A DNA stretch of 64,000 nucleotides from Planctomyces sp. SH-PL14 (lineage in GTDB: Bacteria > Planctomycetota > Planctomycetia > Planctomycetales > Planctomycetaceae): positions 496,001 to 560,000 of the forward strand of contig NZ_CP011270.1 of assembly GCF_001610835.1 (NCBI RefSeq). Direction: 5' to 3'. The notes beneath the pieces are model-generated. The model was not told where the DNA came from. It was given only the letters and a program-made list of their open reading frames with translations, and did no database searches. Position numbers and translations under genes: made by a program. Below are positions 1 through 64,000 of the stretch, one piece after another (within the stretch, counting starts at the first letter, position 1; every line of letters starts with the position of its first letter).

Positions 1-63
1 TTCGTCCAGCGTCCGTTCCTTCGGATCCGGCCCCGCGCGACGACAACCTAAGGAACGTATTGA

Positions 64-441
64 ATGGGTACGAAACTGTACGTGGGAAATCTTTCCTACA
101 ACACCACCAGCCAGTCGCTGCAGCAGGTGTTCGGCGAGCACGGCGAAGTCCGTTCGGCCGAAGTGGTCATGGATCGTGAAACGGGCCGTTCGAAGGGCTT
201 CGGCTTTGTCGAAATGGGCACGGATCAGGACGCTCAGGCCGCGATCTCCGCTCTGAACGGCGCTGAAGTCGATGGCCGGTCGCTGACCGTCAACGAAGCT
301 CGTCCGCGTGAAAGCCGCGGCGGCGGCGGCGGTGGATACGGCGGCGGCGGAGGCGGCGGCCGTGGTGGATACGGCGGCGGCGGAGGCGGCGGCCGTGGTG
401 GATACGGCGGCGGCGGTGGAGGCCGCGGCGGCCGTTACTAA
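64..441 (+). CDS. Gly-rich RRM RNA-binding protein
   Basis: This 125-residue protein consists of one RNA recognition motif (about residues 3-80) and a Gly/Arg/Tyr-rich tail (about 85-125). The RNP2 motif LYVGNL is at 5-10 and RNP1 KGFGFVEM at 44-51, so the RNA-contacting aromatic positions are intact. The tail is built from near-identical GGYGGGGGGGRG repeats. Bacterial proteins of this type, best known from cyanobacteria and also found in planctomycetes, bind single-stranded RNA and are often cold-induced; the exact target here is unknown. The ATG is preceded by AAGGAA. A strong intrinsic terminator lies about 40 nt after the stop, so the gene is probably monocistronic. Its promoter lies at or before the window edge. 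Confidence 0.95.
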   Translation: MGTKLYVGNLSYNTTSQSLQQVFGEHGEVRSAEVVMDRETGRSKGFGFVEMGTDQDAQAAISALNGAEVDGRSLTVNEARPRESRGGGGGGYGGGGGGGRGGYGGGGGGGRGGYGGGGGGRGGRY

Positions 442-481
442 GCTGCTTGCGAGTCCGATTCGCCAGGAATCGAATAATCAG

Positions 482-523
482 CGCGGCCGAGGGACGAAAG
501 TTCCTCGGCCGCGTTTTCGTTTT
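482..523 (+). terminator. Intrinsic terminator of the RRM gene
   Basis: Perfect 11-bp stem CGCGGCCGAGG / CCTCGGCCGCG (482-492 and 503-513) with a 10-nt loop, followed by TTTTCGTTTT. It lies 40 nt downstream of the RRM stop codon. Confidence 0.9.
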
Positions 524-540
524 CGGCCAGCGCCCATTCA

Positions 541-862
541 CCGGGGTCCAGGGGCACCCTGGTGGGGAGTGCAGAGGGGCAACGCCCCTTTGCCCGCCGG
601 AGGCCGTCTCGCCGGAAACCATCTGAAGGAGCACGTGTCCAAGCGCGGACAACGTGCCGTATGGCCCTCACCAACCCGCGGGGATTGCAAAGCGAGCGGT
701 GCGATGTGAAGGAGTCCTCAACGCTGGTACCACAAAGGGGACATCCGTTGTGTACCACGGTTCCTCACAGGAAGTGCCTCCGGCGGCAAGGGGGCGTGGC
801 CCCCTTGACCCCAGGCGGCCGTCGCACGTTGGGCTTGAGGCAGCAGTGTCGTGCCGGCAAGG
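541..862 (+). repeat. 320-bp dispersed hairpin-rich element, copy A
   Basis: One of eight full copies of a repeated intergenic element in this window. It starts with CCGGGGTCCAGGGGCACC, contains the hairpins AGGGGCAACGCCCCT and TGTCCAAGCGCGGACA, and ends with GCCTCCGGCGGCAAGG, a GGGGGC/GCCCCC hairpin, TTGACCCC, a CACGTTGGG block and GTGCCGGCAAGG. The first and last about 50 bases are imperfect inverted versions of each other. This copy starts 17 nt after the T-tract of the RRM terminator, in the same orientation as the gene. Open frames across it are not conserved in start or length between copies, so I do not call a protein. Confidence 0.9.
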
Positions 863-877
863 CCGCGCTTTCGCCCT

Positions 878-1645
878 TCAATAATCGAGACTGGCGCCCC
901 CTTCGACTTCAATCCCCTGCCCCGTCACGAAACTCGAATCCTCCGTCGCCAGAAACAAACACACCCGCCCGATCTCCTCCGGCGACGCCATCCGCCCAAA
1001 GACCTGCATCTGCGAGACCCGCTCCAGAGCCGACTCGGGATCATCCAGCGTCGCCGCCCACTCCCGCATCAGCGGCGTATCGACGTTGCTCGGCAGCACC
1101 GCATTCACCCGGATCCCGTCCCGCCCCAACTCAAGCGCGAGCGCCTTCGTCAGACTCAGCTGCGCCCCCTTGGAGGCGGAGTAAGCAGCCGACTTCTCCT
1201 GCCCAAGCACCGCCGTCATCGACGACATGTTGACGATCGTCCCCTTCGTCTTCCGCAGATGCGGCGCGGCAAACTTCGCCCCCGCGAACGAACTCAGGAA
1301 GTTGATCCGCATCAGCCGCTCCACCGACTCCAGGCTCGTCTCGTCGATCGACATCGCCGGCGGATGAATCCCCGCGTTGTTGATCAGACAGTCGAGCCGC
1401 CCGAAGTCCCGCACGACCGCCTCGATCGCCCCGGCGAGCGCCCCCCCGTCCGACACGTCGCACCCGTAACACCGGACCCGCCCCGGAGACAACGCGGACA
1501 GTTCGTCCGCCAGCCGCCCTCCGGCCCCCTCGTCGAGATCGAGGATCGCCACGGAACCTCCCTCGGCCGCGAAGACCCGCACGCATCCCGCGCCGATCCC
1601 CTTGCTTCCCCCGGTGACGATGACGACGCGATTCTGGAACCGCAT
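878..1645 (-). CDS. SDR family oxidoreductase
   Basis: A 255-residue short-chain dehydrogenase/reductase. The NAD(P)-binding glycine motif TGGSKGIG is close to the N-terminus, NNAG follows in the middle, and the catalytic Ser (NMSSMTAV) is followed by YSASKG, which supplies the Tyr-x-x-x-Lys pair. The C-terminal VTGQGIEVEGG is the usual end of the classical family. The substrate cannot be read from sequence. I placed the start at the ATG giving MRFQNRVVIVTGG (1643-1645) because the longer open frame only adds 25 residues with no family match. The gene converges with repeat copy A and diverges from the AAA ATPase gene at 1790. Confidence 0.93.
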   Translation of the reverse strand: MRFQNRVVIVTGGSKGIGAGCVRVFAAEGGSVAILDLDEGAGGRLADELSALSPGRVRCYGCDVSDGGALAGAIEAVVRDFGRLDCLINNAGIHPPAMSIDETSLESVERLMRINFLSSFAGAKFAAPHLRKTKGTIVNMSSMTAVLGQEKSAAYSASKGAQLSLTKALALELGRDGIRVNAVLPSNVDTPLMREWAATLDDPESALERVSQMQVFGRMASPEEIGRVCLFLATEDSSFVTGQGIEVEGGASLDY

Positions 1646-1789
1646 ATGACGGTTGCTCCGACTGTACCGTGCTTGATGAACAGGGCCGTCCGATGCGGGC
1701 TTGATGCAATTTGACCACATCGGAAGCGCGACCTAGTTTTTCGATGTCGGCTTGCGCAATCAATCCCGGTCCGCTTCCGCCTCTCGTCG

Positions 1790-3394
1790 GTGACGCACGT
1801 GTCCAGCTCCAAGCTCTCTCCGTCGGAATTCCTGAAGCAGCTCAAGGCCGGCCAGGAAACGCTCGCGACCGCAGCCCCTCCCGCCGCCGGCACCGCGCCG
1901 CCCCCTGCTGTTCCCCCAGCCCCGCGGGGGACCGACACCGAGGAAACCCGCCCCGAGACGCTCGACGCTTTCGTCGGCGCTCCGCCGCCGGCCGAATCCG
2001 AATACCTCCCCTCCGGCCGCTGCGGCGTCGTCAAGAACCGCACCGCCCCCTCGGCCGACATCGTCCGCGGCAACAAACAGCTCGAAGACCTCTTCAACCG
2101 CGTCAACCTCCTCCTGGGCGACAACGGCGACATCGGCGACGCCTACAAGCCCCGCGTCCCCGAGAGCGTCGCCGAGACCGGCCTCACGGAAGAGGAGATC
2201 GAGCGGCTGATCCTCAAGTACCTGCTCCAGCGGGGAGCCGCCTCGGGCCGCGAGATCAGCGCCCACGTCAAGCTCCCCTACGCCATCCTGGAGCCGCTCC
2301 TCAAGCAGTGGAAGAAGGACCAGCTCGTCGCCTTCAAGGCGGCGGCCGAGATGGGCGACTACGTGTTCCTCATCACCGACATCGGCCGCGAACGGGCCCG
2401 CCGGTACGTCGACGAGTGTTCGTACGTCGGCGCGGCCCCCGTGTGCCTGGCCGACTACCTCCGGGCGATGGAAGTCCAGAGCATCGCCGGCCAGCAGGCG
2501 ACCGAAGAGGACGTCCGCAAGGCGTTCCACGACCTGCTCGTCGCCGACGAGATGCTCGAAAAGCTGGGCCCCGCCATCAACTCCGGCCGCGGCATGTTCC
2601 TCTTCGGCGAGGCGGGGAACGGCAAGACCAGCATCGCCGAGCGGATTACGCGGTGCTTCGGGGACAACATCTGGATCCCGCGGACGCTCGGGATCGACGG
2701 CGAAATCATCCGCCTCTACGACCCCGGCCTCCACGAGGACGCGCCGCTCCAGGAAGGGGACGGCCTCTTCGACCTCTCCGGCGTCGACCAGCGGTGGGTC
2801 CGCATCACCCGCCCGACCGTCGTCGCGGGGGGCGAACTGACGATGGCGGAGCTCGAAGTCACGCAGAACCCGCAGACCCACATCTGCGAAGCCCCGCTCC
2901 AGCTCAAGAGCAACTGCGGGACGCTCGTCATCGACGACTTCGGCCGCCAGTCGATGCCGGTCGACGTTCTCCTCAACCGCTGGATCGTCCCGCTCGAAAA
3001 GCGGTATGACTACCTGAACCTGCCCAGCGGCAAGAAGATCCAGGTCCCCTTCGACCAGCTCATCATCTTCTCGACGAACCTCGAGCCCAAGAACCTCGTC
3101 GACGGGGCGTTCCTCCGCCGGATCCCGTACAAGATTCAGGTCCCCGACCCCTCCCGCGAACACTTCACGAAGCTGTTCGACATCATGGCCCCGAAGCTCG
3201 GCCTGATCCTGGAGCCCGGCGTCGTCGAGTACCTGATCGAGACGCACTACATCTCCAAGCGCCCCTTCCGGAACTGCCAGCCCCGCGACCTCCTGCTCCA
3301 GGTCCGGAACTACTGCGCGTTCAAGAAGCTCCCCAAGCGGGTCACCGCCCCGTCGTTCGACTTCGCCGTCGCGAACTACTTCTCGATGATGTAG
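1790..3394 (+). CDS. AAA-family ATPase with N-terminal low-complexity region
   Basis: A 534-residue protein. Residues 1-75 are Ala/Pro-rich linker. A middle region (about 110-230) looks like a winged-helix-type domain ([18 protein letters not shown]). The ATPase follows, with Walker [10 protein letters not shown] (about 273-281), Walker B LVIDDFG (about 379-385) and a sensor-like IIFSTNL. The C-terminal part contains [11 protein letters not shown], as seen in MoxR/AAA-type proteins. The family is a recurrent hypothetical ATPase in planctomycetes; its partners and cellular role are not known to me. The start is GTG at 1790 (an in-frame GTG also lies at 1799). A bidirectional terminator separates it from the convergent DUF4340 gene. 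Confidence 0.88.
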
Positions 3395-3430
3395 CCCGGC
3401 GGGAGCCGCGAAGGATCCTTCGACAAAAAC

Positions 3431-3468
3431 AAAGCCGGCCGCGGATTGATCCGCGGCCGGCTTCGTTT
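3431..3468. terminator. Bidirectional intrinsic terminator
   Basis: Perfect 14-bp stem AAGCCGGCCGCGGA / TCCGCGGCCGGCTT with a TTGA loop. The right flank gives CGTTT for the + strand gene and the left flank gives TTTGTTTTTG for the - strand gene, so it serves both convergent genes. Confidence 0.9.
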
Positions 3469-3485
3469 ACGGAATGAGAGTCTGA

Positions 3486-5537
3486 CTATTTCGGCTCGTC
3501 CGCCGCAGTGGCCGGCTTCTCGTCAGCCTTCGGCTCCGGCTCCGGCTCCGGCTTCGTTTCGGCAGCGGGCTTCTCAGCGTCCGCCGCCGGCTTGTCTCCC
3601 TTGTCCGCGTCGCCTGCCGGCGGGGCCGGTTCGGCCGGCTTCCCGGCTTCAGGCTTGGCTTCCCCCTTCTCCGGGGCCTTCTCGGGCGCCTTCGCCTCAG
3701 CCGCCGGCTTGCCGTCGGCCGGGGCGTCGCCCTCCTCCTTCGCGGGTGCCATCGGCTTGATGCCGCCGGGAAGCGGAAGGCCGTCGAGCCCCGGGATGCT
3801 GGGGATCATCGGGGCGCCGCCGGCGGCGCCGGTCTGGGGCGCATCCTTGGGCTCGATCAGGTCGGCTCGGCGGGACCGAAGACCTTCGTAGACATCTTCC
3901 GCCACGACGTAGTACCAGTCCGCGAACCGGCCGTTGAGCTGGGCCGCCCGCTTCTTGCCGTCGGCGATCTTCTTCTCATAGCCCTTCTTCTGGGTCTCGT
4001 AGACCTCGTTGTTGAGCTCGTACTCCTTGAGGGCGACTTCGTACTTCTTCTGCGCCTCGTCCGCGGCAGCGTCCGGCTTCTTGGCGTCGGGCGCGTCGGT
4101 CTTGGGGGCGTCGTCCTTCTTCTCTTCGTCCTTCTTTTCCGTGTCGGCCTTGTCGGCCTCCTTCGCGGCATCGGCTGCGGCGGCGTCCTTGGCCGCCTCG
4201 GGCTTCGCCGGCGGTTCCGGCTTGACCGGCGGCTTCGGCTTGTCGCCGAGGAGCTTCTCGTCGAAACGGACCTGGATGAAGACGTAACGGCTCTTCGTCA
4301 GCTTGGAATCGTCATCCTTCTTTTCTTCGCCATCCTGATCCGCTTTCTTCTTGTCAGCGGGTTCCTTGTCGTCCCCCTCCGCCTTGGGGGCGTCGGTGGC
4401 CTTCTCGCCGTCCTTCTTCTCTTCCCCCTTGGCGGCGTCCGTCTTGGGAGCCTCGTCGGCCGGCTTCTTGGCGTCGCCGCCCGACTGGCCGACTTCGATC
4501 TCGACGTCGGTTCCCGAGAAGACGCTGCCGAACGACAGGTCGTAGGAAATCCCCTCAAAGGTTCCGACGGTGATGCTTCCCGAGACCGGGATGATCCCCT
4601 TCTGGAGAACGAAGCCCTTCGACTGCATGTCGAGCTGGACTTCGAACATCTGCGTCTGCGTCGCCTTGGGCTTCTCGCCGCGGAGCAGCGACGCGACGAG
4701 TTCCGGCTTACGTCGGACGCCGACGATCTTCAGGTCGTCGAGCGACTGGAGCATCTCGTTGACGACGCTCGCCTTGACCTTGTCCTTCGACTCGTCCAGT
4801 CCCGCCATGGTCCAGTCGGCGCCGGCGTCCTTGCGGCTGAGGTCGGAGACATCGGGCTCGGTCTGCTCGCCGGTCGTCAGGTCGATCTTGTAGCGGTTGA
4901 CGCTGATCTCCTCGACCTGCGACCGCTCGATCTGGAGCAGGTCCGGCTCGATCCACTCGGCGAACTTCGTCGAGATGTTGAACTTGCCGAGGTTCGCCCG
5001 GTAGTAGCGGGGCTCGTCCGCCTTGCGGATGTAGTACACGTCCTGGCCGACGTTCTCGACCTTCTTGCCGACGATGTAGTCGACGAGCACCTCGTCGCCG
5101 TTCTTGATTGTGATCCGCGTCCCGCGGCCGTCGGCCCCCGACACCGTCTCCGAGAGCGGGTCGAGGAGGTTATAGCGGCGGTGATCGTCGGCCGATTCGC
5201 CGACCTGGGCCTCGCGGCGGACGCCGACGACCGAGGCGGCCGTCTCGCGGAGGCGGTCCTTCCCGTCGGCCGGGTAGTTGTTGTGCGAGGGGATCCGCCA
5301 CTTGCCGTCCTTGAACTCGACCTTGAAGTCGTTCACGCGGGCGGTGTTGGCGTCATAGGCGGCGACCTGCAGCGACGTCGCCGCGTTCGGATCGCTGAAC
5401 GCGGGGAAGAACTCCTCCCCTTCGTCGCTGATCTTCTTGGTCAGGTCGACCTGGAACGAACGGTGCGTCGCAAACGCCGCAATCGTCGAAAAGCAGGCGA
5501 CGGCGACGAACAGGAGAGTCTTAATGGCAGGCTTCAT
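3486..5537 (-). CDS. DUF4340 domain protein of the Gld-type ABC cluster
   Basis: 683 residues with an N-terminal signal or anchor segment (about 5-25). A DUF4340-like region follows (about 60-360): repeated beta-rich segments with WRIPSHNNYPAD, VGQDVYYIRKAD and NISTKFAEWIEPDLL. The C-terminal 300 residues are strongly biased to Ala, Lys, Glu, Asp and Pro, interrupted by a short structured stretch (YEVALKEYELNNEVYETQKK). DUF4340 proteins accompany GldG-like ABC-2 systems and probably act at the periplasmic side; no enzymatic motif is visible. It is third in the cluster ATPase (8418-9158), GldFG fusion (5682-8357), DUF4340, all on the minus strand. The charged tail looks species-specific. Confidence 0.85.
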   Translation of the reverse strand: MKPAIKTLLFVAVACFSTIAAFATHRSFQVDLTKKISDEGEEFFPAFSDPNAATSLQVAAYDANTARVNDFKVEFKDGKWRIPSHNNYPADGKDRLRETAASVVGVRREAQVGESADDHRRYNLLDPLSETVSGADGRGTRITIKNGDEVLVDYIVGKKVENVGQDVYYIRKADEPRYYRANLGKFNISTKFAEWIEPDLLQIERSQVEEISVNRYKIDLTTGEQTEPDVSDLSRKDAGADWTMAGLDESKDKVKASVVNEMLQSLDDLKIVGVRRKPELVASLLRGEKPKATQTQMFEVQLDMQSKGFVLQKGIIPVSGSITVGTFEGISYDLSFGSVFSGTDVEIEVGQSGGDAKKPADEAPKTDAAKGEEKKDGEKATDAPKAEGDDKEPADKKKADQDGEEKKDDDSKLTKSRYVFIQVRFDEKLLGDKPKPPVKPEPPAKPEAAKDAAAADAAKEADKADTEKKDEEKKDDAPKTDAPDAKKPDAAADEAQKKYEVALKEYELNNEVYETQKKGYEKKIADGKKRAAQLNGRFADWYYVVAEDVYEGLRSRRADLIEPKDAPQTGAAGGAPMIPSIPGLDGLPLPGGIKPMAPAKEEGDAPADGKPAAEAKAPEKAPEKGEAKPEAGKPAEPAPPAGDADKGDKPAADAEKPAAETKPEPEPEPKADEKPATAADEPK

Positions 5538-5681
5538 GAGAAGGCCTCGAACGGACGGAGCGGTGAGCCTCGAGCAGTCAGCGAGTTGGTGCTGCGTGCG
5601 TGGGGCGGGCTCCTGGAAGTCGGTGAATGGGAACCAGTCAGGGCCGCCGCTTCTGCTGAGAGCGGCGGCCGAAACGCCTTG

Positions 5682-8357
5682 TTACCGCTGAACGAGTCGA
5701 TCGGAAGAAATCCCCCGGTTCTCGTCGAGGAGGCGGACCACCAGGACGAAGAGTCCCAGGAGCAGGGCCGGCAGTGGCGGGAGCAGGATCGCCCACAACT
5801 GGATCTGGCTCTGGATTCGCTGGACGTTCTCGTTGGCGTCGACCTGGGCGGTGCGGATTTCCGCGCTCTTGACCCGTTCGATCTCGGACTTCTCGAGGTC
5901 GAGGCGCCTCTGTTCGGCCGCCTGGCGGGTCATCTTGCGGATCTCCTTCTCGTCCGCCGAGAGCGACGCGTCCTTCTCGATCGACTCGACCGCCTTGTCG
6001 AGGCGGGACTGAGCCCCTTCGAGCTTCTCTTTCGCTTCCTTGTCCGCTTCCTTCATCCGCTCGCGGACTTCGGCGTCGAACTTCTCCCGCCGGCTTTCGA
6101 CGAGAGTCAGCACCCGCTGCTCGGGGCGGCGGCTGCGGAGCGGGGTGTAGTCCTTGACCCCCGCCAGGTCGTCGATGCAGTTCATCACGAAGACGACGTT
6201 GTCGAGCAGGAGGTCGGTCTCCTCTTCGATGAACCCGAACAGGCCGTCGTTCAGCATGTCGGCGTCGGCGATGAAGATCGCGTTCACCGGCGGATCGCCG
6301 TCCTTCGACTTGATCCGGGCTCCGACGACATGCCGCTCCCCGTCCGGGTTATAGCGGAGGTCGTTGTTGAGGGTCTCGCGGCCCAGGAAGTCGGTCTTGA
6401 AGATGTCGCCGTAGGCAACGTAACCGGACGTCTTGCGGCGGGTCTCGAGGAGCGGCGTGAATTCAAACTTGGAGCCGTTCTTCTTCTCGACTTCTCCAGC
6501 GAAGACCGCGACGACTTCCTGGAGCCCCTTTGTGACCGGGTCGGCCGCGTTGATCGGCGGGTCCTGCTTCCCGGTCCCCTTGGCCGTCATGAACAGGAAC
6601 GGCTTGGGCATCTCCGGGAACCGCGGATGCGGGTTGTATTCGTCGAACAGGACATCCGTGATCTGCCACTCGATGCCGAGGGCGTCGAGGAGCGAGGTCG
6701 CCTTGCCGCCGAACGCCTTGGGAGCCCCCGGAGGAGCCTGGAACCCCATCATGCCGCCGCCGGGCGAAGGTTTGGGCCGCGTCGGCGCGAGCTGCGGACC
6801 GACCCAGATCGGGGCCGGGTCGTCGAAGATCAGGGCGGGACCACCCGCCTGGATGTAGTCGACGAGGTTCTTCATCTCCGGCTCGGTCAGCGACGACGGC
6901 ATGATCGCGAGCAGGACATTGAATGCGTCCTTCTTGATCGGCTCGTTCGGGCTGACCTTGACGATCTCATACTGCTTCTTGAGCTCCTGGACGAGCTTCC
7001 ACTCCGGATCGGGGGTGAACGTCTGCATGTTCATCCCGCCGCCGGCCACCTTGGCATCGGTCTCCAGGACGCCGATCTTCATCCGCTCCTGCTTCGAGAC
7101 CGTGCCGACCGCGCGGGTCATCTCGTACTCGATCGGCGTCCCGCGGGCGAAGTAGGGAATGACGACCTGGTCATACCCGCTCGTGGCGACGAGCCCGAGG
7201 AACACGTCTTCCTGCGAGATCCGTCCGCCCGCCTGCGACACGACGCGGCGCGAGGTAATTCCCCACTTGGCGGCCTGTTCCGCTTCCTTCGAGAGCGGAT
7301 CGACATCGACCACGCGGGCGCTCAGCCGCTTGCCGCCGGCCCGGCCGAACTGCCGCATCAGCCCGAGCAGCTTCTTCCGAACGGGGACGTAGGACTCGGG
7401 AACGGTCTTGCTGACGTAGGCGGTCAGCGTGATCGGCTTCTCAGCCGGAACCGCCTTCAGGACTTTCTCCGTCGCGTTGGAGAGCGAATAGAGACGTTCG
7501 CCGGTCAGATCGATATCGAACCCGAACTGCCCGGTCACCAGGGCGATCGCGTAGGTCGCGGTCACGGCGGTGACGGTGAGGCTCAGGGCCCGCAGAAGGT
7601 ACTGCAGCCCCTGCTGCTTGCTCTCGGGGGAGCCGGCCCAGTGCCGGCGGGCGACCATCACGGCGTTGAGATACAGAAAGACCACTACGATCCCGACGAA
7701 GTACGCCACGCCGCCGATCGGAATGAGCCCCAGGGTGAAGTCGCCGAGGCGGCCCGGAATGCTGACCGGCTCACGGATGTTGAGCCACGCGAGCAGGCCG
7801 ATCAGGCCGGGAATCCGGTCGAGGAAGACCGGGACGGCGCACATCGCCGCCCCCAGGACGAAGGCGACCGTGGCACTGCTTGTGAGAGTCGAGGAGAACA
7901 TCCCGATCGACAGGAGCGCGGCCCCTGTCAGCCAGTAGCCGAAGAAGGTCGAGACGAGCATCCCCCAGTCCGGGGAGCCCAGGATCTCCAGCACGATGAC
8001 GTGAGTCAGCGAGAAGCCCAGGGTCAGCGTGTACACCGCCAGGACGGCGAAGTACTTGCCGAGGATCACCTCCCAGTCGGTCGCTGGGAGCGTGAAGAGC
8101 AACTCGTCCGTCCCCTGCTTCCGCTCGTCCGCCCACACGCTCATCGTAATGGCGGGGATGATGAACAGGAGCAGATAGGGGAAATACGCGCTGAGCTGGT
8201 CGAGATCGCACTGGTTGTTCGTGAAGAACTGGTCGTTGTACGCGACGAACGACCCGGCGATCACGAACACGATCATGAACAGGTAGCCCAGCATTCCGGA
8301 GAAATAGCTGGACACGTTCCGCTTGAAGATGGCGAGCGTGACGTGGGAACGAAGCAT
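5682..8357 (-). CDS. ABC-2 permease/GldG fusion protein
   Basis: An 891-residue fusion. Residues 1-245 are an ABC-2 type permease (GldF-like) with about six membrane segments and the WADERKQGTDELLFTLP motif typical of this branch. A further membrane segment near 255-280 leads into a GldG-like extracytoplasmic domain (about 280-700), which carries the DLTGERLYSLS stretch. After a coiled-coil region (about 740-850) a C-terminal membrane helix (LLPPLPALLLGLFVLVVRLL) and a cytoplasmic tail follow. In Bacteroidetes GldF and GldG are separate gliding/secretion components; the one-chain form is common in planctomycetes, where the cargo is unknown. The ATPase partner is encoded 60 nt upstream. Confidence 0.9.
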   Translation of the reverse strand: MLRSHVTLAIFKRNVSSYFSGMLGYLFMIVFVIAGSFVAYNDQFFTNNQCDLDQLSAYFPYLLLFIIPAITMSVWADERKQGTDELLFTLPATDWEVILGKYFAVLAVYTLTLGFSLTHVIVLEILGSPDWGMLVSTFFGYWLTGAALLSIGMFSSTLTSSATVAFVLGAAMCAVPVFLDRIPGLIGLLAWLNIREPVSIPGRLGDFTLGLIPIGGVAYFVGIVVVFLYLNAVMVARRHWAGSPESKQQGLQYLLRALSLTVTAVTATYAIALVTGQFGFDIDLTGERLYSLSNATEKVLKAVPAEKPITLTAYVSKTVPESYVPVRKKLLGLMRQFGRAGGKRLSARVVDVDPLSKEAEQAAKWGITSRRVVSQAGGRISQEDVFLGLVATSGYDQVVIPYFARGTPIEYEMTRAVGTVSKQERMKIGVLETDAKVAGGGMNMQTFTPDPEWKLVQELKKQYEIVKVSPNEPIKKDAFNVLLAIMPSSLTEPEMKNLVDYIQAGGPALIFDDPAPIWVGPQLAPTRPKPSPGGGMMGFQAPPGAPKAFGGKATSLLDALGIEWQITDVLFDEYNPHPRFPEMPKPFLFMTAKGTGKQDPPINAADPVTKGLQEVVAVFAGEVEKKNGSKFEFTPLLETRRKTSGYVAYGDIFKTDFLGRETLNNDLRYNPDGERHVVGARIKSKDGDPPVNAIFIADADMLNDGLFGFIEEETDLLLDNVVFVMNCIDDLAGVKDYTPLRSRRPEQRVLTLVESRREKFDAEVRERMKEADKEAKEKLEGAQSRLDKAVESIEKDASLSADEKEIRKMTRQAAEQRRLDLEKSEIERVKSAEIRTAQVDANENVQRIQSQIQLWAILLPPLPALLLGLFVLVVRLLDENRGISSDRLVQR

Positions 8358-8417
8358 GGCGATTGGAAAATCGGAAGAGGGGGAGGACGGAGAACTCAGC
8401 GTGGTGGCCGCGGCCGG

Positions 8418-9158
8418 TCAGACCCGGCCCCCCGTGAGCTTGCGGAAGCGGACGTCGAGGTCGTGTTCCGACCCCTCCATGTCCGCCACGGAACCGTCCA
8501 GGATGATTCGGCCCTGGTTGATCAGGAGGACGCGGCTGCAGACCGCCTTGACCTCGGACAGGATGTGCGTCGAAAGCAGAATCGTCTTCGTCTGCCCGAG
8601 GCTGCGGATCAGGTCGCGGACTTCGTGAGTCTGGTTCGGATCGAGACCGCTCGTCGGCTCATCGAGAATCAGGACTTCGGGATCATGGAGCAGCGCCTGG
8701 GCCATCCCGACCCGCTGCCGGTACCCGCGGGAGAGTTTCCGGATCGGCTTGCCCCAGACGTCCTTGAGCGAGCACTTCTCCGCCACGAACTCCATCCGCC
8801 GCACGAGCGTGGCGGAATCGAGGCCGCGGACCCCGCCGACGTACCGTAGGAGCGACTGCGGAGTCATTTCCGGGTAGAGCGGGCCGTTTTCCGGGAGGTA
8901 GCCGAGGATCCGGGCGGCGTCGAGACGGTCGGTCGAGACGTCAAAGCCTCCGATCCGCCCCTTCCCTTCGCTGGGAGCGAGGAACCCGGTCAGGAGCTTC
9001 ATCGTCGTCGACTTGCCGGCGCCGTTGGGCCCCAGGAAGGCCGCCACCTGCCCCCGCGGAACGGAGAACGTGACGTTCCGCGTCGCCGCGAACGGCCCGT
9101 AGAACTTGCTGAGGCCATCCGCCTCAATCATCCCCCCACCGGTGGCGGATTGAATCAT
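8418..9158 (-). CDS. ABC transporter ATP-binding protein (GldA-like)
   Basis: A 246-residue nucleotide-binding domain. Walker A is GPNGAGKST, the Q-loop region is GYLPENGPLYPEMT, the signature is LSRGYRQRVGMAQAL, Walker B is VLILDEPTSGLDP and the switch His is in LLSTHIL. This is the motor subunit for the permease/GldG fusion directly downstream. I chose the ATG at 9158, preceded by GGGAG at a sensible distance; an ATG at 9131 (MIEADGLSK) is the alternative and would shorten the protein by nine residues. The longer upstream open frame has no family match. Confidence 0.94.
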   Translation of the reverse strand: MIQSATGGGMIEADGLSKFYGPFAATRNVTFSVPRGQVAAFLGPNGAGKSTTMKLLTGFLAPSEGKGRIGGFDVSTDRLDAARILGYLPENGPLYPEMTPQSLLRYVGGVRGLDSATLVRRMEFVAEKCSLKDVWGKPIRKLSRGYRQRVGMAQALLHDPEVLILDEPTSGLDPNQTHEVRDLIRSLGQTKTILLSTHILSEVKAVCSRVLLINQGRIILDGSVADMEGSEHDLDVRFRKLTGGRV

Positions 9159-9483
9159 TCGCCTTGTCTCCCACGCTGTTGGCCACTGCCGATGGCGAGG
9201 GAGACCGCACCAAAATGGCACATGCTCCGAGCCGCCGGCAGACGTCATCCGATGCCGCCTCTGGGACTAAGCGCCAGCCCGACCGCAATTTGCGACCAGC
9301 GACCGGATGCCGCGCCGTCCGGAGGCATCATAGGGAATGCATGCGTCATGCCAATGGTTCCGGCCTCCCCCGCGGGAGATGTCCGGAAGACGCGGCGTCC
9401 CTACAACGCGGTGTTGCCGCGGACTGGCCCGCTCACAGCGTTTTTGGACATCTCGGACGATCTTCCAGAAAGCCGGCCGCTCA
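9159..9483. other. Intergenic region, no gene seen
   Basis: 325 bases between the start of the ABC ATPase and the terminator of the glycine-zipper gene. Both neighbours are on the minus strand, so this should hold the promoter of the ABC cluster. I see no coding signal, strong hairpin or recognised operator. Confidence 0.5.
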
Positions 9484-9512
9484 ACAAAAACAGCCCCGAC
9501 GCAGGTCGGGGC
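9484..9512 (-). terminator. Intrinsic terminator of the glycine-zipper gene
   Basis: 8-bp stem GCCCCGAC / GTCGGGGC with a 4-nt loop, followed on the minus strand by TGTTTTTGTT. It lies 30 nt after the stop of the 9543-10064 gene. Confidence 0.85.
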
Positions 9513-9542
9513 CGTCAGTGGACTTCATCGTCGATGCAATGA

Positions 9543-10064
9543 CTACTTGGGACGGCGCGGTGGGGCTTCCACATCGCCCTGGCCAATCCGGTCCCAGGCG
9601 TCGCGCGTCGCCCGCTGGGCCCGTTCCCAGTCGAGGCTCGAATGGTCGCGGCGGGTGTCCCAGTTCTGCTGAAGATCGCTCTCGATCTCCTCCCAGGACC
9701 TGTCGGGATACTGCACTCGCGACTCCCACCCGTAGCGATAGGCGGGCGCGTACTCGTCGTAGGCGACTTCGTCGTCGTAGTAGGGACGGTCGCGGTACGC
9801 CTGCTCCCAGTAGGCCGCTTCGACGGTCGGGTCGACCTCCTCGGCGATCTGCTTCCCCGCGAGGCCCCCGGCGATGCCGCCGATCGCCGCCCCGACGGCG
9901 GCTCCCACCGGGCCGGCGACCGCACCGGCCACCGCTCCCGTTGCAGCCCCGCCCACAGCCGCTCCGACTCCCGCTCCCACAGGATGGGCTCCCGGGGCAC
10001 CAGTGATCGGGTCTTCATTCCGCGCGGCGGCTTCGGCCTTCGTGGATTTCTTGGGTCGTGCCAT
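9543..10064 (-). CDS. Hypothetical glycine-zipper protein
   Basis: 173 residues. A basic, Ala-rich N-terminus is followed by a Gly/Ala-rich stretch (about 30-80) with small residues every three to four positions (GAAVGGAATGAVAGAVAG), which resembles a glycine-zipper membrane or oligomerisation segment. The C-terminal half is acidic and rich in Tyr, Trp and Arg (YWEQAYRDRPYYDDEVAYDEY), and includes WEEIESDLQQNWD. I recall similar stress-associated hypothetical proteins in environmental bacteria but cannot name a function. The start at the ATG of MARPKKS is supported by AAGGAGA seven bases upstream. An intrinsic terminator follows. Confidence 0.8.
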   Translation of the reverse strand: MARPKKSTKAEAAARNEDPITGAPGAHPVGAGVGAAVGGAATGAVAGAVAGPVGAAVGAAIGGIAGGLAGKQIAEEVDPTVEAAYWEQAYRDRPYYDDEVAYDEYAPAYRYGWESRVQYPDRSWEEIESDLQQNWDTRRDHSSLDWERAQRATRDAWDRIGQGDVEAPPRRPK

Positions 10065-10273
10065 TGTTCTCTCCTTGGCAAAGGGAGACTCGGCGCGAGT
10101 CTCCGTTGGAACAGGGAGACGCAAACGGAATGCCCGCGATCGGCGGGTCGGCTCTTGTCCGTAAACGCTTGAAAGAAATGTGTTTAGAACACTAGCAGGA
10201 GGAGCAGAGGATTCATCTCACCGTGATTTGAGCGGTGATCAAGCAGACCTGTGACTTCCGGTCATTCCCGCGT

Positions 10274-10610
10274 CCTCGCCGGCACGGTTATGCTCGCTCA
10301 AACCCAACGTGCCATGGCAGGCTGGGGTCAAGGAGGCCTAGAAACAACACGGCCCCCCTTGCCGCCGGAGGCATTTTCGATGGGGAACCGCGGTCAGCAA
10401 CGGATGTCCCCTTTGTGGGACCGGCGCTGAGGAGTCCCTCACATCACACCGCTGGCTTTGCAATCCCCGCACGTTGGTGAGGGGGCATACGGCACGGTGT
10501 CCGCGCCTGGACACTCGCTCTTTCAGACATCTCTCGACGAGACGGCCTCCGGCGGGCAAAGGGGCGTTGCCCCTCTGCACTCCCCACCAGGGGTGCCCCC
10601 TGGACCCCGG
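10274..10610 (-). repeat. 320-bp dispersed element, copy B
   Basis: Inverted relative to copy A. Its 5' end (CCGGGGTCCAGGG) begins 17 nt after the lpdA stop, in the lpdA direction. The 3' terminal hairpin has an enlarged loop: instead of the short loop of other copies, GGGGCC and GGCC arms enclose about 13 bases reading GTGTTGTTTCTA, while the outer stem is kept. Confidence 0.88.
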
Positions 10611-10627
10611 CTGGGTGGCGCTATGCC

Positions 10628-12010
10628 TTAGAAGTGAATCGCCCGCCCGGACACCGCCATCGCCGCTTCCTTCACCGTCTCGGAGAGAGTCGGATGGGCG
10701 TGGCAGGTGCGATAAATGTCTTCGCTGCTGGCGCCGAAAGAAATCGCCGCCACGCATTCGGCAATCAGGTCGCCGGCATGCGGGCCAATGATATGGACGC
10801 CCAGCACGCGATCCGTCGTGGCATGAGCCAGGACCTTGACCTTGCCGTCGACGGAGCCCATCGCCTTGGCCCGGCCGTTCGCCATGAACGGGAAAGTCCC
10901 CTTCTTGTAGGCGACCCCTTCGTCCTTCAGAACGTCCTCGGACTTGCCCACCGTCGCGACTTCGGGATCGGTGTAGACCACCCCCGGAATCGCGTTGTAG
11001 TTCACGTGGCCGTAGCCGGTGTAGAGGTGCTCGACCGCGGCGATCCCCTCTTCTTCCGCCTTGTGGGCCAGCATCGCTCCGCCGATGACGTCACCAATGG
11101 CGAGGACCTTCGCGACGCTCGTCTGGTAGTGCGGATCGACGGTGATGAAGCCCCGCTTGTCGACCTGCACGCCGGCCGTGTCGAGCCCAAGGTTCTGCGT
11201 ATTCGGCTTGCGGCCGACGGCAACGAGGACCCGATCACAGACGACCGGATCGGAACCGTCGATCGTCACCTGACACTGCTGGCCGTCGAACTTCGCGCCG
11301 GTCACCTTGCAGCCCAGGCGGAACTCGATCCCCTGCTTTTCGAAAATCTTCTTGGCCTCGTTGGCGATCTCCGAGTCCATCCCCGGCAGGATCCGGTCGA
11401 GGTACTCGAGGACCGTCACCTTGGAGCCGAGCCGCCGCCAGACCGTTCCGAGCTCCAAGCCGATGTAGCCCGCGCCGATGACGACGAGATGCTTCGGCAC
11501 TTCGGGGAACGCGAGGGCTTCGGTGCTCGTCCCGATCCGGTCGCCGCTGAGCTCGATCCCCGGGAGGATCGCCGGGACGCTGCCCGTGGCGATGAGGACC
11601 GTCTCACAGGTCACTTCCTGGGAGCCGTCTTTCCCGTCGACGACCACCTTGCCGACGCCGTTCAGCCGGCCGTGGCCGAGCAGGCGGGTGATCTTGTTCT
11701 TCTTCATCAGCCCGTCGATCCCGGTCGCAAGCTGCCGGACGACCCCTTCCTTGTGCTTCAGCATCGCCGGAAGGTCGAGCTTCACGTTCTCGACGACCAC
11801 GCCCCGCTGGGAGATGTGGCTCGCCTGCTCGAACAGGTGGCTCGATTCGAGGAGCGCCTTCGACGGGATGCAGCCGACCCGCAGACAGGTCCCGCCGAGA
11901 GCCGATTCCGACTCGACGATGGCAACCGTCTTGCCAAGCTGGGCGGCGCGGATCGCCGCCACGTAGCCGCCGGGACCGCCGCCAATCACGACCAGATCAA
12001 AGTGGGACAT
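10628..12010 (-). CDS. lpdA: Dihydrolipoyl dehydrogenase (E3)
   Basis: 460 residues, full length for the family. The FAD-binding GGGPGG is at 10-15. The redox-active disulfide is Cys42/Cys47 in GGTCLRVGCIPSK, and the C-terminal active-site pair is His439/Glu444 in HAHPTLSE. The NAD-binding GAGYIGLELG is also present. It reoxidises the lipoyl groups of 2-oxo acid dehydrogenase complexes with NAD. The E2 gene lies immediately upstream on the same strand, separated by 114 nt that form a large hairpin. The cognate E1 is not in this window. Repeat copy B follows the stop codon. Confidence 0.97.
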   Translation of the reverse strand: MSHFDLVVIGGGPGGYVAAIRAAQLGKTVAIVESESALGGTCLRVGCIPSKALLESSHLFEQASHISQRGVVVENVKLDLPAMLKHKEGVVRQLATGIDGLMKKNKITRLLGHGRLNGVGKVVVDGKDGSQEVTCETVLIATGSVPAILPGIELSGDRIGTSTEALAFPEVPKHLVVIGAGYIGLELGTVWRRLGSKVTVLEYLDRILPGMDSEIANEAKKIFEKQGIEFRLGCKVTGAKFDGQQCQVTIDGSDPVVCDRVLVAVGRKPNTQNLGLDTAGVQVDKRGFITVDPHYQTSVAKVLAIGDVIGGAMLAHKAEEEGIAAVEHLYTGYGHVNYNAIPGVVYTDPEVATVGKSEDVLKDEGVAYKKGTFPFMANGRAKAMGSVDGKVKVLAHATTDRVLGVHIIGPHAGDLIAECVAAISFGASSEDIYRTCHAHPTLSETVKEAAMAVSGRAIHF

Positions 12011-12026
12011 CGAGGGGGGAGGTCTA

Positions 12027-12104
12027 GGGACGAGGGTCTAGGGACAGGAGGGAGGGAACGTTATGGAACAAAGGGAACGAAAGTCTTCTCTAGACCCTCG
12101 TCCC
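12027..12104. repeat. Inverted repeat between sucB and lpdA
   Basis: Perfect 15-bp arms GGGACGAGGGTCTAG (12027-12041) and CTAGACCCTCGTCCC (12090-12104) within the 114-nt E2-E3 spacer, with further purine/pyrimidine complementarity outside them. In the mRNA this would be a long hairpin between the two cistrons. It could modulate expression or stability, or be a mobile palindromic repeat. Confidence 0.8.
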
Positions 12105-12124
12105 CGGTCCCTCGTCCTTCTCTC

Positions 12125-13339
12125 TCAAACTTCCAGAATGATACGCGTCGGGTCTTCGGCGACGTCCTTGACCCGCTTCAGGAAGGAGACCGCCTCGCGG
12201 CCATCGATCACGCGGTGATCGTAGGTCAGGGCGACGTACATCATCGGCCGGATGACGACCTGCCCGTTCAGGGCGATCGGCCGCTCCACGATGTTGTGCA
12301 TCCCGAGAACGCCGCTCTGGGGCGGATTGACGATCGGAGTCGAGAGCAGCGAGCCGTAGACACCGCCGTTGCTGATCGTGAAGGTGCCCCCTTCGAGCTC
12401 TTCGCGGCCGAGGCGGTTTTCCTGGGCCCGCTTGGCGAAGTCGGCGATCGCCAGCTCGATCTCGGCGAAGCTCATCCGCTCGGCGTTCCGCAGCACCGGG
12501 ACGACGAGGCCCCGTCCACCGCCGATCGCCACGCCGACGTCGACGTAGTTGCGGAAGACGAGCTCACGGCCGTCTTCGCTGACCTGGGCGCCGACCTGCG
12601 GGAACTGATTCAGGGCATCGACGACCGCCTTCACGAAGAAGGACATGTAGCCGATCTTGATCCCGTACTTCTTGGTGAAGAAGTCCTGGTAGCTCTTCCG
12701 GAGGCCCATGAGGGCCGACATGTCGATTTCGTTGAACGTCGTCAGGAGGGCGGCGTTGTGCTGGGCTTCGACGAGGCGGCGGGCGATCGTCTGCCGGATC
12801 GGCGACATCGGGACGCGGCGCTCTTCGCGGGGGCCCATGCTGGTGAGCGGCGCGGGAGCCGCGGGGCGGCTCGAGGGGGCCGGGACCGAGACCTTGGGTT
12901 CGGCCGCCTTCTGGACCTGGACGTCTTCCTTCAGGACTCGCCCGCCCGGGCCGGTTCCCTTGACGTCGTCGGCCTTGAGGCCCTTTTCGTGGAGCGCCCG
13001 TTCGGCGGCCGGCATGACGATCTTGTCAGAGGAGGCCGGGCCGTTGCTGCCGGCGTCCTTGGGAGCGGCGGGCTTTCCGGCGTCGGCCGGTTTGGCGGCC
13101 GGTTCGATCTGGGCGATGGTCTCGAACTTGGCGGCGGTGTCCCCCTCTTTCTTGAGGATCTTCCGGACGAATCCGGCGGCGGGGGCGGGGACTTCGAAGG
13201 TGGCCTTGTCGCTCTCGACCATCACGATGGGCGTTTCCGCCTCAACCCACTGGCCTTCCGGAGCGAACCATTTCCCGATGTAGACCTGGGTGACAGATTC
13301 CCCGACATTGGGAACCTGAACATCAACGGGGGCGGCCAT
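12125..13339 (-). CDS. sucB: Dihydrolipoamide succinyltransferase (E2)
   Basis: 404 residues. The N-terminal lipoyl domain has the modified lysine at Lys45 in ESDKATFEV. An Ala/Pro linker is followed by a peripheral subunit-binding domain (about 105-140: [22 protein letters not shown]). The catalytic acyltransferase domain ends with YDHRVIDG, giving His375 and Asp379. The start of the lipoyl domain (VPNVGESVT) and overall sequence fit the 2-oxoglutarate dehydrogenase E2 branch better than pyruvate E2. It transfers the succinyl group to CoA and carries the E1 and E3 subunits. E3 is encoded directly downstream; E1 (sucA) must be elsewhere. Confidence 0.94.
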
Positions 13340-13684
13340 TTCGATTCCTTGGATACGGGCGGAGGGCGAGTCGATCCTCGTATCGGCAGGAACGCCCCCG
13401 GACTAAACCGCGAGACATCCCCCTTCCAAGCGCCGGATGCGAGGAGTCGCCGCCAACAGTGTAAGGCGGACGTCACTGAAACTCGACATTGCGAGTGGGT
13501 TGGGGAAGTCCGCATTGGAACCGATATTGGATCGGCAGGAGTGAATCAAGGCTCTTTGCGGAGATTCTTGCGGGAGAGTTAGTTACGGATGGCTGCGGCG
13601 GGCTGGCGTCGTTCAGCGAACGTGAAGGCTGGGGGCGTTCCGCATATCAAGTTGTGGATTTCTTGCGGCCCACCCGGCGGGGCA
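13340..13684. other. Intergenic region upstream of sucB
   Basis: 345 bases between the sucB start and repeat copy C. It should contain the sucB promoter (minus strand). No gene is supported; short open frames here are not conserved and lack ribosome binding sites. Confidence 0.5.
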
Positions 13685-14010
13685 CCGGGGTCCAGGGGGT
13701 ACCCCTGGTGGGGGATGCAAGGGGGCGAAGCCTCTTTGCCCGCCGGAGGCCCTCTCGTCGAGAGATGTCTGGAGGAGCGGGTGTCCAAACGCGGACAACT
13801 TGTCGTATGCCCCCTGACCAACACGCGGGGATTGCAAAGCGGGCGCTGTGATATGGGGGAGTCCTCAACGCCGGTTCCCCAAACCGAACGCCCGTGATTT
13901 ACCACGGTTCCTCAGAGAAGTGCCTCCGGCGGCAAGGGGGCGTGGCCCCCTTGACCCCAAGCTGCCGTAGCACATTGGGCTTGAGCGAGCACAACCGTGC
14001 CGGCGGGCGG
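13685..14010 (+). repeat. 320-bp dispersed element, copy C
   Basis: Full-length copy between the divergent genes sucB and the small protein at 14078. The 5' hairpin reads CCAGGGGGTACCCCTGG, lengthened on both arms relative to copy A's CCAGGGGCACCCTGG, so base pairing is kept. The 3' hairpin is the GGGGGC/GCCCCC form. Confidence 0.88.
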
Positions 14011-14077
14011 GCCGACGAGACTGCATGGGCATCGATATTGCGGCTCTCCCAGACAATCCCATCCGGAGGAACTCACA

Positions 14078-14293
14078 ATGGCGTCCCAGAAACAAAAACA
14101 AACGTCGGCCGCTCCCGCAGCCAAGCCGCAGAAGACCGTCAGTCAATGCGACGGCGACGACTGCCGCCTGCCGGTCGAAGAACACTACCGCGGCGAGCCC
14201 AAGGAGAGCATCCACCCCGTCGATCCCGGCTCCCTCGAGAAGGAAACACTCGACCGGGACGCCCCGTTCAACAAGACCTACGGAAAGAACTGA
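14078..14293 (+). CDS. Small hypothetical protein
   Basis: 71 residues, hydrophilic, beginning MASQKQKQTSAAP and ending in NKTYGKN. A pair of cysteines in CDGDDC near the middle is the only obvious motif, possibly metal binding. The start is well supported by GGAGGA seven to eight bases upstream. A hairpin overlaps the stop codon. I do not recognise a family. Confidence 0.75.
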   Translation: MASQKQKQTSAAPAAKPQKTVSQCDGDDCRLPVEEHYRGEPKESIHPVDPGSLEKETLDRDAPFNKTYGKN

Positions 14294-14313
14294 GCCGTCG
14301 TCGAGACGGCTCA
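14291..14313. terminator. Hairpin between convergent genes
   Basis: Perfect 9-bp stem TGAGCCGTC / GACGGCTCA with a 5-nt loop. It overlaps the stop codon of the 71-residue gene and lies 20 nt before the end of the convergent MFS gene. The T-tract is weak, so termination strength is uncertain. Confidence 0.6.
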
Positions 14314-14332
14314 GTTCGCTTGTCTTGGAAAG

Positions 14333-15841
14333 CTAAGGCGCCTTGACCGGAGCCGGCGTGCCGTTGGAAACGATCCGCCGGGTTGCCGCACGCCGCCGAT
14401 CCGCCCGCTGGCCCACCGGCCAGGCTCGGACAATCGTGATCCGCGTCGTCCGGAAGACGTCCACCGCCACCGTCATCGCCGGGGCCGTGTTGGGCTCCTG
14501 AATGAAGAAAACGAGCGGAATCGCCAGGATCCGCATCACCATGCTCGTGAAGAACAGGATGTGGAACCCCGTGGGCAGCAGGGTCCCATAGCTGACATGG
14601 TTCGCCAGCAGCGTGGAGAGAATCTGACCGCAGACGACCGAGGTCGCCCCGCCGACGAGACCCGCAACCGCCGTCCCCGCCGCGATGTACATCGTCCGGT
14701 TCTCGACCGGCGAATTCTTGAGCAGGAAACCGTTGTTGCAGATCAGGATCGAGACGTTCAACACGGCATCGAGCATGAACAGCGGCACCAGCATCCACAT
14801 CGCCGCGTCCGGATCGTGCGGACAGGCGAGGAACGTGAGCATGTTGATCGGCTTCACCAGGATCGACAGGATCAGCACCGGGCGGTTGCCGTACCGCTCC
14901 GCCAGCCGGCCAAGCCAGCGGGAGGAGATCGCCCCCCCGACAGCCGCGGTCGTCCACAGGAACAGGACCTGGTAGAGCTTGAGACCGATGTAGTCGAGCA
15001 GGAACAGGCTGATGAACGGAGCCCCGATCATCGCCGCCAGGTTCCAGTACGACATGAAGCCGATGTAGCGACGGAACCCGCCGTGCCGGAATGGAGCGGC
15101 GAGCGACTTCCAGACCCCCGCTTCACGGGCTGGGGTCACCGGAGGCTCGTCGACCTTGCGGAACATCAGGATGTCGGTCACCCCCAGCAGCGAGCTGGCG
15201 GCGATCATGACGGCAAACCCGACGAGGATGTTGGCCTCGTCCTGGGCGAAAAAGAGCGTGCAGGCGAGCAGACACAGCGCCGCGCTCCACTGCATGAAGC
15301 GGTGCCGGACTCCCCAGTATTCACTCAGCCCCGACTTCGGGAGATAGTCCCCCATCCACGAGAGCCACAGCGGCGTCCCGAAGTTGAGGAGACTCTGCTC
15401 GCAGACGGAAATGAGCAGGAACGCCCACAGCCAGAGCATGCGGGGCGACTCCGGGAACATCCACGGGCCGAAAGCGACCGGGAGGTAGCAGAGCCGCTGG
15501 ACGATGCACGCCCAGAACCAGAGCGGACGGCGGTATTTCACACGGTTCGCCGCGTGCGCCGCGAGGAACTGCATGAACAGCGTCGCCGAGGGGATCGCTC
15601 CCAGGAGCCCGACGTGCAGGCCGCCCCCTCCCAGTGCGCGGCAGAACTGGACCGCCGCGGCCGATGTGGTCAGTTGGGTATAAGCCATGCCCAGGCAGCC
15701 GGCCAATATGATGACCCGCTGCGCGACGGGAAGTGTCCACACGGAAGTGAACTCACGAGGAATAACTCCGTCGCAGAATCGAGCTGGAGACGAGGCACAG
15801 CCGAGAGCGAGGCGGAGACCGCCGGAAGCGTTTGGTCGCAT
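14333..15841 (-). CDS. MFS-type transporter
   Basis: Up to 502 residues with about twelve predicted membrane helices, split by a central cytoplasmic loop near residue 215-245, the usual 6+6 layout of major facilitator proteins. Examples of helices are VIILAGCLGMAYTQL, FAVMIAASSLLGVTDILMF and TAVAGLVGGATSVVCG. Substrate is not predictable. The start is uncertain: the ATG at 15841 adds 25-33 residues without a family match, and a GTG at 15742 (VWTLPVAQ) is an alternative. The C-terminal about 45 residues are basic and probably cytoplasmic. Confidence 0.85.
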   Translation of the reverse strand: MRPNASGGLRLALGCASSPARFCDGVIPREFTSVWTLPVAQRVIILAGCLGMAYTQLTTSAAAVQFCRALGGGGLHVGLLGAIPSATLFMQFLAAHAANRVKYRRPLWFWACIVQRLCYLPVAFGPWMFPESPRMLWLWAFLLISVCEQSLLNFGTPLWLSWMGDYLPKSGLSEYWGVRHRFMQWSAALCLLACTLFFAQDEANILVGFAVMIAASSLLGVTDILMFRKVDEPPVTPAREAGVWKSLAAPFRHGGFRRYIGFMSYWNLAAMIGAPFISLFLLDYIGLKLYQVLFLWTTAAVGGAISSRWLGRLAERYGNRPVLILSILVKPINMLTFLACPHDPDAAMWMLVPLFMLDAVLNVSILICNNGFLLKNSPVENRTMYIAAGTAVAGLVGGATSVVCGQILSTLLANHVSYGTLLPTGFHILFFTSMVMRILAIPLVFFIQEPNTAPAMTVAVDVFRTTRITIVRAWPVGQRADRRRAATRRIVSNGTPAPVKAP

Positions 15842-16145
15842 CCTGCGAACGAATCACACTGTTGCAGACAGCCCGGGACCGATCAAGGACGGGTCGTCCG
15901 GCAACGACAAAGACCGCGACGGAAGCGGGACAAGCGGCAGCCGTTGCCGGTTCGCGATTCCGCGGGAATTGCTACCGGTAGTTATCGACAGAATCGCTCC
16001 AACCGCCCGAATTCCCGTTTTCGGAATTCCGCGGGACCGCCGACCGGCAGCCTCGGACAGCACGCGGACTGCAGTTCCCGGATTGGCCGTGCCCGCCGAG
16101 CGCCGGTAGGATGGACACTGCGTAGGCCTTGCGAAGGAGAGGATC
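15842..16145. other. Divergent intergenic region
   Basis: 304 bases between the divergent MFS and Uma2 genes; promoters for both should lie here. Several GAATTCC/CCGCGGGAATT-type palindromic pieces are present around 15955-16040 but form no recognised operator. No gene is supported. Confidence 0.45.
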
Positions 16146-16733
16146 ATGGCGGCGAGCATCGTGGCCGGCCGAATGACCGCGGATGAGTTTGTGGAACTGG
16201 ACCGGATCTCCGATCCAGACATTCACCGGGAACTCATCAACGGAGAAGTGCGGGAATATCCGAACATGACGCACCGCAACGCCCGGCATGCCGAAGCGAT
16301 CTCCAGAATCAGCCGTGAGCTACTGAACTGGCTGGACACCGATCCCGCTCGGATTGGAACGGTTGCCAGCGGTGAAGCCCGTTGCCGGCTCGTCGCCGAA
16401 TTCGAAACCCTCGTCGGGCTCGACGTCGCCTACTTCGAGGGACGGCAATTCGTCGATCGCCCGGCGGATATCTCTTATTTCAACGGTCCACCCGTCGTCG
16501 CGGTGGAAGTCCTCTCGGCCTCCGACACGCACGAGGACGTCTCGACCAAGATCGAGACCTACCTGACCGCAGGAGTCAAACAGGTCTGGATCGTCGATCC
16601 TCGGTACCGCACCGTCACCGTCTTTCGCGGCGATCGTTCGCCCGCTTTGTTCGCAGAAGATCAGGCGTTTCGCGGAGAGCCGGAGCTTCCCGGTTTCCAG
16701 CCGATGGTCCGATCGTTCTTCGGCAGCCGGTGA
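16146..16733 (+). CDS. Uma2-family (DUF820) PD-(D/E)XK nuclease-like protein
   Basis: 195 residues, normal for the Uma2 family. It shows MTADEFVEL near the N-terminus, the core acidic strand GLDVAYFE, then VEVLSASDT and the conserved KIETYLTAGVKQVWIVDP. These correspond to the D...ExK-type core of the PD-(D/E)XK fold. The family is greatly expanded in cyanobacteria and planctomycetes; biological activity is not established. The ATG is preceded by GAAGGAGAGG, a strong ribosome binding site. Confidence 0.9.
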   Translation: MAASIVAGRMTADEFVELDRISDPDIHRELINGEVREYPNMTHRNARHAEAISRISRELLNWLDTDPARIGTVASGEARCRLVAEFETLVGLDVAYFEGRQFVDRPADISYFNGPPVVAVEVLSASDTHEDVSTKIETYLTAGVKQVWIVDPRYRTVTVFRGDRSPALFAEDQAFRGEPELPGFQPMVRSFFGSR

Positions 16734-16822
16734 CGGTCTTCTAAGAAGGGGCTCTCCAGTCCCCGCGCCGTGACGCGGTTGACGAATGACCGCGGCCTCC
16801 CAATTGGCCACCGCAGCGCCGC

Positions 16823-17716
16823 TTACAGATCGCCGGGGCTGGCAATCCCGTGATCGAACAGCTTCCGCTGCTCTTTCAGGGCGGCGATCCGGTCGGCCGG
16901 CTTGGAAGCCGCCTCCAGGAGAACACAGCCGGCGTACTTCGTGTCGACCAGAAGCCGCAACAGCTTGGCGAACGGGTACTTGGGATCGTCCAGCTCCCGC
17001 ACATGGACCGTATGGCCGAAACGCTTCCGGACCAGGGCAAAGTTGGCTTCGAGCCCCTCCCCCTTCAGGTCGTCCATGTTGCTGTTCCAGCAGACCGCCA
17101 CGCTCGGATGGTCGGCCACCTGCATGATCGCGGCGATGGTTGGGAGTTCGGCGCACTGGCCGTGGACTTCCAGCCGGACCTGCTGCCCCAGGTCGGCGGC
17201 GAACTTCCCCAGCTCATTCAGCGACCGGCCGATCTGCTCGATCGTCTTCTCCCGCGGGACGTCCGGATAGAACCGGTCCGGCTTGACCTTCACCCCGCTC
17301 GTGCCGATGTCATGGCTGAGCTGGAGAAACGCCTTCGAGGCGTCGATCGCCTTCTTGACGACCTCCGGGTTCGGATCGTCGAACCGCTCGTTGCTGCCGG
17401 GGCCGACACACTCGATCGGCGAATCCGCCAGCCGCTTCCGGATCTCCTTCCGCTCGGCGGCGGACAAGGACGGCTCCACTCCGTGGGCGTGCGTCGTCCG
17501 GAGCTCGACCGCCTGGAGCCCCGTCTGCTCGCAGTTCCGGAGCAGCGTCCCGAGGTCCCAGTCCGCTCCCCACATGTAGGTGACGAGCCCGAACTTGATC
17601 GCCCTGGCGGGCTCAGCGGTCCAGCCGCTCCGACCGAGAGCGGTCGCCGCCAGACCCGCTGCAGCGGCGGTGAGGAAAGCCCGACGGGAGGAAGACGGAA
17701 CGGGTGCCTGGAACAT
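16823..17716 (-). CDS. Secreted sugar phosphate isomerase/epimerase-like protein
   Basis: 297 residues. A Tat signal is indicated by SRRAFLTAAAAGLAATALG near the N-terminus. The rest is a xylose-isomerase-like TIM barrel: FGLVTYMW at strand 1, a Glu/His-rich central part (VELRTTHAHG, RLEVHGQ, CWNSNMDDL) and VLLEA near the end. Such proteins in planctomycetes are probably involved in carbohydrate processing outside the cytoplasm; the substrate is unknown. The ATG immediately follows the TGA stop of the kinase gene (TGAATG on the minus strand), so the two are translationally coupled. Confidence 0.9.
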   Translation of the reverse strand: MFQAPVPSSSRRAFLTAAAAGLAATALGRSGWTAEPARAIKFGLVTYMWGADWDLGTLLRNCEQTGLQAVELRTTHAHGVEPSLSAAERKEIRKRLADSPIECVGPGSNERFDDPNPEVVKKAIDASKAFLQLSHDIGTSGVKVKPDRFYPDVPREKTIEQIGRSLNELGKFAADLGQQVRLEVHGQCAELPTIAAIMQVADHPSVAVCWNSNMDDLKGEGLEANFALVRKRFGHTVHVRELDDPKYPFAKLLRLLVDTKYAGCVLLEAASKPADRIAALKEQRKLFDHGIASPGDL

Positions 17717-19318
17717 TCATTGGCCTTCGTTGGGGGGCCGCCGCGGTCCTTCCCCGGGGCGGGGAGGACCTTGCTGCGAACGGGGATTGACCTGGAATTC
17801 GACCTCCCGGCGCAGCTGCTGCCAGCTGTTCGACAGGACGTTCATCGGATCCTCGGCCAGCGACAGAGCGTCCTGTGCGGTTTCCAGCTCGGTCTTGGCC
17901 AGGGCCGTCTGTCCGCGGTAGGCATGCAGCGCGGCGAGGCCGATCGTCCCTTCGACGAAGTAGCGGTCCCCTTCCGCCCCGACGCCCCGCATCTGCTGCA
18001 ACTGCTTGAACTGGTCCTGGGCGTCGTCCCACCGCCGCCGGTCGCGCAGATAGAGGAGGCCCAACTGCTCCGTCGCTCTCGGCGTCCAGACCTTGTCGTT
18101 GCCGAATTCCCGGCCGACCGCCAGCCACGCGTCCTCGTTATCCACGAGGAGCATCGCCTTGAGGAACTGCTCCTTCGCGGTCAGCTGCCGGGGATAGGGA
18201 GGTCCGACCGATTCGGGGACCTTGAGGCGGTCCGAATACCCGATCGCGGCCCCGGCGGCGACCGCCAGGACGGCGCAGCAGATCGCGAGCGCGAGCGGAC
18301 GGGCCCCGAGCAGCGGCGTCGGCGCCGCTGCTTGACCCGCCGCGAACTCGGCGAGCTGAACGTTGTTTGCGTTCCCCGTGTCCTTGATCGCCTTGGCGAT
18401 CTTGCGGATGTCGTTCAGGGCATCCTGTGCCGAGGAGTACCGGTCCTCCGGCTTCTTGGCCATCATCCGGTGGACGAGGGCACACACCGGCTTCGGGAGA
18501 TCGGGACGCTTCTGCTGGATCGGCGGCGGCTCGTTGTTGAGGTGCTGGACCGCCACCGCCACGGGGCTTTCGCCATTGAACGGCGGCTGCCCGGTGAGCA
18601 TGTGGTAGCACGAAACGCCGAACGAGTAGATGTCGCTCCGCTGGTCGAGCGGAAGGCCGTTGACCTGCTCGGGGCTCATGTAGAGAGGGGTCCCCATCGT
18701 GGTCCCCTCCTGCGTCAGGTTCAGCTTCTCGCTGCCGCTCACCTGGGCCAGGCCGAAGTCCGCGACTTTCACTTCCCCCTTGCGGGTGATCATGATGTTC
18801 TCGGGCTTAATGTCCCGATGCACGATCCCCCGTTCCGCCGCGGCGGAAAGCGCCGCAGCCGTCTGACGCATGATCAGGAGTGCCAGCGAGACGTCGAGCG
18901 GCCCCTTCTTCTGCAGCAGGGCCCGGAGGGTCTGGCCGGCGACGTACTCCTGGGCGATGAAGTGCTGCCCGGCGTCGACCCCCGTGCTGTAGACCTGCAC
19001 GATGTTCGGGTGGTTCAGTCCGGCGGCCGCCTTCGCTTCCGTCTCGAACCGCTTGATGTACTTGTCGTCCGAGTTGATCTCGGCCCGGAGGAACTTCAGG
19101 GCGACGTTTCGGCGGAGGGAGGTCTGTTCCGCGAGCCAGACCTCGGCCATCCCGCCGCGTCCGAGGCGGCGGAGGAGGCGGAACTCGCCGACCATCCGGC
19201 CGGCCCCTTCCGATGACTCATCTCCCTGGGGGCTGCGAGCCGGGGCGGCCCTTTCTGTGGGGGGAAAGATCGCCGTCTGTTCATTGGCAGAATCGGACGG
19301 AGGTTTGGAATCGGCCAT
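17717..19318 (-). CDS. Hanks-type serine/threonine protein kinase
   Basis: 533 residues. The kinase domain (about 45-310) has the Gly-loop LGRGGMAEVW, the ATP-anchoring Lys in ALKFLRAE, the catalytic loop HRDIKPEN and ADFGLAQ, all intact. PEQVNGLPLDQRSDIYSFG marks the activation segment and helix F. A membrane segment (about 345-370) connects to a C-terminal region with TPR-like repeats, probably periplasmic. I chose the ATG giving MADSKPPSD, as the upstream extension has no match. It ends directly at the start codon of the Tat-exported isomerase-like gene. This is a typical planctomycete sensory kinase; its ligand is unknown. Confidence 0.94.
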   Translation of the reverse strand: MADSKPPSDSANEQTAIFPPTERAAPARSPQGDESSEGAGRMVGEFRLLRRLGRGGMAEVWLAEQTSLRRNVALKFLRAEINSDDKYIKRFETEAKAAAGLNHPNIVQVYSTGVDAGQHFIAQEYVAGQTLRALLQKKGPLDVSLALLIMRQTAAALSAAAERGIVHRDIKPENIMITRKGEVKVADFGLAQVSGSEKLNLTQEGTTMGTPLYMSPEQVNGLPLDQRSDIYSFGVSCYHMLTGQPPFNGESPVAVAVQHLNNEPPPIQQKRPDLPKPVCALVHRMMAKKPEDRYSSAQDALNDIRKIAKAIKDTGNANNVQLAEFAAGQAAAPTPLLGARPLALAICCAVLAVAAGAAIGYSDRLKVPESVGPPYPRQLTAKEQFLKAMLLVDNEDAWLAVGREFGNDKVWTPRATEQLGLLYLRDRRRWDDAQDQFKQLQQMRGVGAEGDRYFVEGTIGLAALHAYRGQTALAKTELETAQDALSLAEDPMNVLSNSWQQLRREVEFQVNPRSQQGPPRPGEGPRRPPNEGQ

Positions 19319-19444
19319 AGCCAGAGCGACTTTCCCGGGAACAGAGCGTCTATGCACTGTATTCGACTGTAGCCGAGAGGCGGAAGCGAGACGAAAGGGC
19401 GAACCTGCGGAGGCGACACGGTTTGTTCCGGCGGCTCCAACGGC

Positions 19445-19781
19445 GTTCGTGCCGGCTGATCGCTGTCAGCTCAAACCCATCGTGCCAAGGCCACTGGGGT
19501 CAAGGGGGTCTCACCCCCTTGCCGCCGGAGGCACTTCCATGAGGAACCGTGGTACACAACGGACGTCCGTTTTGTGGCACCAGCGTTGAGGACTCCCCCA
19601 CATCACACCGCTTGCTTAGCAATCCCCGCAGGTTGATGTGGAGGCCCATACAGCACGCTGTCCCCGGTTGGACACTCCCTCCTTCAGACATCTCTCGACG
19701 GCCAGGCCGCCGCCGGGCAAGGGGGCCAAGAAAACAGCACCGGCCCCGTTGCATCCCCCTCCAGGGTCACCCCTGGACCCG
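19445..19781 (-). repeat. 320-bp dispersed element, copy D
   Basis: Minus-oriented copy between the divergent kinase and Gfo/Idh genes. Its 5' terminal hairpin is enlarged: GGGGCC and GGCCCC enclose about 14 bases containing GGTGCTGTTTTCTT, resembling the enlarged loop at the opposite (3') end of copy B. The 3' hairpin is AAGGGGGT-GAG-ACCCCCTT. Confidence 0.88.
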
Positions 19782-19937
19782 GTGGGCCAGCGGCGTTGGG
19801 TTACACATCGGACACCCGCCGGCCGGGCCCCTCGCCCCGGGCTTGATTTTGGCAAGGGGGTTTTCGATTCTGCGAGTTCGGATCGAAAGACTTCGATCTA
19901 CGTGTCGCCAATGCCAGGACCAGGGGGATCATCAGTT

Positions 19938-21263
19938 ATGGCGTCTTCAAATCGCCGCGAATTCCTGAAGCAATCATCGGTCGCCGCCGCCGTCGGTACG
20001 CTCGCCAGCCTCGCTCCGTCCGTCTACGCCGCCGGCGATGACGTCATCAAGATCGGCCTCGTCGGCTGCGGCGGACGCGGCACCGGCGCTGCCTCGCAGG
20101 CTCTCTCGACGGAAGGCCGCGTCAAGCTCGTCGCCGTCGGCGATGCCTTCCGTGACGTCATCAGCGCCTCGCTCCGCGGGATCCAGAACGCGGCCAAGAA
20201 GAACCCGAACGCCGAGACCGACGTCCCCGAAGACCACATCTTCGACGGCTTCGACGCGTACAAGAAGGTCATCGACAGCGACATCGACCTCGTCGTCCTG
20301 GCCACCCCTCCGGGCTTCCGCCCGATCCACTTCGCCTACGCGGTGGAGAAGGGGAAGCACGTCTTCATGGAAAAGCCCGTCGCCACAGACGCCACCGGCG
20401 TGCGGATGGTCCTCGAGAACGCCAAGAAGGCGAAGGACAAGAACCTCAAGGTCGGCGTCGGCCTCCAGCGCCGGCATGAAGCGTCCTACATCGAGCTGAT
20501 CGACCAGATCCACAACGGCGCTCTCGGCGAGATGCTGGCGATGCGGGTGTACTGGAACGGCGGCGGCGTGTGGGAGCCGAAGAAGTCCCGCGAGCAGGTG
20601 AAGACGGAAATGGAGTACCAGATGTGGAACTGGTACTACTACAACTGGCTGTGCGGCGACCACATCTGCGAACAGCACATCCACAACCTCGACGTCGGCA
20701 ACTGGATCAAGAAGGGCTTCCCGGTCTCCGCCAACGGCATGGGGGGACGGCAGGTCCGGACCGACAAGCGGTACGGCGAGATCTTCGACCACCACGCGGT
20801 CGAATACACCTTTGCCGACGGCTCCAAGATGTACAGCCAGTGCCGGCACATCAAGAACTGCTGGAACGCCGTCGATGAGCATGGCCACGGCACCAAGGGG
20901 GAATTCCACCTGGCCGGCGGCAACCCGACCCGCGGCTGCGTGCTGGACCTGTTCGACGGGACGAAGATCACCCCCAAGGGGGCCTACAAGGACCCGTACC
21001 AGGTCGAGCACGACGACCTGTTCGCCGCCATCCGCAACAACAAGGCGTACAGCGAAGCGGAATACGGGGCCATGAGCACCATGACCTCGATCCTCGGCCG
21101 GATGTGCACCTACTCCGGCAAGGTGATCAAGATGGACGAAGCTCTCGCCTCCAACGTCGGCGTCATGCCGAAGGTCTTCGCCTTCGACGCCGATCCGCCG
21201 ACGCTTCCCAACGCGGAAGGGGAATACCCGATTCCGACCCCCGGCGTCACGAAGGTCCTGTAG
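19938..21263 (+). CDS. Gfo/Idh/MacA family oxidoreductase, Tat-exported
   Basis: 441 residues. A twin-arginine signal (NRREFLKQSS plus hydrophobic stretch) is followed by the Rossmann fold KIGLVGCGGRGTGA. The conserved EKPVATDATGVR (the EKP motif) and the C-terminal GFO_IDH_MocA fold are present (WNWYYYNWLCGDHICEQHIHNLDVGNW). The Tat signal fits folding with NAD(P) in the cytoplasm before export. The family oxidises sugars or inositols; planctomycetes carry many secreted paralogues. The ATG was chosen because it starts the signal peptide, although the open frame extends 300 bases upstream into repeat copy D. Confidence 0.95.
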   Translation: MASSNRREFLKQSSVAAAVGTLASLAPSVYAAGDDVIKIGLVGCGGRGTGAASQALSTEGRVKLVAVGDAFRDVISASLRGIQNAAKKNPNAETDVPEDHIFDGFDAYKKVIDSDIDLVVLATPPGFRPIHFAYAVEKGKHVFMEKPVATDATGVRMVLENAKKAKDKNLKVGVGLQRRHEASYIELIDQIHNGALGEMLAMRVYWNGGGVWEPKKSREQVKTEMEYQMWNWYYYNWLCGDHICEQHIHNLDVGNWIKKGFPVSANGMGGRQVRTDKRYGEIFDHHAVEYTFADGSKMYSQCRHIKNCWNAVDEHGHGTKGEFHLAGGNPTRGCVLDLFDGTKITPKGAYKDPYQVEHDDLFAAIRNNKAYSEAEYGAMSTMTSILGRMCTYSGKVIKMDEALASNVGVMPKVFAFDADPPTLPNAEGEYPIPTPGVTKVL

Positions 21264-21315
21264 CCCCTGCGAGACCGCGTCCCCGCCATGAGGCGCGGAC
21301 AGCCGCCTGAAGACC

Positions 21316-21357
21316 AACGGCCCTCGTCGATCGATTCGACGAGGGCCGTTTTCGTTG
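21316..21357 (+). terminator. Intrinsic terminator after the Gfo/Idh gene
   Basis: 15-bp stem AACGGCCCTCGTCGA / TCGACGAGGGCCGTT with a 5-nt loop, followed by TTCGTT. It lies between the convergent oxidoreductase and uvrC genes. Confidence 0.88.
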
Positions 21358-21381
21358 CCGGGTCGCATGAGAGCGCGAGGG

Positions 21382-22701
21382 CTACTCCTCGAATGTCGAC
21401 TTGCGCCGCAGAATGTGGTGATAGTGCTGCGCGAAGCGGTGCGCTTCGTCGCGAACGTACTGGAGGAGCCGCAGCGCGAAGGAGTGGCGGCTCAGTCGCC
21501 GCGACTCGGACTCGCCGGGGAGGAAGACTTCCTCCTCCTGCTTGGCGAGCGACAGCACGAATGGCGGAGTGACGTCGATCGCTTCCAGGGCCCCCATCGC
21601 CGCCCCAAGCTGCCCCTTGCCGCCGTCGATGAGGAGGATGTCGGGGAACGGCTCCCCTTCCATCTGCAGCCGGCGGAAACGGCGGCTGACGACTTCCCGC
21701 ATCGATGCGAAGTCGTCCACCCCCTGGACCGTCCGGATCTTGTACCGCTTGTAGCCGTGCTTGAACGGCAGCCCGTCGATGAACTGGACGACGCTGGCGA
21801 CCGTCTCGCCCCCCTGCAGGTGCGCGATGTCCATCCCCTCGATCCGCCGCGGGAGCTTCGGCAGGTCGAAGATCTTCTTGAGACCTTTGAGGCCTCGCTT
21901 GGGATCGATGTAGAACGCTTCCGGCTGGGCATGCTCGTCCAGGTCGCCGCGAAGCTGGAGGTTGTCGAGGGCCTTGAGCTCGTCCCGAATCCGGGCCGCC
22001 TTCTCGAACTTCAGCTCGCGGGAGGCAAGCTCCATCTCCCGCTTCATCTCGACGACGAGGTCGTCCTTTTTGCCGTCGAGGAACAGGATCAGGCGGCGGA
22101 TGTCCTCGCGGTAGTCGGACTGGCTGATGCGGAAGTTGCAGGGGGCCGTGCACTGGTTGATGCTGGCCAGCAGGCAGGGGCGGAACCACCGCCACTTTTC
22201 GTCATCCGCTTCGATGTCGAGGGTGCAGTTGCGGAAGCGGAAGATCCGCTGCAGCACCGCGATCGTTCCCCGGAGCTTCTTGGCGCTCGTGAACGGCCCG
22301 TAAAGCTTCACCCCCTTCGTGGCCGGCTTCCGCGTAAACTCGACCCGCGGGAAATCCTCGCCGGTCGTGATCTGCAGATAGGGGAAGGTCTTGTCGTCCT
22401 TGAGCTCCTGGTTGAACCGGGGCTGGATGTCCTTCACCAGCCGCGCCTCCAGCAGGAGCGCGTCGACCTCGCTGTGCGCCTGGATGAAGTCGATGTCGGC
22501 GATCTCGGGAACGAGGTCGCACGTTCGACGGTCCGCCGCGGCGGCCGCGGTGAAATAGCTGGACGCCCGATTCCGCAAATTGAGCGCCTTCCCGACGTAG
22601 ATCACGCGTCCCTGGGCGTCCTTCATGAGGTACACGCCCGGCGCTTCGGGAAATTGCCTGACGCGCTCGCGCGGCGCCTTAGGTTCCGAGGACTCCGTCA
22701 T
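21382..22701 (-). CDS. uvrC: UvrC-type excinuclease subunit lacking the HhH tail
   Basis: 439 residues, against about 600 for most UvrC proteins. The N-terminal GIY-YIG nuclease is present (GVYLM at 22-26, YVG at 35-37). The UVR region FEKAARIRDELKAL, which contacts UvrB, follows. The RNase H-like domain has GMDIAH, ILLIDGGKGQLGAA and the final DEAHRFA. The protein stops just after HHILRRKSTFEE, where other UvrC proteins continue into two helix-hairpin-helix motifs. The truncated end is clean, with no frame disruption, so a natural short form is likely. Role: dual incision in nucleotide excision repair. Confidence 0.93.
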   Translation of the reverse strand: MTESSEPKAPRERVRQFPEAPGVYLMKDAQGRVIYVGKALNLRNRASSYFTAAAAADRRTCDLVPEIADIDFIQAHSEVDALLLEARLVKDIQPRFNQELKDDKTFPYLQITTGEDFPRVEFTRKPATKGVKLYGPFTSAKKLRGTIAVLQRIFRFRNCTLDIEADDEKWRWFRPCLLASINQCTAPCNFRISQSDYREDIRRLILFLDGKKDDLVVEMKREMELASRELKFEKAARIRDELKALDNLQLRGDLDEHAQPEAFYIDPKRGLKGLKKIFDLPKLPRRIEGMDIAHLQGGETVASVVQFIDGLPFKHGYKRYKIRTVQGVDDFASMREVVSRRFRRLQMEGEPFPDILLIDGGKGQLGAAMGALEAIDVTPPFVLSLAKQEEEVFLPGESESRRLSRHSFALRLLQYVRDEAHRFAQHYHHILRRKSTFEE

Positions 22702-22781
22702 TCCGCTGAATCATCCCTGCCTGTGTGGTCTGGGAGAATTCTAGCGAACTGCGCACGAATGTTCAGGGGGCAACAGAAAAG

Positions 22782-22943
22782 TCAGCGACGACCGGAGTTC
22801 CTCATCATCAGCCAGCCCATGACCCCGATGAAGATCAGCAGCGTCCCGTATTCGATGGGAGTCATGTTGTCCCACCGCTGGCGGCCGTAGTCGGCGTAGA
22901 AGCCCAGATACTCGCCGACGACCGTTGAAATGGACTCCCACAT
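22782..22943 (-). CDS. Small single-span membrane protein
   Basis: 53 residues: an amphipathic N-terminal part (ESISTVVGEYLGFYADYG) and one C-terminal membrane helix (YGTLLIFIGVMGWLMM) ending in RNSGRR. No family name is known to me. An in-frame GTG at 22964, preceded by GAAGG, is an alternative start adding seven residues. It lies between uvrC and the BBP7 gene, both on the same strand. Confidence 0.65.
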   Translation of the reverse strand: MWESISTVVGEYLGFYADYGRQRWDNMTPIEYGTLLIFIGVMGWLMMRNSGRR

Positions 22944-23115
22944 GATTCGCCACCCGAACCGCACCGCGGACCTTCGATCCTCTCCGCAACCCTAGCTCAC
23001 GCCGAGTCTGTTGCAGAAAGGAAACGGGCGGCGGACGGGATTTTCCGTTCGGCTTCGAGCCACCGCCCCTTGGGGCGAAGGCCGAAGCCTTGTCGGAAAT
23101 CAGCGGGGTAACGGC

Positions 23116-24333
23116 TCAGCGGAACCGGAACTCGGCACCGACCGTGATGCCGTGGGCCATCATGATGTTCTTGTTGACCGAGATCCCGACGGCAGCGGGG
23201 TCGGCGAGCGGATCCTGCGGGGAGTTGTAGTAGACGTTTTCCCACGACGTGGACTGCCGACCGATGATCATCAGGTTGTAGCTGACGAACGCGGACAGGT
23301 TCGCACTCATGTGAATACGGCCGCTGACGCCCAGGTCGAACACCGGCGAGAAGTCCGTCTTCTCCTCCTGCTGCGAAGTCGGCTCTTCCGTCGGAGAGAA
23401 CAGCTGGGCCGTGCTCACGCGGTCGATGTGCCGGTTGATACCGAATGTGACTTTCGGGTCGGCCGCCAGCGAAAAGTACTTGGTGTCGTAGGCGAAGCGG
23501 AGACCAGCCTGCGGTCCGAATGTGTTGTTCTCAGCCCGGCTCGAGATGGTCGGGTTGAGGTTCTCGATGGCGTCAAAGCCCGAGATCGTGAGGCTGTTCG
23601 TGTAGCGGATGTACTTGAGACCGAAGAGAGGCCGGACGGAGATCGGGTTCCCCGGCTGGAGCGGACGGAGCAGGAAGTTCGTGTCGGCTCCCCACAGGTT
23701 CGCCTGGACCGAGGCGGTGTAGTTCCCCTCGAAGGGGGTCATCCGGCTGTCCGAGAGAGCGCCTTCTCGGAGATAGGTGATCACCGGGAAGTACGGCGCG
23801 CCGAAGGTGAAGTTCGGGGCGAAGTTCAAGGTCTGGGTTTCCTGGTCGAGGGCCCAGACGCTCCCCTCGAACGTGAAGGGCTCAAAGTTGACCCCGAAGG
23901 TTCCCTTGATCCCGTTCTGGTTGTCGAAGTTGGCATCCGCCAGGCTCGGGACGAAGCCGAAGGCCCCGCCCCGCGTCCCCAGCCCCGTGACCACCGGGAA
24001 GGCGTTCGAGTTCAGCCCGTTCGGTCCCTGAATCGCGGTCGGAGGAAAGTTCCCCTGCCGCTCGAAACTCGCCAGCGGGGCTCCCAGGAAGACATCGCCG
24101 GGCTCGGTCAGGCTCCAGTTCAGGTATTCCAGGCGCCAGTAGCTGTTCTCGACCCCCTCGCGAATGTTCAGGTCCAGTTCGGAGTTCGTGTCATAGAGGA
24201 ATCCGCGGTCGGTCGGCAGCAGTTCCGGCGGAACGCTGTACCCCTCCGGACCAAAATAGTCCTGGGCGAGGCAAGCGTGGGACCAGGTGCCGAGGCACGT
24301 CAGAACCAGGGTCGTGATGAACCAACGGGTCAT
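23116..24333 (-). CDS. BBP7-family outer membrane beta-barrel protein
   Basis: 405 residues with a clear signal peptide (cleavage likely after CLAQ, about residue 23). The mature protein begins with a short segment followed by alternating beta-strand-like sequence: YWRLEYLNWSL, FGVNFEPFTFEGSVWAL, GLRFAYDTKYFSLAADPKV. It ends in ITVGAEFRFR, a typical C-terminal outer-membrane strand with terminal aromatic/Arg. YWRLEYLNWSL is characteristic of the planctomycete BBP7 family. Function beyond outer-membrane location is unknown. It is transcribed divergently from the TPR gene. Confidence 0.9.
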   Translation of the reverse strand: MTRWFITTLVLTCLGTWSHACLAQDYFGPEGYSVPPELLPTDRGFLYDTNSELDLNIREGVENSYWRLEYLNWSLTEPGDVFLGAPLASFERQGNFPPTAIQGPNGLNSNAFPVVTGLGTRGGAFGFVPSLADANFDNQNGIKGTFGVNFEPFTFEGSVWALDQETQTLNFAPNFTFGAPYFPVITYLREGALSDSRMTPFEGNYTASVQANLWGADTNFLLRPLQPGNPISVRPLFGLKYIRYTNSLTISGFDAIENLNPTISSRAENNTFGPQAGLRFAYDTKYFSLAADPKVTFGINRHIDRVSTAQLFSPTEEPTSQQEEKTDFSPVFDLGVSGRIHMSANLSAFVSYNLMIIGRQSTSWENVYYNSPQDPLADPAAVGISVNKNIMMAHGITVGAEFRFR

Positions 24334-24783
24334 GTGCTGTCCGTCCCTCAGTGCTTCTCACTGCGGAACCTCTGCGGAACGTCTCCGCATGCGCCGACGC
24401 CGGCACGAGAGGCTATCACCTGTATCGGCTGTAGCGGTGAAGCCGGTCGCAGGAAATCTTCCGGCTTGGCTAACTTTGTCGATCGTTCTGGTTGTGACGA
24501 CTCTGCGGCCGGTCCCGGGGTCACCCCTTCGGAGTCGCGCGCTCTGGGCAGAATGCGGGGTGTGGCGAGAGACCGCCGCGCAGTCGGGCGGGAGCAACGC
24601 AAGCCGCGGGAAAAAGCCGGTCCCGGGGATCGGCGGAAACTGCCGCTTGAGAATCCGAATCCCATCGACCTAGGATGATGAATGCCGCAGCCTTCGGACG
24701 GGGACCGGGCCGGAGGGGATCGCGGCCATGCCCCGTCGACCTGCGACGCGCCTGCCGCAGGAAGGGTCGCGAGACTCCCGAAA
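24334..24783. other. Divergent intergenic region
   Basis: 450 bases between the BBP7 gene (minus) and the TPR gene (plus). The open frame of the TPR gene runs back to 24682, but the signal peptide begins at the ATG at 24784. Promoters for both genes should lie here. I see no confident operator or RNA gene. Confidence 0.45.
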
Positions 24784-27700
24784 ATGAACACTCGATCCTT
24801 CGGTCCCTCTTTCTCCGGGCTGCGGTCCAGCTTCCTCCTGGCCGAGGTGGTGCTGCTGGTGACGTTCATCGCCTCCTCGGCGATGGCCGATGCCGATTCG
24901 GAGTACGGGGTCGCTCTCCAGTTCTATAAGCAGCAGCGTTGGGAGCAGTCCGCCAAGCTGTGGGCGGACTTCATTCCGCGGTATCCGCAGTCCCCGCGTC
25001 TTCCGCTGGCCAAGCTCTACTACGGCCAGGCCCTGATCCAGACCGGGAAGTACGCGGAGGCCCGGGAGACCTTTCGCGACTACGTCGCCCGTTATCCGGC
25101 GGAGGCCGACATTCCGCTCGCGCGCTACCGCATCGCCGAATGCAGCGTGTTCCTGAACGACCTCGACGCCGCCCGGGCTGAGCTCAAGGCATTCCTGAGC
25201 CAGCACGCCAACCACGATCTGGCCGAATGGGCGTGGCAGTACCAGGGAGAAGTCCTGGCCAAGCAGGGGAAGTTCGCCGAGGCGGCGGACTCGTTCCGGA
25301 CGGTGCTGACGAAGTACCAGTCCGGCAAGCTGACGGAGGACGCGAAGTTCGGACTCGCCCGGGCGGAGGAACAGCTCAAGCACGTTCCGGAAGCGATGGC
25401 GCTGTACCGGGAACTCGCCGCGGCGCCGAACGGCCGGTTTGCCGCGGAGTCGCTCTTCTGCCTCGGCACGCGGTTCTTCGACGACCGACAGTATCCGCAG
25501 GCCCTCGAGCAGTTCACCGCCATCGAAAAGCGGTTTCCGGAGCACAGCCTCGTTCCGACGGCGCGGCTGCATTCGGGATACGTCCATTTTGCGACGCGGC
25601 AGTACGACGCGGCGGCCGCGGAGTTCGAGAAGGTGACGCAGCCACCGGGGCTGGCCCTGACCGCCCAATACTGGCTCGGTCTCTGCAAGAAGGAACTGGG
25701 CGACTTTGCCGCCGCGATCCAGATCCTGAGCCGCCTCGATCCCCAGGCCAAGGCGCTCAGGCCACTCGGGCAGGAAGTCGCCTTCCACTGGGGGGACAGC
25801 GAGTTGCGGCAGGAGCACTTCGACAAGGCCCGCGAGCTGTTCCTCGAAGCGACCCGCCGCGATCCGGCCGGCGAGCTGGCGGACGACGCGCTCTATCTGG
25901 CGAGCGACGCCGCGGTCCGGGCCGGCCGGTTCGACGACGCCGAACGGATGCACGCCGAGTTTCGTCGGACCTACGCCCAGAGCGGCCTCGCCCTGCTGGA
26001 GGAGCTGGTCTACGGCCGGGCCATTTTCGGCCAGGGGAACGCTCTCGAGGCAACCGATCCCGCCGGTGCGAAGGCTCGCTGGGCCTCGGCCGCGCAGGTC
26101 TTCGAGCGGGTGGCACGAGAAAGCACGGTGCCGCGGACGTCGATCCTCGCCCGGATCCAGCTCGCGCGTGTCCAGGCCCGCGGGAAGAACTTCGAGGCGG
26201 TGGTCGCCACGTTGCTGCCGCTCAAGGAGGAACTGGTCAGCGATCAGGTCCCCCGCGAGTACACCGAGGCGCTCGTCCTTCTCAGCAACAGCCTGATCGA
26301 GCTCAAGCGTTCCGAGGAAGCGGTGACCGTCCTCAAGGTCTACCAGGACTCCTCGCCCGAAAAGAAGAACCCGGTCGCTCTCTCGACCCTGGCGGTTGCC
26401 TCCGCCCAGCTCGGGAAGTGGGACGACGCCCGCCGCGCGGTCGCGTCGCTGGCGGAGGCGGAGCCCGCTGGAGAGAACCTGGCTTATGCGGCCGCCACCG
26501 TCGGAGACCTGGCGTTCCGGGCTGAGGAGTGGCCCGCCGCGGCGGAGATGTTCCAGCGGGAGGTCGGGCTCGGCGAGGCCTATCCGAAGTACTGGCGGGC
26601 CCTGTCGGACCTCGGGCACACCTACATCAATATGGAGAAGTGGAGCGACGCGGCCGCGGCAATGAGCGGCGTGCTCCAGTCCAAGGGGCAGGACGGCGCG
26701 TTGATCTCGCACATCACGTACCTCTACGGGTACGCCCTCCAGAAAGTGGGCGAGACCGGCGACGCCGCGGTCCGGACGGAAAAGACGGCGGCTGCGGTGA
26801 AGGTCTTCGAAGAAGGGTACGACCGCTTCCGGCTTCCCGCGGAGGCCAAGACTCCCTCGGAGACCGCGCTGCGGGTTTCCTACAACGCCTACCAGTGCGC
26901 CAAGGGGGCGGCCCGCTGCTACGCCCGCCTGGAGAAGTCCGCCGACGCCGATGCCTGGTGGGAGAAGGCGTACAACGAGCTCACACACCAGACCGACCCG
27001 AAGTACCGCGATCTCGACGTCGTTCTCAGCGAATGGGCGGCGATGAACAACAACGCCGGCAATGACGCGCGGGCGGACGAGCTGTTCCAGCGGCTCCTCA
27101 AGGATTTCCCCGGGAGCCAGCAGGCGGTCGTCGCCCGCCTCTCAGTAGCACAGGGGATGGCGAACGCGGGCGAGACGCAGCAGGCGATCCAGGCGTTCGA
27201 GGCGATCCTCTCCCAGCCGAAACTTCCCGACGAAGTCCGCCGGACCGCCCTGCTCTGGCTGATCGACGTCGCGGCGGAGACGTCGGACTGGTCGACGAGC
27301 CTTGCGAACGCGCTCGCCTTCGAGAAGGCCTTCCCCGCCAGCGAGCATCGGTTCTACGCGAAGTTCCGGAAGGCGGAGGCGCTGCTGCAGCTCGCCGTCC
27401 GCAGTCCCGGGGGGGCGAGCATCGAGGCGGGCCGCGGCAGCGAACAGGTCGATGAAGCGATCAAGCTGCTGATCGAGCTGAAGCAGTCGAAAGACGTGGC
27501 GCTCAAGGACAGCGGATCGACGATCGGCCAGGAGGAGTGGTATCCGCAGGTCTGGCTGCTGCTGACCGAGGCCTACTTCCGGATCCGCAACCACACGGCG
27601 GTCGCGGCGAACGTCGAGGAACTGCGGTCGCAGGATCCGATGTCGAAGTTCCTGTACCAGATGGACGAGATCCTCGGCCGGAGCCTGAACGCCCAGGCGA

Positions 27701-28056
27701 AGTTCGACGAAGCCCGGGCCGCCTTCACCCGCGTGATCGAATCGCCGGACGGCAAGCGGACCGAAACGGCGGCGAAGGCCCAGTTCTACCTCGCGGAGAC
27801 GTTCCTCCTGCAGAAGAAGTACGCCGAGGCGCTCGAGGAGTATTACAAGGTCTACGTCAGCTACGCCTATCCGGAATGGCAGGCGATGGCCCTGTACCAG
27901 GCGATCCGCTGCGATCTCGAGCTCAAGCGTCCCGAAGGGGCGGCGAAGACCCTTGAGACCCTGAAGACGGGGTTCCCCGACAGCGAGTACACGAAGAAGG
28001 CCGAAGTCGAAGTCAAGGCGATCCTCGACAAGACCCAGCCCGAGAAACCGGCCTGA
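24784..28056 (+). CDS. Large TPR-repeat secreted protein
   Basis: 1090 residues. The N-terminal hydrophobic segment (about 17-35) looks like a signal peptide, with likely cleavage after SSAMA. The rest is made of tandem tetratricopeptide-like helical pairs, recognisable by repeats such as YYGQALIQTGKYAEARETF, YGRAIFGQ and FYLAETFLLQKKYAEALEEYYKV. It resembles the planctomycete/TolA-associated YbgF-like TPR proteins and probably scaffolds protein interactions in the periplasm. No catalytic motif is seen. It is first in an apparent operon with the histone deacetylase-like gene (72 nt downstream) and folP. Confidence 0.88.
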   Translation: MNTRSFGPSFSGLRSSFLLAEVVLLVTFIASSAMADADSEYGVALQFYKQQRWEQSAKLWADFIPRYPQSPRLPLAKLYYGQALIQTGKYAEARETFRDYVARYPAEADIPLARYRIAECSVFLNDLDAARAELKAFLSQHANHDLAEWAWQYQGEVLAKQGKFAEAADSFRTVLTKYQSGKLTEDAKFGLARAEEQLKHVPEAMALYRELAAAPNGRFAAESLFCLGTRFFDDRQYPQALEQFTAIEKRFPEHSLVPTARLHSGYVHFATRQYDAAAAEFEKVTQPPGLALTAQYWLGLCKKELGDFAAAIQILSRLDPQAKALRPLGQEVAFHWGDSELRQEHFDKARELFLEATRRDPAGELADDALYLASDAAVRAGRFDDAERMHAEFRRTYAQSGLALLEELVYGRAIFGQGNALEATDPAGAKARWASAAQVFERVARESTVPRTSILARIQLARVQARGKNFEAVVATLLPLKEELVSDQVPREYTEALVLLSNSLIELKRSEEAVTVLKVYQDSSPEKKNPVALSTLAVASAQLGKWDDARRAVASLAEAEPAGENLAYAAATVGDLAFRAEEWPAAAEMFQREVGLGEAYPKYWRALSDLGHTYINMEKWSDAAAAMSGVLQSKGQDGALISHITYLYGYALQKVGETGDAAVRTEKTAAAVKVFEEGYDRFRLPAEAKTPSETALRVSYNAYQCAKGAARCYARLEKSADADAWWEKAYNELTHQTDPKYRDLDVVLSEWAAMNNNAGNDARADELFQRLLKDFPGSQQAVVARLSVAQGMANAGETQQAIQAFEAILSQPKLPDEVRRTALLWLIDVAAETSDWSTSLANALAFEKAFPASEHRFYAKFRKAEALLQLAVRSPGGASIEAGRGSEQVDEAIKLLIELKQSKDVALKDSGSTIGQEEWYPQVWLLLTEAYFRIRNHTAVAANVEELRSQDPMSKFLYQMDEILGRSLNAQAKFDEARAAFTRVIESPDGKRTETAAKAQFYLAETFLLQKKYAEALEEYYKVYVSYAYPEWQAMALYQAIRCDLELKRPEGAAKTLETLKTGFPDSEYTKKAEVEVKAILDKTQPEKPA

Positions 28057-28128
28057 CGATCAGGCGTCCGGCAGGTCGCGGGTGGCCGCGCTAAATCGGA
28101 ACGGAAGTGGTCGCGACAGGGATGGTGG

Positions 28129-29058
28129 ATGCAGGTCTTCTATACGGATCAGTTCGTCCTGCCGCTCCCCGACGGTCATCGGTTTCCGATGCGGCGGTAC
28201 TCTCTCCTGCGGGAGACGCTCCAGGAGCGGGAGATCGTTCCTCGCGAGCAGTTCCACGTCCCTGCCGCGGCGACGGACGACCAGCTCCGGCTCGTCCATA
28301 CGGCAGCCTATGTGGAGCGGGTCCGGACCGGGACTCTGTCGGAGGATGAGCAGCGGCGGATCGGATTCCCCTGGTCGCCGCAGATGGTTGAGCGGTCCCG
28401 GCGGTCCGTCGGAGCGACGATCTCGGCGGGCCGTGCAGCCCTTGAGGAACGGGTCGCGGTCAATCTGGCCGGGGGAACGCATCATGCCTTCACCGATCGC
28501 GGATCGGGCTACTGCGTCTTCAACGACGTCGCGGTGGCGATCCGGGTCCTGCAGTCGGAGCAGCGGGTCGGGCGGTGCGTCGTGATCGACCTCGACGTCC
28601 ATCACGGAGACGGGACGGCGGCGATCTTCGCCGACACCCCGGAGGTCTTCACGGTTTCGCTCTTCGCACGGAAGGCGTTTCCTTCGCGAAAGCCGCCGGG
28701 GAGTCTCGACGTCCCACTCGAGCCGGGAACCGGCGATGCCGAGTACCACGCCGCACTCGATGCCACTCTGCGTGTCGTCGAAGCGGAATCCCGGTTCGAC
28801 ATCCTCTTCTATCTCGCCGGGGCCGATCCCTTCGAGAAGGACCTGCTCGGCGGCCTGGCGCTTACGAAGGAGGGACTGGCGGAGCGGGACCGGAGGGTGT
28901 TTCAGTTCGCCCGCCGTCAGGGGCTGCCGGTCGCGATCTCGATGGCGGGTGGATATGCGAGCGACGTCCGCGATATTGTCGACATCCAGGCCCGGACGGT
29001 CGAACTCGCCCGGGAGATCCTGGATCCCGAAACCCCCGCTGCTCCTGGAGTACGTTGA
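28129..29058 (+). CDS. Histone deacetylase-family (AcuC-like) amidohydrolase
   Basis: 309 residues, the normal length of bacterial class II HDAC-like enzymes. It shows LVHTAAYV, the active-site pair GGTHHAF, the zinc-binding DLDVHHGDGT and the C-terminal SMAGGY with the catalytic Tyr region. These zinc amidohydrolases deacetylate proteins, polyamines or acetyl-CoA synthetase (AcuC); the target here cannot be deduced. It sits between the TPR gene and folP, with only five bases between its stop and the folP start, so it is co-transcribed with folP. Confidence 0.93.
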   Translation: MQVFYTDQFVLPLPDGHRFPMRRYSLLRETLQEREIVPREQFHVPAAATDDQLRLVHTAAYVERVRTGTLSEDEQRRIGFPWSPQMVERSRRSVGATISAGRAALEERVAVNLAGGTHHAFTDRGSGYCVFNDVAVAIRVLQSEQRVGRCVVIDLDVHHGDGTAAIFADTPEVFTVSLFARKAFPSRKPPGSLDVPLEPGTGDAEYHAALDATLRVVEAESRFDILFYLAGADPFEKDLLGGLALTKEGLAERDRRVFQFARRQGLPVAISMAGGYASDVRDIVDIQARTVELAREILDPETPAAPGVR

Positions 29059-29063
29059 ACGGA

Positions 29064-29948
29064 ATGTCGCCAGATCCTGCGTTCCCTCTGGAGTCGAATC
29101 CCGTGTGGGCGTTTGGTCCCCGCCGCTGGGCGAAGGGGCCGCTGCCGCGGATCTTCGGCATCGTGAATGTGACGCCGGACAGTTTTTCGGACGGCGGAGC
29201 GTACTTCGGGCCGGACGACGCGGTCAGGCGGGGCCGGCAACTGGTGGACGAAGGGGCGGACATTCTCGACGTCGGTGGGGAGTCGACGCGGCCGGGATCG
29301 GAAAGCGTCACTGTCGAGGAAGAGCTGCGGCGGGTGGTCCCGGTGATCGAGCGGCTCTCGGCCGAGACGTCCGTGCCGATCTCGGTCGATACGACGAAGG
29401 CGGCCGTGGCCCGCGCGGCGCTGGCGGCGGGGGCTTCGATCGTCAACGACATCTCCGGGCTGACCTTTGATCCGGAGATGGTCCCGCTGTGCGCGGCGTC
29501 CGATTGCGGGGTTGTGGTGATGCACATCCAGGGGACGCCGCAGACGATGCAGATCGATCCCCGGTACGACGATGTTGTGGGGGAGATTGACGGGTTTCTT
29601 CAGGGGCAGGTGTCGTTGCTGGGGCGGGCGGGGATTGCGGAGGAGCGGGTGCTCCTCGATCCCGGGATTGGTTTCGGGAAGACGCCCCGGCACAACGTGG
29701 AGATCCTGCGAGGACTCAACGCGTTCCGGCGGCGGGGCCGGCCGGTGCTGATTGGTCATTCCCGGAAGCGATTTTTGGGTCGGATCGTCGGGCATCCGCT
29801 TGATGAGCGGGAGGCGGCGACGGTGGGGGTCAGTATTGCCGCGGCGCAGTTGGGGGCGGATTACTTGCGGGTTCATGATGTTCGCCAGACGAGAGATGCG
29901 TTGCTGGCGTGGTCGGCTGTCCTGGGGGGACCGGCCGGCGACTTGTGA
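29064..29948 (+). CDS. folP: Dihydropteroate synthase
   Basis: 294 residues. The two diagnostic motifs are present: GIVNVTPDSFSDGG, and the pterin-binding DVGGESTRPGS. The C-terminal GHSRKRFLG supplies the conserved Ser-Arg-Lys. It condenses p-aminobenzoate with the pterin pyrophosphate in folate synthesis, in the cytoplasm. The start ATG follows the HDAC-like stop by five bases; the open frame upstream is a shadow of that gene. Repeat copy E begins ten bases after the stop. Confidence 0.96.
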   Translation: MSPDPAFPLESNPVWAFGPRRWAKGPLPRIFGIVNVTPDSFSDGGAYFGPDDAVRRGRQLVDEGADILDVGGESTRPGSESVTVEEELRRVVPVIERLSAETSVPISVDTTKAAVARAALAAGASIVNDISGLTFDPEMVPLCAASDCGVVVMHIQGTPQTMQIDPRYDDVVGEIDGFLQGQVSLLGRAGIAEERVLLDPGIGFGKTPRHNVEILRGLNAFRRRGRPVLIGHSRKRFLGRIVGHPLDEREAATVGVSIAAAQLGADYLRVHDVRQTRDALLAWSAVLGGPAGDL

Positions 29949-29958
29949 TCGCCTCTCA

Positions 29959-30280
29959 CCGGGTCCAGGGGCACCCTGGTGGGGAGTGCAGAGGGGCAAC
30001 GCCCCATTGCCCGCCGGAGGCCCGGCCGTCGAGAGATATCGAAAGGAGTGGGTGTCCAAGCGCGGACACCGCGTCGTATGCCCCCTCACCAACCCGCGGG
30101 GCTTGCAAAGCGAGCGGTGTGGTTAGAGGGAGTCCTCAACACCGGTTCCACAAAACGGACGTCCGTTGTGTACCACGGTTCCTCACAGGAGTGCCTCCGG
30201 CGGCAAGGGGTTGCCCCCTTGACCCCAGTGGCCGTGGCACGATGGGTTTGAGGTGGCATAGCTGTACCGGCAAGAACGCG
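29959..30280 (+). repeat. 320-bp dispersed element, copy E
   Basis: Full-length copy starting ten bases after the folP stop, in the gene's orientation. The 5' hairpins match copy A. The 3' hairpin is shortened to AAGGGG-TTG-CCCCCTT, with pairing retained. Confidence 0.9.
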
Positions 30281-30392
30281 GTTCCCAACAACGGAATTCA
30301 CACCCGCTCGCTGGACGCTCCGAAGACCCTGTGGCACAATCTCTCGATGGATCGCTACCGCGAGCCGATTCCCGGCTCCCATCGACACAGCA

Positions 30393-30445
30393 CGACAGCC
30401 CGAAGCCGCGACGAGTTCACCACTCGTCCCCGCTCCGGGCTGTGC
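30393..30445 (+). promoter_or_regulatory. Long imperfect hairpin upstream of ribE
   Basis: Arms from GACAGCCCGAAGC to GACGAGT (30393-30416) and from ACTCGTC to GGGCTGTGC (30422-30445) pair over about 18 of 24 positions around a 5-nt loop. It lies 85 nt before the riboflavin synthase start. It does not match the canonical FMN riboswitch. A regulatory leader role is inference. Confidence 0.45.
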
Positions 30446-30530
30446 GCTTTGATCGGCTGCCACCACTCTACAGGCACCGGTCGATCGAACGTCTTCCTGC
30501 GATCCCCGCATCACTCTCCCCTGATCGGAC

Positions 30531-31173
30531 ATGTTTACCGGACTCGTTGAAGGCCGCGGCGTCGTGCGGGCCCTCCGGCCCGCCGGAGCTTCCCTGGACC
30601 TCGGAATCGAGGCTCCCGAAGACCTGCGCCGTCCCAACGATCCCGCGAAACTCGGTGACAGCATCGCCACGAACGGCTGCTGCCTGACCCTCGTCGGAAC
30701 CGACGACGGCCTGTGGTGGTTCCAGGCCGGACACGAGACCCTGGCCAAGACCAACCTCGGACGCCTCGAAGTCGGCAGCCCGGTCAACCTCGAGCGGTCC
30801 CTCCCGGTCAACGCCCGCCTCGGCGGCCACTTCGTTCAAGGACACGTCGATGGCCTCGCAACCGTCGAGCGGATCGGCCGGACCGGCGAATGGATCGACA
30901 TGGTGTTTCGCGTCGCCCCCGCCCTGACGCGGCAAATGGTCCAGAAAGGCTCGATCGCCATCGACGGCGTCAGCCTCACGCTCGTCACCGTCGAGCCCGA
31001 ACTGTTCAGCGTCATGCTGATCCCGCACACACTCTCGGTCACGACGCTCGGGATCCGGCAGGTCGGCGATCCGGTGAACATCGAGACCGACATCCTCGGA
31101 AAATACGTCGAGAAGCTGGTGGGGGACCTGCAGTCCCACGCACCGGCGCTGCAACGGGGGAATGGAACGATTC

Positions 31174-31184
<11 letters not shown>
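30531..31184 (+). CDS. ribE: Riboflavin synthase alpha chain
   Basis: 217 residues made of two homologous lumazine-binding barrels (about 1-97 and 98-195). Diagnostic features are MFTGLVEGRG at the start, GDSIATNGCCLTL, GGHFVQGHVDG and SIAIDGVSLTL in the second half. It dismutates two 6,7-dimethyl-8-ribityllumazine molecules to riboflavin. Its 3' end overlaps the rsmA start by 11 bases. The family is usually called RibE or RibC depending on species. Confidence 0.96.
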
Positions 31185-34781
<3,597 letters not shown>

Positions 34782-34856
34782 ACGACACCCGTCACGAAAC
34801 ACGCACAGCCGAACGGCGTCCAGAGGGCGCCCTTCGGCTGTCGTCGTTTTCCGAGG

Positions 34857-34961
34857 TTAAACACCAAGGCACCAAGGAGGCACCAAGAACACAAAGGGGA
34901 GCGCCCGGCGGGGTACGTCTTGGTGACCTTTGTGCCTCCTTTGTGTCTTGGTGTTTAACCT
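34857..34961. repeat. CACCAAGG-type palindromic repeat, left of glycosyltransferase
   Basis: The left arm from GTTAAACACCAAGGCACCAA and the right arm ending TCTTGGTGTTTAAC are inverted copies, each containing further CACCAAG or CTTTGTG units. The unit is widespread in environmental bacterial genomes. A related copy lies on the other side of the glycosyltransferase gene. Confidence 0.85.
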
Positions 34962-34969
34962 AATCGGCC

Positions 34970-36076
34970 CTAGCTGGCCGACTGAGAAACGGCGGGCCGC
35001 TCGGCAGTCCCTTCGCGGGAAGCAGGAGGCTGGGGCTTCTTGGCCCGCCGCAGGAGGTCGACGAGCCGCCGCGGCAGGAGGCTCTTCAGCAGCGTCCGCC
35101 AGCTGCGACCGGGGGTCCGCCGCGTCCCCATGGCGCGAAGGGCGTGGATCGCGCTCTCCACGCTCTGTCCATTCTCCAGAAGCTCGTCCGCCAGCCAGTC
35201 GTGGGCGTCGGCCAGTGCCGCCCGGATCTGGCTGGAGGAGAGGGCCAGGCGGGAGCGGTGCTGGTGCAGCTCCTCGTGGAGCGTCCGGAGGAACGAGCGG
35301 GCGAAGTGCAGGCTGTTCTCGCGGTTCGTGATGTGATCGCCGATGCCGACCCGGTACAGGATCGACGGCACGTCGATGAAGGCGACGGGCCCCAGGCGGC
35401 AGGTCGCCAGGTGATATTTGAAGTCTTCGCCGCCGCGGAGCATCCCCGTATCGAAGGGGCCGACCTGGCGGGCCCACTCCTGCTTGACCAGGACCGTGGG
35501 GGTGTGGACCAGGTTCCCGCGGAACATCGTGGAGTAGATGTCTCCGACCCCCACGTCGGCGTCCTTCCACTCCCCGACGACCTCGGGACAGTAGCTCGAC
35601 AGCGGCCGCAGTTCCGGGAACGGTGTCTCGCCGGGGAGGTGCTGGTAGGCGGAGTACATTCGCTTCAGGTAGTTCGCCTGATGCGGAGTCTTGTCCGGGC
35701 GGATCGCGTCCATGTTGGTCCACAGCATCCCGACCTCCGGGAAGCGGCTGGCGACGCGGAGCTGCAGAGAGAGCTTCCAGGGATGCCAGATGTCATCCGA
35801 GTCGAGGAAGGCGATCCACTCGCCCCGGGCCTGCGAGAGGGCAAAGTTGCGGGCGGCGGAGACCCCCTGGTTGGCCTGGCGGAAGGCCCGCACCCGGCCG
35901 TCGCGGGAGGCATAGTCGGCGAGAACGCGGGGGGTGCTGTCCCGGGAGCCGTCGTCGACGACCAGGACTTCCAGGTTGGTCCAGGTCTGGGCGAGGGCGC
36001 TCTCGATCGCCTCCCCGACAAAGCGGACCCGGTTGTAGGTCGGAAGGACGATCGAAATCAGCGGCGTGTCAGTCAT
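34970..36076 (-). CDS. Family 2 glycosyltransferase
   Basis: 368 residues. A GT-A fold is shown by ISIVLPTYNR at the N-terminus, VVDDGSRDST at 39-48 and the metal/nucleotide-binding LDSDD at 91-95. A later GGEDFKYHL is typical of the acceptor/catalytic-base region (ED motif). The C-terminal 100 residues are helical and basic. It transfers a sugar from a nucleotide donor, probably onto a cell-surface glycan; donor and acceptor are unknown. The gene is isolated, with palindromic CACCAAGG-type repeats on both sides, a hint that it may have moved as a unit. Confidence 0.92.
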   Translation of the reverse strand: MTDTPLISIVLPTYNRVRFVGEAIESALAQTWTNLEVLVVDDGSRDSTPRVLADYASRDGRVRAFRQANQGVSAARNFALSQARGEWIAFLDSDDIWHPWKLSLQLRVASRFPEVGMLWTNMDAIRPDKTPHQANYLKRMYSAYQHLPGETPFPELRPLSSYCPEVVGEWKDADVGVGDIYSTMFRGNLVHTPTVLVKQEWARQVGPFDTGMLRGGEDFKYHLATCRLGPVAFIDVPSILYRVGIGDHITNRENSLHFARSFLRTLHEELHQHRSRLALSSSQIRAALADAHDWLADELLENGQSVESAIHALRAMGTRRTPGRSWRTLLKSLLPRRLVDLLRRAKKPQPPASREGTAERPAVSQSAS

Positions 36077-36339
36077 GATCCGGACAATGCGAACGATGGG
36101 CGTCTTCGGTCCGGCAAGACTACTGTTGTCCCTGAATTGAGGCGGTCGGCACTTGCCGCGGAAATTTCGATTTCACGAAACGACGTTGTGCCGGAAGAAT
36201 CGGTACGACTGTTCCGGCATGTCGCCTTTCGACAACGGCGAATTGTCCGCAGTAAGTCGCTGTCCCGCGATGCTTTACGGCATCGAAGCTGACGGGGCCG
36301 TAAGATTCCGAGCTTAAATGGCCCTCAGAGGCGAAACAC

Positions 36340-36433
36340 CCGGACAACAAGAACGCACCAAGGCCACCAAGAGGCAGACGGCAGGGCCAAGCTTGGTGCT
36401 CTTGGTGCCCCCTTCGTGCCTTGGTGTTTAACA
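36340..36433. repeat. CACCAAGG-type palindromic repeat, right of glycosyltransferase
   Basis: GCACCAAGGCCACCAAGAGG on the left and a CTTGGTGCTCTTGGTGCC arm ending CCTTGGTGTTTAAC on the right form an imperfect palindrome of the same family as 34857-34961. It sits just downstream of rpoN (minus strand end at 36463) and upstream of the glycosyltransferase start. Confidence 0.82.
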
Positions 36434-36462
36434 ACCAGCCCGCGCACGCCGACAATCGGCCT

Positions 36463-37947
36463 CTAGAACTCCCGCCGCTGCCGCGACGAGGGAATGTTGA
36501 GGGCCTTGCGGTACTTCGTCACCGTCCGCCGGGCGAGCTGGAAGCCGTGCTTCGCCAGGGCCTCGACGATCTCGTCATCGCTGAGCGGGTTCCGCTTGTC
36601 CTCGTTGTCGACGACTTCCTTGAGCTTGATTCGGATGATGTCCCAGGCGACCTCTTCGCCGTCCGCGGTCGTCGTCCCCCCACCGAAGAACCGCTTGAGG
36701 GGGAAAATTCCCCGCGGCGTCTCGATGTGCTTGTCGCCGACCGCCCGGGAAATCGTCGTCACGTGGACGCCGACGACATCCGCGATGTCCTGCATCTTGA
36801 GCGGCTTGATGTGGTCCGGACCCTCTTCGAGGAACTCGGACTGCCGGTCGACGATCGCCTGCGCCACCTTCCGCAGGGTCTGATACCGCTGCTCGATGGC
36901 GTCGATCAACCACTTGGCGGATTCGATCTTCTTCTTGACGAACTCCTTCGTCTGCGGATCCGGGTTCCCTTCCAGGAGCCGCAGGTACCGCTTGCTGATC
37001 CGGAGCTGCGGGACGTACTCGTCGATCAGCTCGACGAACCACTTCCCGTCGTCGTCCTTCTGGACCCGGAGGTCCGCCGTCACGGTCTGGACCGGCATCG
37101 GCTCGAAGCCGCGGCCCGGATAGGGATTCAGGGTCCGCATCTGCTCGATCGTCGCCTTGATGTCGTCGATCGAGTAGCCCGTCTTCCGCTGAATGAGCGG
37201 CAGGCGGTTCTGCATGATGTCGTCAAGGTGGCCGGAGATGATCGTGATCAGCATCTCGCGGAGCGGCGTGTCCGGCTTGATCTGGAGCAGCAGGCACTCG
37301 CGGAGGTCCCGCGCGCCGACCCCCGGCGGATCGAGCTTCTGGATCAGTCGGAGCGTCTCTTCGGCCTTGGCCATGTCAATCGACTGGCCGAAAACCTGGA
37401 CCATCTCGGGGAGCGAGCTCTGCATCCGGCCGTTGGCGTCCAAGTTCTGGATCAGGTATTCGCCGAAGGCCCGAACCTCGGGGCTGACCTGGAAGTAGTG
37501 GAACTGGTCGACGAGGTACTCATGGAGCGACTGCGGCCGCTCCTCGGCGTTGGCCATCACGTCGTGGGCCCGCTCGCCGTCCTCTTCCATCCGGTTGCTG
37601 GAGGGCTTGGAGCCGGAGGTGTAGTTGTCTTCCGGCCAGTCCTCGGCAATCTCGATGAGGCGCTCGAAGTCGGAGGCGTTGTTGTCTTCCTCGCCGGCGT
37701 TCAGCTCGCGGCGCTCGACGTCCTTGATAGGGGCCTGATCGAAGTCCGGTCCCTCGGCGACTTCGCCGTTCGTCGCTTCGCTCTTTCCCTCGACGCGCTG
37801 CAGGAGCGGATTCTCCGCCATCTCCTGGTCAATGCGTTCCTCCAGCTCCGTGAGGGGCATCTGGAGGATCTCCATCGACTGAATCATGCGCGGCGCGAGG
37901 ACCTGCTGGAGGCTTTGCCGCTGGAATTGGCCGATGTTGAGGTGCAT
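36463..37947 (-). CDS. rpoN: RNA polymerase sigma-54 factor
   Basis: 494 residues. The Gln-rich activator-interacting region I is at the N-terminus (GQFQRQSLQQVLAPRMIQSMEILQMP). An acidic region II follows. The core-binding domain contains LDPPGVGARDLRECLLLQ, and the DNA-binding part has VGVHVTTISRAVGDKH. The RpoN box is ARRTVTKYRKALNIPSSRQRR at the C-terminus. It directs RNA polymerase to -24/-12 promoters and needs enhancer-binding ATPases. It is the last gene of the run dnaX-ybaB-recR-rpoN, 51 nt after recR. Confidence 0.96.
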   Translation of the reverse strand: MHLNIGQFQRQSLQQVLAPRMIQSMEILQMPLTELEERIDQEMAENPLLQRVEGKSEATNGEVAEGPDFDQAPIKDVERRELNAGEEDNNASDFERLIEIAEDWPEDNYTSGSKPSSNRMEEDGERAHDVMANAEERPQSLHEYLVDQFHYFQVSPEVRAFGEYLIQNLDANGRMQSSLPEMVQVFGQSIDMAKAEETLRLIQKLDPPGVGARDLRECLLLQIKPDTPLREMLITIISGHLDDIMQNRLPLIQRKTGYSIDDIKATIEQMRTLNPYPGRGFEPMPVQTVTADLRVQKDDDGKWFVELIDEYVPQLRISKRYLRLLEGNPDPQTKEFVKKKIESAKWLIDAIEQRYQTLRKVAQAIVDRQSEFLEEGPDHIKPLKMQDIADVVGVHVTTISRAVGDKHIETPRGIFPLKRFFGGGTTTADGEEVAWDIIRIKLKEVVDNEDKRNPLSDDEIVEALAKHGFQLARRTVTKYRKALNIPSSRQRREF

Positions 37948-37998
37948 TGCTGGTTCTGACTCAGTTCCGTGTGATCCGAGGCCGAAACGGGGCGGGTC

Positions 37999-38625
37999 TC
38001 AAAACGACTGTCGCCCCCGCAGGGCATCGGACAGCATTTCCTTGTTCGCAAATTCGAGCACGCTCCCGGTGGCGATTCCGCGGGCCAGCCGGGTGATCTG
38101 CACCCCGCTCTCTTCGAGCAGGTTGGAGATGAAGAGGGCGGTGCCGTCCCCTTCCAGGGTCGGGTTCGTCGCCATGATGATCTCGCGGACGCCGTCGCGG
38201 CGGACCCGCTGCTGCAGGGCTTCGATCGTCAGGTCGGAGGGGCCGATCCCCTCCAGCGGGGAGAGCCGGCCGCCGAGGACGTGGTATGTCCCCTGGAAGA
38301 CTCCCGTGTTCTCGAGGATCGTCACGTCCCGCGGCTGCTCGACGACGCAGACGAGCGTCCGGTCGCGGCGCGAGTCCGCGCAGACGGTGCACAGTTCCTG
38401 GTCGGTGAGGTTGAAGCAGATCGTGCAGCGGCGGATCGACTGCTTGACCTCGCGGATCGCCTCCGCCAGCCGCATCGCCTCGGGAGTCGTGGCGCTGATG
38501 ATGTAGTTCGCCAGCCGCTCCGCGCTCTTGCGGCCGATTCCCGGCAGCGCGGCAAACTCATTGATGAGCCGGCCGACGGCGGGGCCGAACGGGTGCTGTT
38601 CCGGCGGGAAGGTTTTGACGGGCAT
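37999..38625 (-). CDS. recR: Recombination mediator RecR
   Basis: 208 residues, full length. The helix-hairpin-helix [13 protein letters not shown] is at about 28-40. The zinc finger has Cys67, Cys70, Cys79 and Cys82. The Toprim domain follows ([26 protein letters not shown]). The C-terminal Walker-like [11 protein letters not shown] is also typical. It loads RecA with RecO/RecF during gap repair. Its position directly after dnaX and ybaB is the conserved bacterial order. Confidence 0.96.
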
Positions 38626-38661
38626 GGGGCGGAGCCTCTCCGAGGCGGGGACGCGCGGGCC

Positions 38662-39009
38662 TCAGGAGCCGAGTCCAAGCTGGGACATCGCCTGCTGGAG
38701 GGCAGCGTTGTCTCCCCCCATCACCCCCGACATCTCGCGGGTGGCGGCCTCCTTGGCCTTGGCGACGGCGTCGTTGACCGCCTCGCTGATCGCGGTCTCC
38801 ATCCGGTCCGATCCGTTGGCGAGGGCGGCCGGAGCGACCCGGCAGCCGACCAGCTGGTGGTCACCGGTCATCTCGACCGTCACGAGGCCGTCGGCGGAGG
38901 TCCCTGAGACGCGAAGCGTGGCGAGCTTCTGCTTCATCTCGGACATCCGCGACTGCATGTCCCCCATCTGCTTCATCAGCTGGGCGATATTTCCGAGTCC
39001 CTTGAACAT
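38662..39009 (-). CDS. ybaB: YbaB/EbfC nucleoid-associated protein
   Basis: 115 residues. The tweezer-shaped dimer family is identified by the N-terminal coiled coil (IAQLMKQMGDMQSRMSEMKQKL), the conserved G...VTVEMTGDHQLVGCRVAP strand region and the C-terminal helix with EAVNDAVAKAKEA. It binds DNA without strong sequence specificity. It lies 18 nt after dnaX and 36 nt before recR, the classical operon order. Confidence 0.95.
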   Translation of the reverse strand: MFKGLGNIAQLMKQMGDMQSRMSEMKQKLATLRVSGTSADGLVTVEMTGDHQLVGCRVAPAALANGSDRMETAISEAVNDAVAKAKEAATREMSGVMGGDNAALQQAMSQLGLGS

Positions 39010-39027
39010 CGGCGATTTCCTCTCGTT

Positions 39028-40875
39028 CTACTCCTCCGGATCGGCGTTCGCGTCACCGGAATCGCTTCCTTCGATCGCCGTCGCGCCGGAATATTCCCGG
39101 ACGTCGACGACGGTCGCGTTCAGGATCGCGACTGCCTGCTGAACAAAAACATCCCCTTCCACGCTGGTGGGGCGTCTCCGTTCGGCCATGGCCGGCTTGG
39201 CTGCGACGGGGGCCGCCGGAGCGGTCACCGAGGCGTCCTCGCTAATCCTTATCTGGACAGGAGTTCCGGCCAATTCATCGATGTACTGCTGAAGGCGTTT
39301 CAGGTTTTCCGCCTTCGCACAGTACATCCGAGAGAAACCATAGCTCTTCGGGAACCGCAAATCTAGAGAATTTGGCCCAGTAATTGCAGCAAACGTGGCA
39401 TTCTTCAGGTGAGAGGCCATCACCTCGGGCAATCTGGTGAGCAATTCTCCTGCGAAAGTTGCCATTGTGCCGGCTGACAGCGCAATCTGAGCTCCAGGCG
39501 CGCAATCTGCTCCTTCAGGTTCCGGCTCCGGCGCGGAACGCGATGCTGAAGGAGGGGGAGCCACGGGCGTTGCTGGAGGCGGAGGGACCGCTGGAGCCGT
39601 CACTGCAGGGGGGTGTTCAGCCCCGTTTTTTTTTTCGTCCGGGCGCGGAGCGGCCGGACTCGCCGGGGGCATCCGCGGCGGCATTGCTGGACGCGGGGCG
39701 GTCCCCGGTGAGGGGGGCGTTGCCGGGCGGGAGGCGGGAGCCGGGCCACCGACCTGGCTCAACGGCGTGAGTTCCGCCAGGAGCGTCATCCGGATCAGGG
39801 CCAGTTCCAGCAGGGAACGGGCGTAGTTGACCCGCTGCATGCGATTCTTCGCTTCGGCCAGGATCTGCATCGCCGCGCTGGCGGTCGACACCGCCCAGCG
39901 TCCGGCCTGCTCGCGGAGGGCATCCCGGACGCGTTCCGAGACCGCCAGGAGCGGCACCTCGTCCGCGCCGACGGACACGACGATCAGGTCCCGCAGGTAG
40001 TTCAGGAGCTGGTCGCTGAAGACCCCCAGCTCGACGCCGACTTCCGCCGCATTGTGGAGCCGCGACAGTACGCCGGGCCGGTCGCTGCGGATGACGGCGT
40101 CGATGAGGTCGATGATCCGCTCGTCCGGGGCGGTCCCGAGCAGCCGGTGGACGTCCTCCGCCTGAACCCGTTCGCTGCCGAACGCGAGGAGCTGGTCGAA
40201 CAGGGACTGGCTGTCCCGCATCGATCCGGCGGCGCGGCGGGCGACGAGTTCCAGGGCTTCCTCGTCGACGACGCGGCCTTCCGCCTCCGCGATCTCCCGC
40301 AGGCGGCCCATGATCCGGTCGGTGGCGATCGTTCCGAAGTCGAACCGCTGGCAGCGGGAAAGGATCGTGTCCGGGACCTTGTTGGGCTCGGTGGTGCAGA
40401 AGATGAATTTGACGTTCGGCGGGGGCTCTTCCAGCGTCTTGAGGAGGGCGTTGAAGGCCTCCTTGGTGAGCATGTGGACTTCGTCGATGATGTAGACTTT
40501 GTAGGGCGACCGCATCGACCGGACGTTGACGTTGGCCCGGAGCTGGCGGATGTCGTCGATCCCGCGGTTCGAGGCGCCGTCGATTTCGAGGACGTCGACG
40601 TCGCTCCCGGCCGCGATCGAGGTGCAGACTTCGCACTGGTTGCAGGGGACGCCGTCGACGGCGTTGGGGCAGTTCAGGGCCTTGGCGAAGATGCGGGCGG
40701 TGGAGGTCTTGCCGACGCCGCGGGCGCCGGTGAAGAGGTAGGCGTGGGCGACGCGTTGCTGGCGGATGGCGTTACGGAGGGACTGTCCGACGTGTCCCTG
40801 TCCGACCACTTCGTCGAAGGTCTGGGGTCGGAAGCGGCGGGCGAGGACGGTGTATTGGGGTTGGCGGTCGGTCAC
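39028..40875 (-). CDS. dnaX: DNA polymerase III tau/gamma subunit
   Basis: 615 residues (tau form). Walker A is GARGVGKT (about 50-57), the zinc-binding cysteines are at 69, 78, 81 and 84, and Walker B is VYIIDEVH (127-134). ASNRGIDDIR and PPPNVKFIFCTTE are also diagnostic. A Pro/Ala-rich linker follows domain III, and the C-terminal tau-specific part begins after about residue 450. It is the clamp-loader ATPase and polymerase organiser. I placed the start at the GTG at 40875 (VTDRQPQYTVLARRFRP) with GGAGAG upstream. Ten consecutive A residues at codons 414-417 create a probable slippage site for a short gamma product. Confidence 0.95.
   Translation of the reverse strand: MTDRQPQYTVLARRFRPQTFDEVVGQGHVGQSLRNAIRQQRVAHAYLFTGARGVGKTSTARIFAKALNCPNAVDGVPCNQCEVCTSIAAGSDVDVLEIDGASNRGIDDIRQLRANVNVRSMRSPYKVYIIDEVHMLTKEAFNALLKTLEEPPPNVKFIFCTTEPNKVPDTILSRCQRFDFGTIATDRIMGRLREIAEAEGRVVDEEALELVARRAAGSMRDSQSLFDQLLAFGSERVQAEDVHRLLGTAPDERIIDLIDAVIRSDRPGVLSRLHNAAEVGVELGVFSDQLLNYLRDLIVVSVGADEVPLLAVSERVRDALREQAGRWAVSTASAAMQILAEAKNRMQRVNYARSLLELALIRMTLLAELTPLSQVGGPAPASRPATPPSPGTAPRPAMPPRMPPASPAAPRPDEKKNGAEHPPAVTAPAVPPPPATPVAPPPSASRSAPEPEPEGADCAPGAQIALSAGTMATFAGELLTRLPEVMASHLKNATFAAITGPNSLDLRFPKSYGFSRMYCAKAENLKRLQQYIDELAGTPVQIRISEDASVTAPAAPVAAKPAMAERRRPTSVEGDVFVQQAVAILNATVVDVREYSGATAIEGSDSGDANADPEE
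39617..39640 (-). promoter_or_regulatory. Putative slippage/frameshift site in dnaX
   Basis: On the minus strand the sequence is GACG followed by ten A residues and CGGGGCTGA. In frame 0 it reads Asp413-Glu-Lys-Lys-Asn. One extra A in the transcript, or a -1 ribosomal shift, gives Asp-Glu-Lys-Lys-Lys-Arg-Gly-stop, ending at 39617 with a product of about 419 residues. A GGGG/CCCC stem follows immediately. This mirrors the known gamma-producing sites in E. coli and Thermus dnaX. Confidence 0.7.
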
Positions 40876-41042
40876 GAGCAAGTCTCTCCGGACGCGGACG
40901 CCGGGCGGTGGCCGGGCGGTCCAATCCGGTATTCTCGCGACTCCCGCCGAAAGCAACCAGCGTCCCGCCAGAGCCGACGGAGTCCGGGGTGTGTTGGCTG
41001 GATTGTGGCCGGGTGGTGTGGCGTATCATCGAACGGATCAAA

Positions 41043-41350
41043 CCGGGTCCAGGGGCACCCTGGTGGGGAGTGCAGAGGGGCAACGCCCCTTTGCCCGCCG
41101 GAGGCCTGGCCGTCGAGAGATGTCTGAAGGAGTCCGTGTCCAAACGCGGACACTGCGTCGGATGCCCCCTCACCAACCCGCGGGGATTCCAGGCCGAGCG
41201 GTGAGTCCTCAACGCCGGTTCCACAAAGGGGACATCCGTTGCGTACCACGGTTCCTCATGGAAGTGCCTCCGGCGGCAAGGGGTTGCCCCCTTGACCCCG
41301 GCTGCCGTGGCACATTGGGTTTGAGCTATCACGCCGTGCCGGCAAGGACG
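41043..41350 (+). repeat. 320-bp dispersed element, copy F
   Basis: Full copy between divergent dnaX and the amidohydrolase gene at 41540. It lacks about 15 bases found in other copies between GAGCGGT and GAGTCCTCAACGCC. The 3' hairpin is AAGGGG-TTG-CCCCCTT as in copy E. Confidence 0.9.
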
Positions 41351-41539
41351 CGGTTCGAGACACCCGAATCAGGCTCACTCCTCGACCAGCCACCATCCGG
41401 CGAACGCCCCCTGTCCACCAGAGGCCCAACCGCCAAGCCCCACTGGACCCAGCCGCGATATCCGGCCTCGGATGAGATTCGCGTTAACATCAACACCCCG
41501 CCACTTGCCCCGGTCCAAACCCTCCGTCACGCTCCCCGG

Positions 41540-43102
41540 ATGGACTTTCTCAACCGCCCCGCTTCCCAGCCGCTGTCAAAACTCGTGCGGCGGGTTGTCC
41601 TCCTGCTCCTGTTCAGCTGCGCGTCCTCCGGAACGTCCCAGGGACAGGACGAAGCGGCTCTCATCCTCCATCAGGCGGGCGAACTCCCCATCGTGATCTC
41701 CGCGCCGCACGGTGGAAACCGCGAGGTTCCGGGCTCCCACCCCCGAACCGGTGAGGGACAGGTCGCCGCGCCCGGGAAGTTCGGCACCGCCCGCGACGGC
41801 GGGACAGAGGAACTGGCGCAGCTCGTTTCGAAGGCCGTCGAAGCCCGCTTCGGGAAGAAGCCGTACCTCGTCGCCTCGCGGGCGCATCGCCGGTACGTCG
41901 ACCCCAACCGTCCGGCGGACGCCGCCTTCGAGGATCCCGCAGCGGAACGGGTCTATCGCCAGTACCACGACACGCTGGAGGGTTGCTGCCGGACGGTCCG
42001 CAAGGAATTCGGACGCGGCCTGCTGCTGGACCTCCACGGCCAGGGTTCGAAGGCCAACACCGTCTTCCGCGGCACCCAGAACGGCAAGACCGTCGCTCTT
42101 CTCCGGGAACGCTTCGGCGAGCCGGCCCATTCCGGCCCGGAGAGCCTCACCGGCTTGCTGAAAGGACGGGGCTGGACGATGCACCCGGATCCGTTCGAAG
42201 GCCGCGAACAGGGAGGCTTCACCGGCGGCTACATCGTCCAGACGTACAGCGGCGAGCCGTTCGGGCTCGATGCGATCCAACTGGAGTTCGGGAACGACTA
42301 CCGCAAACCGGACGCCCGGGAGCAGACCGCGCGCGACCTCGCGGAAGCGGCCTTCCACTTCGCCGGCCGCTACCTCGATCTGGCCGCCAACGAGGCGCAG
42401 GGCGACAAGGCGAACCGCCTCCGCGTCGGCGTGTTTCGCGGCGAGGGAACCGGTCCCTCGCGGTCCACGCTGCTCACCGCCCTCGCGCGGGAACCGCGTC
42501 TCAAGGTGTTCGATCTCACCGTGGAGGACATCCGCAAAGGGGACTGGAACGGCGCCCGGGTCCTGATTCATCCCGGCGGCAGCGGCGGAGGCCAGGGCCG
42601 TGCCCTCGGCGAGGAAGGGCGGGAGCAGATCCGCCGCTTCGTCGCAGATGGCGGCGGATACGTCGGAGTGTGCGCCGGAGCCTACCTCGCGACGTGTGAC
42701 TACGACTGGTCCCTCAAGATCCTGGATGCGAAGGTCCTCGACCGCGAGCACTGGGCCCGCGGCTTCGGCGACGTCGAGCTGAGCGTCACGCCCGCCGCCC
42801 GCACTCGCCTCGGCCTCGACCGCGACCAGGTGACGATCTACTACCACCAGGGCCCGCTCCTCGCGCCGGCCAACGATCCGGCGGTCCCGGACTACGAAGG
42901 CCTCGCCTCCTTCACGAGCGAAATCACAAAGAACGGTGCCCCTCCGGGAATCATGCTGGGGGCGACAGCGATTGCCGCCGGCGAGTACCACAAAGGCCGC
43001 GTCCTCTGCTTCAGCCCGCATCCCGAGAAGACCGCGGGGCTCGAACCGCTCCTCACCCGAGCGGTCCTCTGGACGGCCGAGACACCCGACGGCAGCCGGT
43101 AG
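41540..43102 (+). CDS. Secreted N-formylglutamate amidohydrolase-like / BPL_N amidotransferase-like fusion
   Basis: 520 residues with an N-terminal signal segment (about 13-33). Residues 45-280 resemble N-formylglutamate amidohydrolase: SAPHGG at 54-59, SRAHRRYVDPNRP, LLDLHGQG around 162-169 and IQLEFG at 246-251. Residues 294-510 resemble the N-terminal domain of eukaryotic biotin-protein ligases (a class I glutamine amidotransferase fold): RVGVF at the start, IHPGGSGGGQG, then GVCAGAYLAT with nucleophile Cys378, and HPEKT near the end. The domain pairing and secretion suggest processing of an amide or peptide outside the cytoplasm; the substrate is unknown. The start is chosen for the signal peptide; the open frame upstream runs through repeat F. 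Confidence 0.82.
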   Translation: MDFLNRPASQPLSKLVRRVVLLLLFSCASSGTSQGQDEAALILHQAGELPIVISAPHGGNREVPGSHPRTGEGQVAAPGKFGTARDGGTEELAQLVSKAVEARFGKKPYLVASRAHRRYVDPNRPADAAFEDPAAERVYRQYHDTLEGCCRTVRKEFGRGLLLDLHGQGSKANTVFRGTQNGKTVALLRERFGEPAHSGPESLTGLLKGRGWTMHPDPFEGREQGGFTGGYIVQTYSGEPFGLDAIQLEFGNDYRKPDAREQTARDLAEAAFHFAGRYLDLAANEAQGDKANRLRVGVFRGEGTGPSRSTLLTALAREPRLKVFDLTVEDIRKGDWNGARVLIHPGGSGGGQGRALGEEGREQIRRFVADGGGYVGVCAGAYLATCDYDWSLKILDAKVLDREHWARGFGDVELSVTPAARTRLGLDRDQVTIYYHQGPLLAPANDPAVPDYEGLASFTSEITKNGAPPGIMLGATAIAAGEYHKGRVLCFSPHPEKTAGLEPLLTRAVLWTAETPDGSR

Positions 43103-43144
43103 AACGTCGGCAGTCGTTCACGCGCCGCGCGGACCAAAATCGCG

Positions 43145-44044
43145 TCACTTCATCGCCTTGAGATCGTTCGCCAGCTTCTGGACGGCGACCTCCTTGGCCT
43201 TCGCCTCGACGTCCACGGTCAGGTCCAGCGTCCGCCAGCAGTTCGGAAAGTCTGCCGCGTCGATGAAGTCGTGATGCCGCTGCGGCTTCGGCCCGGACCA
43301 TCCCTCCAGCGGACTGGAAATGTGAAACAGCGGCTCGCGGTTCCACGTCTCGCGGGCCCGCCCGGTCGCTTCCTCGATTGTCCAATCGTCCGGGTGACAG
43401 CGGTGGTGATGCACGTCGTAACAGAGCGGCAGCCCCTCGGCCCGGCACATCGGCCACAGGTCGGCCGGGGCAAAGAGCTTGTCGTCGTTCTCCACGGTCA
43501 ACCGCGACCGGGCCCGCGGAGAGAGCCGCCCCAGCGATCGAGCAAAGTCGCCCAGGGCCCGGACTTTGTCTCCAAAGAGTCCGCCGGCATGGATGTTCAC
43601 CACATCCGCCCCGACCCACTCCGCGACTTCCGACTGGTATTCCAGTTCGGCCAGCGACGATGTCACGACCTCCGGCCGCTGCGAATTGAGGACGACGAAC
43701 TGGTCGGGATGAAAGCCGGTCCGCAGATTCGCCGCCGCCGCCACGGCTCCGCACTTCTGATACAGGCCAACGATCTCCGGCCCGTCGGGCAGATCCGCCA
43801 GCCGGTAGCCGAACACCGGGTGCGTCGCGAGCGGAAGAATCTGACTGTTGATCCGGAAGGCCCCGATCCCATGCGCGGCACAGTACCGGAGGGCCCGCAG
43901 CAGCGAATCCGCATTCTGCCGGCAGAGCAGCGACAACCGGATCCGCGCCCCCTCGGGCGGCAGCCGGGACAGGGCCGCGGCCGTCGTCGTCCCGAACTTG
44001 ATCGGCTCATCGCGGAAGATGCAGCACAGCCCAAAGCGAATCAT
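43145..44044 (-). CDS. uvsE: UV damage endonuclease
   Basis: 299 residues, matching bacterial UVDE/UvsE. The TIM-barrel metal ligands lie in recognisable motifs: RINSQILPL, GFHPDQFVVLNS, VNIHAGG, LTVENDDK and YDVHHHRC. It nicks DNA 5' to cyclobutane dimers and 6-4 photoproducts and so provides a repair route independent of UvrABC. The N-terminal MIRFGLCCIF is the usual start. It lies on the same strand as, and 51 nt after, the SRPBCC gene, so the two may be co-transcribed. Confidence 0.94.
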   Translation of the reverse strand: MIRFGLCCIFRDEPIKFGTTTAAALSRLPPEGARIRLSLLCRQNADSLLRALRYCAAHGIGAFRINSQILPLATHPVFGYRLADLPDGPEIVGLYQKCGAVAAAANLRTGFHPDQFVVLNSQRPEVVTSSLAELEYQSEVAEWVGADVVNIHAGGLFGDKVRALGDFARSLGRLSPRARSRLTVENDDKLFAPADLWPMCRAEGLPLCYDVHHHRCHPDDWTIEEATGRARETWNREPLFHISSPLEGWSGPKPQRHHDFIDAADFPNCWRTLDLTVDVEAKAKEVAVQKLANDLKAMK

Positions 44045-44095
44045 TCTCGTTCCCGTCTCCCTTTTCGCCGTCCCCTGCCTTCAATCCTTCGGAAA

Positions 44096-44620
44096 TCACG
44101 AAGCCCGACTGTCCGCTCCGAAGATCTCCACCAGCTTGTCGCGACGGTACCGAAAGATCTCCAGGAGCTGTCCACGGACCAGAAGCCAGTGGGCGAGCGC
44201 CCCGCCGGGGACGCTGTAATCGACTTCATCCCCCACCAATGTCCCCCCGTCGACCTCCTCAAACGTGTGCCGGTGATGCCACGCCCGGTAGGGGCCGCGA
44301 ACCTGCTCATCGACAAACTGTCGCGCTGGCTCCCAGGTGCTGATGCAGGACTGCCAGCGGACCGGAATGCCACGAATCCGCAGCCGGTAGTCAATCCGCA
44401 GGCCCGGCGCCATGACGATCGGCCGTGGCGTCACGACGTGGAAGTGCAGCCACGGGGGCGTAATGACTTCGAGCTGGAAGGCGTCGGCAAAGAACTCGAA
44501 CACCCGCTCGCGTTCCGCCGGCAGCCAAAGCGACGTCGTCAGCCGCCACCACCCCCGCCGGTCCGGATGCGAAGCAATCTTCGGAACGCCGGAAGGGACG
44601 CTGCCACGGGGATCTGTCAT
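44096..44620 (-). CDS. SRPBCC-family (START-like) protein
   Basis: 174 residues. It has LTTSLWLPAERERVFEFFADAFQLE near the start, TPPWLHFHVVTP, IDYRLRIRGIPVRW and FVDEQVRGPYRAWHHRHTFEE, all typical of the ligand-binding SRPBCC fold often annotated as cyclase/dehydrase or as an addition to epimerase genes. It may bind a small hydrophobic ligand; no reaction can be assigned. I placed the start at the ATG of MTDPRGS; a longer frame to 44713 exists with no family match. It is directly upstream of uvsE. Confidence 0.85.
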   Translation of the reverse strand: MTDPRGSVPSGVPKIASHPDRRGWWRLTTSLWLPAERERVFEFFADAFQLEVITPPWLHFHVVTPRPIVMAPGLRIDYRLRIRGIPVRWQSCISTWEPARQFVDEQVRGPYRAWHHRHTFEEVDGGTLVGDEVDYSVPGGALAHWLLVRGQLLEIFRYRRDKLVEIFGADSRAS

Positions 44621-44762
44621 ACCGGCCGAGTATGACGGTGTCAGGAGAGAGGCACCATTCCGCAGGAACTCGACTTGGCGAACACTGCCGCTCGCCGCCC
44701 ACAAACCCTTCATGGCAGGTGACTTGCGACTAGGCGTTCAAGCTCGTCGATGGCGCCGCGGA

Positions 44763-44793
44763 GCACGGGGCCCCGAAAGAAACAGCCCCGTGC
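44763..44793 (-). terminator. Hairpin after the 124-residue membrane protein
   Basis: Perfect 9-bp stem GCACGGGGC / GCCCCGTGC with a 13-nt loop, 27 nt past the stop of the 44821-45195 gene. It has no downstream T-tract on the minus strand, so it may be a processing or weak termination hairpin. Confidence 0.5.
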
Positions 44794-44820
44794 GGAATGA
44801 CCGAAAGGACGCCGGGCCAA

Positions 44821-45195
44821 CTACTTGGCCGCAGCAACCTTCTGATCGCGGACAACCAGCTTCATCGCGCGGTCGACCGGAATATGGACCGTCCCTTCGG
44901 CCGGGTTGACCCAGCCGTAGCCGGCCAGGCGGCTCTGCTGATCGGTCAGCCCGTTCGCAACGGCCACTTCGGCCTTCCGGGCGGCTTCCCCGTTGTCGGC
45001 GGCGAAGAACGCCGCCTGGGCCGAAACAACGGCCCCGAAGACCAGGATCGCCGAAACAAAGCCGATGACGGCGATCCGGGACGTGTTGATCGTGTCGTAG
45101 CGTTCGAACTGGCTGGAAGGCGACTTCTTCTGAACCGGGGCGACAATCGTCTTCGGCCGGGAAATCGTCTTCGGTTCAAGCGTGGCGACGGACAT
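44821..45195 (-). CDS. Hypothetical single-span membrane protein
   Basis: 124 residues. A basic cytoplasmic N-terminus (about 1-40), the stretch FERYDTINTSRIAVIGF, a membrane helix (about 40-62) and a soluble C-terminus ending YGWVNPAEGTVHIPVDRAMKLVVRD. I recall the ending, a short Trp-containing loop then IP-(I/V)-DRAM, from small proteins near respiratory oxidase genes in planctomycetes, but no respiratory gene is adjacent here. The start is strongly supported by AGGAGAG upstream. Confidence 0.75.
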   Translation of the reverse strand: MSVATLEPKTISRPKTIVAPVQKKSPSSQFERYDTINTSRIAVIGFVSAILVFGAVVSAQAAFFAADNGEAARKAEVAVANGLTDQQSRLAGYGWVNPAEGTVHIPVDRAMKLVVRDQKVAAAK

Positions 45196-45594
45196 TGACT
45201 CTCCTGATGTCTCTGGGCGACCTCGAGATTCGCGTTCGCTCCTGAATCTCCGGCCGTGCGAAACTATACGACGTGTCGCCGAGTCCGACTCTGCGTCAAA
45301 TCGTCGCAGGAAACCGCCCCTTCCTGGACTCCTCCTGGAGAGCACCCGACGTGGCCCCTCAGAGCGTTTCACCCAGGCCCAAACGCCTTGCGCCGATGAA
45401 GCGGTGTCTTTCCTCAGGAGCAAGCTGTGACCAAGCCACCGACGCCACAACAGCATCATTCGGATCGCCACCGCCCGGGCGGCCGTCCCCTGATGACCAC
45501 GAAAACCTGACAATGGAGCGATTTTTTTGCGCGCACGTCTCGAACGGTTTTCGCCAAAAACTGTTTCCCGATCAGACGTTGCGGTATTTGGCGA
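45196..45594. other. Divergent intergenic region
   Basis: 399 bases between the start of the membrane protein (minus) and a degenerate repeat remnant. A moderately AT-rich patch occurs around 45510-45560. No gene or known RNA is seen. Confidence 0.4.
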
Positions 45595-45780
45595 CAGAGG
45601 TGCTGTTTGCGGTCGTTGTCGCAGGGTGGGAGGAGGCGAGGGTGTTCTCAACGCAGATCCGCAGTTGAACACAGTCCGTTTTCAACGGTTCTCAGCGGTC
45701 GGGCCTCCGGCGGGCGGGAGCCAAGAGAACGACACAAGCCCTGTCCCCCACCAAGTCCCCTGCCCTGGACCCGGTGAGTC
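45595..45780. repeat. Degenerate/hybrid remnant of the 320-bp element
   Basis: The left part (GTTCTCAACGC...GTCCGTTTTCAACGGTTCTCA) resembles the inner 3' half of the element in plus orientation. The right part (GGGCCTCCGGCGGGC ... CCCCACCA ... CCTGGACCCGG) matches the reverse complement of the element's 5' end. It also holds an enlarged-loop insert (AAGAGAACGACACA) like those in copies B and D. It lies between divergent genes. Confidence 0.55.
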
Positions 45781-45862
45781 CGCGGGAACTGGTAAACTGT
45801 CTCGCTCCAAGTCCGTATGTGTCAGTGAGGGCCCGTCACACCTGCCCGTCCGGGAGAACGCC

Positions 45863-47170
45863 ATGTTGACGTCCGCTTCCCCCCTGCGATCCGTCGCGAC
45901 CACCCTCGCGGCGCTCCTGCTCGCTCTGGCCGGCCCCCCCGCCCACGCCGTTGACGACTTCGGCAACACCGGCAAACGCTTCACGATCGACCTCGTCCTC
46001 AGCCGCGGACACGGCGAACTCCGGGGTCTCCTCCTCGGCGAATCGAAAACCGAAACCGTCCTCGCCGTCCGCCGCGACTGGCTCGAACGCAAACACCCCG
46101 ACTGGCTCCGCGAACTCGACGCCGCCGGAGACACGAACAACGACGCCGCGCAAACCACCCGTGACGAGCGGATCGACGCCTGGATCAAGCGCCTCGAAGC
46201 CCGCACCGACCCCAACCGGCAGCTCATCGCCACGATCTCCCTAGCCCGCGATGAACTGAAAAAAGACACGGCCAAAGAGGAAGCCTCCCCCTGGGTCGTC
46301 CTCCGCCTCCCCGCCGCCGACATCCGCCGGACCATCGCCCAGCCCGCGGAACGGCGGCAACTCGCCCTCATGGCCTGGTACCAGAAACTCCCCCGCGTCG
46401 AGGAAACCCCCGCCACCGCTCTCGAAAAGACCGTCGCCAAAGCGGTCCCGAACTGGAAGACCGCCACGGTCGGCGCCGACAACCCCTTCCCCGCCACGGA
46501 GGACTCCGACGAGCAGTGGGGAATCCGCACCGGGATCTGGGAATTCCAGTTCGGCGAACAGGCCTGCTTCCAGGGGACGGGCGATTCCGTCTTCCGGGCC
46601 GACCGCGCCGACAAGCGGCCACCGCTGGCCGAAATGCTCCCTTCCATCCTCCAGGGGGGAGTCGGCAAGGAGCTCCAGGGACTTCTCTCCGGCCAACTGG
46701 ACGCTCCGCCGGCGAAACCAACGGGCGAGCCCCGGTGGCTCAGCTCGGCTAAGAAGCAGGCGGACTCGGCCGGCCTTACCGCGTTCCGCGTGACGATGGT
46801 CGACGTCGCCCCTGAGCAGAACCAGGTCGCCGTCGACTCGGCCCTCGCCGTGAAAACGCCCGAGGGAGAGTGGCGGGCCGTCTGGGTGGATCGACAGGTC
46901 GGACGAGGCGATCAGGCCCGCCCCGAGGACATCCAGCGGATCCGCAACGACCCGCAGCTGACGGAGGTCCTGAAGGTCGCCGAGAGCCTCGGAGTGGCCG
47001 GAGAAATCGACCGGGCCCTGCGGATGGGAGCGGGAACCATGGCCGCCCAGCAGGAAATCGACCGCCGCTTCCAGCAGTGGGTCCAATCGATGACCCGCCG
47101 CCTCGACGTCCGCCGATCGCAATGCCGCGCCCGCGGTGACGCAGCAGCGTATCCGGCCCGTTACGGATAA
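45863..47170 (+). CDS. Secreted hypothetical protein
   Basis: 435 residues with a clear signal peptide (LAALLLALAGPPAHA, cleavage about residue 28-30). The mature part is hydrophilic and helical at first, with WLERKHPDWLRELD and RLEARTDPNRQLIATISLARDEL, then carries beta-like segments (FRVTMVDVAPEQNQVAVDSALAV, WRAVWVDRQV). I do not recognise a family; the style fits planctomycete secreted proteins. The ATG was chosen for the signal peptide, with GGGAGAA upstream. Its last ten bases overlap the end of the convergent 77-residue gene. Confidence 0.8.
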   Translation: MLTSASPLRSVATTLAALLLALAGPPAHAVDDFGNTGKRFTIDLVLSRGHGELRGLLLGESKTETVLAVRRDWLERKHPDWLRELDAAGDTNNDAAQTTRDERIDAWIKRLEARTDPNRQLIATISLARDELKKDTAKEEASPWVVLRLPAADIRRTIAQPAERRQLALMAWYQKLPRVEETPATALEKTVAKAVPNWKTATVGADNPFPATEDSDEQWGIRTGIWEFQFGEQACFQGTGDSVFRADRADKRPPLAEMLPSILQGGVGKELQGLLSGQLDAPPAKPTGEPRWLSSAKKQADSAGLTAFRVTMVDVAPEQNQVAVDSALAVKTPEGEWRAVWVDRQVGRGDQARPEDIQRIRNDPQLTEVLKVAESLGVAGEIDRALRMGAGTMAAQQEIDRRFQQWVQSMTRRLDVRRSQCRARGDAAAYPARYG

Positions 47171-47394
47171 GGATCGCTGAACAGCATCTGGATCGCCTCC
47201 GCCCGGCCCGCCCCGCGCTGCAGCAGGATCCGGATCCCATTCTCAATCAGGGCAAATCGCGGATCCCCGGTCGCGGTCGCGGCTCCATCCGACCGCTCGA
47301 CGCGATCGAGTGCCGCCGCCAGATCAAGGAGGTCGCACCGCAGTTCCAGGTAATGGCGGTCAAGGACCTGCTGAGCGGACTGAACGGTCGACAT
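47161..47394 (-). CDS. Small hypothetical protein
   Basis: 77 residues, predicted all-helical (STVQSAQQVLDRHYLELRCDLLDLAAALDRV), with a C-terminal AEAIQMLFSDPYP. The start is supported by GGAGGAG upstream. The 3' end overlaps the convergent secreted-protein gene by ten bases. No family is recognised. Confidence 0.75.
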   Translation of the reverse strand: MSTVQSAQQVLDRHYLELRCDLLDLAAALDRVERSDGAATATGDPRFALIENGIRILLQRGAGRAEAIQMLFSDPYP

Positions 47395-47704
47395 GGGAAC
47401 TCCTCCAAAACGGGCACGCCGTTGACCATACCGACGTTCGCGGAGAGAAAGAAGCGACCAGCCGGAGTAACGGGCTCGAGCGACGGCCGCGCCGGCATGC
47501 CGCCGTCAGCTCCGGTCGCCTCCGAATTCCTGTCGCTTCGAGCGACACGGACGGAGCCCGTCGCCCTCCACACCCCGGCGACTTCAGTGCCCACCGCCGC
47601 CTTCCCGGTCCAACACGGATTGCCCGAAACGGCTTCTTTTGCGAGGCTGCGTCCAACGAAGTCGGGCTCTGTCCGATCAATACTCATCTGGATGGAATCG
47701 GCTG
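47395..47704. other. Divergent intergenic region
   Basis: 310 bases between the 77-residue gene (minus) and the zinc-ribbon gene (plus). It contains a 7-bp hairpin TGTCGCT-TCG-AGCGACA near 47535. Promoters for both genes are expected here; no gene is supported. Confidence 0.4.
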
Positions 47705-48373
47705 ATGTATTGCACGCAATGTGGAAAGCCGGGGGCCGGCAATTTCTGTGGCTTTTGCGGGACCAGTCTTTTGAAAGACATGGAGCCCGCGGCCATCGCG
47801 GGCGACTGGTCGAACGAGCATCGGTACGAAGTGCTGATTCAGGTTCCGGAAGTGCGACGGCGGATCGCCGATCACGCGTCGCGGGCTCGAGCGACGATGA
47901 CCGCCGAGGAGTTCCTGCAGGTGGGGGACAAACTCCTATCACCTCTGACGGGGGGCGTGCCGGTCGGCAAGCTGGCGGCTTTTGTCCAGCCGATCTATGC
48001 CAAGCTCGGGATTCGGACCGGTCGGCAGCGTGAGGAGGTTTTCGCCCAGCCGATCGGGGAGGTTCTGGCAGCGGCGCTCTGCGCCCTGGCCGGAGCCGGG
48101 CAGAAGATCCGCGGGGTGCAACAGGCGGACGATGGCTGCGAACTGGAAGCGATCCTTCCCTCGGACCTGTTCTCGTTCGCCGGCGACGTGGTTGTCCGCC
48201 TCACGAAGCGGGAGTCCGGAACGCGGCTCGTGGCCGCGACGAACGTTCCCGGCCAGTTGTACGACTGGGGAAAAAGCGATCGCTGCCTCGACGATCTTTT
48301 GCGCGAGATCCGGCAGACCTTAAGCGGCATGGCGAACTGGCCCGGAACATCATCGGCCGGTCAGGCCGCCTGA
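47705..48373 (+). CDS. Zinc-ribbon protein
   Basis: 222 residues. An N-terminal zinc ribbon has Cys3, Cys6, Cys15 and Cys18 (YCTQCGKP and FCGFCGTS). The rest is a single alpha/beta-looking domain (EVLIQVPEVRRRIADHASRA, LAAALCALAGAGQKIRGV, ILPSDLFSFAGDVVVRLT) that I do not recognise; the pattern LEAILPSDLFSFAGDVV is reminiscent of planctomycete hypothetical proteins. The ATG begins the zinc ribbon, and the longer open frame has no support. Confidence 0.82.
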   Translation: MYCTQCGKPGAGNFCGFCGTSLLKDMEPAAIAGDWSNEHRYEVLIQVPEVRRRIADHASRARATMTAEEFLQVGDKLLSPLTGGVPVGKLAAFVQPIYAKLGIRTGRQREEVFAQPIGEVLAAALCALAGAGQKIRGVQQADDGCELEAILPSDLFSFAGDVVVRLTKRESGTRLVAATNVPGQLYDWGKSDRCLDDLLREIRQTLSGMANWPGTSSAGQAA

Positions 48374-48473
48374 TTTCGGCTCGAGAAGCGAAGACGTGAA
48401 CTTCCGAGCGTTGCGCGGTCCCCCGCAAGCCGGCAGGCTGCCCGCCCGGTCAGACAGTCACTCCCACCCGAAA

Positions 48474-49283
48474 TCAGGGTTCGCAACCAGCCAGTCTTTG
48501 GCGGCGGCGCGGACCGTCGAGGAAACGCAGGGCTGTGGAGGCGAAGGGAACCGCGGGATCGTAGATCGGAACGTGGTCGCCGCCGGGGATGACCCACAGC
48601 GCGGCGTCGGGGATCGAGCGGTAGAGGCTTACGGGGATCTCCACGGAGAAGAAGCGGTCGCGGTCGCCGTGCACGATGAGGGTGCGAGCGGTGATGGTTG
48701 AGAGCTGTTGCGGAGTGAAGTTCATATCGTCGTAGTCGTTGTGGAACGCGTTGAACTGGGCGATGAGTTGACGAATCTGCTCGTCACCGCGTTTCGCACA
48801 CTCTCGATACATCTCCTGCACCGGTTGGGGCATGGTGCCGAACGCAGCGCGGCGCATGATGGCCCGGGCTTGATCGGGGAAGTGGGTGGTCGCGCTGACC
48901 AACACCATCGAATCGATGCGGCCGGGCTGGCTCGTTGCCATGTGAAGCAGCGTCATACCACCAGAGCTGATGCCCATGGCCGAGAACTGATCGATCCCCA
49001 ACTTCTCCAGCAGGAGGAAGACGTCTATGGCCGCTTTCCGATGTGTGAACTTGTTCTCGGGATTGGTGGAGTGACCGTGGCCCCGCATGTCCACGACGAT
49101 CAGCCGATGGTGTTCTGAGAGCTGGGGAGTGAAGGGATGCCAGTTCTGTGAAGATCCGCCAAACCCATGGAGGAGCACCAGGGGCTTTCCAGCGCCGTAC
49201 TCCTCGTAATACAGCTCCAGGTTGCGGATCTGAACGGTACACCCGCGAGGGGTTGTCGGTTCGGCGCCGTCCGTCGTTCTCAT
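48474..49283 (-). CDS. Alpha/beta hydrolase
   Basis: 269 residues. The oxyanion-hole HGFGGS is at 39-44 and the nucleophile elbow GISSGG puts Ser106 at the catalytic position. The acid is probably in HGDRDRF, and the His in GGDHVPI. It belongs to the general esterase/lipase/haloalkane-type fold; substrate is unknown. The first 15 residues may be an over-extension, since similarity begins at about VQIRNLELYYEEYG. Confidence 0.92.
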   Translation of the reverse strand: MRTTDGAEPTTPRGCTVQIRNLELYYEEYGAGKPLVLLHGFGGSSQNWHPFTPQLSEHHRLIVVDMRGHGHSTNPENKFTHRKAAIDVFLLLEKLGIDQFSAMGISSGGMTLLHMATSQPGRIDSMVLVSATTHFPDQARAIMRRAAFGTMPQPVQEMYRECAKRGDEQIRQLIAQFNAFHNDYDDMNFTPQQLSTITARTLIVHGDRDRFFSVEIPVSLYRSIPDAALWVIPGGDHVPIYDPAVPFASTALRFLDGPRRRQRLAGCEP

Positions 49284-49413
49284 GGATGTGCGTCTCCCAG
49301 GCGCGACACTGTGAGCAGCGGCCCAACGGGACCGAAGTCACGATCGGCTCGAGACCGGAGTATAGGTCTCGCCTGTCCCTCGAGCTGCTTATGTCCGACG
49401 AGTGCCGCTGTCC

Positions 49414-49905
49414 TCAGGACGCACGGCCCGGTGCGGCGACGTTGCCCGGCTTCCGCTTCTCCATCCGGTAGTTGAGAAGCTCGATGTCCCGGATGCGGAC
49501 GAAGTCCTCGCTTGTCGTTTCGAAGCCGAGCTTCTCGAACATCGGTTTCGCGCAGATCGAGGCCTCGACGTAGACGCGCGCGATGCCCAGGTCGAGGCAG
49601 GTCGTCACGGCATGCTGCACCAGTTCAGTCACGACGCCCCGTCGCTGGAACCGCGGATTGACGTAGGCGCAGTCGATGTGGCCGTCCGGATCGAGTTCCA
49701 GGAATCCTGCCACTTCTCCATCGACGATCCCGAGAAACGGCCGCTTCAGCTCGCAGCGTTTTCTCCAGTGCTCGTAGTTCACCTCGCGGGCCGACCACGC
49801 CAGGCACTGCTCGGGCGTGTAGACCTGCGACGCAATTTCGTGAACGGCGGAGGTAAAGATCTCCGCGACGGCACGATGGTCTCCATGCTGAAAGATTCGA
49901 ATCAT
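49414..49905 (-). CDS. GNAT-family N-acetyltransferase
   Basis: 163 residues. It begins IRIFQHGDHRAVAEIFTSAVHEIASQVYTPEQCLAW, which is typical of the YafP-like branch. The acetyl-CoA-binding region is VNPRFQRRGVVTELVQHA, followed by VEASICAKPMFEKLGF. It acetylates an amino group of unknown nature. I chose the ATG of MIRIFQ; the frame continues 32 codons upstream without family match. It is divergent from the SGNH hydrolase gene. Confidence 0.92.
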   Translation of the reverse strand: MIRIFQHGDHRAVAEIFTSAVHEIASQVYTPEQCLAWSAREVNYEHWRKRCELKRPFLGIVDGEVAGFLELDPDGHIDCAYVNPRFQRRGVVTELVQHAVTTCLDLGIARVYVEASICAKPMFEKLGFETTSEDFVRIRDIELLNYRMEKRKPGNVAAPGRAS

Positions 49906-50280
49906 GGCCGGGTCGATTCCGCCGGGGGGATGGCTGCGGGCAGGTTGTCGCGGAGGAGTATGGACTGTGTCGAGGCGGGCGTTGTGAGAAGAGGCCGGCA
50001 AACTGCCCCAGCAGGTCGTCTCGGAGGGTGATCGCGAAGGGACTCAACGCCAGAACCCCGGGTCCAGGGTTGGAAGCCCTGGCCGCCGGAGGCACTTCCA
50101 TGCGGAACTGTCCAAGCTGCGACGGACGCTGGACCCGTTCACCACGCCCCGCGGAAAAAAGAATGGTCGCGTGCTTTCGAGTTGCAGGTCCGGTTTACAA
50201 CAATCCTCTTTCAACGCTGCCCCTTCGCAGTCTTTCAGCGACGGGGAATGACATCTCGGACCCTGTGGAGGATCTCACCG
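49906..50280. other. Divergent intergenic region with repeat remnant
   Basis: 375 bases between the GNAT gene and the SGNH gene. It holds a remnant of the 320-bp element (50048-50110) and presumably both promoters. No gene is supported; a short frame starting at 50182 joins the SGNH frame but lacks a ribosome binding site. Confidence 0.45.
50048..50110. repeat. Hybrid remnant of the 320-bp element
   Basis: CCGGGTCCAGGG, the element's 5' tip, is followed after a short CCCTGG stem by GCCGCCGGAGGCACTTCCAT and GCGGAAC, the reverse complement of the element's inner 3' end. The interior is missing. Confidence 0.6.
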
Positions 50281-51552
50281 ATGCGATGGACGTCGCGACT
50301 CGGCTCTTTCGTCCTGGTTCTGCTGGCTTGTGGATTCGCGAGCGCGGACGAGTTCTTTTTCAAGGACGGCGACAAAGTCGTCATGATCGGCGACAGCATC
50401 ACCGAGCAGCACCTCTACAGCAATTTCGTTGAAACCTGGGTCACCACCCGGTTCCCCGGCTGGAAGCTGACGTTCCGCAATGTGGGTATCGGAGGGGACC
50501 GGTCACCAGGGGGGAATGAGCGTTTCGCCCGAGACGTCGCGTTTTTCCAGCCGACCGCATTGACCGTCGACTTCGGGATGAATGACGGCGGGTATCGCGC
50601 TTTTGACGAGCCTGGCTTCAAGACCTACATGGAGGGCCTGAAGGGGATGGCGGACAAGGCACAGGCGGCTCACGTTCGGGTGGCCTGGCTGACGCCGCAA
50701 CCGATTGACACCGCCGAACAGGGTCCGACCGCGTTGACCGGGTACAACGAGACACTGGAGAAGTACTCTGCGGGCCTGAAGACGATCGCGGAGGAAAACG
50801 GCGGGCTCTTTGTTGATCAGTTCCATCCTTACCTCCAGGTTCTGAATGAGGCCCGGTCCAAGCAATCAAAGTATGTCCCGATCTCCGGCGGGGACGCGGT
50901 CCATCCCTGGTCGCCGGGGCAGGCGTTGATGGCGGCGTCGATCCTGAAGGGGATGCACTTCCCCACGACGGTGTCGTCTGTCTCGATCGATCTGGCCTCT
51001 GGAACTGTTGACGCCGAGCGGGCGGCCGTCACGGATCTTCGGAAGAACGAAGGGGGCGTGGCGTTCGTACGCACGGACGAAGGGCTGCCCTATTTTCCCG
51101 AGCATGCCAGCAGCATCCTTCCCTGGGCGCCGCTTCTCGAAGAGTTGAACCGCTACACGCTGAAGATCACGGGCCTGAACGCCGGCAAGTACGACATCAA
51201 ACTGGGCGGCGTCACTGTCGCCCAGTACACGGCGGCGGAACTGGAGAAGGGGGTCAACCTCGCCGAGGCCGCCTTGAAGACTGGCCCGGTGGCAGAGCAG
51301 GTGCGGGCCATTGAATCGGCCATTCGGATCAAGAACGAATACCACCACGCTCAAATCTTCCGGGGAGTCCACCTGGCGCCGGTCCAGATTCCTGACTGGC
51401 TGGGCTTGAAGGTGAGCCCGGCGGAGATCGAGTCCCGAAAGCAGGAGGTTCTCAAGACGCGATATGCGGAACTGGAGAAGCGTGACGAAACGGTGCGGGC
51501 AACGCTGCCGGTCAAGGGGCACACAGTGGAGATTATCCCGGCCAAGTCGTAG
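50281..51552 (+). CDS. Secreted SGNH/GDSL hydrolase
   Basis: 423 residues. A signal peptide (FVLVLLACGFASA, cleavage about residue 22) precedes the SGNH domain: block I IGDSIT with Ser39, block II GIGGDRS, block III DFGMND and block V DAVHPW. The domain ends near residue 230; the C-terminal part includes a beta region (YTLKITGLNAGKYDIKLGG) and a helical end. These enzymes deacetylate or de-esterify polysaccharides in planctomycetes; the substrate is unknown. The start has GGAGG about ten bases upstream. Confidence 0.92.
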   Translation: MRWTSRLGSFVLVLLACGFASADEFFFKDGDKVVMIGDSITEQHLYSNFVETWVTTRFPGWKLTFRNVGIGGDRSPGGNERFARDVAFFQPTALTVDFGMNDGGYRAFDEPGFKTYMEGLKGMADKAQAAHVRVAWLTPQPIDTAEQGPTALTGYNETLEKYSAGLKTIAEENGGLFVDQFHPYLQVLNEARSKQSKYVPISGGDAVHPWSPGQALMAASILKGMHFPTTVSSVSIDLASGTVDAERAAVTDLRKNEGGVAFVRTDEGLPYFPEHASSILPWAPLLEELNRYTLKITGLNAGKYDIKLGGVTVAQYTAAELEKGVNLAEAALKTGPVAEQVRAIESAIRIKNEYHHAQIFRGVHLAPVQIPDWLGLKVSPAEIESRKQEVLKTRYAELEKRDETVRATLPVKGHTVEIIPAKS

Positions 51553-51710
51553 CCGGGCCCGAGACCTCATGGAAATCGAGGGGGTCAAAGCTCATTGATG
51601 CCAATGTGTCTTTACCCTTTTTTATACCCCGAAACGAATCGCTCAGCCACACCGGCCCGTGCCAATCAGCCATGAGCTCCCGGAACCGGTGTCACGGGAG
51701 GGTGGCTGGG
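51553..51710. other. Imperfect REP-like hairpin region
   Basis: GGGGGTCAAAG (about 51578) and CTTTACCC (about 51610) form an imperfect inverted pair around GATGCCAATGTGT, followed by a TTTTTTAT tract. It could end transcription of the SGNH gene or be a small palindromic repeat. Confidence 0.45.
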
Positions 51711-51784
51711 GCCCTGTACCAGCATCACCTTCCTACTCGACGCCCGTGGCCCCCGTCTAACGCCTGTCAGCGTTGAAGTCGGTC
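51711..51784 (+). repeat. Repeat R, copy 1
   Basis: About 74 bp starting GCCCTGTACCAGCATCACCT and ending CAGCGTTGAAGTCGG. A second copy lies at 52628-52701 in the same orientation, with roughly 80 percent identity by eye. The two copies flank the frameshifted gene. Confidence 0.75.
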
Positions 51785-51893
51785 CCCAATTCGGAGGACT
51801 GGGGCCATGGCGTCCTTTCACTCGACCACGCTCAGTCTGCGACCGACCACTTTCCGATCATCAACGCACCATCCCGCTCCAGCCACTCCGCTG

Positions 51894-51933
51894 CCGCGCC
51901 CATGTGCAAAGCTTCCAGGGGCGTGCCGCCCGG
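51894..51933 (+). repeat. Palindromic repeat X, copy 1
   Basis: CCGCGCCC ... GCAAAGCTTCCAGGGGCG then TGCCGCCCGG. It belongs to a four-copy family whose better copies pair CACGCCCT with AGGGCGTG. Confidence 0.6.
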
Positions 51934-51959
51934 TTCGCGAGGCTCAGCACGCCATCCCC

Positions 51960-52579
51960 TCAGTCGTCTTTCGGACCGGTCGGTGCTGGAAGGCCGTTCC
52001 AGGTGCCGGGGAGAGTCATCCGTTCTGCGAAGTCGGTCTTTCTGACGATCCCCTTCTCGACGTGAAAGATGATCACCGCATTCGATTCCCGCCTCTCGTT
52101 GTCGTACTCGCCGACCTGAACGTGAATTCGTCCGGTGAACCACTCGGCAACGATCGGAAACTGCGGGCCGGGAATGATCTGCTCGTTCCGCCGTGTCTTG
52201 CCGTCAATCTGCCCGGTGATCTTGTCGAGGTAGAGTTTTGAGTCGCGGATTCCAAACTGCGCCACGTAGCCGGAGTTGTTCGCCGAGGAGGTCATCTCGA
52301 ACGGCGGCAGTTTCTGCGTTCCTGGTCCGATAGATCCCGGACCGTAATCCCACAATCCAGCATGGGGATCTCTTCAATCCCATACGTGTGATTGCCGAAC
52401 TCGATGAGCCGCGGGATCTGCCAGGTCGCCTGTGCCGGCGTCGCCCCCAAGAGATAGAGCCCGACCAGGAGAATGAGACCGTACCGGATGAAGCGGCCTG
52501 TGATGAACGTCGATGCCTCACCAGGGGCACCTGTGACGCCCCAATCCGCTGGTAAGGCTCGACCTAAACGCGAGGGCAT
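51960..52579 (-). pseudogene. Frameshifted secreted hypothetical gene
   Basis: Two frames join into one protein-like sequence. The first (from about 52579) has a hydrophobic signal-like stretch (IRYGLILLVGLYLLGATPAQA) and reads into IPRLIEFGNHTYGIEEIPMLD. The second frame, from about 52355, continues WDYGPGSIGPGTQKLPPFEM and ends GLPAPTGPKDD. A single missing base near 52350-52357 explains the break. The later part (GIRDSKLYLDKITGQIDGK, FPIVAEWFTGRIHVQVGEYD) looks like a genuine domain of unknown function. No convincing start codon precedes the signal stretch, so the 5' end may also be damaged by the adjoining repeats. Confidence 0.55.
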
Positions 52580-52627
52580 TGCAAGCTCGGCGAAGGATTC
52601 GAAGTGGAACCGCGGGCGGGCGCAGGA

Positions 52628-52701
52628 GCCCTGCACCAGCATCACGTTCATACTCGACGCTGATGGTCCCAGTCTATCGCCTCTCAGCGTTGAAGTCGGA
52701 T
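52628..52701 (+). repeat. Repeat R, copy 2
   Basis: Second copy of repeat R (see 51711-51784), starting GCCCTGCACCAGCATCACG and ending CAGCGTTGAAGTCGGA. Confidence 0.75.
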
Positions 52702-52702
52702 C

Positions 52703-52740
52703 GGGTGGCACGGCCCTGGAGGCTTTGCGGAAGGGCGTGG
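52703..52740 (-). repeat. Palindromic repeat X, copy 2 (inverted)
   Basis: GGGTGGCACGGCCCTGGAGG ... GGAAGGGCGTGG, the reverse complement of the X unit. Confidence 0.65.
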
Positions 52741-52787
52741 TCGCGCAGAATAGTGCCGCAATCGAAGCGACGACACACATGGCTTGA

Positions 52788-52829
52788 CCACGCCCTTTCG
52801 GAGTACCTACAGGGCGTGCCACCCGACCC
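52788..52829 (+). repeat. Palindromic repeat X, copy 3
   Basis: CCACGCCCTTTCGGAGTACC then TACAGGGCGTGCCACCCGAC. The arms CACGCCCT and AGGGCGTG pair perfectly. Confidence 0.75.
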
Positions 52830-52942
52830 GGAGCAACAGACCTTTCATCCCCATCTGCTGGCAGCTTTGGGCCAGCAGTGATTGGACGTCCAACTCGAAC
52901 TCGGCACTGCTCGTCAAAGCACGAGCAGTGGCACCCGGCGTG
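52828..52942 (+). repeat. 115-bp direct repeat Y, copy 1
   Basis: Starts CCGGAGCAACAGA and ends GCACCCGGCGTG. It contains the perfect hairpin CACTGCTCGT-CAAAGC-ACGAGCAGTG. The second copy, at 53030-53144, differs at three positions by eye. Confidence 0.92.
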
Positions 52943-53029
52943 ATAGTCGAGTCCCAGGTAAACACGTACGATCTCCATGTCTGTTGCTCCTGGTCTTGTG
53001 ATTGAACCCACCCGGCATCGTAGCCGGGA

Positions 53030-53144
53030 CCGGAGCAACAGATCTTTCATCCCCATCTGCTGGCAGCCTTGGGCCAGCAGTGATTGGAGGTCCAACTCGA
53101 ACTCGGCACTGCTCGTCAAAGCACGAGCAGTGGCACCCGGCGTG
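53030..53144 (+). repeat. 115-bp direct repeat Y, copy 2
   Basis: Direct repeat of 52828-52942 with three substitutions; the 10-bp hairpin stem is unchanged. An 87-bp unrelated spacer separates the copies. Confidence 0.92.
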
Positions 53145-53175
53145 CCACCCGATCCGACGGACGCTGGAACGCTCG

Positions 53176-53217
53176 CCACGCCCTTCCGGAGTACCTACAG
53201 GACGTGCCACCCGACCG
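53176..53217 (+). repeat. Palindromic repeat X, copy 4
   Basis: CCACGCCCTTCCGGAGTACC then TACAGGACGTGCCACCCGAC, near-identical to copy 3. It ends 18 bases before the stop codon of the convergent cyclase gene. Confidence 0.75.
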
Positions 53218-53234
53218 GCCACCCTGTCGTCGAT

Positions 53235-54311
53235 CTAAACGATTTCGAAAAGTCTGTAGATTCCCGGGATATTCTTTATGTCATTGATCTCACCCGCCGG
53301 TCCCGTCTTCACGGAATGAGACGTCCTCCCCTCCGTGGACTGAGACATCAAAATTTGCCCTCCCTGAGATCTTCCCTCAATTCGAGCGGCGAAGTTCACG
53401 TGTGGCCCCAGCGCAGTGAACTGGTCGCGAAACTCCGTTCCGACGCTCCCGACAAGAGCGCTCCCCGTGTGAATGCCACAACCCAATCCAATTCTAATAT
53501 CCTGAGGCGAATACAACTTCCAATCTACCATCCACCTATCACGCAATTCAACAAACGCCAATCTAAACTGCTGTGCCGCGTGACACGCGGCGACGGCCTC
53601 CTCCCGGCCATCCCTCGAATGCGGCGGAAGAGCACCGAATAACGCCATCACTCCATCGCCGATGAACTTATCAAGAACACCCCCATTCGAAAACACAATC
53701 TTAGCCGCAATATCGCAGTACTCTTTCAGAAAACCTGCTATCAGTGTCGGATGAGCCTTGAGGATTTCGCACAGCAACGAAAACCCCCGTATATCCCAAA
53801 AGACAATCGTGACGACTCTCTCAGATAACGCGAGCAATGATGGGTCCCGGTCGATTGCTCCGTACAATGTTCTATCAAAGTACCGTTGTGTCATCGCCAC
53901 CTTCCGTGACCACTCGCGGTAGCGAAGAGCAGCCCTGGCCTTGATATTAATCTCTTTAGCCGCAATCACCCCGCGTATATTCTTCTCTACAACGTCAAAG
54001 GCCCCGACGTCGAAGGCGGCGTACCGGTCGAGACTTTTCTCTTTTGCCGTGAATAGAATCGCCATAACATGCGGGTCAATCTCCCTTGCCCGCTGCAGCA
54101 TAGTCATGCCGCTCGCTTCCGATTTCATCACTAGGTCGGTAAGCACAACATCGATTGGTGACGTTGTGCCCACATGCTGTAGAAGCAGTGCTTCCCCTTC
54201 GTGTTCATTGGCGGCGACAACAAACTCCCACGCTGGATTCTCGTCTCCAAGTGCGCGGACCATTGCCTCTCGGTTGTGGACTTCATCATCAACGACCAGG
54301 ATTTTTGCCAT
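53235..54311 (-). CDS. Response regulator with class III nucleotide cyclase domain
   Basis: 358 residues. The receiver domain (1-125) has acidic pocket Asp8/Asp9, phospho-acceptor Asp59 in VVLTDL, Thr88 in ILFTAK and Lys110. A helical linker (115-165) leads to a class III adenylate/guanylate cyclase domain (166-355). Its metal-binding Asp173 (FWDIRGF) and Asp219 (FIGDGVMALFG), the purine-selecting pair Lys215 and Thr299, and transition-state residues Asn306 and Arg310 (VNFAARIE) are all present, so it should be active; the Lys/Thr pair favours ATP. It is encoded two bases after the histidine kinase stop. The receiver plus cyclase order matches the output half of cyanobacterial CyaC. The gene is visibly AT-richer than its surroundings. 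Confidence 0.92.
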   Translation of the reverse strand: MAKILVVDDEVHNREAMVRALGDENPAWEFVVAANEHEGEALLLQHVGTTSPIDVVLTDLVMKSEASGMTMLQRAREIDPHVMAILFTAKEKSLDRYAAFDVGAFDVVEKNIRGVIAAKEINIKARAALRYREWSRKVAMTQRYFDRTLYGAIDRDPSLLALSERVVTIVFWDIRGFSLLCEILKAHPTLIAGFLKEYCDIAAKIVFSNGGVLDKFIGDGVMALFGALPPHSRDGREEAVAACHAAQQFRLAFVELRDRWMVDWKLYSPQDIRIGLGCGIHTGSALVGSVGTEFRDQFTALGPHVNFAARIEGRSQGGQILMSQSTEGRTSHSVKTGPAGEINDIKNIPGIYRLFEIV

Positions 54312-54313
54312 AA

Positions 54314-56125
54314 TTACGAAGGCTTTCGTGTTTGCGAGCCAGAGTCAACTTTGTTGTATGGAAGATATATTTCAAACGTCGCCCCTTTGCCGTGCAATCC
54401 TACCTCGCGAATCGCTCCGCCATGCCCCTCAATGATTCGCCTGACCAGCGCAAGCCCGAGTCCGGTTCCGTGGTCATACGTCGTAAAGAATGCTTCGAAT
54501 ATCTGCTCCTTCAGATGAGGTTCAACCCCCGCGCCATTGTCAGAAAACTTGATGAGAACATACGCCCCTTTCGGGTCGACAAAAGAAGGAACTTGCTCTG
54601 CTGGGACGATCGACGCTTCGATCTCGATGACTCGCACCACTTCAGCCATCCAGTGAAGCGAATTTGCGGCCAGCTCATCCAAGACTTCTGCGATCCGCTC
54701 CGGATCGGCAAAAACCAACAGCTCAGGAGAGCAATCGATCTTGCAGTTAACACCTCGCGACCTGAGAGAGTGGCACGCGTCCTCAAGCAAAGGAAGCAGC
54801 GCTGTCTGGATTGGCGAAATGTGTTGAGCCCTCGCCAACGACTTGAATTGATCAACGATACTCTTCGCCTTTTCGACGGCACCTCTCATATTCACGACAA
54901 CTGATATGGCTTCCGCCTCGCGGTGCTCCTCTATTCTTTTTTGGAGCGGAGCTAGATCAGTCTCAATTGCAAATATAGGATTTCCTATTTTGTGCGCGGC
55001 TGAAAACGAAATATCCTTCCATATGGCGTCACGTTCGGCGCGAATGCGCAAACTCTTTTCTCGCTCTAGAGCACTGTTGGTGATTGCGAGGCGCTCAACG
55101 AGATCGACATTTTCGCGATATAATTCCTCAGGCCCCTTTCGGAACTTAGCTAGTGATCGCGCCTCATCCGAAAAGTACTTAAACCCGAGTTGCGGGAACT
55201 GCTGGACTAGCCGCGTCATGTAGTCGCGATCCCACACGCGAACTCTCACCGCCGTCGATGGATAACGTTTTGACCTTAGAAAGTGCCGTTCGTGTCTCTG
55301 CAGCAGGCCATCTTCTATGAATTCGTTCTTCAGAACAATTAAGAGGAGCGTCAGGGACGAGTCTTCCCGCCTACCCGGCCGAAGGCGATCGTCGATGTCA
55401 TGACCCCGACGGAGTTGGTAAAGGACTCGGTCTGGATCCCCATAAATCATCTCCAGAGCCTGTTCGGGCGGCATGCTTCTGCCGAGAGAGATCAGCCATT
55501 GCTCCAAATACTCGAAACCGTCGGGGTCCTTCTTGGGAAGCTCAGCAAGTAAATCGAACTCGGCAGACTCGCGATACCACTCAATTCGACGGAAGCCCAT
55601 TTGGGCAATCAGCTCGCGGCAGAGGTTTTCGATGTCTTCCGTCGCCAGGATATCCCAATTAACAAAAAATGGCGTTGACAGGCTGGCCGGTATCGGCAAT
55701 CGAACTCGTCCGGCGCCGGTGCGAACTGATCGGAGCCAACTGTGTACCAGAGAGACAAGATCTGCACGGCCTTCTGCTGTGCTCTTATACACATAGAGGG
55801 GCGACGATCTCAGCTCATTGGGAAGCTGGCGAGAATAATCGTCGCGAACTAATACTAAAGTGGGCTTCCCCATGGCCATAGATTGGCCTATTTGGAAGAA
55901 AATCCCACCATCAGAAGAAGAGATATCAGCGATTATACAATCGGAACTCGCTATCTCGGCAATAGGACTATCTGCGGGATTTCGCTGGAAATATTCCTCA
56001 TCGATAGGGGTAAACTGCTGATTTCTGCATGCTTTTTTGAGACTATCGAAGAGCTCTTCAAACGCTGGCAAGTATGGGATGGCGAGGAAGCATTGTCTTT
56101 TCGGCGATTCTTTTTTTTTGGCCAT
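54314..56125 (-). CDS. Histidine kinase with TIR/NDT-like N-terminus and possible Mrr-like domain
   Basis: 603 residues. Residues 10-96 resemble the TIR-like or nucleoside-deoxyribosyltransferase-like fold: CFLAIPY, then SDCIIADISSSDGGIFFQIG and GKPTLVLV. The position normally a catalytic Glu (VFYELG in relatives) is Gln78. Residues 155-320 (IENLCRELIAQMGFRRIEW, EFDLLAELP, VRVWDRDYMTRLVQQFPQLG) may be a degenerate Mrr-like or other alpha/beta domain; this is low confidence. A coiled coil (335-370) leads to the kinase: H box AAHKIGNP with His378, N box Asn488, G1 DNGAG, F box and G2 GTGLGLAL. It has no membrane helix, so it is a cytoplasmic sensor. The start is the ATG of MAKKKESPK; a GTG at 56140 is an alternative. 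The receiver-cyclase is two bases downstream. Confidence 0.85.
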   Translation of the reverse strand: MAKKKESPKRQCFLAIPYLPAFEELFDSLKKACRNQQFTPIDEEYFQRNPADSPIAEIASSDCIIADISSSDGGIFFQIGQSMAMGKPTLVLVRDDYSRQLPNELRSSPLYVYKSTAEGRADLVSLVHSWLRSVRTGAGRVRLPIPASLSTPFFVNWDILATEDIENLCRELIAQMGFRRIEWYRESAEFDLLAELPKKDPDGFEYLEQWLISLGRSMPPEQALEMIYGDPDRVLYQLRRGHDIDDRLRPGRREDSSLTLLLIVLKNEFIEDGLLQRHERHFLRSKRYPSTAVRVRVWDRDYMTRLVQQFPQLGFKYFSDEARSLAKFRKGPEELYRENVDLVERLAITNSALEREKSLRIRAERDAIWKDISFSAAHKIGNPIFAIETDLAPLQKRIEEHREAEAISVVVNMRGAVEKAKSIVDQFKSLARAQHISPIQTALLPLLEDACHSLRSRGVNCKIDCSPELLVFADPERIAEVLDELAANSLHWMAEVVRVIEIEASIVPAEQVPSFVDPKGAYVLIKFSDNGAGVEPHLKEQIFEAFFTTYDHGTGLGLALVRRIIEGHGGAIREVGLHGKGATFEIYLPYNKVDSGSQTRKPS

Positions 56126-56274
56126 GTGCTCGTGGTCCACAGATGTAAGTCACGAATGTGAGATTCACACGCCGGAAGAGGTTTATGACATGGCCTTTCT
56201 ACACGCGGAGTGAACACCGCGTGGCAACGCGAGCCCGCCCACGTCTCCTAGTTTCCAACGGTGAAATGGTGACA

Positions 56275-56312
56275 AAATGAAATACTCCTTGCAACAACGG
56301 TGTCGCAAGGAG
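56275..56312 (-). terminator. Intrinsic terminator of nrdJ
   Basis: Stem CTCCTTGC / GCAAGGAG (56285-56292 and 56305-56312) with a 12-nt loop, followed on the minus strand by TATTTCATTTTG. It lies 26 nt past the nrdJ stop. Confidence 0.75.
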
Positions 56313-56338
56313 CGCAGGTCACGGCTGATACACGAGTG

Positions 56339-59300
56339 CTACGAGCACCCCATGCTCTGCCCACAGTTGTGGCAGAGGTAGCAGTTCCCGTTTCTCACCG
56401 TGATCGCTCCGCAGTTGTCACAGGCGGGGGCGTCGGATTGAAAACCGGCGAATTGGCTGTTGCGGCTGGTGGGCTGGAGCGTGGCGGACGGGGACTGGAG
56501 GCTGGGGAGGAGGGCAATCAGCCGGTTGGTGCCGGGGTGATGGCCGTTTCCGTTGCCGTTCGTCTGCCCGTTCGCCGGATGCTCCGCTTTCACCTGGGCG
56601 GCGTCCTTGGGGCTGGCGGCTGACGGCTGGGGGCTGGCAGCAGCGGCGCCCTGGGCGACCGTCGGGACGTTCCCGGCGGCCGCCGTCACTTCAGAGGACG
56701 CGGCAGTCTCCCCGGAGTCGCCGGCGGACTGGCCGTAGCCGGCCGCGGCGAGGTTGCGGTTGGGACTGTTCGCTTCCCGGTAGCCGGCGAGGAAGGTGAT
56801 CCCCAGGAACCGGAAGATGTAGTCGACCACGCTCTTGGCGTGCGGGATGTCCGGGTTGCTTGTCCAGCCGCTCGGCTCGAAGCGGGCGTGGCTGAACTTG
56901 TTCACCAGGGCATCGAGGGGGACACCGTACTGGAGGGCCAGCGAGGTTTCCGTTCCGATGACGTCCATCAGGCCCCCGATGGTGGACCCTTCCTTGGCCA
57001 TCGTGATGAAGAGCTCGCCCGGCGTGCCGTCTTCGAAGAGGCCGACCGTGATGTAGCCCTCGTGACCGCCGACGTTGAACTTGTGCGTCAGCGAGTGGCG
57101 GGTGTCCGGCAGGCGGCGGCGGACCGGCTGGGCCGAGACCGTGGCGACTTCCGAACCGGAGGTCGAGCCGGCAGTGCCCCCCTTCTTCTGGTCCTTCGAC
57201 GTGTTGAGGGGCTGGCTCTGCTTGGAGCCGTCGCGGTAGATCGCGAGGGCCTTGAGGCCGAGCTTCCAGCCTTCGATATAGGCCTGCTCGATGTCCTCGA
57301 CGGTCGAGTCGGCCGGCATGTTGACCGTCTTCGAGATCGCTCCCGAGAGGAACGGCTGGGCCGCCGCCATCATGGTGACGTGGGCCTTCCAGGCGATCGT
57401 TCGGGTTCCCTTGGCCGCCTTGAAGGCACAGTCGAAGACCGGGAGGTGCTCACCCTTGAGCTCGGGGGCCCCTTCGATGGTCTCCTCCTCTTCCATGTAC
57501 TTGAGGATCCCGTCGATCTGCGGCTGGTCGTAGCCGAGGGTCTTGAGGGCGTGCGGGACCGTGCGGTTGATGATCTTCATGATCCCCCCGCCGGCGAGCT
57601 GCTTGTACTTGATGAGCGCGATGTCCGGCTCGATGCCGGTGGTGTCGCAGTCCATCATGAAGGCGATCGTGCCGGTCGGAGCGAGCACCGTCGCCTGGGC
57701 GTTGCGGTAGCCGTGCCGGCGGCCGAGCTGGAGGGCCTCGTTCCAGACCTGGCGGGCGGCATCGCGGAGGTACTGCGGGCAGGCGGGATGGATCTTTTCG
57801 ACCGCGTCCCGGTGCATCTGCATGACCTGCAGCATCGAGGCCTCGTTCTCCTTGTAGCCGGCGAACGGACCGATGTGCCCGGCGATCTGGGCGCTGGTGG
57901 CGTAGCCCTGGCCGTTGAGGAGCGCCGTGAGGGCTCCGCAGATGCCGCGGCCGGCATCGCTGTCGTACGGCATTCCCATGGTCATCAGCAGGCTGCCGAG
58001 GTTGGCGTAGCCGAGACCGAGGGGCCGGAACATGTGGGAGTTCTCAGCGATCGCCGGCGTGGGGTAGCTGGCGTGATCGACCAGGATTTCCTGGGCGGTG
58101 ATCATGATCGCACAGGCCCGGCGGAACCGCTCGACATCGAACGTGCCGTCGTCCTTGAGGCACTTCTTGAGGTTGATCGACGACAGGTTGCAGGCGGTGT
58201 CGTCGAGGAACATGTACTCCGAGCAGGGGTTCGACGCGTTGATCGGACCGCTCTTCTTGCAGGTGTGCCACTTGTTGATCGTGGTCTCGTACTGCACGCC
58301 CGGGTCACCGCAGAACCAGGCCCCTTCAGACATCTTCCGCATGAGTTCGCGGGCCTTGAAGGTCGGTCCCGCGTGGCTGGGATTGGTGACCCAATGCGTC
58401 CGCCATTCGCCGTCATGCTCGACGGCGTGCATGAACTCATCGCTGATGCGGACCGAGAGGTTCGCATTCTGGAACATGATGGAGGAGTACGCTTCGCCGT
58501 TGAAGTTGGAGTCGTACTCGCCGCTGTCGATGAGGATGCGGGCCTTCTTTTCTTCCTTCAGCTTGCACTCGATGAAGTCGAGGATGTCCGGATGCCAGTC
58601 CTTGAGCGACTGCATCTTGGCGGCGCGGCGGGTCTTTCCGCCCGACTTCACAACGGCGGCGATCTGGTCATAGACCCGCATGAACGAGAGCGGGCCGGAG
58701 GGGGTGCCGCCGCCGGAGAGCTTTTCCCGCGAGCTGCGGATGGTGGAGAGGTCGGTCCCGGTGCCGGAGCCGAACTTGAAGAGCATCGCCTCGCTGGTGG
58801 CGAGACGCATGATCCCCTCCATGTTGTCGTCGACCGACTGGATGAAGCAGGCGGAGGCCTGGGGGTATTCGTACGGGGTTTCCGGGCGGCGGATCTGGTG
58901 GGTCTTGACGTCGAAGTTGTAGTTGCCGACCGAGCCCTTGATGCCGTACTGGTGGTAGAGGCCGACGTTGAACCAGACCGGCGAGTTGAAGGCGGCGTGC
59001 TGGTGCAGGCAGAGCCAGGCGAGTTCGCGGTAGAAGTTTTCGCCGTCGCTGGTCGTGGAGAAGTAGCCGTCCTGGAGGCCCCAGTCCGCGATGGTGCGGG
59101 CGACGCGGTGGATCACCTGCTTGACCGACTTTTCCCGCTCGTTGGTGCCGTGCTCTCCGAAGAAATACTTGGAGACGACGACGTTGGTGGCGAGGGCCGA
59201 CCAGTCCTTGGGAACTTCACAATCGGTCTGCTCGAAGAGGACCTTTCCGTTTTCGTCCTTGATCGCCGCGGTGCGGTAGTCCCACTCGACGGTGTCGAAC

Positions 59301-59389
59301 GGGTCGCCGGAGACGGGACAGAAGTAGGGCTCGATCCGCATCGGTTCGACACCGTGGCCGGTTGGGGAAGTTCCTTTGGCCTGCTGCAT
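56339..59389 (-). CDS. nrdJ: Adenosylcobalamin-dependent ribonucleotide reductase (class II)
   Basis: 1016 residues. The N-terminal region (YFCPVSGDPFDTVEWDYRTA) and the reductase core are as in long NrdJ proteins: FNSPVWFNVGL, SNPCSEYMFLDDTACNLSSINL, ATVLAPTGTIAFMMDCDTTGIEPD. An Ala/Gly-rich linker (about 850-970) leads to a C-terminal zinc ribbon (CDNCGAITVRNGNCYLCHNCG). It reduces ribonucleotides without oxygen dependence, using B12. I chose the ATG at 59389 because AAAGGAA precedes it; the ATG at 59413 is weaker. A hairpin with arms ACAATGCACAG / CTGTGCATTGT lies about 200 bases upstream. No cobalamin riboswitch was recognised. Confidence 0.95.
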   Translation of the reverse strand: MQQAKGTSPTGHGVEPMRIEPYFCPVSGDPFDTVEWDYRTAAIKDENGKVLFEQTDCEVPKDWSALATNVVVSKYFFGEHGTNEREKSVKQVIHRVARTIADWGLQDGYFSTTSDGENFYRELAWLCLHQHAAFNSPVWFNVGLYHQYGIKGSVGNYNFDVKTHQIRRPETPYEYPQASACFIQSVDDNMEGIMRLATSEAMLFKFGSGTGTDLSTIRSSREKLSGGGTPSGPLSFMRVYDQIAAVVKSGGKTRRAAKMQSLKDWHPDILDFIECKLKEEKKARILIDSGEYDSNFNGEAYSSIMFQNANLSVRISDEFMHAVEHDGEWRTHWVTNPSHAGPTFKARELMRKMSEGAWFCGDPGVQYETTINKWHTCKKSGPINASNPCSEYMFLDDTACNLSSINLKKCLKDDGTFDVERFRRACAIMITAQEILVDHASYPTPAIAENSHMFRPLGLGYANLGSLLMTMGMPYDSDAGRGICGALTALLNGQGYATSAQIAGHIGPFAGYKENEASMLQVMQMHRDAVEKIHPACPQYLRDAARQVWNEALQLGRRHGYRNAQATVLAPTGTIAFMMDCDTTGIEPDIALIKYKQLAGGGIMKIINRTVPHALKTLGYDQPQIDGILKYMEEEETIEGAPELKGEHLPVFDCAFKAAKGTRTIAWKAHVTMMAAAQPFLSGAISKTVNMPADSTVEDIEQAYIEGWKLGLKALAIYRDGSKQSQPLNTSKDQKKGGTAGSTSGSEVATVSAQPVRRRLPDTRHSLTHKFNVGGHEGYITVGLFEDGTPGELFITMAKEGSTIGGLMDVIGTETSLALQYGVPLDALVNKFSHARFEPSGWTSNPDIPHAKSVVDYIFRFLGITFLAGYREANSPNRNLAAAGYGQSAGDSGETAASSEVTAAAGNVPTVAQGAAAASPQPSAASPKDAAQVKAEHPANGQTNGNGNGHHPGTNRLIALLPSLQSPSATLQPTSRNSQFAGFQSDAPACDNCGAITVRNGNCYLCHNCGQSMGCS

Positions 59390-59586
59390 GGCAATTCCTT
59401 TTGATTCGTGCATCTTGCACTCTCACTCATTATCCAGGGACGGAAACGCACAAAACAAAACATCATCCGCCTCGAACCCCACAGTTCGAGTTGGATGCAG
59501 ATTCCAGGTTGGGACACTGAAGAGGGCGACCGGTCAGGACGACGGGCCGAAGGGAAGGGGGCGTGTCTCGACGGGAGCAAAGGGGG

Positions 59587-59641
59587 ACAATGCACAGCCA
59601 GATCCGCGCAGCAATGAACGCAGTTGACTTCTGTGCATTGT
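59587..59641. promoter_or_regulatory. Inverted repeat upstream of nrdJ
   Basis: Perfect 11-bp arms ACAATGCACAG (59587-59597) and CTGTGCATTGT (59631-59641) separated by 33 bases. It could be an operator or leader hairpin for nrdJ. It does not resemble the NrdR box as I know it. Confidence 0.45.
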
Positions 59642-60082
59642 GAACATTTGCAGCCTAACGAGCTATCGGCTGAAAACGCCGTGCTCCCTCACTCAAATTA
59701 TAGCAAAACCCGACACCGTCCCCCACAACTCCTTGTGGGAAGTGTTAAGGAACACCCTAGATGTTGTTGCCTTGGACGGGCAGCCACTGTACCGACGTGA
59801 ATCGATCTGTCAACAAGTCTTGGCGTCCGATTTGGCCACCGGATGAGGGGCCGTTGACGGAAATCTTGCCCCGTCACGGGTTACGGACGCGGACAAATTT
59901 CTACTCGAAAAGTTCATGTGTCGGGGAACGGGCCGTCACCGACATGTCGAGGGTAGGGACTGGGTAACCCCTAGGTGTTGTGGGTAGCTGGGTATTGGGG
60001 TTGGTGGGCGTTTTGGGGGCCGCGACGCGTATGGAGGGCCAATCTGACGTCGTGCGATCCGCGCTCGCCGTCGTGGGACCTG
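59642..60082. other. Intergenic region, no gene seen
   Basis: 441 bases between the nrdJ leader and repeat copy G, noticeably less GC-rich than the genes. It contains a small hairpin CCCACAA-CTCC-TTGTGGG near 59731-59749. Short open frames here have no ribosome binding site or recognisable product. Confidence 0.4.
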
Positions 60083-60403
60083 CCGGGTCCAGGGGCACCC
60101 TGGTCAGGGAGTGCAGGGGGCAGAATGCCCCTTGCCCGCCGGAGGCCTGGCTCGTCGTAAACCATCGGAAGGAGACGGTGTCCAAGCGCGGACACCGTGT
60201 CGGATGCCCCCTCACCAACCCGCGGGGATTCCAGATCGAGGGTTCCGGTGTGAGGGAGTCGTCAACGCCAGTTCCCTCAAGCGGCCGCCCGTTGTGTCCC
60301 ACGGTTCCTCGCCGGAATGCCTCCGGCGGCAAGGGGTGCCCCCTTGACCCCAGCGGCCGTCGCACGTTGGGTTTGAGCTATGGACGCCTTGCCGGCGAGG
60401 ACG
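60083..60403 (+). repeat. 320-bp dispersed element, copy G
   Basis: Full copy between divergent nrdJ and glyS. The first hairpin has diverged (CACCCTGGTCAGGGAG) and the second is GGGGGCAGAATGCCCC with an enlarged loop. The 3' hairpin is AAGGGG-TG-CCCCCTT. Confidence 0.88.
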
Positions 60404-60619
60404 TCTTTCGAATGGCCTCGGATGCCTTCCCCACCTGAGCGCAGGAAAGGGGCAGACCCGCAGTCCAATCGCTACACTCCGGCTCGCGCCCTGGCGCGGG
60501 GATTCCTCCGGAGCGACGAATCCCGAGGGACGGCGCACCCAGCGCGGTCCTTGAGGCGGAAACGGTGACTCCCGGTTTCCACTTCAGCCACAACCGATGG
60601 TGAGTCAGCGAGTTCAGAC

Positions 60620-62287
60620 ATGGCGGACAAGGCCCGCACAGCCCGGATGGAAAAGATCGTCGCCCTCTGCAAGCGGCGGGGGTTCATCTTCCAGAGCTCG
60701 GAAATCTACGGCGGACTCAACGGGTTCTGGGACTACGGTCCGCTGGGCGTCGAACTCAAGCGGAACGTCCGCCAGGCGTGGTGGAACGACATGGTCGTCG
60801 CCAACGATCCACTCTTCGTCCAGGCCGGGGCTCCGCAGGGCTTCTCGATCGTCGGGATCGAGACGTCGATCATCATGCACCCGCAGGTCTGGAAGGTCTC
60901 GGGCCACTACGACCTCTTTGCGGATAAGATGGTCGACTGCAAAGAGGTCAAGGGCCGCTATCGCCTCGATCACGTCAAAGGCCGCTGGGTGACGGGCAAG
61001 CTGGTTCCCAAAGAGGGAGCCGCGCCGGCGGCGAGTGACGAGGAGTGGTTTATCACCACGACCGTCGACGGCCCCGAAGCCGAAGAAGCGATTGCCAAGC
61101 GGGCCGGAAAGATCCTGGGCGTAAAGAGCAATGAGCTGAACAAGCTGCAGTGGAAGGGGAACGTGACCTCGCTGGCGACGGTGCCGGTAGCCAAGTTCAC
61201 GCATGTCGTCGCTCCCGAGGTGAATAACCCGGCGACGCTGACCGACCCGCGCGACTTCAACCTGATGTTCGAGACCTATACCGGGGCGCTGCAGTCGGAT
61301 GAGAACAAGGCGTTCCTCCGCCCCGAGACCGCACAGGGGATGTTCGTCAACTTCAAGAATGTCTGCGACTCGACCCGCGTGAAGGTGCCGTTCGGGATCG
61401 CCCAGATCGGTAAGAGTTTTCGAAATGAGATCACGCCGCGGAACTTCACATTCCGCTCGCGCGAGTTCGAGCAGATGGAGATGGAGTTCTTCTGCCATCC
61501 GTCGGAGTCGCAGCAGTGGTACTCCTACTGGCGCGACCGCCGCTTCAACTGGTACTTCAAGCACGGCCTCAAGAAGGAGAACATGATCCTTCGCGAGCAT
61601 GAGAAGTCGGAGCTGGCGCACTACTCCGTGGGGACTGCCGATATCGAGTATGCGTTCCCATTCCTCGACGACGGCGAGTACGGCGAGTTGGAAGGGGTGG
61701 CGCACCGCGGCGACTTTGACCTGCGTTCGCATGCCGAGGGGAAGCTCGACAAGAACCTGCAGGTCGAGAAGAACGCCGATGGGCAGCCGAAGTACCGTGG
61801 GTCGGGCGAGAACCTGACGTACTTTGACGATCAGACACGCGAGCGGTTTGTCCCCCACGTCATTGAGCCGGCGGCCGGGTGTGACCGGGCGACGCTGGCG
61901 TTCCTTTGCGAAGCCTATTGCGAGGATGAGGCTCCGGACGACAAGGGGGAGATGCAGAGCCGTGTGGTCATGCGGTTCCATCCGCGGTTGGCGCCGATCA
62001 AGGCAGCGGTGTTCCCGCTGGTGAAGAAGGATGGGCAGCCGGAGAAGGCGCTGGAGATTTACCAGGCGCTGAAGGAAGCGGGGATTGCGGCGACGTATGA
62101 CGCTCAGGCGGCGATCGGAAAGCGGTATCGCCGGATGGATGAGGCGGGGACGCCGTGGTGTATTACGGTCGATAACGACACGATCAAGGACGGGACGGTG
62201 ACGGTCCGTGATCGGGACACGTTGAAGCAGGACCGGCTGCCGGCAAGTGAGCTGGTGAGCGAATTGTCGCAGCGGCTGCGGAAGTAG
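60620..62287 (+). CDS. glyS: Glycine--tRNA ligase (single-chain, alpha2 type)
   Basis: 555 residues, the archaeal/eukaryal-type homodimeric enzyme rather than the bacterial alpha2beta2 form. It starts with KIVALCKRRGFIFQSSEIYGG and LNGFWDYGPLGVELK. Motif 2 is FRNEITPRNFTFRSREFEQME, and the anticodon-binding domain is the C-terminal part (AVFPLVKKDGQPEKALEIYQALKEAG, GTPWCITVDNDTI). It charges tRNA-Gly. The symbol glyQS is also used for this type. Repeat copy H begins 12 bases after the stop and copy G lies upstream. Confidence 0.97.
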   Translation: MADKARTARMEKIVALCKRRGFIFQSSEIYGGLNGFWDYGPLGVELKRNVRQAWWNDMVVANDPLFVQAGAPQGFSIVGIETSIIMHPQVWKVSGHYDLFADKMVDCKEVKGRYRLDHVKGRWVTGKLVPKEGAAPAASDEEWFITTTVDGPEAEEAIAKRAGKILGVKSNELNKLQWKGNVTSLATVPVAKFTHVVAPEVNNPATLTDPRDFNLMFETYTGALQSDENKAFLRPETAQGMFVNFKNVCDSTRVKVPFGIAQIGKSFRNEITPRNFTFRSREFEQMEMEFFCHPSESQQWYSYWRDRRFNWYFKHGLKKENMILREHEKSELAHYSVGTADIEYAFPFLDDGEYGELEGVAHRGDFDLRSHAEGKLDKNLQVEKNADGQPKYRGSGENLTYFDDQTRERFVPHVIEPAAGCDRATLAFLCEAYCEDEAPDDKGEMQSRVVMRFHPRLAPIKAAVFPLVKKDGQPEKALEIYQALKEAGIAATYDAQAAIGKRYRRMDEAGTPWCITVDNDTIKDGTVTVRDRDTLKQDRLPASELVSELSQRLRK

Positions 62288-62299
62288 TTGCGTGAAAAG

Positions 62300-62620
62300 C
62301 CGGGGGTCCAGGGGCACCCTGGTGGGGAGTGCAGAGGGGCAACGCCCCTCTGCCCGCCGGAGGCCCTCTCGTCGAGAGATGTCTGAAGGAGTGAGTGTCC
62401 AAGCGCGGACGACGTGCCGGATGCCCCCTCACCAACCCACGGGGATTGCAACGCCAGCGGTGTGATGTGGGGGAGTCCTCAACGCCGGTTCCACAAAGGG
62501 AACGGCCGTTGTGTCCCACGGTTCCTCATGGAAGCGCCTCCGGCGGCAAGGGGTGACCCCCTTGACCCCGGCTGCCGTCGCACGTTGGGTTTGAGCGATC
62601 GAGTCGCGCCGGCAAGGACG
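62300..62620 (+). repeat. 320-bp dispersed element, copy H
   Basis: Full copy beginning 12 bases after the glyS stop, same orientation. The hairpins are AGGGGCAACGCCCCT, CTCTCGTCGAGAG, TGTCCAAGCGCGGACG and AAGGGG-TGA-CCCCCTT. Confidence 0.9.
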
Positions 62621-62701
62621 GGTTTCGAGACACCGCGATCGGCCGCACTCCCCGACCGATCACCATTCGGCGAATGCACTCCCGAATGCACTCCAGCCCG
62701 C

Positions 62702-64000
62702 TCAATGGGCCGGAGACGACGAGGCCGCGAGGTCTTCGTCGGACGCCGGAAGACGCCGAGGCGCGAACCACGGGTAGATCGCCGGAACGACGAGCGACGT
62801 CAGAAGCGTCGACGTGATGAGTCCCCCGATGACAACCGACGCGAGGGGCCGCTGCATCTCGGCGCCGTCGCTGGTCGACATCGCCATCGGCAGGAAGCCA
62901 AGACTCGCGACGAGGGCCGTCATAAGGACCGGCCGCAGGCGCGAGAGGGCGGTCTCGTAGGTCGCGTCCTTCATCGGGATGCCGGTGCCACGGAGGTTCT
63001 CCGCGGCACTGACCCACACCAGACCGTTCAGGACCGCGACGCCGAACAGGGCGATGAATCCGACGCCGGCCGAGATGCTGAACGGCATTCCGCGGAGGGC
63101 GAGCGCGAACACGCCCCCCGAGGCGGCGATCGGGACGGCGAGGAAGATCAGGAGCGCCAGGCTGGCGCTCTGGAACGTCGTGTGAAGCAGCAGGAAGATC
63201 AGCAGGAGGACGATGGGTGTGATGAGGATCAGCCGCTGGCTGGCCGACTGAAGGTTCTCGAAGTCGCCCCCCCAACGGATCTCGTACCCGGTCGGGAGCG
63301 TGATTCCCTCGCGAATTTTTTTCTGAGCTTCCGAGACGAACGTCGCCACGTCACGGCCCCGAACGTTCGCCGAGACGAAGGTCCGGCGGCGGTTGGACTC
63401 GTGCTCGACGGAGGGGGGCGTCTCTTCAATCTTGACGTCCGCCAGATCGCCGAGCGGGACCGGCTTTCCTCCAGCGGACGAGACCGGGAGCTGTTCGATC
63501 CGGGCGACCTCGTTCCGCCAGTCCTCGGGGATGCGGACGATGATCGGGAACCGGGCTCGTCCTTCGAAGATCTGTCCGACCTCGTGACCGCCGATCGAGG
63601 CGACGACGTCCATGACCTTCTGGGCGTCGATCCCGTAACGGGCGAGAGCGTCGCGGCGTGGGACGACCGTGACGGTGGTCAGGTTCGCCTGGAAGTCTGC
63701 CTTCACGTCGACCGCGCCGGGGATCTCCTTCAGCAGCCGCTCGATCTTCTTCGCCGTCTCGCCCAGAAACGTCAGGTCGTCTCCGTAGAGCAGGACCGCG
63801 ACGTCGGCCTTAACCCCGGCCACGAGTTCGTCGACCCGCATCTCGATGGGCTGCGTGAAGCCGAAGACCGCTCCCGGGACCTTGGCAGTCAGGGCGTCGG
63901 ACATATCGCGGATGAGCTGGTCCCGCGTCATCCCTTTCCGCCAGTCGTGCTGGTCTTTGAGCATGACCCACACGTCGGTCTGGTGGACCCCCATGACGTC
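62702..64000 (-). CDS. RND efflux transporter permease, CusA/CzcA-like (partial)
   Basis: C-terminal 433 residues; the frame is open to the window edge, so the N-terminal part lies outside. It contains the second periplasmic loop (RYGIDAQKVMDVVASIGGHEVGQIFEGRARFPIIVRI) and the last five to six membrane helices. The helix motif FIALFGVAVLNGLVWV and the following RLRPVLMTALVASLGFLPMA are typical of heavy-metal RND pumps. It would form a trimer in the inner membrane and work with a membrane fusion protein and outer-membrane channel. The cation specificity residues lie outside this part. The short acidic/Ser-rich tail ends at TGA 62702-62704. Confidence 0.92.
   Translation of the reverse strand, partial: DVMGVHQTDVWVMLKDQHDWRKGMTRDQLIRDMSDALTAKVPGAVFGFTQPIEMRVDELVAGVKADVAVLLYGDDLTFLGETAKKIERLLKEIPGAVDVKADFQANLTTVTVVPRRDALARYGIDAQKVMDVVASIGGHEVGQIFEGRARFPIIVRIPEDWRNEVARIEQLPVSSAGGKPVPLGDLADVKIEETPPSVEHESNRRRTFVSANVRGRDVATFVSEAQKKIREGITLPTGYEIRWGGDFENLQSASQRLILITPIVLLLIFLLLHTTFQSASLALLIFLAVPIAASGGVFALALRGMPFSISAGVGFIALFGVAVLNGLVWVSAAENLRGTGIPMKDATYETALSRLRPVLMTALVASLGFLPMAMSTSDGAEMQRPLASVVIGGLITSTLLTSLVVPAIYPWFAPRRLPASDEDLAASSSPAH

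Follow-up and report, generated by a model that had tools for sequence, protein, structure and literature searches.

Among described systems, operons carried on rhizobial plasmids are close in layout to the locus considered here, since in these a histidine kinase, a CheY protein and a receiver-adenylate cyclase are encoded together and the kinase likewise adjoins a receiver-cyclase protein. Because such operons exist, the output half of the present system is not new; its cyclase is nonetheless only 27-30% identical to the rhizobial ones, which have an extra single-domain receiver gene in between and occupy a different genomic setting. The closest solved relative of the cyclase is Spirulina CyaC (1wc0, 9.9e-25), which it resembles in the catalytic domain, the metal-binding Asp residues, the substrate Lys and Thr and the transition-state Asn and Arg, whereas here one receiver domain precedes the cyclase and the protein is paired with a separate, predicted soluble kinase. 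A class III cyclase domain is also shared with Pycsar PycC (PADLOC, 3e-20), in which pyrimidine specificity is associated with Y50, D94 and R97 of BcPycC or F100, R142 and Q144 of EaPycC (PMC11224242); the present cyclase differs in its receiver, its CyaC-like substrate residues and in having no adjacent effector that could be seen. On the input side, DNPH1/Rcl, MilB and the nucleoside 2-deoxyribosyltransferases (NDTs; PF05014) resemble residues 13-143 of the kinase in modelled fold and profile. Human DNPH1 relies on Glu E104 and Asp D80 for catalysis, and the inactivating mutation E104Q leaves a protein that binds its substrate without cutting it (PMC10603095). Mrr-type restriction endonuclease domains (PF04471) may share with the middle domain of the kinase an FE-like Glu helix followed by Asp, as well as the predicted order of helices and strands, with match scores that are weak. 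Among open-licence papers, none was found that describes a kinase of this architecture.

The locus lies in the window, a 64,000-nucleotide stretch of Planctomyces sp. SH-PL14 (contig NZ_CP011270.1, positions 496,001 to 560,000), and consists of two minus-strand genes separated by 2 nt between kinase stop and cyclase start, a spacing and shared orientation that the first-pass annotation had read correctly without giving the strand. The upstream gene (54314-56140) encodes a sensor histidine kinase of 608 aa (HATPase_c 6.6e-16, together with motifs) with a GTG start and an alternative in-frame ATG at residue 6, and the downstream gene (53235-54311, ATG start) encodes a response regulator of 358 aa with a receiver (Response_reg 3e-14) and a class III nucleotidyl cyclase domain (Guanylate_cyc 1.6e-15). 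The module had been described as AT-richer, and computation agrees: with a GC content of 0.519 the pair falls below both the window (0.644) and the 5-kb flanks (0.618 and 0.633), rather than matching the genome average. None of 611 sliding 2.9-kb windows along the 64-kb stretch is as GC-poor as the pair, the minimum elsewhere being 0.608, and the departure is sharper still at third codon positions, where GC3 is 0.55 and 0.58 in the pair and 0.78-0.90 in the genes for GDSL, GlyRS and nrdJ.

The repeats noted to the left of the module are real, and include a 115-nt direct repeat with 97% identity (52828-52942 and 53030-53144) with further repeats nearby. Pieces of the interval 52788-53216, including part of the 115-nt repeat, occur at 18 other places in the genome with 78-97% identity, so that these repeats belong in part to a dispersed family of this genome and are not specific to the module. 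No tRNA that could have served as an integration site is present in the 40-64 kb part of the window. On the other side, an inverted repeat, CCTTGC...GCAAGG (56291-56314), is located downstream of nrdJ and, as read by eye, is a possible terminator between that gene and the pair. A functional link between nrdJ and the pair was considered and dropped, as nrdJ does not adjoin the pair at other loci.

A single scan of species genomes recovered full-length pairs in four distant metagenome-assembled genomes (MAGs), representing two acidobacterial lineages, Coatesbacteria and a further planctomycete. At each of the five loci the order is kinase then cyclase with the genes nearly touching; the relatives' cyclases are 58-63% identical to that of the window, and the three kinases aligned in full are 37-46% identical. 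No two loci share their flanking genes, which are ribonucleotide reductase in the window and, elsewhere, FMN-binding, HEAT and amidohydrolase proteins, a hydroxyacid dehydrogenase with a GAF protein, a Lon protease, or a CYTH protein. The last of these (L012, 7151-8101, minus strand) is divergent beside the kinase, the longest frames of the two overlapping, and is possibly a relative of class IV cyclases. GC content of the pair is below that of its flanks at all five loci, with a difference of only 3 points at L011. The L011 kinase is split in its MAG over two overlapping frames (4344-6271) and was left unmended; the frameshift may reflect decay of the system or an assembly error.

The family is also rare. 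Among sampled genomes, and with copies elsewhere possible, the middle domain of the kinase was detected once among 392 planctomycetes, once among 396 acidobacteria, once among 4 genomes of the Coatesbacteria phylum and once among 45 genomes of the order to which the other planctomycete belongs. An initial search of 58 relatives returned, outside the genome itself, only ordinary kinase-core matches to the kinase, and at E<=1e-40 the cyclase subfamily comprised, across 788 genomes, the pair's own cyclase and one much weaker, distant match; the cyclase subfamily is thus tied to the kinase in its distribution. Among viral contigs, neither the kinase nor its middle domain found a relative, and the cyclase found only matches of 29-36%, almost all of which were limited to the catalytic domain. 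Class III cyclase domains of a different subfamily are matched in several viral contigs (L054-L068), and are annotated, again from a different subfamily, in phage records of Pelagibacter, Methylophilales and Acinetobacter. Kinase matches reached 80% query coverage in no plasmid record, the best-ranked, from Gloeothece, being rejected as an ordinary PAS kinase, and PHROGs yielded only a weak unnamed match. The two genes act as one unit, with the distribution of a horizontally moved element; low GC, sporadic occurrence and unrelated neighbours all uphold the earlier suggestion of horizontal acquisition, and syntenic pairs in all close relatives were not observed.

At the N-terminus of the kinase, residues 13-143 (55712-56104) are predicted to form a Rossmann-type domain whose profile matches DNPH1; the match to Nuc_deoxyrib_tr, at 6.5e-05, is below the curated cut-off. 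In models of moderate confidence (mean pLDDT 68-70, built from 4-5 sequences, the five-relative model reaching 70), the best structural match is human DNPH1 (123 residues at 2.2 A, Z 14.4); MilB follows closely and TIR domains score around Z 12, and a PADLOC TIR model matches this domain weakly. The first-pass annotation had called this front end TIR/NDT-like, of which the NDT-like fold stands while the resemblance is closest to DNPH1, MilB and NDT rather than to TIR, and structure prediction did not produce an ordinary PAS or GAF sensor in this position. A profile alignment places the catalytic Glu of DNPH1 at Q83, in a column occupied by Q, A, E, D and Q in the five members, such that four of the five lack the Glu of the DNPH1/NDT enzymes, to which this domain, fused here to a histidine kinase, is otherwise similar. 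The column of the catalytic Asp reads P, A, V, I and a gap, with no acidic residue, in an alignment that spans a loop here and could be out of register by one or two positions. The member L010 keeps the Glu, while L011 has Asp in its place. These residues suggest that the N-terminal domain is probably a pseudoenzyme. Given the degenerate catalytic columns, and the finding that E104Q of human DNPH1 binds without cutting, a role as a binding domain is favoured, with L010 a possible exception; members that keep the Glu, such as L010, may be active.

The middle domain (residues 158-331; 55148-55669), of which the assignment is less certain, is weakly Mrr/PD-(D/E)XK-like, as judged by profile, hhalign and model. 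Mrr_cat matched two of the five members, at best with 0.025. When compared by hhalign with eight Mrr domains from related genomes, the domain gave P 0.0021, with a probability of only 13% and over the first 35 columns, a stretch that covers the first helix and first catalytic Asp, with an FE-like Glu in the helix and D thereafter. The predicted order, alpha-beta-beta-beta-alpha, fits a PD-(D/E)XK core. D196 is invariant and position 213 is E or D; in all five members, W215 occupies the position at which Lys is expected, and the Mrr signature D...(E/Q)xK is accordingly incomplete. A sequence search of this domain against solved structures returned no match, and the structure-search matches listed for the kinase model are to the first domain. 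Because the catalytic Lys is replaced by Trp, the domain, if it does adopt the PD-(D/E)XK fold, is probably not a nuclease; the proposal of a second, nuclease-like domain survives as a weak likeness to Mrr domains that lacks the catalytic lysine. Taken together, the loss of the N-terminal carboxylates in most members and the absence of the middle-domain lysine indicate that both front domains are probably sensors rather than weapons.

The residues of the phosphorelay and of the cyclase are intact. The coiled linker, DHp and ATPase domains (residues 332-598; 54347-55147), assigned by profile and model, retain the conserved H383, N493, G1 (D534, G536, G538), F-box (F548, F551) and G2 (G558, G560) motifs, and the receiver has D9, D59, T88 and K110, the last three of which are conserved; D8 is Gly in L011. 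By hydropathy the kinase shows no evident membrane-helix stretch (highest 19-residue Kyte-Doolittle mean 1.2), and it is predicted to be soluble; the corresponding maximum in the cyclase, 1.65, falls inside the catalytic core. D173, K215, D219, T299, N306 and R310 of the cyclase are invariant in the five members and supply the class III adenylyl cyclase signature of two metal-binding Asp residues, substrate Lys and Thr, and transition-state Asn and Arg. The earlier description of a membrane-free kinase with all of its boxes, and of a cyclase with every catalytic residue, is therefore accurate, and the residues of kinase, receiver and cyclase together predict a complete phosphorelay. In class III cyclases, substrate Lys and Thr go with ATP. 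As both K215 and T299 have identical counterparts in the alignment with Spirulina CyaC, the product is most likely cAMP, and the cGMP that had been offered as an alternative is less favoured. The five host genomes each contain 1-11 matches to the cNMP-binding family, but no such gene was noticed next to the pair; the cyclic nucleotide is therefore presumably read by receptors resident in the host.

A comparison of the five members by domain demonstrates that divergence falls from input to output: identity is 15-33% in the first domain, 35-53% in the middle domain, 46-58% in the kinase core, 57-74% in the receiver and 56-68% in the cyclase. Such a gradient fits a constant output coupled to a shifting input, although a dead domain under relaxed constraint would give the same picture.

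The reading that we prefer, with a probability of roughly 0.6, is that the pair constitutes a horizontally transferred cytosolic two-component system in which a pseudoenzyme front binds a nucleotide and/or nucleic acid and thereby changes cAMP. The pair itself, its conservation and horizontal pattern, the intact relay and cyclase residues, the modelled fold of the first domain and the lost catalytic residues were observed; what kind of ligand is bound, in which direction control runs, whether phosphate is transferred, that cAMP is the product and which receptor reads it are inferred, as follows. The DNPH1/NDT-like and Mrr-like domains would form a ligand-binding input, the ligand most likely being a nucleotide and/or nucleic-acid species, and binding would be relayed through the coiled helix to the DHp/ATPase core. 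H383 would then be autophosphorylated and the phosphate passed to D59 of the partner receiver, the phosphorylation of which would change the activity of the attached class III cyclase, and its product, most likely cAMP, would be read by cyclic-nucleotide receptors already present in the host.

A tentative alternative, which has the strongest claim after the preferred reading, is that the pair is a mobile but ordinary metabolic or stress two-component system whose front domain binds a common metabolite (e.g., a nucleoside monophosphate) and tunes cAMP to nutrients. Support for such a role can be found in the rhizobial plasmid operons of kinase, receiver and receiver-cyclase, one of which adjoins substrate-binding proteins, and in the housekeeping-type genes scanned at the five loci; the kinase has no membrane or PAS/GAF sensor, however, and extreme rarity with a horizontal pattern is atypical of housekeeping control. 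Rather less probable is anti-phage signalling of the Pycsar kind, in which phage-altered nucleotides or DNA ends would be the cue for the kinase, and growth arrest would be brought about by the cyclic nucleotide. The cyclase matches the PADLOC PycC model PDLC00734, but PycC models are class III cyclases able to match any relative, and here the two substrate residues resemble those of CyaC. Defence systems repeatedly use NDT-like and TIR-like folds, as in the accessory protein of retron Eco1 (PMC8989520), and the sporadic, GC-offset distribution and fast-diverging input domain would suit such a role; against it, no copy was found in viral contigs and none at full length on plasmids. Defence was assessed by family models and by gene neighbourhood; at none of the five loci did the open frames read or the neighbours scanned include a defence gene or a dedicated effector with a cyclic-nucleotide domain, and the anti-phage role at which the first-pass annotation hinted is thus unsupported by its surroundings. 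A more specific version, in which two retired enzyme folds of a two-component immune sensor, one suited to nucleotides and the other to DNA ends, detect phage-modified nucleotides or broken DNA in the cytosol and cAMP serves as the alarm, is doubtful. Least probable is that the N-terminal domain is an active glycosidase (of NAD, dNMP or a modified nucleotide) under kinase control, an effector rather than a sensor, for while related folds are such enzymes and L010 and L011 have acidic residues in the Glu column, three of the five members have Q or A there and the Asp column is without an acidic residue.

Should the system work as proposed in the preferred reading, that of a pseudoenzyme-fronted cytosolic sensor, the known inputs of two-component cyclases would be extended to nucleotides or nucleic acids sensed inside the cell, and the pair would offer a small, portable module for direct tests of sensing by pseudoenzymes.

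Follow-up and report, generated by a model that had tools for sequence, protein, structure and literature searches.

Enzymes with an NDT or DNPH1 fold offer the closest precedents for the sensor domain considered here. DNPH1 has a catalytic triad of Y24, D80, and E104, and the engineered E104Q variant is inactive yet binds the substrate hmdUMP (PMC10603095); a further residue, Ser98, serves the phosphate. Of the CtNDT mutants, E88A shows no activity; E88Q is described as less active, and its rate of deoxyribosylation was not significantly altered, so the exchange of Glu for Gln need not by itself kill NDT chemistry. The same E88Q mutant has been crystallized with clofarabine (8pqq), and Asp82 of CtNDT lies near the 5'-OH. 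More broadly, the TIR-DrHyd-SLOG class includes noncatalytic nucleotide sensors (PMC9503650). Further sources consulted were PMC12751057, PMC7159879, and PMC10913048. Within the titles, abstracts, and passages surveyed in one library, we found no description of a histidine kinase fused to an NDT, TIR, or nuclease domain.

Our results point to such a fusion in a planctomycete. The window, that is, the whole 64,000-nucleotide stretch of DNA that was analyzed from Planctomyces sp. SH-PL14, contains an open frame that runs from an ATG at 56125 to its end at 54314. From the N to the C terminus, the product comprises an NDT-like domain, a nuclease-like domain, a coiled linker, a DHp region, and a HATPase_c domain (Table 1). 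The initial annotation had described a TIR- or NDT-like domain at 55835-56125 as the input of a sensor, and this segment (minus strand, residues 1-97) is indeed the N-terminal part of a histidine kinase. Judged by its residues, the output side of the kinase appears intact: the phospho-acceptor His and the ATP-binding boxes are all present, with His378, Asn488, Asp529/Gly531/Gly533, and Gly553/555/557 invariant in all five orthologues. Our preferred reading, to which we give a probability of roughly 55%, is that the kinase and its downstream neighbor form a rare two-gene, two-component cassette in which two enzyme-derived, noncatalytic input domains convert a signal into a cyclic nucleotide, and in which Gln78 is one of several residues that the site could accept once catalysis was gone. 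The cassette looks undescribed.

Table 1. Features of the kinase and cyclase genes and of the adjoining upstream region, in window coordinates
Feature	Coordinates	Strand	Basis or remark
Soluble sensor histidine kinase, 603 aa	54314..56125	-	Open frame, Pfam, orthologues L031-L034
NDT/DNPH1-like Rossmann domain, residues 9-137	55715..56101	-	PF05014 E 7e-5; model vs DNPH1 Z 14.2
Gln78 codon CAA, at the nucleophile Glu position (DNPH1 E104, CtNDT E88)	55892..55894	-	Alignments
Middle domain, residues 150-320, PD-(D/E)xK nuclease-like	55166..55678	-	Mrr_cat, VIA, alignment
DHp (phospho-acceptor) region, residues 371-445	54791..55015	-	His378 invariant in AAHKxGNP
HATPase_c, residues 474-590	54356..54706	-	Pfam PF02518 E 6.5e-16
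Partner, 358 aa, receiver (Asp59 invariant) fused to class III nucleotide cyclase	53235..54311	-	PF00072 E 3e-14, PF00211 E 1.6e-15
Terminator-like hairpin between nrdJ-like gene and kinase	56284..56313	-	13-pair stem; regional hit total not above shuffles

Sequence and structure comparisons agree on the identity of the N-terminal domain, for which the earlier wording "TIR or NDT" was fair. The Pfam family Nuc_deoxyrib_tr (PF05014) matched the whole kinase with an E value of 7.1e-5 (23.4 bits) and the first 112 residues alone with one of 7.8e-6 (26.5 bits), both below the curated cutoff of 28.8 bits. When the domain was compared with the PDB by phmmer, it matched Rcl/DNPH1 (E 0.002) and the Chroococcidiopsis NDT 8pqq (E 0.005). 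An AlphaFold2 model built from a five-row alignment of the five orthologues (pLDDT 71.8) provided the structure-based comparison that the initial annotation had proposed. Its best structural match was human DNPH1 (8rpt_B; Z 14.2, rmsd 2.2, 123 aligned residues; Foldseek E 5e-5), followed by rat Rcl, MilB, and CtNDT, whereas the TIR domains of SfSTING, SPARTA, and RPPT-TIR scored 12.1, 11.8, and 11.6, respectively. As modeled, the fold thus ranks DNPH1, NDT, and MilB ahead of TIR domains among the families that VIA-align lists, a listing from which absence does not speak against a family.

The motif that had drawn attention to the domain, SDCIIADISSSDGGIFFQIG, spans residues 61-80 of the kinase, and within it the nucleophile Glu of YELG was said to be replaced by Gln. 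This replacement is borne out, since phmmer places Gln78 opposite the Glu of YELG in Rcl and opposite the engineered Gln88 of 8pqq. The further proposal, that the domain binds a ligand without cleaving it by virtue of this Gln, stands in part: the Glu is lost, and an engineered Glu-to-Gln change can leave binding intact, but the Gln is not conserved and the change is not isolated. The Tyr/Asp/Glu triad of DNPH1 reads Phe13/Pro54/Gln78 in the kinase, and all three CtNDT equivalents (Y7, D62, and E88) are changed as well. This register draws on phmmer and profile alignments together with the model ranges (7..135 to 18..162; 7..137 to 1..154), Pro54 being placed at the catalytic Asp by sequence alignment only. 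At position 72 the kinase has Asp where DNPH1 has Ser98, and this Asp72 aligns with Asp82 of CtNDT.

Orthologues reveal how loosely these positions are held. There are five in all, the window protein included, and the other four share the full architecture: L031 from Acidobacteria, L032 from Coatesbacteria, L033 from Blastocatellia, and L034 from Planctomycetota. Four derive from metagenome-assembled genomes, and the L033 record is frameshifted. Position 13 is Phe throughout (FFFFF), and position 54 reads P/A/V/I/gap, never Asp. Position 78 reads Q/A/E/D/Q, with Ala in L031, Glu in L032 (which retains NPNVFFEMG), Asp in L033, and Gln in L034 by alignment within a decayed stretch that lacks the motif. 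Conservation of the Gln among orthologues, which the initial annotation had proposed to check, was therefore not observed, and L032 is the very kind of orthologue, one with Glu, that it had named beforehand as contrary evidence. Four different residues at one position imply at least three changes; the five-leaf orthologue tree has support values of only 52 and 59%.

The kinase family also differs from related domains in other proteins. From 35 hits in loci retrieved through the profile searches, we retained 33 domains that covered at least 90 model positions and dropped two shorter ones; in the host proteins the domain is fused to, among others, Ser/Thr kinase or FGE-sulfatase domains. One protein of the same phylum (L044:676-1914) is a Ser/Thr protein kinase whose C-terminal NDT/TIR-like domain keeps the Glu. 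At position 78, Glu occurs in 31 of the 33 relatives versus one of the five orthologues (Fisher test, p = 0.001, or 0.0015 with the relatives thinned to 29, on rows that are not fully independent). Likewise, Asp104 of the PFD motif is present in 31 of 33 relatives versus none of five orthologues. Because Phe13 also occurs in 26 of the 33 TIR-like relatives and their Asp is not strictly conserved, the features that set the kinase family apart from its relatives come down to the Glu and the PFD motif.

Constraint is distributed unevenly along the kinase. The window protein and its orthologues are 19-28% identical across the NDT-like domain, 36-47% across the middle domain (omitting a 24-residue L033 fragment at 75%), 52-73% across DHp, and 42-55% across HATPase; invariant positions number 7 of 129, 34 of 171, 30 of 75, and 41 of 147, respectively. 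By these alignments the NDT-like domain is the fastest-diverging part of the protein. Such a pattern would fit a domain freed from catalysis, and fast adaptation to different ligands would look alike. Four cysteines of the kinase (Cys12, Cys63, Cys169, and Cys451) are invariant across all orthologues and might have a redox or metal role. Two of them, Cys12 and Cys63, belong to the seven invariant positions of the NDT-like domain; in the relatives, Cys12 is common (14 of 33), and Cys63 does not rank with the four most frequent residues.

Since the orthologues vary at position 78, the relatives keep Glu, the triad has become Phe/Pro/Gln, and the domain diverges fastest, catalysis was probably lost by drift, and Gln78 is probably neither a conserved ligand trap nor special as a replacement. 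It is conceivable that Gln78 was instead selected as a natural substrate trap, letting the domain take up a nucleoside, a nucleotide, or a ligand resembling NAD, leave it uncleaved, and report its level. DNPH1 E104Q, inactive but able to bind, fits this view, the clofarabine complex of CtNDT E88Q provides a second instance of an occupied Gln mutant, and Asp72 has its counterpart near the 5'-OH in CtNDT. Yet a trap sits poorly with orthologues that carry Ala, Glu, Asp, or a degraded stretch, with the loss of the Tyr and Asp that complete the triad, and with a domain in which just seven residues are invariant, and we regard selection for trapping as improbable. We regard it as very improbable that the domain is still an enzyme, acting through another acidic residue (e.g., Asp72, the Glu of L032, or the Asp of L033) and feeding its product to the kinase. 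The acidic residues at position 78 in L032 and L033 and the residual activity of CtNDT E88Q lend some weight to this idea, and with its Glu-containing motif L032 suggests that some members might be active. Against it, the Asp of DNPH1 and NDTs is matched by Asp in none of the five orthologues, L031 has Ala at position 78, and the PFD motif of the relatives is gone from all five.

The middle domain may also descend from an enzyme. Mrr_cat weakly matched four of the five members (best E 0.011), the window member being the one without a match. Modeled alone, the domain was most similar in VIA to the nuclease domain of Avs4 (Z 7.6), followed by MspJI (6.3), AspBHI (6.0), and HamA (5.5), all under the certainty level of Z 8, and Foldseek returned nothing for this model at E ≤ 0.001. 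Asp191 is invariant in the five orthologues and a DPDGF hairpin is conserved, while the position of the (E/Q)xK lysine, set by eye, is occupied by Ser/Ala213-x-Gly/Cys215 (Ser213-x-Gly215 in the window). This weak evidence hints at a PD-(D/E)xK nuclease-like domain without its lysine; if the fold is right, the middle domain, too, would be a noncatalytic copy.

The contrast in conservation between the two input domains raises another possibility, namely that the middle domain is the real sensor and that the NDT-like domain binds no ligand and plays a structural part, contributing to dimerization or spacing. Conservation is far higher in the middle domain, DPDGF included, and its profile (A4) matched one of 99 genomes and found nothing in the other 98. 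In addition, the NDT motif of L034 has decayed while the protein and its partner persist. Nonetheless, the N-terminal domain has been kept in all five orthologues, and its two retained cysteines would be needless in an inert spacer. We therefore consider a purely structural role rather unlikely, and favor the reading in which both domains provide input.

Immediately downstream, 2 nt beyond the kinase gene, starts the gene for the receiver-cyclase partner. It is the next gene after the kinase in all five loci, and the other four partners are 58-63% identical to that of the window. Invariant residues comprise Asp59 and Lys110 in the receiver and Asp173, Lys215, Asp219, Thr299, Asn306, and Arg310 in the cyclase, the latter being what we take to be the metal, purine, and transition-state residues. 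Lys215 and Thr299 presumably indicate ATP as the substrate, and cAMP is thus the likely product. Models of PycC matched the cyclase domain (best E 3e-20), as they might any class III cyclase, and the Pycsar TIR effector model reached an E value of only 0.039 on the kinase; assignment to the Pycsar defense systems is unsupported.

The cassette is rare. A scan of 84,980 species genomes with six peptide patterns from the window kinase matched 47 stretches, among which 12 loci encode a relative; four of these have the whole architecture and eight the kinase core only. At E ≤ 1e-8, profile A1 matched 40 of 294 Planctomycetota genomes and 24 of 297 genomes from the phylum of L031, but in each draw all hits except one were confined to the NDT-like domain and the linker after it; the exception was the genome that had supplied an alignment row. 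A small profile search matched two of four genomes, one in full. Profile searches at E ≤ 1e-30 returned one of 8, one of 130, and one of 45 genomes, each a known source, and at 1e-50 the partner profile (A3) matched one of 396 and one of 392. Across the genomes sampled from the two phyla, these searches gave no full match other than the known sources. A search for relatives with the whole kinase returned generic kinases apart from the query itself. There was no match in plasmids, and profile A1 had none in viral contigs, where the partner profile found 15 loci (29-36% identity), mostly for the cyclase part only.

Base composition sets the two genes apart from their surroundings as well. GC3 is 0.54 for the kinase and 0.58 for the partner, compared with 0.90 for nrdJ and 0.85 for glyS, neighbors that we take, from sequence features, to be a class II (nrdJ-like) ribonucleotide reductase gene and a glycyl-tRNA-synthetase-like gene. 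Given its rarity and composition, the simplest reading is that the cassette, scattered over distant phyla, has moved laterally. Just downstream of the cassette, direct repeats cluster at 51705-53216 (115 nt at 97%, 78 nt at 85%, and 41 nt at 95%), perhaps a trace of its insertion. Other direct repeats in intergenic DNA (220 nt at 75% identity and 46 nt at 91%) occur at 60124-60384 and 62341-62602, flanking the region of the glycyl-tRNA-synthetase-like gene. The nrdJ-like gene (56339-59413, minus strand) lies directly upstream of the kinase in the same direction, and NDT enzymes handle deoxynucleosides. We rejected a functional tie between the two, however, as a terminator-like hairpin separates them and the orthologues have other upstream neighbors.

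Under the cassette reading, a cytoplasmic kinase would sense through its NDT/DNPH1-like (DrHyd-type) Rossmann domain and its PD-(D/E)xK nuclease-like domain. When these N-terminal domains change, the coiled linker would relay this to the dimeric core of DHp and HATPase, where His378 would be phosphorylated and its phosphate transferred to Asp59 of the neighboring response regulator. The fused class III cyclase would then synthesize a cyclic nucleotide, with cAMP as the most probable product. The NDT-like domain itself would not cleave glycosidic bonds and may serve as a regulatory input or dimerization module. It is tempting to extend this scheme to a mobile cassette in which a paired pseudo-nucleosidase and pseudo-nuclease detect stress affecting nucleic acids or nucleotides (DNA that is damaged or foreign, or a nucleoside that is modified) and trigger a cyclic-nucleotide response, possibly serving as a defense or DNA-damage alarm. 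We hold this extension to be a long shot; if true, the cassette would be a signaling counterpart of the TIR, DrHyd, and nuclease effectors of prokaryotic immunity. More generally, two folds common in prokaryotic conflict systems, apparently noncatalytic and wired to a kinase and a cyclase, allow the reuse of effector folds as sensors to be tested. With Ala, Glu, Asp, and Gln all found at one site, loss of catalysis becomes testable in natural variants. The headline Gln substitution is ordinary; the cassette around Gln78 is the useful result.

Several described systems resemble parts of the locus. Residues 9-137 share with DNPH1/Rcl and the NDTs (PF05014, DrHyd superfamily) the fold, the IAD and FFxIG motifs, and a weak but real sequence match, but the domain of the kinase lacks the catalytic Tyr, Asp, and Glu, falls under the Pfam cutoff, and is fused to a histidine kinase. 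Prokaryotic defense TIR domains such as those of SPARTA and STING-TIR have a related Rossmann fold (Z 11.6-12.1) with an equivalent Glu position; in the kinase that Glu is absent, no defense partner was recognized, and the TIR fold ranks under DNPH1 and NDT. With Mrr/PD-(D/E)xK nucleases, including the nuclease domains of Avs4, MspJI, and AspBHI, the middle domain appears to share the order of helices and strands, and it has weak Mrr_cat matches whose E values are not significant, yet it has no active-site lysine and carries the conserved DPDGF hairpin. Finally, the adjacent kinase and receiver genes, the kinase boxes, the receiver Asp, and the cyclase residues are those of two-component systems with a receiver and a class III cyclase output. 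Unlike those systems, this one has a soluble kinase whose input consists of two degenerate domains derived from enzymes.
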